IMG/VR virus record: IMGVR_UViG_3300044995_000052
Span: 1 to 38,004 of that record
Length of the DNA: 38,004 nt
Direction: 5' to 3' (one strand)
Source of the DNA: a virus
Position 1 is the first letter of the stretch. Every line of letters starts with the position of its first letter. Both the position numbers and the translations under genes were made by a program. Below are positions 1 through 38,004 of the stretch, piece by piece. The notes under the pieces were generated by a model, which saw only the letters and a list, made by a program, of their open reading frames with translations, did no database searches and was not told where the DNA came from.

Positions 1-146
1 CAACGCAGACATGCATTCGCAACGCAGACATGCATTCGCAACGCAGACATGCATTCGCAACGCAGACATGCATTCGCAACGCAGACATGCATTCGCAACG
101 CAGACATGCATTCGCAACGCAGACATGCATTCGCAACGCAGACATG
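1..146. repeat. 19-bp tandem array at left edge (7 full copies plus 13 bp)
   Basis: The unit CAACGCAGACATGCATTCG repeats perfectly at 1, 20, 39, 58, 77, 96 and 115, and a partial copy covers 134-146. Each unit contains the palindrome ATGCAT. The array starts at the first base of the window, so it may extend further left. There are no unique spacers between the units, so it is not a CRISPR. It could be an iteron-type protein-binding array, part of a terminal or packaging region, or a simple expansion. Function is unknown. Confidence 0.95.
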
Positions 147-309
147 GTCAATGCAGAGATGCGCCTGCCAATAACACAACCAAGTTCATTGCCCTTTTCC
201 TTGTGATTTTTTCCTGTGTTAGGGCCTTAGCTGCAATGGCCAACTTAGACTGGCTTTTGTTGCAATGGCCATGGCCAGTAACTTGATCGGCAAACCGGAG
301 AATTGGCTA
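147..309. other. non-coding stretch between array and terminator
   Basis: I see no supportable gene here. It carries a partial copy (278-300) of an element found again at 1029-1065, with the core GTAACTTGATCGG and the end CCGGAG. It also contains TTCCTGTGTTAGGG at 211-224, which resembles the start of the promoter element in the 16.2-16.5 kb control region but lacks a good -10 hexamer. Confidence 0.5.
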
Positions 310-348
310 AGCAAGCAAAAGACCCAGACAACCAACGCTGCCTGGGTC
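310..348 (-). terminator. intrinsic terminator after the 153-residue gene
   Basis: Read on the minus strand, GACCCAG (348-342) pairs with CTGGGTC (327-321) around a 14-nt loop. It is followed by TTTTGCTTGCTT. It lies 31 nt past the stop codon of the 379-840 gene. Confidence 0.75.
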
Positions 349-378
349 AACACAACCAACTTAGCTGACTAGCTTAGC

Positions 379-840
379 TTAGCTTTCGCTTTCGTCTGCG
401 TCATCAGCATCGTCACTAAATCCTGGGTCTTCATAATCATAATCGTTATCATCGTCATCATCCCACTCATAGTGGAATTTGACGTATTTACCCGGGCGAC
501 TGTCCATGTCGCCCGTTGTTTTGTCAAAGTTAAAAGCAACCAGGTATTTGGCATTTGGTAAATGCCTAACTTCTAAAAGCCAACTAGCGCAATCATCAGC
601 TAGTTTTGCTACTCTATTGTAGGTTTGAGAGTTAATCTGCGGCCGCATTGTAGCCAGTATTTTGGCTGCAATGGCTGTTTCTCTGGCTGCTTTTTCGCAG
701 CATCCTAACATTGTTTGTATTTCGTCTACATGCTCAGTGAATTCTGGTGAGTCAAGCCATTCCAGCATATCTATGAGGTCTTCCGCATGAACCTTATGGT
801 AGCGGAGTTCTAAAAGAATTTTACGAACTTCAAATTCCAT
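379..840 (-). CDS. small protein with strongly acidic C-terminus (cassette 3)
   Basis: This is a 153-residue protein of unknown function. The first ~120 residues are mixed and probably helical. The last ~30 are extremely acidic, with a run of Asp around residues 126-131 and an Asp/Glu/Ser-rich end. No enzyme motif, signal peptide or membrane segment is visible. The start is supported by the leader ACACAGGAGAAAACA directly before ATG. The gene forms a complete cassette with its own promoter (879-907) and terminator (310-348). Single-gene cassettes under host-like promoters at a genome end suggest early expression and host takeover. An acidic early protein could be a DNA mimic, but that is inference from composition only. 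Confidence 0.75.
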   Translation of the reverse strand: MEFEVRKILLELRYHKVHAEDLIDMLEWLDSPEFTEHVDEIQTMLGCCEKAARETAIAAKILATMRPQINSQTYNRVAKLADDCASWLLEVRHLPNAKYLVAFNFDKTTGDMDSRPGKYVKFHYEWDDDDDNDYDYEDPGFSDDADDADESES

Positions 841-878
841 TGTTTTCTCCTGTGTTGTTCCTTTTCATTTACGTTTCC

Positions 879-907
879 ATACTAACGCAGCTTCCTAGCC
901 CACGCAA
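879..907 (-). promoter_or_regulatory. sigma70-like promoter of cassette 3
   Basis: On the minus strand, -35 TTGCGT (907-902) and -10 TAGTAT (884-879) are separated by exactly 17 bp. The promoter shares its layout with those at 1609-1637 and 2123-2151, including GTAAA upstream of the -35 and AGCTGC just before the -10. The -10 ends 39 nt before the ATG at 840. Confidence 0.75.
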
Positions 908-946
908 GCACTTGCAACAATTGTTTACAAAATGCAGCTTATGTAG

Positions 947-1065
947 CCTAGCAAACTCCTGCATGTCGATCGGAATTGGGGAGTTGCTTTGGTTGGTTGG
1001 CATTTGCTGCTTGTGCTAGCGTGTGTAGCTTAGGAAACTCCGGTAACTTGATCGGGATTCCGGAG
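947..1065. repeat. two imperfect 37-bp direct repeats between cassettes 2 and 3
   Basis: Copies at 947-983 and 1029-1065 match at 27 of 37 positions by my alignment. The conserved cores are AAACTCC and GATCGG, and both copies end in GGAG. A third, partial copy lies at 278-300. The second copy is itself partly palindromic (CTCCGG ... CCGGAG). The repeats fill most of the gene-free stretch 841-1185, which otherwise holds the cassette 3 promoter and the cassette 2 terminator. Confidence 0.6.
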
Positions 1066-1117
1066 ATGAGATACAGCGGAAAAAGCCAAGCGAAAGCAGC
1101 GCCAACAAATAGGCTAT

Positions 1118-1146
1118 AAAGCAAAAGCCGCTGCCAACGCAGCGGC
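1118..1146 (-). terminator. intrinsic terminator after the 129-residue gene
   Basis: A perfect 8-bp stem forms on the minus strand. GCCGCTGC and GCAGCGGC surround a GTTG loop and are followed by TTTTGCTTT. It lies 40 nt past the stop codon of the 1186-1575 gene. The strength of this signal argues against the weak open frame at 948-1163 that overlaps it. Confidence 0.85.
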
Positions 1147-1185
1147 GTCAGTAAATTCAGCAAATAAGCTGATTGGCTGTGTTAT

Positions 1186-1575
1186 TTAGTTCCTAGGCAA
1201 AAGCCGCTTGGGCTTTTGCTGGGGTGGCAGTAGCATTGGCGCTTGCTCAAACAACAAGCGCAACGAACCTAGTAACACAGAGCCAATGTCCTCACGATCT
1301 AGCTTGTCGATGTTGTTAGCCACCCACGCTCCGAAATCAAGCGCGGGTAAATCAGGATTAACCCAATACGGCTCAATTGGGTAGTTTGCCGCTTCACACA
1401 GCTTGTGTGCAACTGCCAGTTGAATGGCTGTTGCGTGGTCGACACCTAGTGTTTGTTCAATATTTTCTTTAAGTTCATAGTCGGTAATTACTGACTTTAT
1501 TGCTATTATTAAGGCGTCTTCCGAAATCCCTGCTGTTTTTAGCTGGGATAAAATGGTTGTCAATTTAGTTGTCAT
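1186..1575 (-). CDS. unknown small protein (cassette 2)
   Basis: This is a 129-residue protein that I do not recognise. It is predominantly helical in character, with a Pro/Lys/Arg-rich basic C-terminus. There is no membrane segment, cysteine cluster or nuclease motif. The start is well defined: AACACAGGAGGAAAGTCA precedes ATG, giving a full Shine-Dalgarno AGGAGG at good spacing. It stands alone between its own promoter (1609-1637) and terminator (1118-1146), so it is probably a monocistronic, host-polymerase-transcribed early gene. It shares no obvious sequence similarity with the products of the other two cassettes, although their promoters are related. Confidence 0.75.
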   Translation of the reverse strand: MTTKLTTILSQLKTAGISEDALIIAIKSVITDYELKENIEQTLGVDHATAIQLAVAHKLCEAANYPIEPYWVNPDLPALDFGAWVANNIDKLDREDIGSVLLGSLRLLFEQAPMLLPPQQKPKRLLPRN

Positions 1576-1608
1576 TGACTTTCCTCCTGTGTTTCTTGCT
1601 TTAGCTTC

Positions 1609-1637
1609 ATACTAAAGCAGCTACACAGGATGGTCAA
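1609..1637 (-). promoter_or_regulatory. sigma70-like promoter of cassette 2
   Basis: On the minus strand, -35 TTGACC (1637-1632), a 17-bp spacer and -10 TAGTAT (1614-1609). Around this core the sequence is clearly related to the promoter at 879-907: both have TTGTTGCAA upstream of the -35, and both have AGCTGC before the -10. It is placed just downstream of the terminator of the preceding cassette. Confidence 0.8.
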
Positions 1638-1686
1638 GCAATTGCAACAAATCTTTACATGATCTCTTTACATGGTCACACAGCCA

Positions 1687-1717
1687 AAATAAAAAGCCCA
1701 ACTTAGTAGCTGGGCTT
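1687..1717 (-). terminator. intrinsic terminator after the 112-residue gene
   Basis: On the minus strand AAGCCCA (1717-1711) pairs with TGGGCTT (1700-1694) around a 10-nt loop, followed by TTTATTTT. It lies 37 nt past the stop of the 1754-2092 gene. Confidence 0.85.
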
Positions 1718-1753
1718 GCATTAATTAAATTATCAACATGTTAACAAAAATCA

Positions 1754-2092
1754 TCAACGTAGAAAATCATCAACATAGAAGGCAAGCAAGAGCTTAACAA
1801 CTATGCGTTTGGTATCTTCATCAGCTGAACAGCTCGATATTATTTCGGCTAGCATGTCACAAGCTCTTATGAAGTCAGTTTCGTTTTTTATTTCATAAAT
1901 GGGCGCGAATGCTCCCATTAACTGGCTTTTGATAGCTAGCTTGAGGAAATTTTTGTATTCTATTTGTGCTAGCTTGGCTAGCTGACGTATGTCAGCTAGC
2001 ACGTAGCTGTAAGTAAAAGTCTCTAAAATTTCCTTAAAATCTCCGTACCAGATTTTTGTTCGTATGATGGCCATAGCTTCTAGTAGGTTCAT
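1754..2092 (-). CDS. unknown small protein (cassette 1)
   Basis: This is a 112-residue, mostly helical protein with mixed charge and no recognised motif. The start follows AACAAGGAGGCAATT, a strong Shine-Dalgarno site. It has its own promoter (2123-2151) and terminator (1687-1717). It lies just beyond the end of the long replication and tail unit (stop at 2169). No terminator is visible between them, so read-through transcripts could also express it late. A perfect 10-bp inverted repeat lies inside the coding region at 1977-2000. Confidence 0.75.
   Translation of the reverse strand: MNLLEAMAIIRTKIWYGDFKEILETFTYSYVLADIRQLAKLAQIEYKNFLKLAIKSQLMGAFAPIYEIKNETDFIRACDMLAEIISSCSADEDTKRIVVKLLLAFYVDDFLR
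1977..2000. repeat. perfect inverted repeat inside cassette 1 gene
   Basis: GCTAGCTGAC (1977-1986) and GTCAGCTAGC (1991-2000) flank the loop GTAT. A 10-bp stem with a 4-nt loop could form a stable mRNA hairpin about 30 codons into the gene, or a protein-binding dyad. Confidence 0.6.
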
Positions 2093-2122
2093 AATTGCCT
2101 CCTTGTTGTTTGCTCTAGCTCC

Positions 2123-2151
2123 ATACTAAAGCAGCTAAGGAGGAAAGGCAA
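2123..2151 (-). promoter_or_regulatory. sigma70-like promoter of cassette 1
   Basis: On the minus strand, -35 TTGCCT (2151-2146), a 17-bp spacer and -10 TAGTAT (2128-2123). The extended context TGCTTTAGTATGGAGC is nearly identical to the other two cassette promoters. The -10 ends 31 nt before the ATG. Confidence 0.75.
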
Positions 2152-2168
2152 GCCACCTTAATAATTCT

Positions 2169-4895
2169 TTACAATTTTGTCCTTCTAAGTCCTTTGCGGC
2201 TCGTGTCAAACTGTACGCCAATAATGGAAAGAGAAGGATCGAATTGGCAAGCTAATTGCCAAGCTTCAGCATGCCCGAGCATGGGGATGCGAAGATTGAT
2301 GGAATTGCCAGGCGCAAGCCGCACAGCAAAAGCAGCATTCAAAAGATCGTTGCCTTGATAGGGAGGAGCCAAGGCGATTGCCCAAGCTTGGCATTCGTCA
2401 AATCGATCCTCATAATTGAACACAGGAAGAACCAACCGTGTGATGAGGAAACCAGAGCCGCGCAACAAGAGATTGCAGGCACGAATTCTGTGAGCTCGAT
2501 TCAAGCGATCTGAAGTAAAGGCTTTGGTCACAAAAGCGGATTTAATAGGCAGATTTTGCATTCCTCCTGTGTGTTCAACAACCAAAGCTGCTGAAGTGCC
2601 AATAACACGAGCATGGTTGTCTCCTTCAGCTTGGCAGCACCGGGTATTGAAAAAGCTGACCAATTCAGCAGGAGTGACTAAATTGCTCATCTCAGTGGGC
2701 GAAGGCAGCACTTGCTGCTGGGTGCCAGGAATGGAGAGGGTCATTAGAGAGCTCCAGCTTGCTAAGCCAGTGAGGTCAGTTGTGGCTGTATCCCATTCAC
2801 ACAGGATAATGGCTGTGTTACTGCCAGAGCCATTGGTGGCTTGAGTGGTTAGCGTGAAGCCATCAAAGCTGTTGTTAAGCTTTGGAGGTAATAGGGTAGC
2901 TAACTTTATGATTGACCAAGTAAGCGAATCAAAATTGAATTGTAGCAATTCTCTTGTGTTGGAAAATTGCACCAAAAAGCTTTTCAATTTAGGTGACCAA
3001 ATCAGAGCATGGGGTGATTTAGTTTGGAAGTAATTGCTGACATGAGCCGCTAAGTTGGTATTTTGCAAATCTTGAATGTCGTTGTTGTACTCCAGAACAA
3101 ACAATCCATTGCGGCTAATGTAAAAGAGTTTGTTTTCAAAGAGGTCAAAGGAAGCTGATGAAGGAGCAATTTCTCTGCTCAACAACACAGTAACAGCTGA
3201 CGCAGCAGAAGGAGTTACGGTTGCTGATTCTCCACTAATGCGGAAGATGCCCACGTCAGTTGCCACAACAAGAATGCCAAACACAGACTTAACAGCCACG
3301 ACTTTGGAACAATTTTCTTGGAGAGCTACAACATAAGCAGAAGCAGGTGAAAATGCCATGGAACTAACTTGAAAATTGTTCCAGCTAATGCCTCTATATT
3401 CCCAATCTAAGTGAGAAAAAGCCACCTTATTGTCTCGCCCAGACAATACAATCCGATTGCCCAACACGCCAACAAGATTTGGATAATCATGATCTACTGT
3501 GTTGGCCAGGTAATTGTAGCCATAGAGAGGGACAATCCAGCCATCTCCAACTTGAATAGCACCTTGTTCATTTGGGTCTAAGTTGACCAAATTGGTTTTG
3601 GCTTCAAATCGATAGGGCTTAGCCAACACAAGTTCAACAACAGCTGATGTGTCAACACCTGGGTTACGATAAGCAGACACAGAATTGTCATGATTAACCA
3701 CTGCGAATCCAGTGGCTAAGCCACTAGTAACCAACCCAGAAGATGAAAAGAAAGTGGGAAACGCAACAGGATTAGTATTAACACGGATCAGCACATTACT
3801 AACATCCACTCCATTTCCTGTGCCAAGTAAAATGCGACGGCCACGGCCAATGAGGATGGTGTTCGCTTGGCCACCTGCTTCTAAGGCACCAAAAGAAACA
3901 AAATAAGGCGTTGGGTTACATGTCATGCCACGGCCAGGTAAAAAACTACCATCAGATTGGCTCCACTCATCAGCAGTGGTTGGCTGTCTGTTGGCTTTGA
4001 AATCGTAAACTTGTGCAGGATCAGCGTTGTTTTTAAACACAAAATAATAATCAGCTGTGTAGTCTTGCAATGCAGGCTCATTTATGATGGGATTGTCGGC
4101 CAGTTCTTTAGGCACAGGCACATTAACATCTAAGGGAATTTGGTTGCGCCTCACAGCAAAATTCCACAAGTAGTTGCCTGGGTAGTAATTAGCATCAGCA
4201 CACCAAAACCAAAAACAAGCACATAGCCTAATGGTGGAGCCAACGCTGGCCCAGCTAAAAGGAGTGGTGGAACTCACAGTTACGTTGGCGTTGGTTTGTG
4301 CCAAACTCGTTAGCAAATGAAACGTTCCTTGGGGTGCTCTGATGATGGTGTTAGCTGTGTTTAGAGTGTTGTTGGCGGCTGGATAAACTTTCAACGAAAG
4401 TGACATTGAATTGCCGCTAACTGAGTTGATTGTGCCATTAAGCGAAACCAAAGCCAAGCACACCAAAGGAGTGGATTTAGTGGCAATCAAAACAAAGCAT
4501 TTCCAACCACTAATATGAGCAACAAAAGAAGGTGTTTCATTGGTGCTTTCATTTCTAAACACACCAGGTTTGTAAGAAATAAGTTGGTAATTGGCTAAGT
4601 TGTCTTTTGCAAAAAGCAGCAAATCAATGCCTGCTTTCATGAGCACAAAGTCTGTGTTTTGAAAAGCAAACCTCCACACATGGGATGAACTGGAAGCTGA
4701 AGTGAGAATGGCTATCACTTTACTTCCTAACCGAGATTTGATTTCTCCTGTGTTGGAAATGACAGCATTGATTAGCTTGTCCAAATAAATGCTGTCTGTG
4801 CCTTGATTGACAGTGGCTGACGACAATCCAGCAAAACCAGCCACAATAGGAGAATCAGGCTCTTGCACAATGTTTTTGGGATTAATTCTAGTCAT
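2169..4895 (-). CDS. tail tubular protein B-like (T7 gp12-type nozzle protein)
   Basis: This is a ~908-residue beta-rich virion protein with very few charged helices and many Ser/Thr/Asn/Val-rich strands, as expected for the large tail tube or nozzle proteins of T7-like phages (T7 gp12 is 794 residues). Assignment rests on size, composition and context, including an N-terminal region that fits this family. It is the last gene of the minus-strand replication and tail unit. I chose ATG at 4895; an in-frame TTG at 4910 would overlap the upstream stop (4903-4905), and neither has a convincing Shine-Dalgarno site, so coupling with the upstream gene is likely. Its partner tail tubular protein A is 26 kb away in the other virion unit (31114-31707), whereas the two are adjacent in T7. 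Confidence 0.6.
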   Translation of the reverse strand: MTRINPKNIVQEPDSPIVAGFAGLSSATVNQGTDSIYLDKLINAVISNTGEIKSRLGSKVIAILTSASSSSHVWRFAFQNTDFVLMKAGIDLLLFAKDNLANYQLISYKPGVFRNESTNETPSFVAHISGWKCFVLIATKSTPLVCLALVSLNGTINSVSGNSMSLSLKVYPAANNTLNTANTIIRAPQGTFHLLTSLAQTNANVTVSSTTPFSWASVGSTIRLCACFWFWCADANYYPGNYLWNFAVRRNQIPLDVNVPVPKELADNPIINEPALQDYTADYYFVFKNNADPAQVYDFKANRQPTTADEWSQSDGSFLPGRGMTCNPTPYFVSFGALEAGGQANTILIGRGRRILLGTGNGVDVSNVLIRVNTNPVAFPTFFSSSGLVTSGLATGFAVVNHDNSVSAYRNPGVDTSAVVELVLAKPYRFEAKTNLVNLDPNEQGAIQVGDGWIVPLYGYNYLANTVDHDYPNLVGVLGNRIVLSGRDNKVAFSHLDWEYRGISWNNFQVSSMAFSPASAYVVALQENCSKVVAVKSVFGILVVATDVGIFRISGESATVTPSAASAVTVLLSREIAPSSASFDLFENKLFYISRNGLFVLEYNNDIQDLQNTNLAAHVSNYFQTKSPHALIWSPKLKSFLVQFSNTRELLQFNFDSLTWSIIKLATLLPPKLNNSFDGFTLTTQATNGSGSNTAIILCEWDTATTDLTGLASWSSLMTLSIPGTQQQVLPSPTEMSNLVTPAELVSFFNTRCCQAEGDNHARVIGTSAALVVEHTGGMQNLPIKSAFVTKAFTSDRLNRAHRIRACNLLLRGSGFLITRLVLPVFNYEDRFDECQAWAIALAPPYQGNDLLNAAFAVRLAPGNSINLRIPMLGHAEAWQLACQFDPSLSIIGVQFDTSRKGLRRTKL

Positions 4896-4902
4896 AGGCG
4901 TT

Positions 4903-7900
4903 TCATGCAATGGGATTATCGTGTCGATGAGCCACCCAAGATCCTGACGCTAGCAATTCATTGCACACAGGGCAGTTAGGATCATAGGACATGGAAATAG
5001 CCGCATTTCGATTAACACGAGAATTTCGTTTTTTAGAGAATGGGATTTGGTAGCGACGGCCGACCCACTTACCTAGCAGCTCCAGCTCATAGCCAAACGT
5101 GGTGCCAAGATCGTTCATGCGCAGCTCATAGGGATTGCCACCATCAATTATGAACTGGCGCATGTTCTTGCCTCCCAATCGTTTGAGAGGCACGGTACCT
5201 GCCCTAGATAAAATCCAGAAATCAGCCACTGAAGCATCGGGTCCTTTGCGTCGAACCACGTCTAGCCAACCAACTTTCTTGTAGTAGTCAACCGCCATGC
5301 GCACTTGCTGCTCAAATGGTTTGTTGCCAGCAGTGGGATCATCAAAGCCGATGATACCAGTTATGCGTCCACCGTGTCTTAGGTTAATACGCCACCCACA
5401 TTCTTGTTGAATAATGTCGACAAGCCACTCAGCTGGTATTTTAAGTTCTTTGGCAGCATCAACAATTGCTTTACGCCAGCTGGGTTTGTTGCGTAAGATG
5501 CTGTAGCCATAGTCCGCATTGTAATCATAGGTTTGGGTTTCTCCTCGTGTGAATGGCATAAAGCCTTTAGACACCGGGCGTTGCACATTGTGAACTTGAT
5601 TGGCAGGACGAGGGGGTGAACCAGGCATTTGAAACACATTGGCTTGAATGGCTCCGTGTGAAGTTAGGGCAGCATTGGCTGCAGCTTTTAGCCACGGATG
5701 GGTGCGAGCAAAAAACACCCCATTTGATCTGGGTTTGAGAATGTTGCTGTCGTTGATGCTCAGTTTTTTCAAATGCTCAATAGGATCAACAACACCATCC
5801 CAACCATAAGAGGGAATGTAGTTGCCTTTGCTATCAAAGTTGGCTTTGTTTCGGACTTCGAAATGCAAATGCCGGCCACCAATGTTGATGCCCGAGCCAT
5901 CACTGAAGCTGATGGGCTCGCCTGCTTTAACTCTTTGTCCAGTTTTTACAAGGGCTTGTTGGTGTGCATAGCGGTAGACGTAGCCATTGTCGCCTATGAT
6001 ATCAATGAAATTGCCATAGCCGTTGGCTCTTCCCACATAGGCAACTCCGCTAACTAATGCCACTGCTTTTTCATCACCATCCACACCAAAATCCACTCCT
6101 GTGTGTCTCTTATTGCCAGGTCTGGGTGCACCAAACGCATTGGTAATGGGTGCATAAGCTCCTGCTTGCACAGGAGAAATGATGACTTGATTGCCCACTC
6201 TAATGTTTTGTAAACGGGCTCTAGGGGCAACACGCACCCTTCCGCTACCGTCTACGTCGGGTGCAAACGTAGACGAGCCATCAAAATTTGGTTGTATTCC
6301 AAGCGGAGGTGATGGTGACACAGACCTCACTTTAGCCTCATCCAAGAACTTAGCAGCATTGGCCAGTTCTTGTTGCAATCTAGAGCGGTTGGTTTCAGCC
6401 AACTTAGCAATTTGCTGCCTGTCTAAGAGGAGACCAGCTTGAGCTAAGTGAGAGTATTTTGCAACTAAAGCTGCTTCTTGAGCTGCTCGTTTTTCCAAAA
6501 TGGCTTGTTGAACACGGGTGATGGCTGTGTTTTCTAAATTCAGCGCATCATTGAGGGCTTTTGTGTCAATTGGTGCTTTGGGATTTTGCAGCTTGGCTTG
6601 GTAAATGGCAAAAAGCTCAGGTGCATTTTGCTGCAACAGACTAAGAAATTCTTGATCTGCAGGCGAAAGCTCATTAGCCGTGCTACGTTCAGCTAGTTTG
6701 TTGATCACCGCTGCCATGGCATCGGCACGGCGGAGATCCATGCGGTAGTACTCAATGTTGGATTTCGCCAAATCAACTTGCAGTTCTGCCCGTTCTTTTT
6801 CCCATTTCTTGTATTCTTCAGCCAACCAAAGCCCATTCTTGATGGCAGGGTTGGTGGCATAAGGGGAAGCTAGCAGACGTTCCGCAAAAAAAGGATCACT
6901 AATGGCATTCGCAGCCACAAAAACACTAAACGCATTACTGAATGGAAATTGCTTACCTGCATTACGAATGGCTTCTTCTTGAATTTTTTGCTGTTGCAAC
7001 TGCAACTCAATGGTTTCGTTGGCTAGTCTTTCGGCTTCGTTGATTTTCACAACGTCTTGAGACCAATCACCGTATTTGGCTTTAGCCAACGCCACTTTTG
7101 CCTTAAACACATCGAGGTTGTTGTAGTCCCTAGACACAGGAAGACGGAATTCTAACAAGGCTCGATTGTATTCTTCGGCAAACTTTTGGAAATTAATCAA
7201 ATCTGCGTTGTACTTAGCAAATTTTTCTGCCTTTATGTCGTAGGCAGCTGCAGCTCTGCGTAGAATTTGAGACGCTACTCTCAGTTTTTCTTCTTCAGGC
7301 AAAGTGGTTTCCATTGCCATGAAGTTTTTGATTTCATTGGTTATTTGATCAAGCCATGGTTGAGCTTGTTGTGCATTACCTGCTTGTTTTAGGTTGGCAA
7401 ACAACAACCCAAGCTTGATTTCTAACCCAGCAGCTACCACATCAGCTCTTCTGGCTTGCTCTTGCTCCACTTTATTTTCCAATTTCCGCAAGCGCTGCTG
7501 AGATGTGGATTCAGTGATTTCGTTGATTTTATTGAGGAGCTTGATTTTATCTTGTGGGTCCAACTCACCCACATTAGTTAGGGCTTTTAAAGCAGCATCT
7601 CTAAATGATTGTGGTCCTGTGATTGGTCCTTTTTCTGTGTCAATATCACGGAAGAAAGCACCACTATCAAAATAGTCTTGGATTAGCTGCCCAAGCTCCA
7701 TAGTGGCTTTTTCAAAATTGGCTTTTAGCAGCTTCTCTCGTTCTTGCTTGGCCAGCTCTTCTTGGAGTTTGGCTTTTTCCAATTCTTTCTTTTGGCGTAA
7801 GGCCAAATACTCCAGACCAGCATCAGCTAAGGCAGCCAGACCAGCAGCATTTGCAGAAGAAGCTGCTGCTGCTTTGGCTGCTGCATTTTGAGCACTAAGC

Positions 7901-8058
7901 TGCATTAGCCTCTCATTGTTTTTGAGGGCTGTGTCTAAAAAATCAATAGTTGAGCTCTTGATCTTATCAGCTGCAGCCAGGGCTTGTTCCCACACAGCCT
8001 GACCAGCCTTTTGAGCTAAGAAAAACGATTCGTCACTTCCAATGTAGCGAGTGTTCAT
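4903..8058 (-). CDS. large internal virion protein with M23 peptidase and transglycosylase-like domains
   Basis: This is a 1051-residue protein. Residues ~10-580 are Ala/Glu/Lys/Gln-rich and likely coiled coil. Residues ~635-745 form a zinc metallopeptidase of the M23 (LytM) type: H652 and D656 in RHTGVDFG, and H730/H732 in HLHFEVR. Residues ~860-960 resemble a lytic transglycosylase: a helical IPAEWLVDIIQQECGW with putative catalytic E886, then GIIGFD. Near the C-terminus there is a CPVC plus HRH cluster. Its role is probably an ejected or tail-tip protein that opens peptidoglycan during DNA entry, analogous to T7 gp16. The M23 assignment is strong and the transglycosylase assignment moderate. 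ATG 8058 lies 5 bp after the upstream stop and has no clear Shine-Dalgarno. Confidence 0.8.
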   Translation of the reverse strand: MNTRYIGSDESFFLAQKAGQAVWEQALAAADKIKSSTIDFLDTALKNNERLMQLSAQNAAAKAAAASSANAAGLAALADAGLEYLALRQKKELEKAKLQEELAKQEREKLLKANFEKATMELGQLIQDYFDSGAFFRDIDTEKGPITGPQSFRDAALKALTNVGELDPQDKIKLLNKINEITESTSQQRLRKLENKVEQEQARRADVVAAGLEIKLGLLFANLKQAGNAQQAQPWLDQITNEIKNFMAMETTLPEEEKLRVASQILRRAAAAYDIKAEKFAKYNADLINFQKFAEEYNRALLEFRLPVSRDYNNLDVFKAKVALAKAKYGDWSQDVVKINEAERLANETIELQLQQQKIQEEAIRNAGKQFPFSNAFSVFVAANAISDPFFAERLLASPYATNPAIKNGLWLAEEYKKWEKERAELQVDLAKSNIEYYRMDLRRADAMAAVINKLAERSTANELSPADQEFLSLLQQNAPELFAIYQAKLQNPKAPIDTKALNDALNLENTAITRVQQAILEKRAAQEAALVAKYSHLAQAGLLLDRQQIAKLAETNRSRLQQELANAAKFLDEAKVRSVSPSPPLGIQPNFDGSSTFAPDVDGSGRVRVAPRARLQNIRVGNQVIISPVQAGAYAPITNAFGAPRPGNKRHTGVDFGVDGDEKAVALVSGVAYVGRANGYGNFIDIIGDNGYVYRYAHQQALVKTGQRVKAGEPISFSDGSGINIGGRHLHFEVRNKANFDSKGNYIPSYGWDGVVDPIEHLKKLSINDSNILKPRSNGVFFARTHPWLKAAANAALTSHGAIQANVFQMPGSPPRPANQVHNVQRPVSKGFMPFTRGETQTYDYNADYGYSILRNKPSWRKAIVDAAKELKIPAEWLVDIIQQECGWRINLRHGGRITGIIGFDDPTAGNKPFEQQVRMAVDYYKKVGWLDVVRRKGPDASVADFWILSRAGTVPLKRLGGKNMRQFIIDGGNPYELRMNDLGTTFGYELELLGKWVGRRYQIPFSKKRNSRVNRNAAISMSYDPNCPVCNELLASGSWVAHRHDNPIA

Positions 8059-8062
8059 GGTG

Positions 8063-9082
8063 TTATGGTGTTAGTTTTTGATAGGTGTTGTAGGCATTTA
8101 GACCTAGTGCCAAATAATCAAAAAAGCCTGGTGTGCGAATAGCGCGTTTTTGTGCTTCAAGAGTGTCAGCAGACAAAGCTACACCTTGCTTTAGCACTTC
8201 TTCATTGAGTTGACTTTGCAAATACCGACTTTGTCTGGCCACTTCATTTGCCAACACACCAATGTTGTAGTTGGCTTGGTTGGCCAAACGCTGTGACCTA
8301 AACGCATTGGCTGCCACATCACCAGCAGCCGTGGCATTTATCAGATCTTGATTGGCTTTGTAATCAGTCAAAACACGGTCCAATGATGCTGTGTTTTGAA
8401 CCAAGGTTTTTTCTGCATCTGCCATTGCAACGTTGCTGTCCCTCATGGCTTTTAGTTTGGCTGCTTTAGTGCCCACCAATTCACCTGCTCTAGCCACTTC
8501 AAATTCATTTTCTGGTGAGGCTGTGTCTAACAAAGTCAACAACGCCTCATTAATGCCTCCTTTGGCAGCACCTGCATCCAACAAGGCAAGCAGAGCTTGG
8601 CGTTGGTTGGTGTCTTGTTGCAGGCTGTTAAGAAGGGCTTTGATTTGGTTGGCATAAGCAGCGTTGGTTTGACCCAATGCAGAGATGAGCTCCTCATCTG
8701 CTCTTTGCTTTTCTCTTGTGGCTTTTTCTTCTGCTTTTAATTGAGTTTGTTGCTCATTAAAGCGGGATTTTATCAGGTCTAAATTGGCCACAAACTTGGC
8801 ATTTTCAACTGCAAGGGCGTTAAGTTGCTCTTGCATGCGCAAAGCAGCATCAGTTTGCAAAAACGCTTGTTGCCTAGCAGCATCTTCTAGGGCATCTTGC
8901 ATTTCATCAATTAAGCGCTGGTTTTTTATGGCAACTAATTGCAAATCCGCTTGCAGTTGTTGTTGCTTTTTCTGGGCATCAAGTGCTTTTCTTTGTGCCC
9001 GTGCTTGTTTTTGCTGGTTTGATAATGAGACTAAGCCGCCGACTGCTGAAACTCCAGCGGCAACTGCTCCAACTGCTCCCAT
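8063..9082 (-). CDS. coiled-coil internal virion protein (T7 gp14-like position)
   Basis: This is a ~339-residue protein. It begins with a Gly/Ala/Val hydrophobic segment (residues 1-20), followed by long Gln/Ala/Glu/Lys-rich heptad-like stretches (about 25-160). T7 gp14 is likewise an internal core protein with a hydrophobic N-terminus that inserts into the outer membrane during ejection. The position directly upstream of the 1051-residue peptidase-bearing virion protein supports a matching role. The start is uncertain: ATG at 9082 lacks a good Shine-Dalgarno, and the frame is open upstream to a TTG at 9109. The antisense strand here also has open frames, which are by-products of the Ala/Gln-rich composition. 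Confidence 0.6.
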   Translation of the reverse strand: MGAVGAVAAGVSAVGGLVSLSNQQKQARAQRKALDAQKKQQQLQADLQLVAIKNQRLIDEMQDALEDAARQQAFLQTDAALRMQEQLNALAVENAKFVANLDLIKSRFNEQQTQLKAEEKATREKQRADEELISALGQTNAAYANQIKALLNSLQQDTNQRQALLALLDAGAAKGGINEALLTLLDTASPENEFEVARAGELVGTKAAKLKAMRDSNVAMADAEKTLVQNTASLDRVLTDYKANQDLINATAAGDVAANAFRSQRLANQANYNIGVLANEVARQSRYLQSQLNEEVLKQGVALSADTLEAQKRAIRTPGFFDYLALGLNAYNTYQKLTP

Positions 9083-9137
9083 ACAATTTCTAATAGTGGT
9101 CTTCACCAACTAATAAGTGGTTGTGGAAGTGGTTGTG

Positions 9138-11132
9138 TTATTTGGCTTCAAACCAGCTTTCGCCATCATGCCACTCGCCATTGATGCACACACCAGGCAG
9201 TATGTCAAATCGGTTGTTCCAAATCCTATTAAGGTCCTGCAACAATTGCGGTGCCTTGTCTGCATCAACTTCCACAATAGCTTCGTCGTGGATGATGTTG
9301 ACAAAAGAAGCTCCGGCTTTTTCTACACAGGGAAGAGATTCAATCAACAGAAGGTGAAGTACATCCCGGGCAGTTTTTTGAATGATGAAATTGAAGCTCA
9401 TGCGCTCGCCTTTGAAGCGCTCCCATTTGTTTTGGCTAAGCAGTTCTGGATACACGCCCCGTGCACCAAATGGATTGCTCACCCAAGGCATGCCATCTAC
9501 TTTTGCTCTTTTCCTAGCTGTGCTCCAGCAAAGTTCCTTGAGTTTGGCAATAGAGGGTTGGCTGGAGTGAACTTGATCAAACACCCTCTGTGCCTCTTCA
9601 AAGGTGGGCGTAAGACCGCGTTTGAAAATGAGATTGGCTGAGCCTCCGTAAATGAGGAGGAACAACACTGTTTTGGCCAAGCTGCGGCTAATGCCCCAGT
9701 TAGTGGCATTAGCTGTGTGAACGTCCTCTCCAGAATTTATGATTTTTAGCAGCTTATCGTCTTTGGTGACGTTGGCTAAAAACCAAGCCAACACCACAAC
9801 TTCTATTCTGTCTAGGTCAGCAACTAAAATGCGCTTGCCTGGAGGAGCACAGAATAATTGCCTAAACCTCATGCCATAGTCTTTGAGAGTGCGATAGTCT
9901 GGGTGTTTATCGTCCCAAGGACGTGGCATGTTTTGTAAATTTGGTGAGTTGCTGGCCAACCTGGTTGTGCGTGTCCGTGCACTAACAAAATTGCAATGAA
10001 TGCGACCGTCCTTGTGGATGTGTTTTCTTAGCGTCTTACACAGATCAAGGAGCTTGGTGCACTTAATTATTGTGGCCAATGGCAAATGCGGCGGCAATTC
10101 ATCTGCCACTGCTGCAAAAAAGGTTTTGTTCATTTTTGGCCGTCCTTGTGGCGTTTTGTCTGCTTTAGCTAAGGCAGATGGAGCGTCTTTTTTTAAAACC
10201 CACCAAATATGGCCAGTTGCAGCACTGGCATTAAAAGGCACCAACGGACAATGATTGCCTAGATAATAGGGATCGGAAGCCACCGTTGTTCCATTGGCAT
10301 CCGCATAATAAGACATGTTGCGTTTGTTACGGTAGTAGCCTCTCTTGTATATCACCTCATGAGGCACAAATTCTTGTGTTTTTGCATCCCACTTCAGCTT
10401 GGGCAAACCAGGATAGCGGTTAGTGATTTGGTCTTTGGCTTTTCTAAGTTCATCTTCTAAATCAAGCATCAAGGCCTGTAGCCTTTGCGAGCTAATATAA
10501 ATGCCATTTTGCTCAAGCTGCGTTAGCACCCGCAACATTGGCAGCTCAATTTTCAACAAGGAGTTTAAGAACTTAGGATTGGCATTAAACCAAGCTGCCA
10601 GTTTTTTATACAGAAAGTAGGTGGCTTCAACGTCTTGCAAGCAATAGCGGGTGATCAGCTTAATTGCGTTGGCGTTTTTGGACCAATCAATTGACCAAAA
10701 CTGCTCTAATGTGGTTGGTTTGGTTGTGTTTTTAAACACACCTTCTTTTTCAAATTCCTCAATTATGTGAAGCTTTTTTCCAGTGAGGGCGTCTAATGAC
10801 AGCTTGCCAACTGCTGCTGTATTCTTCACATAGGCCATTTGCAGCGTACAAATAAGCAAAGCAGAGGGAGGCACTTTCAACCCTCTGCTTTGCAACACAC
10901 ACAGGTCGAATTTGAGGTTGTGACCAACAAGGGCATATCCTTCCTGCAGCTTTTCCTCAATAAACTCAATTGCCCTTTTAACGTTTTTAGAATGTCGCAA
11001 AGTTCGTTTGCCGGTAGCGTCCACTTCCAACATGCCAATGGTATACACAGGCAACTCAGGATTGAAGCGCGTATCTGAAGTCAGCCCTTCTGTGTCGATT
11101 ACTAACAATTTATTGCTGGGCAGTTTGGCCAT
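9138..11132 (-). CDS. family A DNA polymerase with 3'-5' exonuclease (T7 gp5-like)
   Basis: This is the 664-residue replicative polymerase. The exonuclease domain shows D13-x-E15 (VIDTEG), GHNLKFD with D76, and YCLQDVEAT with D167. The polymerase domain shows motif A around residue 436 (VADLDRIEVVVLAWF), motif B around 481 (RSLAKTVLFLLIYGG) and motif C around 616 (IIHDEAIVEV). In motif B the Phe/Tyr selectivity position is Phe. Motif A is divergent: the usual Ser before Ile-Glu is replaced (DLDRIE), and the Arg after Glu is Val. The start is ATG 11132, chosen because GAGGAG lies 8 nt upstream; the open frame extends to 11189 without such a site. It overlaps the end of the upstream nuclease gene by 23 nt. 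Confidence 0.93.
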   Translation of the reverse strand: MAKLPSNKLLVIDTEGLTSDTRFNPELPVYTIGMLEVDATGKRTLRHSKNVKRAIEFIEEKLQEGYALVGHNLKFDLCVLQSRGLKVPPSALLICTLQMAYVKNTAAVGKLSLDALTGKKLHIIEEFEKEGVFKNTTKPTTLEQFWSIDWSKNANAIKLITRYCLQDVEATYFLYKKLAAWFNANPKFLNSLLKIELPMLRVLTQLEQNGIYISSQRLQALMLDLEDELRKAKDQITNRYPGLPKLKWDAKTQEFVPHEVIYKRGYYRNKRNMSYYADANGTTVASDPYYLGNHCPLVPFNASAATGHIWWVLKKDAPSALAKADKTPQGRPKMNKTFFAAVADELPPHLPLATIIKCTKLLDLCKTLRKHIHKDGRIHCNFVSARTRTTRLASNSPNLQNMPRPWDDKHPDYRTLKDYGMRFRQLFCAPPGKRILVADLDRIEVVVLAWFLANVTKDDKLLKIINSGEDVHTANATNWGISRSLAKTVLFLLIYGGSANLIFKRGLTPTFEEAQRVFDQVHSSQPSIAKLKELCWSTARKRAKVDGMPWVSNPFGARGVYPELLSQNKWERFKGERMSFNFIIQKTARDVLHLLLIESLPCVEKAGASFVNIIHDEAIVEVDADKAPQLLQDLNRIWNNRFDILPGVCINGEWHDGESWFEAK

Positions 11133-11529
11133 GGACGTAGCTCCTCGGATTAGTGTTAGCATAGCACAAGTTTCTTGTGAATTGCACAATTTCTCTTATG
11201 TGCAATGGCGATACCATGGTGGTAGATAGCACAAAAATGAAGTAGCCAAGCATTTGTGCGCGGTTGATTTTGATGTAGTCGCGACGAATGCCAGCAGCAG
11301 TTGTGTGGCCGCTTTTATACCACCCTGCTGTGCCACCATTAATTTCAATCAAAATAGGAGCATTAATCACTTTAAAGTCATAGGGCAAACACCGCTTTAT
11401 GCCTCTAATGCGAGTGTCTTTAAATTGTGGCTCAAGCTGAAGATCAGGAGCCAGCTCATGCCACAATTCAACAAACCTTTGCTCCAACATGGATTGTACT
11501 TTAGCCTTTTTAACACGCCGTTTGTTCAA
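11110..11529 (-). CDS. PD-(D/E)XK-type endonuclease, putative Holliday junction resolvase
   Basis: This is a 139-residue nuclease. Visible motifs are E16 in an N-terminal helix, D51 in LPYDF, E62 in the strand LIEINGG, then SGHTTAAGIRRDYIKIN (H75, D84, K86). This order is typical of a Vsr/resolvase-like phage nuclease family in which the usual ExK becomes ExN or ExG. Located between primase-helicase and polymerase, it fits the role of T7 endonuclease I (branch resolution before packaging). The start is TTG at 11529, overlapping the primase-helicase stop as TTGA. GGAGGA lies 7 nt upstream, which supports this unusual start codon. The exact substrate is inferred. Confidence 0.7.
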   Translation of the reverse strand: MNKRRVKKAKVQSMLEQRFVELWHELAPDLQLEPQFKDTRIRGIKRCLPYDFKVINAPILIEINGGTAGWYKSGHTTAAGIRRDYIKINRAQMLGYFIFVLSTTMVSPLHIREIVQFTRNLCYANTNPRSYVHGQTAQQ

Positions 11530-13232
11530 AATAGTTCCTCCACATCCACATCATCTAAATCAGAAGCCTCAATTGCATCGGCATAAGAAGGTGACGAAGA
11601 AGCGTCTTCTTCAACTTCTTGCAAGCTCCAGTCAACCAACTTGAGCATAATATCTGCATAACCGCCGCTCATGCGTTCTAGCTTGATTGTCTCAACATAA
11701 GTGATGCGTTTTTGAGGATCTAAAGCCACACCCAACACAACATCTGCATACCGAGCCAACCCACTGTTGTTGTAGATGTCCGAAAGCTGTGGACGGTAGA
11801 TGATGCGTTTGTTGGATTTTAACTGCTTTCTCACATGACACAGGGCAATAATGGGAATTGATTGACGTTCAGCCAATGCCTTTAACTGCTTGGCAATTTG
11901 TTCAAGTTCTTCTGGTGTGCCCTCATCTGCGATGGCGAGCACATGGTCAATTACCAACAAGCTGGGTGCCAAGCCAGCAGCAACCAGCTCATGCAACTTG
12001 TCCTCAATTTCTTGAATTGTGCAAGTGCCAAACCGAGCAAACATGTGGAGGCGCTTTAGCAAAGCATTGGCAAAAGCCCTCAAGCTGTTAAGTTCTTCTT
12101 CTGTGAGATTCTCTATCACCTGTTTGTCATAGTAGTTGATGCCTTTTGCATTTCTCACCAATTTGAGTGCAACTTCTGCTGGTCTCATTTCGGCAGAAAT
12201 CATAAACACTCTGTGTCCATCAGCCAATACTTCCAAAATAATTTGCTCTACCAGAGTTGATTTGCCTTTGCCTGCATCACCAGCAACAACACAGAGCTTT
12301 CCTGGCATCAACTTAATGGCATTAGCCAAAGTTGGCGAAAAATGAAACTTTAAGAATTTCTCGTTTTTGAGAGCTTCTAAATACTGAATAAAAGAATCGG
12401 CAATTTCTAAAGAGCTGACGATGTCAGGACTTAAGAGATGGTGGCTGTGCTCTAAATGCTCAGTCAAAGAAATGGTGGGTTCTGCACCCAACCACTCGCA
12501 AACGTCTTTGTAAGCAGACGGAATTTTTAATTCTCTAGGTTTGATGGTGCTTTCATTTTGCTGCAAGTAAGAAGTAAATGCAGATTTGGCTTCTGCACCT
12601 GCAGCATCATTGTCAAACGCAATTACAACTTCTTTATTTTCAGCATACCGCATTAAAAACGCAGCAGCTCGTTTGGCAAATGCTGCGCCTACTAATCCGA
12701 GCACAACCCACTCATAATTGGCTTCTTGGAGGAGTTTGCTAGCGGCAGCAAGCGTGTCCGTCAGCCCTTCACACAGCAAAATCCTCTGTGTTTTTTCATT
12801 GACTAGTTGCCAGCCAAATAAAGGATTGGTAATTCTAGTTCCTTTTTCTGATCGAAATGCACGCGATAGTTGCCCAGTTCTCACATCAACATAGCGGCGT
12901 TGAGCAAATGCAAATTGCCCATTGGCGTCATAAACAGGAAATTCTAGCCAAATCTCTCCCGAATCTGGGTTTTGCTTGGCGCAAACGCCATACAAGGCAA
13001 TGGCCTCATCGCTTATGCCGCGTTTGCCTAGATACACAGAAGGAAGGTCAAAATCAAGAACAGTGTCTGTGGGTGTTTGATCAGCTTCTGCTCTTCGAGA
13101 CGGTGGTATGGTAAAGCCACACGCAAAGCAGAATGCACCTCCATCTTCATAAAAAACCAAATTATCACCGCTGGTGTCTTTGCCATGAGAAGCGCATTTA
13201 GGGCATCTAACTCTTTTAACGACGTGTGTCAT
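11526..13232 (-). CDS. primase-helicase (T7 gp4-like)
   Basis: This 568-residue fused enzyme primes and unwinds DNA at the fork. The N-terminal zinc ribbon has C10/C13 and C35/C38. The Toprim region shows LLCEGLTDT near residue 155 and VIAFDNDAAG near 204. The RecA-like helicase has Walker A GDAGKGKST near 319 and Walker B LLVIDH near 425, followed by ALCHVRKQ. Length and order match T7 gp4 (566 residues). ATG 13232 is preferred because GGAGG lies 7 nt upstream; a longer frame starting at 13259 has no such site. It overlaps the end of the 13216-13860 gene by 17 nt, which suggests translational coupling. Confidence 0.93.
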   Translation of the reverse strand: MTHVVKRVRCPKCASHGKDTSGDNLVFYEDGGAFCFACGFTIPPSRRAEADQTPTDTVLDFDLPSVYLGKRGISDEAIALYGVCAKQNPDSGEIWLEFPVYDANGQFAFAQRRYVDVRTGQLSRAFRSEKGTRITNPLFGWQLVNEKTQRILLCEGLTDTLAAASKLLQEANYEWVVLGLVGAAFAKRAAAFLMRYAENKEVVIAFDNDAAGAEAKSAFTSYLQQNESTIKPRELKIPSAYKDVCEWLGAEPTISLTEHLEHSHHLLSPDIVSSLEIADSFIQYLEALKNEKFLKFHFSPTLANAIKLMPGKLCVVAGDAGKGKSTLVEQIILEVLADGHRVFMISAEMRPAEVALKLVRNAKGINYYDKQVIENLTEEELNSLRAFANALLKRLHMFARFGTCTIQEIEDKLHELVAAGLAPSLLVIDHVLAIADEGTPEELEQIAKQLKALAERQSIPIIALCHVRKQLKSNKRIIYRPQLSDIYNNSGLARYADVVLGVALDPQKRITYVETIKLERMSGGYADIMLKLVDWSLQEVEEDASSSPSYADAIEASDLDDVDVEELF

Positions 13233-13860
13233 AATCAACCTCCATACAACTGCAACCATAGCCTGCTTCAGCTAAACTAATCAAATAATGGGCAATGGCA
13301 TCTGGAATGTGGCAATCTAAAGCAGGCCCAATCTTAAACAACACACCCAATACATTGATGACTTGGGTGGCACAAGTGAAGGGAAGATTGAAGTGAATCA
13401 AGTTATTTTCTTTTTTTATGGAGCCAGGTTCTAGGGAAAAATCAATGGTGGCTTCTCCCTTGTCTGTGTCGGAAAGTTGGCCAAGCCGCATAAACGCAAC
13501 GGCATACCGAACACAAGCCCACCAATCCAGCTTGCGGTTGATTTGAAAGTCATAATCTAGCATAAACTGGGCAGCCTTAGCTGCCTCTTCTATGTCGTTC
13601 AAATCTATTTCGTAGTAACCAACCGTGAAAGGCAGTTCCAAAATAGAACTATCCCATTCCTCACGGTAACAACCTTCTGACGAAATTTCATAGTAATGGG
13701 AGTTCAGCTGAATGCCACAGTGGCTGATTTTGCCTTTGTAGCCAAAAAGCTGGCTATAGCGACTCACGGCATGGTGCATGCATTTGTCGAGCCAGCTACT
13801 GCCAGCATAGTCATAAAAAATTACACGAAGAACAAAATCTGATTTAACACAAACTAGCAT
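13216..13860 (-). CDS. possible permuted papain-like (YiiX/NlpC-type) hydrolase
   Basis: This 214-residue protein is unknown by name. The segment ISHCGIQLNSHYYEIS (H47, E58) followed much later by LPFTCATQVINVLG (C163) matches the His-acidic-Cys order of circularly permuted papain-like hydrolases. In those the His strand comes first and the nucleophilic Cys begins a helix of the type CSELV. Such enzymes cleave amide or ester bonds in peptides, peptidoglycan or lipids. There is no signal peptide or membrane segment. It lies in the replication unit between an unknown gene (7-nt overlap, ATGCTAG) and primase-helicase, so an intracellular role is more likely than lysis. The assignment is from motif pattern only. 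Confidence 0.7.
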   Translation of the reverse strand: MLVCVKSDFVLRVIFYDYAGSSWLDKCMHHAVSRYSQLFGYKGKISHCGIQLNSHYYEISSEGCYREEWDSSILELPFTVGYYEIDLNDIEEAAKAAQFMLDYDFQINRKLDWWACVRYAVAFMRLGQLSDTDKGEATIDFSLEPGSIKKENNLIHFNLPFTCATQVINVLGVLFKIGPALDCHIPDAIAHYLISLAEAGYGCSCMEVDYDTRR

Positions 13861-14624
13861 ATGGTTTCCAAAACAGGTTCAGGCGTTGGGTAGGGCCTGT
13901 TTATAATATAGTACCCGTCTTGGGCTGTGTCAATGGCATATGCTGCTTTGCGCCGCACATCATAGGACCAGCTTGGTAAGTTGGCACAAAGCCCAAAGAA
14001 CAAAGCATTCAACTGCTCAGCAGGAAGAGCAGTGGAATAGGCATAGGTTTGCTTAAGCAAAGTCACTACATCATTTTCCCCTTGCTTGTAGCCATCCTCG
14101 TGTGTGTCTTTGTAATTCTTATACACAACGTAAGTGCGAAGTAAGTTTCTTAGGTAGTTGTTTGTACACAGAGAGTGATGGGTTTGAGGATTGGGTGGCT
14201 TTTCCAATTCCAGCAGCTCTGTTACCAGAACACGCCAATCAATGCCAAACGCAACTTTCAAGCCTTTGGCAAACTGGTAGCGAGGCATGTAGAAACGCAT
14301 CGAAAGCAAAAAGCGGATGGGGTCGTTTGATTTGTCATTCTTAATAAATTCAACAAAATCAACGACATACTCATCAATGCTGCGGTGGCATTCGGCATGA
14401 TGCCTGTGGGTTAACACCAACAAGGCTTTTATGGTGCCTTTGAGGCAATCAAACACCAGACTGCTAATTCTGTGGTGGTTTCTGATGCTGTCGTAAACCA
14501 CCTCAAACTTGTGAGGGTAGATGCACAAATTAACAAATGCCAACACTTTAGAAATGGCATTGTCAAAATAATCTGGCATGTGCATTAGCAAGTGATCGCG
14601 AGCAAATTGGTTGTTGAAATGCAT
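13854..14624 (-). CDS. unknown protein in the replication unit
   Basis: This is a 256-residue, mainly helical protein rich in His, Tyr and Leu, with no motif that I recognise. It has no zinc cluster, P-loop or membrane helix. A GAGGTGAAGCAAA leader precedes ATG 14624. It sits 11 bp after the ribonucleotide reductase stop and overlaps the next gene by 7 nt, so it is co-transcribed with replication genes. Confidence 0.7.
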   Translation of the reverse strand: MHFNNQFARDHLLMHMPDYFDNAISKVLAFVNLCIYPHKFEVVYDSIRNHHRISSLVFDCLKGTIKALLVLTHRHHAECHRSIDEYVVDFVEFIKNDKSNDPIRFLLSMRFYMPRYQFAKGLKVAFGIDWRVLVTELLELEKPPNPQTHHSLCTNNYLRNLLRTYVVYKNYKDTHEDGYKQGENDVVTLLKQTYAYSTALPAEQLNALFFGLCANLPSWSYDVRRKAAYAIDTAQDGYYIINRPYPTPEPVLETIC

Positions 14625-14635
14625 TTTGCTTCACC

Positions 14636-16129
14636 TCACCCTTCACACGCACAACTGATTTGACCTGGTTGTTGTGCCCACTCAGCTAGGGCTTGGTCCA
14701 CGTCAAAGTCCACAATGCCTTCGGTGGATTGCCAAAGCTGGTCTTTACGAAGGCTGGCGTCATTGGCTGGCTTTAGCCGATAGTAAAGGCTTTGGATGTG
14801 AAGGAAAGGCTCTTTAGTGAACCAGCTAACAAAATCTTCCTCAGTAAATTTTTCGCCGTAGAAGCAGTGGCTGTGACGGTGGGCTAATCCAGTGGATTGT
14901 ATCAAAAGCTGCATAGCAGCGCTGAGGTCTCTATAGTCTTCATACGGCACCTCATACACGGTCCAAGTACGAGGATGATAATCCACTAATTTGTCGCCTT
15001 TAACTGCTGACTTGATGATGGTCCTCACGCTTTCCTCAGTTTTGAGGCCAATCACTGGCTGCAGCTCCGGCGAAGACACAAACCCAAACCTGTCTGTGCT
15101 GCGATGGGCTGTGGACACGGTAGGCTGAAAGCAAAAGGCTCTTTCTATAAGGCCCTCCACTTCTTGTGTGGCTGCTAAATAACCTCTTGCTAAAGCAGCC
15201 ACTATTTGGTTAGCTAGTGATTGCTCTTGCAAGTCTTCTGCCAACTGAGCAATTTCTTCAATTGTGGCAAACCTGCCTCCACATGCATAGATGGTGTGAA
15301 GAAGAGCATCTGCCAGCTCTCGATATGACACACCATTAGCTCCAAGGAAAGAAGCCATGCCAAACAAGCCAAGGCCAAATTGGCGGTTCTTAGTGTCATT
15401 GCAATACAGAGGAGTGGATTTGATTAGCTCGTTGCTTTGGCGCATGTGCTTGTACATGGCCTTAGCTGCTTCTTTCATAACACAAGGAAATAAGTCAACT
15501 AAGCCATTCAAGCTAAATTGGCTGAGATTAATGGCACCAAGCACACAAGTGCCTCTGTGTGGTATCTCAACCTCCGTACAGAGGTTGGTAAACAAACCAA
15601 CACCAGCTGGCTCTTTCACCAGGAAACACTGAAAATTGTCGTAGGCTTTGGTGAGCAACCTAATCAGCTCCTTGTCACGCAGCAACTGGGCAGCTTCTTC
15701 CGTGTTGGGCCTTGGCACATACACAGCCCTGTAAGCTGCCTTAAATGGAAAAGAAAGAAACTTCACCAGCTCTTGTCTGTCTGGGTAGTTCCAAGGCATT
15801 ATTAGCTGGCCAGCTCCGTTTTTCTTCTCTGTGCGGCGCATGCTGGCAAACACAGCATCCAGAATTTCAGCAAAACTTACTGGGCCGCTGCTTGTGCCAC
15901 CAGAAGAAATTGGAGCACCTGGTGGTCTTAGATTGCCTAAGTACACCGTAGGTGCTCCTTGATACGCTAGCACTTGAATTGCCCAAGCAATTCCCTCAGC
16001 TATGCTGTCAATGCTGTCTTCCATTACGAAGACGTTGCAGCTAGCGCCAGCTGATTTGCGCCCTTGCTCCAGCGCTGTTATGCGGCTACTTGGTTCAAAG
16101 TACTTGGCTAAGGTTGGATTTATGCTCAT
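14636..16129 (-). CDS. ribonucleotide reductase catalytic subunit, short cyanophage type
   Basis: This is a 497-residue enzyme reducing ribonucleotides to deoxyribonucleotides. Residues fitting the family are redox Cys31 (SCNVFVMED), the glycine-rich loop SGGTSSGPVSF at 76-86, and the radical site N182-x-C184-x-E186 (NLCTEV). Partner Cys195 lies in GTCVLGAINLS, and a C-terminal CAC can reload the disulfide. It lacks an ATP-cone and much of the N-terminal domain of cellular enzymes; compact reductases of this size are known in podoviral cyanophages. They were first called class II and some were later reassigned to class I. The di-iron protein at 20133-20870 makes class I more likely here. First gene of its unit; AGGAGC lies 6 nt before ATG. 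Confidence 0.82.
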   Translation of the reverse strand: MSINPTLAKYFEPSSRITALEQGRKSAGASCNVFVMEDSIDSIAEGIAWAIQVLAYQGAPTVYLGNLRPPGAPISSGGTSSGPVSFAEILDAVFASMRRTEKKNGAGQLIMPWNYPDRQELVKFLSFPFKAAYRAVYVPRPNTEEAAQLLRDKELIRLLTKAYDNFQCFLVKEPAGVGLFTNLCTEVEIPHRGTCVLGAINLSQFSLNGLVDLFPCVMKEAAKAMYKHMRQSNELIKSTPLYCNDTKNRQFGLGLFGMASFLGANGVSYRELADALLHTIYACGGRFATIEEIAQLAEDLQEQSLANQIVAALARGYLAATQEVEGLIERAFCFQPTVSTAHRSTDRFGFVSSPELQPVIGLKTEESVRTIIKSAVKGDKLVDYHPRTWTVYEVPYEDYRDLSAAMQLLIQSTGLAHRHSHCFYGEKFTEEDFVSWFTKEPFLHIQSLYYRLKPANDASLRKDQLWQSTEGIVDFDVDQALAEWAQQPGQISCACEG

Positions 16130-16158
16130 GATACGCTCCTAATCACTGCATTTGCACA

Positions 16159-16172
16159 ACCACATATGTGGT
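16159..16172. repeat. 14-bp palindrome in the reductase leader
   Basis: ACCACATATGTGGT is a perfect palindrome between the promoter (16230-16258) and the reductase start (16129). It could be an operator dyad. As RNA it could pair only as a small hairpin. Confidence 0.55.
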
Positions 16173-16229
16173 GGCGCTAGTTAGTTTTTCTGCCACAATT
16201 TGCCCTTGGTTTATATGCCCTTGTTCTCT

Positions 16230-16258
16230 AATCTAACACAGGAAATTGGCTGTGTCAA
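16230..16258 (-). promoter_or_regulatory. main promoter of the minus-strand replication/tail unit
   Basis: On the minus strand, a perfect -35 TTGACA (16258-16253), a 17-bp spacer and -10 TAGATT (16235-16230) preceded by TG one base upstream (extended -10). The 17-bp stretch TTCCTGTGTTAGATTAG (16244-16228) recurs with one mismatch in the facing promoter at 16532-16548. The leader to the reductase ATG is about 95 nt. Confidence 0.8.
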
Positions 16259-16319
16259 TCAAACTAAGCAAGCAAGTGCTTGACAACCTCAAGCTGCCCA
16301 AGCAGCTCAACAACACAGC

Positions 16320-16484
16320 CAATGACCCCTATATTAACTAGCTAACGCAGCTATTACTTGCTGCTTTAGCTCAACTAGTTGCATTAGCTAGTATTAGCTA
16401 AAGTAACTAGTATTTATTTTATTATTATTATAATAATACTACTAATGCTACTAATGCTATAACTAATGCAGCTAGTTAACTAGC
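16320..16484. other. AT-rich, repeat-dense segment; candidate replication origin
   Basis: This gene-free stretch between the two divergent promoters is rich in short repeats of CTAGT, TTAGCTA and ACTAATGC. It has an almost pure A/T run at 16411-16437 and a perfect 14-bp palindrome GCTAGTTAACTAGC at 16471-16484. Divergent promoters, an easily melted tract and nearby dyads are what one expects of a phage origin. No DnaA-box series is evident. Origin function is inference. Confidence 0.4.
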
Positions 16485-16494
16485 TTATGTTTCT

Positions 16495-16531
16495 CTTGGT
16501 TCAGATTATTTTAATAATAATCTGAACCAAG
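16495..16531. repeat. 16-bp inverted repeat, candidate operator
   Basis: CTTGGTTCAGATTATT (16495-16510) and AATAATCTGAACCAAG (16516-16531) are perfect complements around TTAAT. There is no T-run after it, so it is unlikely to be a terminator. The right arm covers the -35 position of the plus-strand promoter (-10 at 16541-16546), so a bound protein could block or activate that promoter. Confidence 0.75.
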
Positions 16532-16548
16532 TTCCTGTGTTAGAATAG
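16532..16548 (+). promoter_or_regulatory. extended -10 promoter of the plus-strand unit
   Basis: TTCCTGTGTTAGAATAG contains TG-T-TAGAAT, an extended -10 at 16541-16546. It matches 16 of 17 bases of the element in the facing minus-strand promoter. The -35 hexamer position is poor and lies inside the 16-bp inverted repeat, suggesting regulator dependence. The first gene starts at 16912, so the leader would be about 360 nt and includes the 150-bp element at 16714-16863. Confidence 0.6.
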
Positions 16549-16607
16549 CATAAGCAGCAAATACTAACTAACTAACTAACAAGAGCAGCTTAGAAGAAAT
16601 TAATCAC

Positions 16608-16649
16608 AGCGGAAGCATCACGCTACGTTCGTTATTAGAAGCTTCCGCT
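16608..16649. repeat. 9-bp inverted repeat in the plus-strand leader
   Basis: AGCGGAAGC (16608-16616) and GCTTCCGCT (16641-16649) surround a 24-nt loop. Just upstream is a short tandem run of ACTA at 16563-16580. It may form an RNA stem in the leader. Confidence 0.5.
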
Positions 16650-16713
16650 ACATAGAGGGAGGGTATTTAGGTGAAGTTGCAATTGACAGGGGGTAGATGG
16701 CCTTAGTTGCAAT

Positions 16714-16863
16714 CATTCAATTAGCGGCCTCTACAAGGGCCTACAAGGCCTCTCTAAGTTGCTTCAGGTGGTAAACACTATCCAGCTAAAAACAAAGGCC
16801 TTCTAGGCCATTCTAGAGGGTGCAGTTAGCCAAAGCTAGTGGGGCCCCTACTGCATTAGCTGC
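16714..16863 (+). repeat. 150-bp leader element, copy A (inverted partner at 37728-37876)
   Basis: Read toward the amidase gene, it begins CATTCAATTAGCGGCCTCT and ends GGGGCCCCTACTGCATTAGC plus TGC. The minus-strand sequence of 37876-37728 matches about 119 of 150 positions by hand alignment. Runs of 19 to 20 bases are identical, including AAAACAAAGGCCTTCTAGGC. Both copies lie in the same orientation relative to the gene they precede. Within the element CCTCTA can pair with TAGAGG, GGCC with GGCC, and GCTAGTG with CATTAGC, so structured RNA is possible. Confidence 0.85.
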
Positions 16864-16911
16864 TTTCCATTGGCCAACCACGTATTCATTAGTAGCAAGG
16901 AGGTTGTGATT

Positions 16912-17460
16912 ATGAAAATAGGAATTGATCCTGGCCACAATTGTCCACCAGACACAGGATGTGCTGGTTTGAGTCCAAGGTGGCCAACCGAAGACCATCT
17001 AACCAAAGACTTAGCTGCCAAACTCACCCAGCGATTGCAAGCCAATGGCCACACAGTAGTTGATTGTTTGCCCAAAGTTCCTGTGTCTTCAGTGTCTCAA
17101 TCGCTGCGTTTGCGGTGTAATGCGGCTAATGAAGCTAAAGTCAATTTGTTTTTGAGCTTGCACTTCAATTGCTTCAATAAGCAAGCTCATGGCACAGAGG
17201 TTTTTGCTGTGTCAGTAAAAGGCAAGTTATTGGCTCGTCACATAGTGGACAGAATTGCAGCAGCATGTGGTTTTCGTAACCGGGGAGTCAAAGAAGGCAG
17301 GCATTTGTTTGTGCTCAAACACACATCTGCTGTGGCTGTCTTGGTTGAGGTCTGCTTTTGTGACAATGAAAGCGACATGCAAAAATACAATGCAGATGTG
17401 GTTGCCAATGCCATCGCAGATGCAATAGAAGCCTATCGCATAGAGGTGAAGCAAAAATGA
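16912..17460 (+). CDS. N-acetylmuramoyl-L-alanine amidase (Amidase_3), endolysin
   Basis: This 182-residue zinc amidase cleaves the bond between muramic acid and the stem peptide. The ligands and catalytic residue are in family order: H9 in GIDPGHNC, E27 in PTEDHLTKDL, H84 in LSLHFNC and E146 in VLVEVCFCDN. There is no signal peptide or cell-wall-binding domain, so export would need a holin, which I cannot identify. The start is ATG 16912, with AGGAGG 8 nt upstream; the frame is open back to 16870 without support. It is the first gene of the plus-strand unit and overlaps the next by ATGA. Early placement recalls T7 lysozyme gp3.5, but the family here is different, so a regulatory role cannot be assumed. 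Confidence 0.88.
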   Translation: MKIGIDPGHNCPPDTGCAGLSPRWPTEDHLTKDLAAKLTQRLQANGHTVVDCLPKVPVSSVSQSLRLRCNAANEAKVNLFLSLHFNCFNKQAHGTEVFAVSVKGKLLARHIVDRIAAACGFRNRGVKEGRHLFVLKHTSAVAVLVEVCFCDNESDMQKYNADVVANAIADAIEAYRIEVKQK

Positions 17461-18353
17461 ACGACTATAATGCCCCGGCTCTATTGGCTTTTGCTGCTTC
17501 CGAAGCTCAAGAAGCCTACAACTACAATAGCTCCAAACCAAAAGGCTTCAGGGTTTCTAGAGCAGGTTTGCCTTTGTTGCAATTGTTTGTTGAGGATAAG
17601 CTGCTGCCTGAGCTGCCAGAAACAGTCACCAAAAGCTCTCGGCCTGATCTGCCATCAGCCATGAACATTGCGGTTGGCTATTTGTTTGAAAGTGCTGTGT
17701 TTGTAAAGCTAAAGCATCAATATCCCAATGCCACCATTCACAAAAACTTTGATTTGCAGTATCACGGCATTGGTGGCCATTGTGATTTTTTAGTAGTTAA
17801 TAACACAACCAAGTCTGTGTCGATTATTGAATGCAAAGCCATTAGAACGTTTTCCAAGCAAGAAGCAGAAGAAGAGAAGCTTCTAGTAGACAACTATGGC
17901 TATTTCACCCAGCTGAGTTTGTATTTGGCAGCAGCTAAGGAGTTGTTTCCTGACTATTCTGTGTCTGGTGAATGGCATGTGTGGGCCAAACCAAAAGACC
18001 TTAGCTTCGTAGTTGAATATCCAGGTTCTGTGTTTGATGCCATAGAAGTGGCTGATGCAGCTGTGGAAAAACAAAAGCACTATGATGCAGCTTGCGCTCT
18101 CTATGAACAAGAGCAATTCAAAGCTGCAGCCGACTACATCTTAGAAAACACAGACCCACTTCCTAAAAAACAAATCAAGTTTGGCACTTACTGCGGCAGC
18201 TGCTCTTTGCATTTTGTGCCAATTTCCAAGTTGCTTGTGGACAACACAGGCAAAATTGTTAAGAATGTTAAACGCAACTTGCAGCTTCTCATGATAGCTG
18301 CTAAGGTAAAAAACGAGAAAGCCATTGAAGCCATAACTAAACAAGTGACATAG
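17457..18353 (+). CDS. PD-(D/E)XK exonuclease, RecB/Cas4-like
   Basis: This 298-residue nuclease has the RecB-family motif order: GYLFESA with E78, GGHCDFLVV with D110, SIIECKAI with E125 and K127, then YFTQLSLYLAAA (Q152, Y156). A C-terminal CGSC (C246, C249) is reminiscent of Cas4/AddB metal sites, but only two cysteines of a possible cluster are evident. Its role is probably the phage exonuclease that degrades host DNA and processes replication intermediates, filling the place of T7 gp6. It overlaps the amidase stop by ATGA and is followed after 10 bp by the SSB-like gene. Confidence 0.8.
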   Translation: MNDYNAPALLAFAASEAQEAYNYNSSKPKGFRVSRAGLPLLQLFVEDKLLPELPETVTKSSRPDLPSAMNIAVGYLFESAVFVKLKHQYPNATIHKNFDLQYHGIGGHCDFLVVNNTTKSVSIIECKAIRTFSKQEAEEEKLLVDNYGYFTQLSLYLAAAKELFPDYSVSGEWHVWAKPKDLSFVVEYPGSVFDAIEVADAAVEKQKHYDAACALYEQEQFKAAADYILENTDPLPKKQIKFGTYCGSCSLHFVPISKLLVDNTGKIVKNVKRNLQLLMIAAKVKNEKAIEAITKQVT

Positions 18354-18363
18354 GAGCAAGTTC

Positions 18364-18933
18364 ATGAAACGCTTAAGCAATAAAAATGCCAACAGCAGCT
18401 ATCGCCGCACCAACAACAACAACTACTATCGTAGCACCAGCAGCAGCTTCAAATCTGCTGGCAAGTTCAACATGCTAAACGCGTTAACTGCGTTTTGCGA
18501 CACCAACTTTAGACGTAGCCCAGATCAAATCAAATTCCGTGCTGTGTTAAAAAACACAGTCATCAAGGATGATGAAGGCAACGAATATAGCCAAGAAGAA
18601 GCGGCTCAACTACTTGCTGCAGCGTTGTTAGAAGGCAGAGGCATTAATTTTTATTTGTTCCAAAATGAAGACGGCAGCTACGGCGGAAATGGCCGCATCA
18701 ACATTTTGGAGCTGGAGTCAGCATCAGCCTCATCCTCCAAGTCAAAACCAAAAGCCTCCAAACCCTCCAAACCTACAGCCACAAAAGCCAAAGTCACCAA
18801 GCGCAATTATGAGCAGCTAGTTGAGGAAGATGAAGAACAAGATGATGAAGATGATGACAACGGCTTTATTGACGACACAGACATTGACAATCTTGATGAG
18901 GATGAGTTAAACCAATTAATAGACGCGTTCTAA
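18364..18933 (+). CDS. single-stranded DNA-binding-like protein with acidic tail
   Basis: This is a 189-residue protein. The N-terminal ~35 residues are basic and Ser/Asn/Tyr-rich. A compact domain spans about 36-120. Then comes a Lys/Pro/Ser linker and a highly acidic tail (about 150-189) ending in DELNQLIDAF. A terminal aromatic residue after an acidic tail is the hallmark of phage and bacterial ssDNA-binding proteins, where the tail recruits polymerase, helicase and nuclease. No OB-fold signature can be proven by eye. AGGAG lies before ATG 18364. Position between exonuclease and nucleotide genes fits the T7 gp2.5 role. Confidence 0.62.
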   Translation: MKRLSNKNANSSYRRTNNNNYYRSTSSSFKSAGKFNMLNALTAFCDTNFRRSPDQIKFRAVLKNTVIKDDEGNEYSQEEAAQLLAAALLEGRGINFYLFQNEDGSYGGNGRINILELESASASSSKSKPKASKPSKPTATKAKVTKRNYEQLVEEDEEQDDEDDDNGFIDDTDIDNLDEDELNQLIDAF

Positions 18934-18946
18934 ATTTGGCTTGGTT

Positions 18947-19510
18947 ATGACACCCTGTGATTCTCTGGTGCTATTAGGATATTCTGGAGTTGGCAAAGAC
19001 ACTTTGGCCAGCCTATTGGAGCGAGAGTTTACAGGGTGCTCCATCATCAAATTCTCGTGTTTAACCAAACAATTAGTGGCTAAGTTGTGGGGAGTTGACC
19101 CAAGCTTGTTAGAAAACAAGCAATGGCGGGCAGCTACCCACTATATTATTGATGGGCACCCTATTAAGCTGACTCCAATGGATCTGTTGTCTGCCCTTTA
19201 TCATGGGGCTCCCTTTTCTAATTTGTCTTTGGCCAACATTGAAGTGGCTTTGGCGTCAATTCAACCTGGCTCATTTCCTGTGTTTACTGACATTCGTCGT
19301 CAGCTAGAGTTGGATGCCGTGCTTCGTTTTTGGCAGCCCCGCATTGTTTGGCTGTCTCGGCCCAACGTTGGTCCAGGCCCCAATGACACTGACCTCCTGG
19401 ATTTAGTCAACTATTGTATGAGGTACGACCTAGAGGTTGTGTCAATTGTCAACAAAAACATCAACACAGCATTTAACAAATTAACCTCTTGTTTGCATTG
19501 CGTATTATGA
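18947..19510 (+). CDS. deoxynucleoside monophosphate kinase-like P-loop protein
   Basis: This is a 187-residue kinase-like protein. The P-loop GYSGVGKDT at residues 11-19 has the GKDT ending common in phage dNMP kinases, and TDIRRQLE in the middle could supply the base- or phosphate-binding Arg. It probably phosphorylates dNMPs released from host DNA, feeding diphosphates toward dNTPs. ATG 18947 is preferred over an in-frame TTG at 18941. No Shine-Dalgarno is obvious, so reinitiation after the SSB-like gene (13 bp upstream) is likely. It overlaps the next gene by ATGA. Confidence 0.72.
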   Translation: MTPCDSLVLLGYSGVGKDTLASLLEREFTGCSIIKFSCLTKQLVAKLWGVDPSLLENKQWRAATHYIIDGHPIKLTPMDLLSALYHGAPFSNLSLANIEVALASIQPGSFPVFTDIRRQLELDAVLRFWQPRIVWLSRPNVGPGPNDTDLLDLVNYCMRYDLEVVSIVNKNINTAFNKLTSCLHCVL

Positions 19511-20136
19511 ACACACAAAAATATGTTGAAGAACTGCTAATCCTGAATGCGCCAAAATTGGCAAGTTATAGAGATGCTAATTGGTATGCGCATTTGTTGC
19601 TTGGCTTGATTGAAGAGCTGCTTGAGCTTCAAGTGAAAAGCCACACAGCAGACGCTGCTGAACCCATAGTTTTGGAAACTGGTGATGTGCTGGCTTATTC
19701 TGCCTTGATTGTATCTGCTCATTTATATGACTCAACAACTCATGTTGTTCAACTGGCAGAGGAAGTTGCTTTTATGCTCTCTCCCTACACTGAAGCACCT
19801 CCACCAACCCCATTACCAGCCCCATCAGCTGGAAGAAAAACAGCATCTGCTGCTGCTACTGCAGCCGCTGTGGCTGAGGCTGATGCCTCATTCACTGAAC
19901 TAATAAAAGAAGTGGCTGGCAAATCCAAACGCTGGTTTAGAGAGCGTCAGCCACTGGAATTGGCTGAGGTTGGGAAGGCATTCAAACAAGCCATTGAGTT
20001 TACCAACCTTAATTTGACAAGAAAACTAAAACTTTCTCCTGTGTCATTTTCTCAAGTTGCCCGAGCGAATGTGAATAAGCTGAAGCAACGTGCTGCAAAC
20101 AAAACCTTATTTGCTGGATCAGGTGACACCAGATGA
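19507..20136 (+). CDS. MazG-like nucleotide pyrophosphohydrolase
   Basis: This is a 209-residue protein. Residues 33-60 show the MazG metal-binding pattern: E36 E37 x x E40 in GLIEELLEL, and E57 x x D60 in LETGDVLAY. A Pro/Ala-rich linker (~95-125) separates a second, charged C-terminal segment of ~80 residues that I do not recognise. MazG-family enzymes hydrolyse NTPs, dNTPs or alarmones to monophosphates. Phage versions are thought to tune nucleotide pools or stringent signalling, and the neighbouring dNMP kinase, reductase beta and ThyX genes fit nucleotide metabolism. ATG 19507 overlaps the upstream stop as ATGA; an upstream frame extension to 19489 is unsupported. Confidence 0.75.
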   Translation: MNTQKYVEELLILNAPKLASYRDANWYAHLLLGLIEELLELQVKSHTADAAEPIVLETGDVLAYSALIVSAHLYDSTTHVVQLAEEVAFMLSPYTEAPPPTPLPAPSAGRKTASAAATAAAVAEADASFTELIKEVAGKSKRWFRERQPLELAEVGKAFKQAIEFTNLNLTRKLKLSPVSFSQVARANVNKLKQRAANKTLFAGSGDTR

Positions 20137-20870
20137 AAATAACTCTTAAAGACCAACTCTCTCATTATCAAAACAGCCGCCGCATGCCAGATTGGCAACC
20201 AAAGCCAGCAGCCGCTAGCAAACCACCAACTCAAAACCCCACACAAGAAGAAATTATTAGGCGGTGTTTGGCTTTTGCTGCGCTTGAGTTGCAAGTAAAG
20301 GACTGGGTGCTTGCCACAGCTAATGGCCAAGAGTTGCCCAAAGACGAGGAGGCAACCATTAAAGCCAACCTAAGTCGCAACAGCCTGGACGAAGAAAAAC
20401 ACGATAAAGTGCTTCAGTATTTGGCTGATTATTATGAAGGACCTCATTCTAGCCAAGCAGCAAATGAGCTTGTGCAGCGTTGGTCAACCACTGCTGCTCA
20501 TCCAATAATGGCTGCCTACACGCTAGAGTGTGGCTTGTTTTTTACCATCTTACCACTGTTTATTAAGTGCGGCGATGTGTATGCTGCCACTGTCGGCCAG
20601 TGGATTAATGACGATGAACGAGTACACGTTGAAACTAACCTTGCCATCGCCAAGCGGCTAGGCTTAAAACTGGAGCCTGAATTACTCAAACTGGTTTTTG
20701 ATTCTGTGTTTTTCATTTTTGCTCCAGCAGGCACAGACGAGGCCTCTTATCAAGCCAAACGAGCTGTCAAGCGAGTGGTTAGCGGCAGAGACAAAGACAT
20801 GCTCCAAGAGAGTGTGCCAACTACTGTGGCTTTCTTTGAACAACACAGCAAACTAGCTATTGTTTATTAG
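20133..20870 (+). CDS. ferritin-like di-metal protein, probable reductase beta subunit (NrdB-like)
   Basis: This 245-residue helical protein has a complete set of candidate metal ligands in four-helix-bundle order: E52 (LELQVKDW), E87-x-x-H90 (DEEKHDKV), E132 (TLECGLFF) and E162-x-x-H165 (DDERVHVE). This is the pattern of class I ribonucleotide reductase beta subunits and other ferritin-like proteins. The nucleotide-gene neighbourhood and the catalytic subunit at 14636-16129 favour NrdB. The spacing between the second and third ligands is short for NrdB. Four residues after H90, where the radical Tyr normally sits, there is Leu94. If correct, the radical would need another cofactor type. Overlaps the MazG-like stop by ATGA. 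Confidence 0.6.
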   Translation: MKITLKDQLSHYQNSRRMPDWQPKPAAASKPPTQNPTQEEIIRRCLAFAALELQVKDWVLATANGQELPKDEEATIKANLSRNSLDEEKHDKVLQYLADYYEGPHSSQAANELVQRWSTTAAHPIMAAYTLECGLFFTILPLFIKCGDVYAATVGQWINDDERVHVETNLAIAKRLGLKLEPELLKLVFDSVFFIFAPAGTDEASYQAKRAVKRVVSGRDKDMLQESVPTTVAFFEQHSKLAIVY

Positions 20871-20878
20871 GAGGCACC

Positions 20879-21178
20879 ATGGTTTCTGAGTATGCAAAAC
20901 AATATTCGGTTCTTTGGCATGAGATTGTGGATGATTGGTTCTGGCATGTTGGAGAGCCAGAAAAAGAAATGACACGAGAAGAAATGATTAAGCAGCTGTG
21001 GGGACTCGAGCCACCAGAAGAGTGGAATGAACCCAGCTTAAAGCAACAAATTCTGACCACTTACAAATTTCCGCCTAGAGAAGAAACCTTTGATGATGAT
21101 ATAGAGGAGGATTTTGATTTTGATTACTCAATTGCCACTGGAGATGATGAGGTAGAATATGATACGCAATCACAATGA
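20879..21178 (+). CDS. small acidic protein, unknown
   Basis: This is a 99-residue protein rich in Glu/Asp and Trp, with a very acidic C-terminal third (DDDIEEDFDFDY and beyond). TTAGGAGGCACC before ATG is a textbook Shine-Dalgarno, so the gene is real. It has no cysteines, so it is not a glutaredoxin for the reductase. It lies 8 bp after the NrdB-like gene and overlaps the next gene by 20 nt. Function unknown; an acidic partner protein or DNA mimic is possible. Confidence 0.75.
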   Translation: MVSEYAKQYSVLWHEIVDDWFWHVGEPEKEMTREEMIKQLWGLEPPEEWNEPSLKQQILTTYKFPPREETFDDDIEEDFDFDYSIATGDDEVEYDTQSQ

Positions 21179-21362
21179 CAATGACGAAGACAAAGACAAT
21201 AGCCTGCTAGAGTGGGCAGAGCAAGTCATGCGGGAAGTGAATGAGCAATTTAAGGATGTACCAGATGAGGACATTCCCGATGACATGCTGCCTTCGAATT
21301 TAAGCTCAGACACAAACACAGAAATTTTCCTTTTCCTAAAGGACGATGACGATGCAGGTTAG
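21159..21362 (+). CDS. small acidic protein, unknown
   Basis: This 67-residue protein is dominated by Asp, Glu and Asn, with DDDD near the C-terminus. GAGG lies 7 nt before ATG 21159, inside the end of the previous gene. It overlaps the ThyX start. No known domain. The tight overlap on both sides suggests translational coupling with ThyX. Confidence 0.6.
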   Translation: MIRNHNDNDEDKDNSLLEWAEQVMREVNEQFKDVPDEDIPDDMLPSNLSSDTNTEIFLFLKDDDDAG

Positions 21363-22095
21363 GTTGATTGCCTTTACTTGTGGTGCGCCTTCTTCCGAAT
21401 ATGCCAACCGCAGCATTGATGAGATTTTGGTTGGCATTGCCCGCATTTCCAGCGGCAGAGACGCAGAGCACTTGTTTGATGAGCCGCACAAGCTGCTCCG
21501 TCATTGCCTAATTAATGGCCATTGGTCTGTGTTTCAAATGGCCAACTTGGTTTTTGAAATTGAAACCAGCCGCGCCATTGGCCGTGAACTACTGCGGCAT
21601 TGGAGCATTAGACCGCAGGAGCTAAGTCAACGCTACATGGAAATTGCCAGCATTGAACCAGTGGAGCTGCGTCAGCAATCAACTACCAACCGCCAATCTT
21701 CTGAGCAAGTCCTTGACGAGCCGGAGCTGCAGCAGCTGGTTACCACAACCCTCACTAATTCCCTGTGTGTTTATAAGCAGCTGCTGCAAGCAGGAGTGGC
21801 TAGGGAATGTGCTCGTATGGTGCTTCCTGAAGCTGCTTCTACTAAGCTCATCATGAACGGCACTGTGCGAGAGTGGATTACCACCCTCAACCAACGCCTT
21901 CACAAAACAGCACAAAAAGAAATAAGGGAAGTGGCTGTTGCAATTTCAGAGCAGCTAAAGAAACAATGTCCAATTATTAGCCGCATGCTCTTTAATTTTG
22001 AGCATGCAGATGAAATTCCTTTAATTGACCAACTCACGCTTGCCAAATACGGCCTGCGTGAGCAAGTGCTGCGCAGCAAAGGACTAGTTTTATAA
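21352..22095 (+). CDS. thyX: flavin-dependent thymidylate synthase
   Basis: This 247-residue enzyme makes dTMP from dUMP using FAD, NADPH and methylene-tetrahydrofolate. The ThyX signature lies at residues 82-95, LRHWSIRPQELSQRYMEI: it keeps R82-H83, the seven-residue gap, S92 and QRY. The third residue of the classical RHR-x7-S is Trp84 instead of Arg. The C-terminal half has ARMVLPEAASTKLIMNGTVREW, typical for the dUMP-binding end of the family. ATG 21352 is preferred over ATG 21346 because AAAGGA is 8 nt upstream. It is the last gene of the plus-strand unit, followed by a strong terminator. It completes a dNTP supply set with reductase, MazG-like protein and dNMP kinase. Confidence 0.9.
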   Translation: MQVRLIAFTCGAPSSEYANRSIDEILVGIARISSGRDAEHLFDEPHKLLRHCLINGHWSVFQMANLVFEIETSRAIGRELLRHWSIRPQELSQRYMEIASIEPVELRQQSTTNRQSSEQVLDEPELQQLVTTTLTNSLCVYKQLLQAGVARECARMVLPEAASTKLIMNGTVREWITTLNQRLHKTAQKEIREVAVAISEQLKKQCPIISRMLFNFEHADEIPLIDQLTLAKYGLREQVLRSKGLVL

Positions 22096-22112
22096 AGCAA
22101 ATAAAAGCAACT

Positions 22113-22148
22113 AAAAGCCCTAGCTCATGTGGCTGGGCTTTTGTTTTG
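22113..22148. terminator. bidirectional intrinsic terminator between convergent units
   Basis: AAAAGCCC (22113-22120) pairs with GGGCTTTT (22135-22142), with AGC/GCT extending the stem. T-runs follow on both strands: TTTTGTTTTGC rightward, and TTTTAGTTGCTTTTATTTG leftward. It separates ThyX (plus) from the tail fibre gene (minus). Confidence 0.9.
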
Positions 22149-22191
22149 CTTTGAGTAATGTGATTCCTTATTGTTGAAACATTGGTTGATG

Positions 22192-23526
22192 CTAGGCAAT
22201 TCTTTCAATTATTAAAATTGGCGCCAATTCTGATGCAAGCCTTAAATAGTAAGTAAATCCTACACCACCTACTGGAGCTATTAGGTAACGAACTTTGTAT
22301 TGGGTGTTAGCTGATAGACTAACAGCAATTGCACCTATAGATCTGCCATAGGGTTTCGTTTCTGTGTTTCCTGCAATTTGCTGAATAAAATTGTTGGAGG
22401 TGTCAGTTAACACAATTGCTGATTCAGTCTGGGTTGGTTGAGTGCCTCCGATAGCGAATGGGCAGAAATAAATAGAAAATTTCCACACACCAGTTTCAGG
22501 GCAAGTCCAGATGAAGTTGCTTGTGTTGTAGGAAGATCCTCTGTTTACAAGAGCCTGGTTTAAAGGCAAATCTAACCAGCTCTGAATGGTTAGGCTTGGG
22601 TTGTTGTTGCAAGTTGCAACCACCCAAGTGTTGCTGTAGATGGCGTTGTGCACAAATTCAGTAGAGGCTGCATTGGTGCTGCTATTGCGTGCATCTGAGA
22701 GAGTTGGCACACTAATGCTGCCGCTGAACGTGTTCGAGCCAGTGAATGTGTTGTTTGATTCCTTAAATTCAGTTAGTTTGTTATTAACAAAAGCTGTGGA
22801 GGCAGCCGATGTTGAGTTGCTTGTGTTAGGTCTTGTTGGCACATTCAAGCTTCCGCTTACTGTGTTTGAGCCTGAAAATGTGTTGTTGCCTGAGAATGTG
22901 TTGTTAGCTTCTAGTAGCTCATTGAGTTTGTTGCTAACAAACGCTGTGGATGCCGCGTTTGTAGAAGAATTTGAATTAGCTTGAGTTGGAACCAACACAG
23001 AGCCACTTGTTATGTCATAGGTGCCTGTGAGTTGGTTTGAGCCAGTAAAGAGCTGATTTAAGCGCTGATACACGCTGTTGCGGCTTGGAGCTGCTATGGT
23101 ATCTCCATCCCAGCTGCTTCCATAGGCTTCATTTATGACTGAGGAGGGAAGTATGCCTATACCACCTGATTCCAGTTGGGTAAGTACAAAGTTGAGGTGG
23201 GCTTCAATATCTTCTGAAGCTTTCTTTAGTTTGGTGAGAGCCAGTGTTAGATCGTGAGCTGTTGACACAGAAAGAAAAGTGATATCAGCTGGTTGCACAA
23301 TTGTTTGCCTAGCTGTTTGAATTACGGTACCAGCTGCCACGTTTGGGCCATTGTAAGTCAGAGTGGTTTGGCTAGTTTTGGTGTAGAGGCTGGTTTTGTC
23401 TTCTCCGTTGTGAAGCACATAAAAGTCACGCTCACTGAGGTTGTTGCTAAGGTGGAGTTCAGTAACGTCTAAGGTGAAGGAAGAGCCGCTTTTGTTATTG
23501 ATTCGAATAACACGAGGTTTGTTCAT
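22192..23526 (-). CDS. tail fibre protein (T7 gp17-type N-terminus)
   Basis: This is a 444-residue receptor-binding protein. Residues ~1-115 resemble the T7 tail-fibre attachment domain (DFYVLHNGEDKTSLYTK and following). Residues ~178-300 hold three repeats beginning with PT and centred on AASTAFVxNKL, followed by NNTFSGSNTFSGS stretches, typical of trimeric shafts. The last ~140 residues, with FIWTCPETGVWKFSIYF, look like a C1q/TNF-type jelly-roll head, which probably binds the host surface and drives trimerisation. It overlaps the upstream 1040-residue gene by ATGA and is the last gene of the virion unit. Confidence 0.82.
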   Translation of the reverse strand: MNKPRVIRINNKSGSSFTLDVTELHLSNNLSERDFYVLHNGEDKTSLYTKTSQTTLTYNGPNVAAGTVIQTARQTIVQPADITFLSVSTAHDLTLALTKLKKASEDIEAHLNFVLTQLESGGIGILPSSVINEAYGSSWDGDTIAAPSRNSVYQRLNQLFTGSNQLTGTYDITSGSVLVPTQANSNSSTNAASTAFVSNKLNELLEANNTFSGNNTFSGSNTVSGSLNVPTRPNTSNSTSAASTAFVNNKLTEFKESNNTFTGSNTFSGSISVPTLSDARNSSTNAASTEFVHNAIYSNTWVVATCNNNPSLTIQSWLDLPLNQALVNRGSSYNTSNFIWTCPETGVWKFSIYFCPFAIGGTQPTQTESAIVLTDTSNNFIQQIAGNTETKPYGRSIGAIAVSLSANTQYKVRYLIAPVGGVGFTYYLRLASELAPILIIERIA

Positions 23527-26500
23527 GGTGTGTTTTTCAAGTAGTAGTCAATAAAAGCTTCTATTTCATCTAGTTCAGTTGGCTTTATGGCATTAGTCAG
23601 CCGAGAGCGTAAGATCTTGAGAGCGCTGGGTTTAGCCAGCCCACGTTGCTCTGCTAGTTTGTCAACCAAGAACTTGTTGTATTTGAGCACAACTCGTAAT
23701 CTGAGCAACAATTTGCGTTGTGTTTCCAATGCTGCTTTATCTTCTTCAGATAATGTGGGAGCTTCAGTGAGGAGGCGGCGGTTGATTTTGTTGAGGGTGC
23801 TACTAATGTTGGTTTGGAGTTTGTCAAAATCTTCATAAGAGCGGATCAGGTTTTGCTGAGGATCAATTGACACTAACGTCAGCCCAGCAATGTTTTTGAA
23901 AAACCAACCAAATTCCTCAACTGGCTGTGTGATTGGGCGTTTGCCACCAGTGGAAGGAGTGCGTCCCAGCCACCCTGGCTGCGCTGGTTGAATTTCTTTG
24001 AAGTCTCCTGACGCACGACGAGCTTGACCAACCACTTCAGCAGGCAACCACCTCTCATCCGCTGACTTGAGAATTGGAAACACGCGAATTGCTGCTTCTC
24101 TAAGTGCTTTTGGCATTGGAATGCCAAGCAGAGTGTCTTCTTGTTCTGGATCTGATAGGGGCTCTAGTGTGTCTGGTTTAATGCCTAAGAAGGGAAAGAA
24201 TGCACTTATGTAGGTTTTAGACACCAAGTCTTTCAAAGCATCTTCAAATGGCTTTAATGGGTTTTTGGCTTGCTCAACTTGCTCTTTTACGCTGCCCACA
24301 GGTGCACCAGAAGCTCGCCCAATGTCTTCGGCCAATTCACGAAACCAAGCGTAGCTGGATAAGTAGAAGTCAATGGTGGTGGGCATAACACCATAGGCTT
24401 TTCCTGTGTCAGGGTCTTTAGCAATGGCAATCACATAATCGTCTTTTTGCCATTGGGCCATCTCTGCATCAGTTAGCTGATTTCCATTCATGGCATAGGT
24501 GTAGAGCTTGAGCATGCGAGCAGCTCGCCACGGATACATGAGGGTGTAGCGCAACGCTGAACCAGGTGCCACCAAAGCAAAAGAAGCAAACGGCATGCCC
24601 ACGCTTCCCAACACACGGCCAAATGATCCTGTGTCAATGTTGATTTGGAAAAACTCATCTGTGTGGCGAATCAAATCATCAATGGAAGCAAATTCTTTGC
24701 CTCGTTTGAAAGCCAAAGTCCGCACAGCAGCCCAACGTGCAGCAAAATCTGAGTGTTGGTTTATGGCTGCCAAAACTGCATAAGCTGCATCAAATGGGGC
24801 TTTTGTCATTTCTTTGAGCATGTCTGCAGTGGCTTGTATTTTGCCAGTGAAAGGCGAACCAAACTTGGCATGATAGGCTTTGTTAAATAGCAAAAAGCGT
24901 TGCATGGATTTAACGTTGAGGCGCTCTAGCGGATGTCTCACGTTTTCCAACCGCTCTCCCAAAGCTGTGATGAAATCGCCACCGCGTTTGAGCATGGTAA
25001 TTTCAAACAAGTCACGAAGCGAATAGGTTGTGTTGCCAATCACAACAGTGGCGTTTTTATTAAACACATCCAAGTTCTTTTGGGCAAAGGCTCTGGTCAC
25101 TTCGGCTGTGGCAATGCCTAGCTGTGTTAGGTCGCCTGTAGCTGCATAGAGAGCCACAATGTTTTGCATCATGACTCTTTTTATGTAGTTGATTGGAGCT
25201 GCCAACAATGCCAATTTTCTAAACAACCTAGTGTAGGGCAACACCCAAGTTTGCACCAGCTGTCCTACCATGCCCAAGTCAGCCCAACTTTGGTTGAGTT
25301 GCAAAATGCTGCTTATTTGATCAGCGGCTGTACGGTGAATGTAAAGGGATTGCAAGTCAGGCGCCACACCAGCTTCTTCAAATGCTTTTCTTAACACAGA
25401 ATTGTTTGATAATTTGACATAGTCTTTGGTGTTGGAGCGAATGAAAGAGCTGTCAACCACCCATCCTTTTTCAATGCCTTCTGTTAGTAAGTCCTTAACA
25501 ATTGTGGATTTAGCCACTGCATCTTTTAGCTGATCCGCATAGTTTTTTATTGCTGTCACTGGATCCAACACAATTGCTTCGCCTAAGTTGCGAATTGGCA
25601 AATCTAGTTTGGCTCTAAAGAAGTTGGTCAGCTCATCACTCATGGCTGGAGCTTGAGTTAGAATGCCGCCTTCAAATAGTTTTTCAATTTTGTCTGGTGT
25701 GAAGCGGTTGTTGAGCAGATTAGACAAAGCTCCTGGTGTTGTGGCAATGTCCATGAGTTCGTTTTCTTTCATGCCTAGCATGATGGCCAACGTCTTGGGC
25801 TTCAGCACAAGCGGCACATTACTTGCACGAGCATAGAGGAAAAATTCGTTGGGATCAATGAAGGCTGCTCGGGCATTCAAATCCACTTCTTCTGAAAAAG
25901 CCTGCATAAGGCGCTTAGCTTCTTCCTGTGCCCTAATTGGAAAATAGCCTCCGTTTTTCAAAGTCTGAATATCTAGGCCTTCTTTGGCGGCAATGTAGCG
26001 AAGGTTGTCAAATGCTTCACTAACACGGCCACTTAACCTATCCAAAAGTTGAATGGATGCTGTGTCAACTCCCAGCTCTTGTAGCTTGGTGATGTGCTTG
26101 TTGTAGCGAGCAATTAGCTGGTTTCTCACCACTGGAGAGTCAATAACATTATAGAGCTTTGGGTATTGGCCAATGACAATGTGATCATAGAGCAGCTCTT
26201 GAAGTTGCAACTCAGGCAAGCTAGGCAAAGCCTGCTTAAGCTGCTTGTACATTTGCTCAATGTCTGGGAGGGCCTTATAAATTGAGGCAGTTTCTACCAA
26301 GTTCTTAGCCAAATTAATGCGATCTAACAAGGCATAGCGCACAGCTCCTGCTTCTGTCATGGCTTCAAAAGGAGCTTGCCACAGCCAGCTTTTCCATCCC
26401 AGGTTTTTGGCCAACCAACTTTCTAAGCGGTTGTAGTTTTTCAACACAGGAAGATGGGCAGCAGCCAATGCCTTAAGAGCATAGTCTTTTTGCAGTCTGA

Positions 26501-26645
26501 GCTCCATCACGTGATAGGGGCTCAAAACGCCTGCTTGCTTGATGAGCTCATCATAATGCTGCTTAATTCGCTTTTCCACTTCTGAACCAGGTAAGTTGCT
26601 GAGTTTGTTTGGTTGAGGCGGTGGCGGACACTTTATGGCTGGCAT
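23523..26645 (-). CDS. large virion-associated protein, unknown
   Basis: This is a 1040-residue, mainly helical protein with a Pro-rich N-terminus (CPPPPQPNK). A hydrophobic Gly/Ala/Phe stretch lies near residues 680-705 (GMPFASFALVAPGSAL). No catalytic motif is convincing. Size, helical content and position between the 1433-residue ejection protein and the tail fibre suggest an internal virion or ejected protein (T7 gp15/gp16 class by position). It could also belong to the large 'polyvalent' phage proteins; that is a guess. AGGAG lies 9 nt before ATG 26645. It overlaps the upstream gene by 13 nt. Confidence 0.8.
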   Translation of the reverse strand: MPAIKCPPPPQPNKLSNLPGSEVEKRIKQHYDELIKQAGVLSPYHVMELRLQKDYALKALAAAHLPVLKNYNRLESWLAKNLGWKSWLWQAPFEAMTEAGAVRYALLDRINLAKNLVETASIYKALPDIEQMYKQLKQALPSLPELQLQELLYDHIVIGQYPKLYNVIDSPVVRNQLIARYNKHITKLQELGVDTASIQLLDRLSGRVSEAFDNLRYIAAKEGLDIQTLKNGGYFPIRAQEEAKRLMQAFSEEVDLNARAAFIDPNEFFLYARASNVPLVLKPKTLAIMLGMKENELMDIATTPGALSNLLNNRFTPDKIEKLFEGGILTQAPAMSDELTNFFRAKLDLPIRNLGEAIVLDPVTAIKNYADQLKDAVAKSTIVKDLLTEGIEKGWVVDSSFIRSNTKDYVKLSNNSVLRKAFEEAGVAPDLQSLYIHRTAADQISSILQLNQSWADLGMVGQLVQTWVLPYTRLFRKLALLAAPINYIKRVMMQNIVALYAATGDLTQLGIATAEVTRAFAQKNLDVFNKNATVVIGNTTYSLRDLFEITMLKRGGDFITALGERLENVRHPLERLNVKSMQRFLLFNKAYHAKFGSPFTGKIQATADMLKEMTKAPFDAAYAVLAAINQHSDFAARWAAVRTLAFKRGKEFASIDDLIRHTDEFFQINIDTGSFGRVLGSVGMPFASFALVAPGSALRYTLMYPWRAARMLKLYTYAMNGNQLTDAEMAQWQKDDYVIAIAKDPDTGKAYGVMPTTIDFYLSSYAWFRELAEDIGRASGAPVGSVKEQVEQAKNPLKPFEDALKDLVSKTYISAFFPFLGIKPDTLEPLSDPEQEDTLLGIPMPKALREAAIRVFPILKSADERWLPAEVVGQARRASGDFKEIQPAQPGWLGRTPSTGGKRPITQPVEEFGWFFKNIAGLTLVSIDPQQNLIRSYEDFDKLQTNISSTLNKINRRLLTEAPTLSEEDKAALETQRKLLLRLRVVLKYNKFLVDKLAEQRGLAKPSALKILRSRLTNAIKPTELDEIEAFIDYYLKNTP

Positions 26646-29600
26646 GGTGATGTGCTCCTTGCTGCAAATTTTCTTAGGGCTTCTTCAACAGTGGTGGGCA
26701 TGGTAGTGCGTTCTGGCATAGGAGGCAACACAGAATCTCTTGGTTGTGCTCCTCTTCTAATAAGCTCTTGTTGTACTTCACGCAATCGCAAATCAATTGA
26801 TTCGTTTAGTTGATTGAGGAGTTTGGCTGTGCTATCTCTGAGGTTGGCGTCTGCCGACAAACGCTCAGGAAAATGATAGGCAGCAAACGCATCAGCATTG
26901 TAGCGAGCCACAATTGCTTCCATGGCAGAGGTGGGTGGTTCTACTGGCTTCACTTTAGAGGTTTTGAGGCTGCTTTCATCCAGTGCCATAATAAACCCAG
27001 ACTGAGGATCAAACACGCTATCAAATCCTGTACGGCGTAAACCAGAGCTGATTGCATTGCTAATCCTTCTAAGTCCTTCTTCTGACGTGTCCAGGTTTTG
27101 CTTAACAATTTGTTCTTCTAAAGCATCTAAAAGCTCACTAAATGATTGAGTTTCTTTTCTTAAAAGAGGATTTCTTAAGTTGGGCGGAAGAGCCTGCACA
27201 ATTGACGCAACCAAGTCCTTCGTCAGCTCTGCCCTAGCATTTAACGTGGTCTCTAGTTTATGTTGCACAGCATACACAGCAGGATTGATGGTTTTTCTCA
27301 GCGTTTCAGGCGCCACATTGTCAGTGACCAGTGCTTTGGCATACAACTCAGCTGATTTGCTTTTGTCCATGAAATACAGCCCAGATCCCAGTTCTCCTCT
27401 GGTAGCAAACAGGTCGAGGTTGTAATTAGGACTCCACTCACTAATGGCTGTGCCATGATACAAAGTTTTGGGAAGGTCAATTAAGAACTTGTTGGTTTTT
27501 TCAATATTGAGAGACTTTAGTGCCAGCTTATCTTCTTGTGCCACTCTTGGAAACCTGGACAACACAGAATTATTGGCTGCACTAATTGAATTGGCAATGG
27601 CATCAAAACTGCCACTGCGTACCAGCTCATCTACTGCTGCTATGGCATCATAGTCTCCAATTTCGAGAAGATCACGAATTCGTTTAGACAAGCTACGAAA
27701 TGCTTTGGGAGGTAAGTTCAACCTTCCGCCTGTTTGTAATACCCTCTTAATAGTGGCTGGAGTGAGAAGCTCATACGCAGCTCTGTCTAGTGGTTTTCTA
27801 CCAAAGTCAACAGCCAAAGTAAACAACTCATCTAAAGCAGCCAATTGAGCATTTACAACAGCTTTGTTTGCTGCCAGTTGCTCTGCAGCATCTAAGAGGG
27901 TTTTAGTGGCTGCTCCTCTAACTCCTCCTGGTGCATCATCAATGCCTTTGAGCACCAAATTAGCAGGCACTTCGATTTTGTTAGGAGATGGTTTGCCAAC
28001 GCCCACTCTGAGAGCCACTTCAGCAGGAGAATTTCTTGGTAGTTTGGTTTTGGGTTTGCCCACTGGTTGCAAATACTGCGTCATCACCTCATTAGCATTT
28101 TGCAACCCAAATTTGGCTCTAGTGGGCTCAGCTTTTAGAGCTTCCCTAGTAAGCTTAATGGGAGCTTCCGTTTCTACTGACACAACAGCTGGAGGTGCAA
28201 ACCCTTCTGGCAGTGCTAGTGGTTCAGCTGCTCCTTGTAATTTGGGAGCCTCTGCTGCTCCTTCTAGTGCTGGCGCTTGTGCTTTGCCCATCAACTTAGG
28301 TGGCTCTGCACTTCCTTCCAGAAGTGGGCGTGTAGGTGCTTCTGCTGCTCCTTCCAAAGCAGGCGCAGGCGGAGTTCCTCTCAATGCAGGTGCTGGAGAC
28401 ACACCAGGTAGTTGAGGAGATTCGGGTGTGCCTCTTAACACAGGCAAATCAGGAGCACCCTCAAGTGCTGGGGCTTCTGGCACACCAGTCAAAGCAGGAG
28501 CTTCTGGGGCGCCTTCCAAAGCAGGAGCAGGTGCTTTGCCAGTCAGCTGAGGCAGTTCTGCTGCTCCTTCTAAGGCAGGAGAAGGTGCTTTTCCAGCTAA
28601 TTGAGGAAGTTCCTGTGTTCCTTCTAAGGCAGGAGCAGGCGGGGTACCACCCAACCTAGGCAAATCAGGAGCCCCTTCCAGTGCTGGTGATGGTGGAGCT
28701 CCAGGCAACTGAGGCGAATCTGCTTTGCCTGTTAGTTGAGGAGCATCTGCTGCTCCTTCCAGTGCTGGTGCTGGCTGTCGTCCCATGAGCTGAGGAGACT
28801 CTGGTGCGCCTGGTAATTTGGGTGAGTCAGGACCAGCAGGTAATGGAACACGAGGAGCTGAACCAGGTAATTGGGAGGCAGTTCTGCCAGTCAGTTTTTG
28901 TTGCAATGCTGCTGCTGCTTCTTCTGCCAATTTGGCGTAGTAGGCAGCTGCTTCTGCTGCTGAACTTGCCACTTGAGAAGCTGATCTGCCCCCTACTTTG
29001 GGAGTTAGCAGCTCACTAATGGGCTCTCCTGCAGCTTGAGCCGCCCTTCTTGCCACCTCAGCTGCTTGTTGAGCAGCTTCTGCTGCTTGTCTAGCGGATC
29101 TGGCAGCTGACCTGGCTGCAGAAGGAGATGATGATCTGGAGGCGGCCATAGCCACTGCTGCGGCTTGAGCAGCTCCTTGGGCTGATTGTGCAGCTGCCTG
29201 AGCAGCTTGTTGAGCCACTTGAGTGGCTTCATTGAGGGGCAAACTACCAGCCACTCTGGTGGCTTGTTGAGCTGATGCAGATGCTGCTTGGCCTGCTGCC
29301 CCAGTTGCTTGAGCTGCTGCTCTAGTGGCTTGTGCTGATGCTGTGCCTGTAGCAGAAGCTGCTTGTTGAGCCGCTTTGGTTGCTTGTCTGGCTGCTGCTG
29401 GGGGTGGTGGTAACACGGAAGAGGCCCTGTTAACCACTTGTTGAGTGGCTTTGGAGGCTCGTTGCACAGTCAAAGCCGCTTTAGCAGCTTGAGCGGTGTT
29501 GGATGTTGTTGTGCGCCTAGCTGCTTGAGCAAGTCGTTTAATGGCTGTGCCCACAGGAGCAGACAATGCCCAGTTCCACGGATCAAGAAAAAGTTGAGTG

Positions 29601-30934
29601 AAAAGCTCAATTCCTGTGCCTAATGGGTCGGCTTTAGCCACAGCAAACACATCATTCACAAATTGTTGAACTGGACGTGCTGCCTTAATTGGAGTTGTGG
29701 CTGGGGCTCCCCTCACGTTCCTTGGCCGCCTAGGTGAGAAAAACACGCCCTTATTAGTTTCTTTGGGATCATTGGTGTCACCTAGTTGAGCGCCTCTAAG
29801 AGCTTCAATTAGCAAATTACGTTGGCTGGCCTTGGTTTCGTCATAGCCAATGATGGCATTGGTGCGTTTCTGAGGCTTAAATAATTCTCTTATGTAGCGT
29901 TGGGCATACTCAATTGCTTCTTTGTTTGGTGTGTTTGCAACAATGCCTTTGTCAGTCGTAATAAAGTTTCTGTTTACAAAAGGAGTTTTGGATTTGCCTC
30001 TTATAAAAGCAGCAGTTGCCATGGCTGCTCCTGGATTGGATTCAGCCAATTTGAGCAACGCCTTTTCATCCCACCGCCTTTTTAAATCCTCAATTTCTGC
30101 TCCTAATCCAGCTAAAAAATTGAGAGGAAGGCCAATAATGTAGTTGAGTCCGCCCAACAAGCCTGAACCAGCTTGTCCATACGAGGCTTTGCGTGGATCT
30201 AAGTTGGGCGAGAATCTGGTGCTGTTTCTTACCTCTTCTTTGCCAAATAAAATATCCAACCAAGGATTATTACTATGCTCAGCAGGTCTGGCATTCCATG
30301 GACGATCCACTCTTGGAACGTTTGGAAGGCTGTCCCTTTTTTCTAAGATGCGCTGGGCTTGTTCTGTGGCTGCTTGTCGCTCTGCGAATCTGCGGGCTGC
30401 AGCGTCGTTAATCCCAGCATAGCCTTGCTTGATAAGATCTCGGGTGGAGGTTGGATCAAGCGTGTTATAGACCGTTGGGACTTTTGTAGCAATAATTTCT
30501 GGTGCATAAATTAGGGCATCTCCATACTCACTTCCAATGTCAGTCAACACAGGAGGTAGGCTGGTTTGTCTGATTCCTTCAATAATGGACTCCTGGCTTG
30601 GAGCTCCTGTGTCCACTGACAAAGGCTTTATATTGCCTTGTAGAATTTGGTCAGCAAACGAAACAGAGGCACGAAATTCCACCTCTTGCTCAGTCTTTGG
30701 CTCTAGCTGCTGAGGCTGAGTCTCTTGTGGCTGTTGTTGAGTTGCTTGAGGCTGCTGCTGAACCAACGTGGTAGGTGGAGGTTCTTTTAACACAGGCTCA
30801 TCCAGAGACACAGCCAGTTGATCTGGTTGGTCTTGTGGTTGCTCCACTACTGACAAGGGAGCTGGTTTTAATTTGGGCAGCATTGGCTGTTGCTGCTCAG
30901 CTTTCTTCCTTTGGTGCTCTCGTATTAGAGTCAT
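26633..30934 (-). CDS. giant repeat-rich ejection protein with ADP-ribosyltransferase-like domain
   Basis: This is a 1433-residue protein, the largest in the window. In order: a Gln/Pro-rich N-terminus (~20-85); a mixed region to ~460; an Ala/Gln-rich helical region (~465-680); about 23 copies of a Gly/Pro/Leu nonapeptide (~691-909); a helical region; then an ADP-ribosyltransferase-like domain (~1155-1325). That domain has YHGT at 1159-1162, GSGLYFMDKSKSAELYA from 1183, and GFDSVFDP from 1303, followed by SGFIMALDESSLK. These follow the His-Tyr-x order of PARP/diphtheria-toxin-type transferases. The usual Glu/Gln position appears to be Ser or Gly, so activity is uncertain. A virion-carried transferase would act on host proteins at infection, like T4 Alt. 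It overlaps the NblA gene by 38 nt. Confidence 0.8.
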   Translation of the reverse strand: MTLIREHQRKKAEQQQPMLPKLKPAPLSVVEQPQDQPDQLAVSLDEPVLKEPPPTTLVQQQPQATQQQPQETQPQQLEPKTEQEVEFRASVSFADQILQGNIKPLSVDTGAPSQESIIEGIRQTSLPPVLTDIGSEYGDALIYAPEIIATKVPTVYNTLDPTSTRDLIKQGYAGINDAAARRFAERQAATEQAQRILEKRDSLPNVPRVDRPWNARPAEHSNNPWLDILFGKEEVRNSTRFSPNLDPRKASYGQAGSGLLGGLNYIIGLPLNFLAGLGAEIEDLKRRWDEKALLKLAESNPGAAMATAAFIRGKSKTPFVNRNFITTDKGIVANTPNKEAIEYAQRYIRELFKPQKRTNAIIGYDETKASQRNLLIEALRGAQLGDTNDPKETNKGVFFSPRRPRNVRGAPATTPIKAARPVQQFVNDVFAVAKADPLGTGIELFTQLFLDPWNWALSAPVGTAIKRLAQAARRTTTSNTAQAAKAALTVQRASKATQQVVNRASSVLPPPPAAARQATKAAQQAASATGTASAQATRAAAQATGAAGQAASASAQQATRVAGSLPLNEATQVAQQAAQAAAQSAQGAAQAAAVAMAASRSSSPSAARSAARSARQAAEAAQQAAEVARRAAQAAGEPISELLTPKVGGRSASQVASSAAEAAAYYAKLAEEAAAALQQKLTGRTASQLPGSAPRVPLPAGPDSPKLPGAPESPQLMGRQPAPALEGAADAPQLTGKADSPQLPGAPPSPALEGAPDLPRLGGTPPAPALEGTQELPQLAGKAPSPALEGAAELPQLTGKAPAPALEGAPEAPALTGVPEAPALEGAPDLPVLRGTPESPQLPGVSPAPALRGTPPAPALEGAAEAPTRPLLEGSAEPPKLMGKAQAPALEGAAEAPKLQGAAEPLALPEGFAPPAVVSVETEAPIKLTREALKAEPTRAKFGLQNANEVMTQYLQPVGKPKTKLPRNSPAEVALRVGVGKPSPNKIEVPANLVLKGIDDAPGGVRGAATKTLLDAAEQLAANKAVVNAQLAALDELFTLAVDFGRKPLDRAAYELLTPATIKRVLQTGGRLNLPPKAFRSLSKRIRDLLEIGDYDAIAAVDELVRSGSFDAIANSISAANNSVLSRFPRVAQEDKLALKSLNIEKTNKFLIDLPKTLYHGTAISEWSPNYNLDLFATRGELGSGLYFMDKSKSAELYAKALVTDNVAPETLRKTINPAVYAVQHKLETTLNARAELTKDLVASIVQALPPNLRNPLLRKETQSFSELLDALEEQIVKQNLDTSEEGLRRISNAISSGLRRTGFDSVFDPQSGFIMALDESSLKTSKVKPVEPPTSAMEAIVARYNADAFAAYHFPERLSADANLRDSTAKLLNQLNESIDLRLREVQQELIRRGAQPRDSVLPPMPERTTMPTTVEEALRKFAARSTSPCQP
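28208..28864 (-). repeat. 27-bp coding repeat (about 23 nonapeptides) in the ejection protein
   Basis: The protein repeats a nine-residue unit of the form G-A/K/T-x-x-A/S/L-P-x-L-x, for example GKAPAPALE, GAAELPQLT, GTPPAPALE and GAPDLPVLR. About 23 units run nearly without interruption, with one unit carrying a three-residue insertion. DNA copies have diverged, so the array is old or under amino-acid selection. It may form an extended stalk or a flexible unfoldable spacer suited to passing through the tail. Confidence 0.88.
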
Positions 30935-31124
30935 AAGCTAGCTGCGGAAGTGAGTTGGCCATTTCATTTAAAAGCAATCTGCGTGTTGCCACATACAGCA
31001 AATAAACTTGTTTTAGCATTTCAATTGCTTGTTCACGACTCATTTGATCCGCTAAGGTGTTGAGGGAAGCAATTGAAAATTGTTCTTCTAATGAAAGAGA
31101 GGGTGTGATATTGTCACGTGCCAT
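30897..31124 (-). CDS. nblA: NblA-like phycobilisome degradation protein
   Basis: This is a 75-residue protein. Residues 9-56 match the NblA family closely in pattern: LSLEEQFSIASL, then QMSREQAIEMLKQVYLLY and RRLLLNEM. NblA is a small dimeric adaptor that links phycobilisome proteins to the Clp protease, dismantling the light-harvesting antenna. Phage copies are known from freshwater cyanophages. Cellular NblA is about 60 residues; this one has an extra polar C-terminal tail of ~19. ATG 31124 overlaps the tail tubular A stop by 11 nt, and an in-frame TTG at 31130 is possible. The Shine-Dalgarno is weak, implying coupled translation. Its place within the virion operon suggests late expression. 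Confidence 0.88.
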   Translation of the reverse strand: MARDNITPSLSLEEQFSIASLNTLADQMSREQAIEMLKQVYLLYVATRRLLLNEMANSLPQLAYDSNTRAPKEES

Positions 31125-31707
31125 AGCCAATGTTGAAAGTTCGACCTCTACTAATGCCTGTTGTGCCCCTCAACAACGCAATCATTTGGTCTGCAATGTT
31201 GCGGTGCAAGGCAGCTTGGTTGACATCATCCAAATAAGACAGCAATAAAATGCTAGCTGCCACGTGTTGCACAGCTGGCACAATGGTGCTTGGAAGAGGA
31301 ATGTCGTCATCATCCGAAGCAGGCAGAGTTGGTACCAACAAGCAATGCAACTGAATTTCCAAAGGCGTGTCGGTTATTAAGGGACTCACAAAAATTGTGT
31401 TGCCTACCAGGCAATAGCCAATGTAGTTACTCAGCTCTTCAAACGGCAGTTGCTGCAGACGACTCAGTTTTCCTTGTGCTTTTCTAAACACAGAGAAAAT
31501 CTGAAGAACTTCTGCTGGCAACTGCTGCACTAAATTGGTGACAACAACCATGTGCTCAAATTGCTGAGGTCGAACAGCTGCTGCAACCGACACAACGGCT
31601 GATTGCGCCACATTCTTGGTCAATGTTCCTAATGAGCCTGAGGTGGACGCTAGCCGCTGCTCACCAATTAATGCAAGTATGCTGTTGACAAATTCTAGCA
31701 ATTTCAT
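31114..31707 (-). CDS. tail tubular protein A-like (T7 gp11-type adaptor)
   Basis: This is a 197-residue protein, almost exactly the length of T7 gp11 (196). It has the family's helical N-terminus (LLEFVNSILALIGEQRLAS), a middle beta region, DDIPLPSTIVPAVQHVAASILL, and a basic C-terminal end with GRTFNIGYG. Tail tubular A forms the ring joining the portal to the tail nozzle. It directly follows the capsid gene (13-bp gap) as in T7. In T7 the next gene is tail tubular B; here NblA and the ejection proteins follow instead. Confidence 0.72.
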   Translation of the reverse strand: MKLLEFVNSILALIGEQRLASTSGSLGTLTKNVAQSAVVSVAAAVRPQQFEHMVVVTNLVQQLPAEVLQIFSVFRKAQGKLSRLQQLPFEELSNYIGYCLVGNTIFVSPLITDTPLEIQLHCLLVPTLPASDDDDIPLPSTIVPAVQHVAASILLLSYLDDVNQAALHRNIADQMIALLRGTTGISRGRTFNIGYGT

Positions 31708-31720
31708 GGTTGTGTGTCTC

Positions 31721-32824
31721 TTAAGTTACGTTGGGAACTTCTCCGTTGGTGTGAATAATCACTGCACACTCAGGCCTGTAGTCACGGGCTCCGTATAATG
31801 TGCTAGTAACCACTGCATCTGCCAAATACAAAGTTTCTCGGCTCATTTCAGTTTTTGGTTCTTGCAACATAGCCAGCACAAACGCATCACGATGCATCAT
31901 AATGGCCGAGTGCACTTCTGCTGCTTTTCCTGTGTTGCCTGAGTTGTTCCATTGAGTTGGCAGTGACTGAATTGAAGCCGGTGATCCTTGAGTTGGAAAA
32001 TACTGATTGGTTGTTGTATTGCCAACACCAGGCGTTGGTCCATTTACACCAGGCTTGATGAAATAGCCATTGTTTGCATTGGCGCTCATTAGAGAGCTCA
32101 TATACACAGGCACACCCAGCAATGTTCCAACTATGCCGTTTTCTAACGGAGCCGATGTGCGATAGAACATGCTCTGCACCTTATCCAATGCCAACAACTG
32201 AGCATATTGGACTGGGTCAACTATTAAGACACGCCCTTCTGCAGGTACGTTGTTTTGGTCTAGGATTAGCTTGGCTTTCAAAAAGGCATCAATTGTGAAT
32301 GGCTTGGAGGTTGAGCTTGCTCCATTTGTACCATCACTGGTTGACCAAACAACTTGGTTGGAATAGGAGTGGGTTATGGCACGTAATCCCAGCAAATACG
32401 ACTCTAGGTCTCTGTTGATTGCATAGGCGGCTTCTTTGGCCAAATTAGACGTCAGTAGCCCACTAGGATCCAACATGATTGAGGCAATATCTTCAATCAT
32501 GAAAGAGCATTCTTTGTATTGGTCAATCCTAATGGTCATTTTGTCTGTGTCGGTCTTTTGCAGCTCCACTGGAATGGACGGCTGCTTGGTATTTACACCG
32601 AGCTTACCAAGAGTGGGAATGTGAACTTGGTCACCGTGTCTCCCATCTGGAAACGACAAGTTCATAATGAATTGTCGCATGAGGAGGTTGGCTTCCAGCT
32701 CACGCCTTACCATGGTAGACCATTGTTGCTTAATCCACTTTTCCACACCTTGCTTGGTGTAGAGGTCACCACGGTAGGTAGCTTGTAAATCAAAGTTGGT
32801 GTTGTTGCTTGTGTTGAATGGCAT
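31721..32824 (-). CDS. major capsid protein
   Basis: This is a 367-residue protein, close to T7 gp10A in length. It has the N-terminal region of T7-type capsids (FDLQATYRGDLYTKQGVEKW and following), then PDGRHGDQVHIPTLGK. A long helix comes next with CSFMIEDIASIMLDPSGLL, as expected for the HK97 fold. ATG 32824 follows GGAAAGGACTAGCCT, a good ribosome site. It lies between scaffold and tail tubular A, the standard order. No frameshift product is evident. Confidence 0.85.
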   Translation of the reverse strand: MPFNTSNNTNFDLQATYRGDLYTKQGVEKWIKQQWSTMVRRELEANLLMRQFIMNLSFPDGRHGDQVHIPTLGKLGVNTKQPSIPVELQKTDTDKMTIRIDQYKECSFMIEDIASIMLDPSGLLTSNLAKEAAYAINRDLESYLLGLRAITHSYSNQVVWSTSDGTNGASSTSKPFTIDAFLKAKLILDQNNVPAEGRVLIVDPVQYAQLLALDKVQSMFYRTSAPLENGIVGTLLGVPVYMSSLMSANANNGYFIKPGVNGPTPGVGNTTTNQYFPTQGSPASIQSLPTQWNNSGNTGKAAEVHSAIMMHRDAFVLAMLQEPKTEMSRETLYLADAVVTSTLYGARDYRPECAVIIHTNGEVPNVT

Positions 32825-32838
32825 AGGCTAGTCCTTTC

Positions 32839-33516
32839 CTATACGTCGTCGATAACGCGTCCTTCTCTAAAGGCTTGTGTTATTTTGGGCAAATTAGCTT
32901 TGTAAGTGCGCTCATCCATGCGGAGAATATCGGATTTCTTAATTAACTCAGGTTGTGGTAAAGCAGCTTGCTTAATTCTGGACACAGCCTGAGGAGTTGG
33001 CTTGGATGAGGTTGCTTTAGCTTGGCCTGTTTTGGTGAGAAAATCCCAGATGGCAATTGCTCCTTCTACTGAGTTGTATTGGTCTTTGCCTTCTTCTGGA
33101 AGCTTGTTGTAAAAGGCACGCACTACTTCCATTCGTTTGTCATATTCAGCAGGTGAAACTCCCCATGCTCGCATTAGCCTCATTTCGTCTCTAAAGGCTA
33201 GGAGCTGATTCACAGTCTCTACTGCTTCATCGGGCTTCACACCAAAAAACTTTTCAAATTCAGCCACAAACGCTGATGTTGGCTGTTCGTCTTCTTGTTC
33301 GGTTGCTTGCTCTTGTGGCTCCTCTGCCACCATTAGCTGCTCAGGCTGTTCAGGTGGCTCTGGCTGCTCTTGCTCTTGCTCTTGCTCTTGCAGCTGAGGC
33401 TGATTTGGCAAATTCAACCTAAGCAGATCTGGTCGTGTTGACACAGGAATTGGTTCGTTTTTAATTACCAGGTTTTTGTCTAGGTTGGTTGGTGTTTGTT
33501 CTTGTGCGGCTACCAT
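32839..33516 (-). CDS. scaffolding protein
   Basis: This is a 225-residue acidic protein between portal and capsid, the place of T7 gp9. It has a low-complexity Gln/Glu/Pro region (~42-65) encoded partly by a hexanucleotide repeat (CTCTTG on the plus strand at ~33366-33390). A helical core follows (FFGVKPDEAVETVNQLLAF). Composition and location are typical of assembly scaffolds that drive procapsid formation and leave before DNA fills the head. Confidence 0.75.
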   Translation of the reverse strand: MVAAQEQTPTNLDKNLVIKNEPIPVSTRPDLLRLNLPNQPQLQEQEQEQEQPEPPEQPEQLMVAEEPQEQATEQEDEQPTSAFVAEFEKFFGVKPDEAVETVNQLLAFRDEMRLMRAWGVSPAEYDKRMEVVRAFYNKLPEEGKDQYNSVEGAIAIWDFLTKTGQAKATSSKPTPQAVSRIKQAALPQPELIKKSDILRMDERTYKANLPKITQAFREGRVIDDV

Positions 33517-33555
33517 AGTAGTTTCTTCGTGCTTTCCTATGCTTTATTACGTGGT

Positions 33556-35301
33556 TTATTCAGCTTGTGGTGCCGCCATAGCGGCCATAATGGCATTGTC
33601 TTGTATCTGATCTGGTTCTTGTTGTGGAGACACACCAATCAAAGACCTAATTGCATCAGGTAGTTTGCCTGCGGCAATGGCTTCTTTTAGTGCCAAGCTA
33701 TAGGCTGGTCCTCCTATGTTGGTCAGCTCTTGATTCAGTTCTTCCAAAGCTGACATGGGCTTTTGCTGAGGCGCATCTGAAGCTGGCTCTTGCTTGAGCA
33801 CGTACCTGGTTGGATCATCAAATCCAAAATTTAGGAGGAGATCAGCAAACATGGCTTGCCAATCTACCAAGTTGTTGAATTGAGGCACAGAAGCCACAAT
33901 CGACAAGAAGTCGGTCATTGTCTTAATTTTGCGATCCCGGTTTAACAGGCTTTGGGTGGCTGTTATTCGCACAGAAAAGTCTTTTCTCAAATCAGATGGG
34001 AGGATCTTGAAGTAGTCATTAATGCCTGGCTTGTTGCTTTTGCGTTTTACCACCTGAGCTGATTTGGTGTGTTGTCTTAACACTGCATAGGCTTGGTGCA
34101 AGAGAGGCAACACAAAGTTTTTCTCAAACAGCTCATAAACATCGGTTAGTCGGTTACCACCAGCTTCCTTGACTGCTTGAATTTCTTGTGCAGTTACCCG
34201 CTCTCCACTTCTGTAGGTGTTGGCGCTTATCATGGCGCCTGTGCCAATGTTGCGATCTATTTTGGCATCCAACACAGAAGCTTCATTGTAGGTGATGTTG
34301 AAGTTGTTAGCTGGTGGACGCAATGGCAACACTGCATCTGGTCTGGCTACTGTAATGACTTTGCCTGGTTCTGTTTTGATGCTAGCTGGGTCAGTTACGC
34401 CATCATCAACGAACAGCCACATGTTGTCGATTGACACAGCAATGTTGTCTAGACGGCGGTTCATTAGAATGTTGTTCTCTAAGACCAGCCCCAAGCTGCT
34501 GTCAATCAACGACACGCCATAGGCATCTTCTGGTGTTTCAAATAACACAGCCACATGCCAAGGTGGATAGTCTAGGCCATCTTCTTCATGCAAGACCTTG
34601 TCATCAACACAGCGGTAGAGGCTGCCTTCTATTGGGTCATAAAACTCAACAACTTCCACAAACTCATGAAAGTTGGTGGTTGGCGATTGTAACGAAAGCA
34701 AATTAGAAGTTGGCTTCGTTGTGGCTAGCTTGGCAAATGCTGCTTCCGCATCCTCTGCTTCCAGCTTATTCAGCCACCCAGCTGCCACCCATTCTAAGAA
34801 CTCGGCTTTGTTCAGCAAATGCTCCCTAAACACATAGGAGAATTTGGGATCGTATCTGCGGCTGCTTTCTATGTACAAATTCAGCGCATTTAACGCCTCA
34901 AACTTTAGGCCATCGTCCCAAAACACTCTCATGGCTGAAAAGCCAAGCAACAGCAGCTGCGTTGTGGCCACTCTCAACTCTCGATAGAAGTTGCTGGCAT
35001 TTAAAGAGTCTCTGAAGTAGGCAGATGCTAAGGGGGTAATTTCTGCCAACCCAGGTTCGCGGCTTTCCAATTCCACCCAATAGTCGCTAAAAAACAACGC
35101 ATTGCGAAAGTAAGCGCCCACTGTTTCGATGATTTCAAAAATGCGTCCATCATTGAGCTTTGAATGCCACCCTGCATCATGTTGCACTCTCAATGGCTTG
35201 GTTTTATACAGGTTCCACAATTCCAGCCACTTGGCATTTAAAGCCGATCTGGCTTGTCTCTCTTGAGTAACAATTGTTGAGATTACTTGGTTGGTTTCCA
35301 T
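33556..35301 (-). CDS. portal (head-tail connector) protein
   Basis: This is a 581-residue protein. The N-terminal region with LWNLYKTKPLRVQHDAGWHSKL, IFEIIETVGAYFRNALF and a helical QLLLLGFSAMRVFWDDG follows the pattern of T7/P22-type portals. Later, VLENNILMNRRLDNIAVSID and a Gln-rich C-terminus are also typical. The portal forms the dodecameric DNA channel at one capsid vertex and docks the terminase. It lies between the large terminase (16-bp gap) and the scaffold gene. Confidence 0.85.
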   Translation of the reverse strand: METNQVISTIVTQERQARSALNAKWLELWNLYKTKPLRVQHDAGWHSKLNDGRIFEIIETVGAYFRNALFFSDYWVELESREPGLAEITPLASAYFRDSLNASNFYRELRVATTQLLLLGFSAMRVFWDDGLKFEALNALNLYIESSRRYDPKFSYVFREHLLNKAEFLEWVAAGWLNKLEAEDAEAAFAKLATTKPTSNLLSLQSPTTNFHEFVEVVEFYDPIEGSLYRCVDDKVLHEEDGLDYPPWHVAVLFETPEDAYGVSLIDSSLGLVLENNILMNRRLDNIAVSIDNMWLFVDDGVTDPASIKTEPGKVITVARPDAVLPLRPPANNFNITYNEASVLDAKIDRNIGTGAMISANTYRSGERVTAQEIQAVKEAGGNRLTDVYELFEKNFVLPLLHQAYAVLRQHTKSAQVVKRKSNKPGINDYFKILPSDLRKDFSVRITATQSLLNRDRKIKTMTDFLSIVASVPQFNNLVDWQAMFADLLLNFGFDDPTRYVLKQEPASDAPQQKPMSALEELNQELTNIGGPAYSLALKEAIAAGKLPDAIRSLIGVSPQQEPDQIQDNAIMAAMAAPQAE

Positions 35302-35317
35302 TGTGGCTCATTTTCTT

Positions 35318-37132
35318 CTAGCTAAAAAACGAATTAAAAGCTGCTAAATACGACGCCGGCTCTGGCTTGTTAAACACAGACAATTTACTTGTCATAAGAG
35401 GCAGAGTTTGTTGCACAATTTCTCTTGTTGGTCGGCTATTTTCATACAAAATCACCAACGCATCTAAGAAGTCGTCATTTCTCACTGCTGGATAGTCGGT
35501 TAGCTGCTTCCAAATCTTCTCATTGTTGCGCACTTTTTCTGACACCCACAACTTCCCTGCTGCTATGGGAAGTTCCAACACACCAACTATTTTGCTTTCT
35601 TTTGAGCGTGTTTCAAAATGCCCATTAGCCACCAATGGCCTACCATTCACAAACGCCGCCTCATGCTTCAGCAGCTCTGGTACTAACAACCCCACTCCAT
35701 TCTCTTCATAAAACACTCTTACCGTGTTGAGCCTGTAGGCCATGTCTTTCAAAGCTTCTACCATGCGACTGCCGCTCATTTGATCCACTATGGCTTCTTG
35801 GACAACGAGGGTGCCGTCGCTGAGCTTGAAGCCTCCGAGGATGGCACACTCATCTGCAGTTTTGGTTCCTGCAAACGATGGGTCGACAGCAATGATTGGA
35901 AAAACTCTATCCAGTTTACTGGAGCCAGGCACGCTGAAATAGCTGTGGCCGCTGTTAAGACCGAAACAAGAGTCAGCGACAACACGTATAGCAGAAACAT
36001 CGAAGACAGCGTATTCCTTCTCATAGACTTTGTTAAGGTATTGGGACGCGAATCGCCTAGGAGATAACCTAGCTTTAAGATTTTCAACAACGTAGTCATT
36101 ATATTTCTCATGCCACAGATAGCCTTCGCTTGCGTCTACTCCATTCTTGTAAATGTTGCGAACAAAGCATTTGTAGCCCAGTTCATCTGCTCTTTCTAGA
36201 ATTTGCCCATAATAGTCATCTACTGCGTATCTGGTGCCATTAACAACAATTTCGCCTCCTACCGTGTCTTCAAACAAACCTGCTATTGTCACAACATTCG
36301 GAGGATTCAACACAGACTCCACATCTGCAATCCACTCTTCCACCATTTGCTTCTTTGCTGGTGATTCCACGTTCTTAAAGTCAATCAAATCATCCAAAAT
36401 CACCAGGTCAAAGTGCATGCCAGTCACAGTAGTGCCCACGGAAGTTGCAAACACAGTCGGTTCCTTGTAGCTGCCTTGCCTATTAACTTGAATGGCTGTG
36501 TTGTTCCAAATCACTTTTTTGTCTTCTGCTTCCGTGTCCTCATTCGTGTTTCTTGCTCGCAATCGTTTGTCTAAGGCCGGCAATAAAGGCCCACTTATGT
36601 GAGGCCGATTGTTCCACACAGCCTCCAAGTCTTTGTTTTCTAAATACGACCTTAGCTCGCGAATAAATGAGGTGGCTAGCGATTGCAAATTACACGCCAC
36701 TAAAATCCGCATCTCTGGGTTTCTATATATGCGCCACAGCGAATACAACACGGTCCCAATTGTGGATTTCAAATGCCCTCGTGGCATTAGCACCAAGCGA
36801 CGCAATCCCGCCTCCCCTTCATCTCCTAAGTGCTTCAGCTTGGCTTGCGCTTCCTCATTCGTTTGCGGAAAACACAGGAACTCAACCAACTCATCATGGC
36901 ATTGCCCAAATTTGTTCCACCCGCCTTTGAACTTGATCAAATCAGCAAATGCCTTGATGGACGTCAATGCCATGACCTCCAATTCACTGTGTCCCTCTAT
37001 CAGCTCACTGGCTTTTTTCTTGGCTGTGGCTCTGGCTGCTGTGTCTGGCTTTAGCTGAGTGAGCAACCTGTTTTGCGCTCGGCTTGATGCCATCATCTGA
37101 TCCAGCAGCATCATCTTCTTAACACGGGGCAT
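35318..37132 (-). CDS. terminase large subunit
   Basis: This 604-residue packaging motor has an ATPase domain with Walker A-like LMPRGHLKST (~115-124), Walker B LVILDD (243-248) and a coupling segment near TIAGLFED. The nuclease domain has IIAVDPSFAG (D417), YEENG (E476) and RNDDFLDAL (D553-D557), the three acidic sites of RNaseH-like terminases. Length and PRGxxKST form are like T7 gp19. The start overlaps the upstream stop as TAATG. A large terminase leading the portal-scaffold-capsid block differs from T7, where it is at the far end. Confidence 0.93.
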   Translation of the reverse strand: MPRVKKMMLLDQMMASSRAQNRLLTQLKPDTAARATAKKKASELIEGHSELEVMALTSIKAFADLIKFKGGWNKFGQCHDELVEFLCFPQTNEEAQAKLKHLGDEGEAGLRRLVLMPRGHLKSTIGTVLYSLWRIYRNPEMRILVACNLQSLATSFIRELRSYLENKDLEAVWNNRPHISGPLLPALDKRLRARNTNEDTEAEDKKVIWNNTAIQVNRQGSYKEPTVFATSVGTTVTGMHFDLVILDDLIDFKNVESPAKKQMVEEWIADVESVLNPPNVVTIAGLFEDTVGGEIVVNGTRYAVDDYYGQILERADELGYKCFVRNIYKNGVDASEGYLWHEKYNDYVVENLKARLSPRRFASQYLNKVYEKEYAVFDVSAIRVVADSCFGLNSGHSYFSVPGSSKLDRVFPIIAVDPSFAGTKTADECAILGGFKLSDGTLVVQEAIVDQMSGSRMVEALKDMAYRLNTVRVFYEENGVGLLVPELLKHEAAFVNGRPLVANGHFETRSKESKIVGVLELPIAAGKLWVSEKVRNNEKIWKQLTDYPAVRNDDFLDALVILYENSRPTREIVQQTLPLMTSKLSVFNKPEPASYLAAFNSFFS

Positions 37133-37596
37133 TAGGCAAACAACCCTCTCCTTTTTCTCTGTGTTTTTCTAACAAATCCTGTGGTGGCCACTTGATTGGC
37201 CATCTCCAAATTCCGCCTCAAATTCTCGGCTTCCAGCTCTTCCTCTTGCAAGCTCATCAGCGAACTTGAATTCCTTAAGTTGTTGTTCAAAGCCTCTCTA
37301 TAGGCAGCCTGACTTGATCCAAGCTCACTTCTTAACCTGTTTAGCTCCTCCAATGTTGATTGTCTTTGTTGCTCTATTTCATTCAATTGCTGCTGAAGTC
37401 TGGCTATCGTAGCTTGATTTAGTTGGCTAATTTCTGCGTTCGTTTGCTCAGCTTGTTGCTTTATGCTGGCTGTTGCTGCATTGGCACGATTAGTCAGTTG
37501 CTGCATAAACTCAGCTGGCAGTTGCGATTGCAATGAAGCTGGTTTTTTCTTTTTTCTCCTTCCCATGGTGTGTTCTCTTGCTTTTGCTTGCTGCAC
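37132..37596 (-). CDS. putative small terminase subunit, coiled-coil protein
   Basis: This is a 154-residue protein, basic at both ends (GRRKKKKP near the N-terminus, RKTQRKRRG near the C-terminus). A long Gln/Glu/Leu/Asn heptad-type coiled coil lies between. There is no recognisable family match. The reason to suggest small terminase is its position immediately upstream of the large terminase with a TAATG overlap, plus basic DNA-binding ends and an oligomerisation helix. The start is either GTG 37596 (AAGGA about 10 nt upstream) or ATG 37566. It is the first gene of the virion unit, with a leader of ~130 nt after the 150-bp element. Confidence 0.65.
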   Translation of the reverse strand: MQQAKAREHTMGRRKKKKPASLQSQLPAEFMQQLTNRANAATASIKQQAEQTNAEISQLNQATIARLQQQLNEIEQQRQSTLEELNRLRSELGSSQAAYREALNNNLRNSSSLMSLQEEELEAENLRRNLEMANQVATTGFVRKTQRKRRGLFA

Positions 37597-37727
37597 CTTG
37601 TCACTTTCCTTTTATGTGGTTGAGCTGGCAGCTTATAAGAAAAACTTATAGCTGCATTAGCTAGTTGCCTTAGCTCTTGCTTTGGCTGGCCATTTTATTG
37701 GCTGTTTTCAGAACTTGGCTTTGGGGA
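37597..37727 (-). promoter_or_regulatory. leader of the virion unit
   Basis: This is the untranslated region between the 150-bp element and the first gene. It contains an inverted repeat, GCTTATAAG (37631-37639) and CTTATAGC (37645-37652) around AAAAA, which could be a hairpin or a dyad. No convincing -35/-10 pair is visible on the minus strand, so the promoter must be weak in consensus, regulator-dependent or upstream in the repeat region. Confidence 0.4.
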
Positions 37728-37876
37728 GCTGCTAATGCTGAAGGGGCCCCACTAGCAAAAGCAACTACACCCTCTAAAATCGCCTAGAAGGCCTTTGTTT
37801 TGGGCTAGCCAGTGTTTCATACCTGCACAATTTTAGAGACACCTTCTAGGGCCTTACAGAGGCCGCTAATTGAATG
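37728..37876 (-). repeat. 150-bp leader element, copy T (inverted partner at 16714-16863)
   Basis: Read on the minus strand toward the terminase genes, it begins CATTCAATTAGCGGCCTCT and ends GCATTAGCAGC, like copy A. The best-preserved parts are the first 19 bp, a 20-bp block around AAGGCCTTCTAGGC, TAGAGGGTG, and GCTAGTGGGGCCCCT. The two copies face each other 21 kb apart, each directly upstream of its unit's first gene. Confidence 0.85.
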
Positions 37877-37879
37877 TTT

Positions 37880-38004
37880 GCTAATGAGGTGCCGTTACAA
37901 AGGCTAATGGGGCCCTACCGCATTAGCAGCACCCCATGCTAATGAGGTGCCGTTACAAAGGCTAATGGGGCCCTACCGCATTAGCAGCACCCCATGCTAA
38001 TGAG
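37880..38004. repeat. 58-bp tandem repeat at right edge (2 full copies plus 9 bp)
   Basis: Perfect copies lie at 37880-37937 and 37938-37995, and a third begins at 37996 and is cut by the window end. Each unit contains the hairpin GCTAATG-GGGCCCTACCG-CATTAGC, which is the same motif that closes the 150-bp leader elements. The array is directly adjacent to copy T. Candidate roles are origin iterons, terminase recognition or an upstream regulatory array. Confidence 0.92.

Follow-up and report, generated by a model that had tools for sequence, protein, structure and literature searches.

Three small-gene cassettes with homologous predicted promoters in an accessory island of a podovirus near the Saffermanviridae

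The stretch of DNA analysed here (the window) is the whole virus record IMGVR_UViG_3300044995_000052, which comprises 38,004 bases and is probably incomplete. Near one end of the window lie three small units. The first-pass annotation had described three small genes, each with its own promoter (a distinct -35 hexamer, a 17-bp spacer and TAGTAT as -10), a Shine-Dalgarno sequence and a terminator 31-40 nt after the stop, and all of these elements were located. The strand was absent from that description; all three units are on the minus strand. Their features, with a palindrome lying between two of them, are the following.

2156..2174, minus strand: upstream element 1, TTGTAAAGAATTATTAAGG, overlapping the stop of the tail gene
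2151-2123, minus strand: promoter 1, TTGCCT-17-TAGTAT (-35 at 2151-2146, -10 at 2128-2123)
2092-1754, minus strand: gene 1, 112 aa, pI 5.1, predicted with low confidence to be all-helical
1717-1694, minus strand: terminator 1, 10-pair stem with T-rich tail, kept in L003
1642..1660, minus strand: upstream element 2, ATGTAAAGATTTGTTGCAA
1637-1609, minus strand: promoter 2, TTGACC-17-TAGTAT (-35 at 1637-1632, -10 at 1614-1609)
1575-1186, minus strand: gene 2, 129 aa, predicted helical domain (pLDDT 79.9)
1146-1127, minus strand: terminator 2, 8-pair GC-rich stem with TTTTGCTTT tail
1038..1065, unstranded: palindrome CTCCGG-N16-CCGGAG, located after unit 2 and before unit 3 (expected count from 100 shuffles: 0)
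912..930, minus strand: upstream element 3, TTGTAAACAATTGTTGCAA, an imperfect dyad
907-879, minus strand: promoter 3, TTGCGT-17-TAGTAT (-35 at 907-902, -10 at 884-879)
840-379, minus strand: gene 3, 153 aa, N-terminal part probably homologous to gene 2, acidic C-terminal tail
348-321, minus strand: terminator 3, 12-pair stem, kept in L003

The Shine-Dalgarno sequence is GGAGG for genes 1 and 2 and GGAG for gene 3, and the terminator stems follow the stops of genes 1, 2 and 3 at 37, 40 and 31 nt, respectively. The stretch from the tail gene to promoter 1 showed no terminator, and late transcription from the long tail unit may therefore also extend into gene 1.

The window encodes a podovirus gene set (terminase, portal, scaffold, major capsid, tail, peptidase) together with DNA polymerase, primase-helicase, ribonucleotide reductase, ThyX and an amidase. 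Its capsid protein is closest to that of Anabaena phage A-4L (37% identity over 98% of the protein) and shares 32-34% identity with those of PP and Pf-WMP3; the tail protein is 25% identical to its A-4L counterpart. Judged by these related capsid, tail and terminase genes, the phage is placed near the Saffermanviridae (A-4L, PP, Pf-WMP3 group). Because these nearest capsid relatives all come from filamentous cyanobacteria, its host is probably a freshwater cyanobacterium. No RNA polymerase gene was found among the window's annotated proteins, and A-4L is also without such a gene and has many bacterial-type promoters (PMC9410186). The cassettes are thus presumably transcribed by the host polymerase, for which sigma-70-type promoters would be expected. 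No lysogeny genes were found in the window. The window starts with an array of 19-bp units (1-146) and ends with one of 58-bp units (37879-38004), two different perfect tandem arrays at which the assembly probably broke.

The cassette promoters share the form TTGNNN-17-TAGTAT, preceded by an upstream TGTAA..TTGCAA element. They had been described as alike over about 55 bp, and this likeness was recovered over a compared span of 59 bp, from 30 bp upstream of the -35 to the end of the -10: the promoter pairs match at 39, 36 and 40 positions, above the maximum of 33 (mean 14.9) among 300,000 random pairs of stretches from the same window. With the hexamers left out, the pairs match at 29, 25 and 31 of 47 positions (random 99.9th percentile 22, maximum 27). 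Most of the likeness is thus outside the hexamers, and the shared core consists of TGTAAASAATTGTTGCAA upstream, GCTTG at the -35 and AGCTGCKTTAGTATGGAGCT around the -10. A generic sigma-70 score places two of the cassette promoters 11th and 37th within the window and leaves the third under its cutoff. Taken together, the comparisons support homology of the promoters rather than strength, which is only moderate by generic sigma-70 weights. A matrix trained on the three sites, informative solely for the absence of other copies, found no fourth copy in the 38-kb window. When all viral contigs were scanned with the promoter pattern, 13 stretches were retrieved, of which only the one in contig L003 belongs to a true relative; the others were taken as chance occurrences since the shared upstream element is missing. 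The promoter type is absent from A-4L. An NtcA-type site (GTA-N8-TAC) in the upstream element, read by eye, was rejected for its misfitting spacing. Promoters for a phage single-subunit polymerase were also set aside: no such gene was found, and the elements, with their constant 17-bp spacer, fit sigma-70. Elsewhere in the window, a good sigma-70-type promoter (TTGACA-17-TAGATT, 16230-16258, minus strand) precedes the ribonucleotide reductase and replication unit; it is without the upstream element of the cassette promoters.

None of the three cassette proteins had a match in Pfam, PHROG or PADLOC, and NCBIfam gave sub-threshold matches only. Curated profiles of known takeover and anti-defence proteins did not match any of them. 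A tblastn search of isolated phages with genes 1-3 and gene D (see below) returned no matches at E up to 1, and the cassette proteins were not found in A-4L or other isolated phage records. Gene 1 alone had no matches in viral contigs, nor did a gene-2 alignment find relatives in GTDB genomes. The three proteins had been considered unrelated to each other. For genes 2 and 3 this no longer seems tenable: plain sequence similarity is low, but hhalign aligns them in register over 87 columns (P 0.0012), with a profile score of 24.2, whereas 100 column shuffles gave 9.2 at most, although a reversed profile also attains 14.1. They are probably divergent paralogues, few sequences standing behind these profiles. 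For gene 1 the claim stands as far as profile comparison goes, which detects no relationship with genes 2 and 3. Neither did profile comparison support gene D or the repeats of the L025 198-aa protein (see below) as further paralogues of genes 2 and 3. A low-confidence model of protein 1 has a helix layout similar to that of protein 2, which is no proof of kinship. Protein 2 is modelled as all-helical; the pLDDT of 79.9 is that of the best of five models, the other four reaching 62 or less. A structure search with this model gave no fold match above noise in PDB or among viral models. The C-terminal tail of protein 3 contains 17 acidic and 0 basic residues in 30, and within this phage only protein 3 has such a tail; the L025 relative of gene 2 encodes a similar one with 19 acidic residues. 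Acidic tails can serve in binding basic host proteins. As a pointer to host-protein binding, the tail is only a lead.

The full three-unit array was found in one close relative, L003 (13 kb), whose large terminase is 96% identical to that of the window. There, the end of the tail gene is followed by the three units, their order unchanged, then by gene D, which is convergent and has a sigma-70-type promoter of its own, and then by the small terminase gene. From this gene order, the two window ends are probably neighbours in the genome, with gene D possibly within the gap. Gene 1 has its ortholog at L003 607-939 (65% identity), gene 2 is 67% identical to its L003 counterpart and 31% to a relative in L025, and gene 3 shares 48% identity with the L003 gene. 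Orthologous promoters of the window and L003 are 76-78% identical over 75 bp (promoter 1, 76%) compared with 52-72% for non-orthologous pairs, so each promoter was inherited with its gene. Terminators 1 and 3 are conserved in L003, and terminator 2 has a different stem sequence at the equivalent place.

In L025, with a large terminase 75% and a capsid protein 85% identical to those of the window, the equivalent place holds, in inverted orientation, a 198-aa gene that is internally duplicated and preceded by a cassette-type promoter (TTGTAACGAAATATTGCAA upstream, TTGACG-17-TAGAAT). It is followed by the gene-2 relative with its long acidic tail, in an apparent two-gene unit. The L025 island also contains an HNH nuclease gene behind TTGACA-17-TATAAT. 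This free-standing gene (9795-10175, minus strand), with its perfect consensus promoter, encodes a protein with weak similarity (E about 1e-5) to the HNH part of Cas9. At the equivalent place L027 has an amidase gene and gene D, and the three cassettes are absent; L005 also carries gene D. The cassettes are thus present in L003, replaced in L025 and absent from L027, always between the tail and terminase modules. Such varied gene content at one place makes the locus, by comparison of these genomes, an accessory island between the two modules. Gene D (128-131 aa; L003 3155-3541, L005 1648-2043 and L027 7018-7407, all minus strand) carries a TTGCA[TC]-17 promoter of its own and, at the C terminus, the conserved motif SLFP..D.DEF. 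It adjoins the cassettes in relatives and, in the window's genome, is probably located in the gap. The window also contains two copies, 79% identical, of a noncoding element about 160 bp long, one at 16701-16864 in a divergent promoter region and the other, inverted, at 37727-37889 preceding the small terminase gene. Counterparts are found at L003 4157-4389, L005 2708-3158 and L027 7558-7667. This element may serve as an origin, as a packaging signal or as a late promoter region.

The cassette block has diverged far more than its surroundings. Between the window and L003, 61-83% of four-fold degenerate third positions differ in the three cassette genes versus 13-33% in a set of six core genes, one of them the tail gene abutting the block; pooled, the differences amount to 56/76 in the block and 177/839 in the core (Fisher p 2.5e-20). 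In the cassette genes, pN is 0.20-0.35 and pS 0.74-0.88, with pN/pS below 0.4 in all three. An excess at four-fold sites is beyond the reach of selection on the proteins, and its simplest reading would be that one of the two phages got the block from a more distant relative. The block thus probably has its own history and was exchanged by recombination. That the promoters are kept at 76-78% identity despite strong coding divergence implies selection on them, and this conservation is the best evidence here that the predicted cassette promoters work.

The comparison with relatives also bears on the plug-in architecture proposed by the first-pass annotation. Self-contained units conserved in L003 and the accessory nature of the island agree with this proposal, but the paralogue-like genes 2 and 3 do not. 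Replacement of genes behind conserved promoters is seen in one instance, L025; L003 keeps all three genes in the same order. One-by-one swapping of cassettes is not supported, as the excess divergence affects the whole block in L003, the sole close relative. Relatives in which the genes occur solely within the long unit would have contradicted the annotation; the units of L003 retain their own promoters and terminators.

With modest confidence, we lean towards the following reading of the locus as a whole. Host RNA polymerase would produce a separate transcript from each unit, probably shortly after the DNA has entered the cell, with the terminators keeping the three units independent of one another. 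The products, small, mostly helical and acidic proteins, would most likely bind host proteins and thereby redirect host metabolism or blunt defence. The array may have grown at least partly by duplication of whole cassettes, rather than by three independent acquisitions, as the paralogue-like genes 2 and 3 suggest. Homologous recombination, probably within the core genes on its flanks, would carry the block from one related phage to another, such that the proteins vary widely and the promoter and terminator signals stay conserved. Small acidic proteins produced early usually target host machinery or defence, and the host-directed role is suggested by precedent, that of the SPO1 module; by this analogy, early timing and a host-takeover or anti-defence role are plausible.

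The cassettes could instead be ordinary morons with neither an early nor a takeover role, being neutral or providing a late benefit, e.g. as superinfection exclusion factors or structural accessories, and located by chance at the end of the tail unit. They directly follow the tail genes and share their strand, and gene 1 could be read late since no terminator precedes promoter 1; this would agree with the alternative, as would the lack of any functional match for the cassette proteins. However, the promoter and terminator of each unit appear to be kept under selection despite saturated coding divergence, which would be needless if the long unit expressed the genes, and we regard this alternative as rather unlikely.

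Another possibility is that a single host or phage factor uses the upstream element TGTAAASAATTGTTGCAA as its operator, the helical proteins regulating transcription, possibly from their own promoters; the promoter likeness would then reflect shared control and not cassette duplication. The element is indeed conserved with the promoters, L025 included, and forms an imperfect dyad in the gene 3 units (14/19 positions symmetric in L003). However, most copies show no significant dyad, and at promoter 1 the 3' half of the dyad is missing. Moreover, no DNA-binding domain is recognisable, two of the proteins are strongly or clearly acidic, and there is no fold match, which makes a regulatory array improbable.

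The palindrome between units 2 and 3 (1038..1065) has weaker copies in the window at 955-986 and 283-301. Copies are also located at about 1647-1677, 1722-1752 and 2404-2432 in L003, and at 7936-7954, 8019-8037 and 9365-9498 in L025. It is intergenic and often followed by TTTSCTANGCTACACACGC, and CCGGAG[AGT] is confined to the island in the window, L003 and L025. A similar site with shorter spacing lies upstream of a peroxiredoxin-like gene in five cyanobacterial genomes; a link to the host on this basis was rejected, the arm spacing being different. The island might be a dedicated exchange site, in which whole cassettes, with the island-only palindrome on their flanks, are duplicated, inverted and swapped through recombination at repeated promoters or palindromes, supplying fast-changing host-interaction proteins of a new helical family. 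We consider such a site unlikely. Finally, very fast evolution in place of diversifying host-interaction genes, instead of block exchange, would fit the high protein-level divergence and the variable gene content, but it is very unlikely because positive selection does not lift four-fold divergence from about 21% to 74% and pN/pS is below 0.4.

On the favoured reading of host-read, self-contained cassettes, the island predicts an early action of the cassette proteins that is directed against the host. For podoviruses of filamentous freshwater cyanobacteria, little is known past the structural and replication genes, and few host-takeover factors have been defined. The island offers a short list of proteins without detected relatives in the searched collections, provided with ready-made host-type promoters. 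The combination of saturated coding divergence and conserved promoters may also be a simple way to spot such islands in other phages.

Several known systems resemble this arrangement. Phage morons, described by Hendrix 2000 and Juhala 2000 (as cited in PMC6814406), are likewise genes with their own promoter and terminator, set between core modules and transcribed independently; here, promoter and terminator are recognised from sequence signals. Morons are mainly prophage genes acting in lysogeny, whereas no lysogeny gene was found here, and they do not as a rule form three tandem units sharing one homologous promoter. The takeover genes of SPO1 are small and early, with their own strong signals (PMC6873191). 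Like those of the SPO1 host-takeover module (PMC6873191, PMC10531801), the cassette genes are small, lack recognisable relatives and combine host-type promoters with good ribosome sites. That module, however, comprises about 24-26 genes in several operons within the terminal redundancy, compared with three single-gene units between tail and terminase genes here, and its early expression and toxicity were demonstrated, whereas the cassettes are known from their sequence alone. In the start-associated sequences of Cluster K mycobacteriophages (PMC3203893), one group of phages likewise repeats a conserved sequence before genes that belong to different families; there it is a 13-bp element in 11-19 copies at translation starts, and here three whole sigma-70 promoters with an upstream element. 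A-4L, PP and Pf-WMP3 (Saffermanviridae) are podoviruses with related capsid, tail, terminase and replication genes, but A-4L has neither the cassette proteins nor their promoter type. The arrangement thus appears to be of a known kind, that of moron-like, host-takeover cassettes, and what seems new is the set of proteins, the promoter type and their occurrence in this group of phages.
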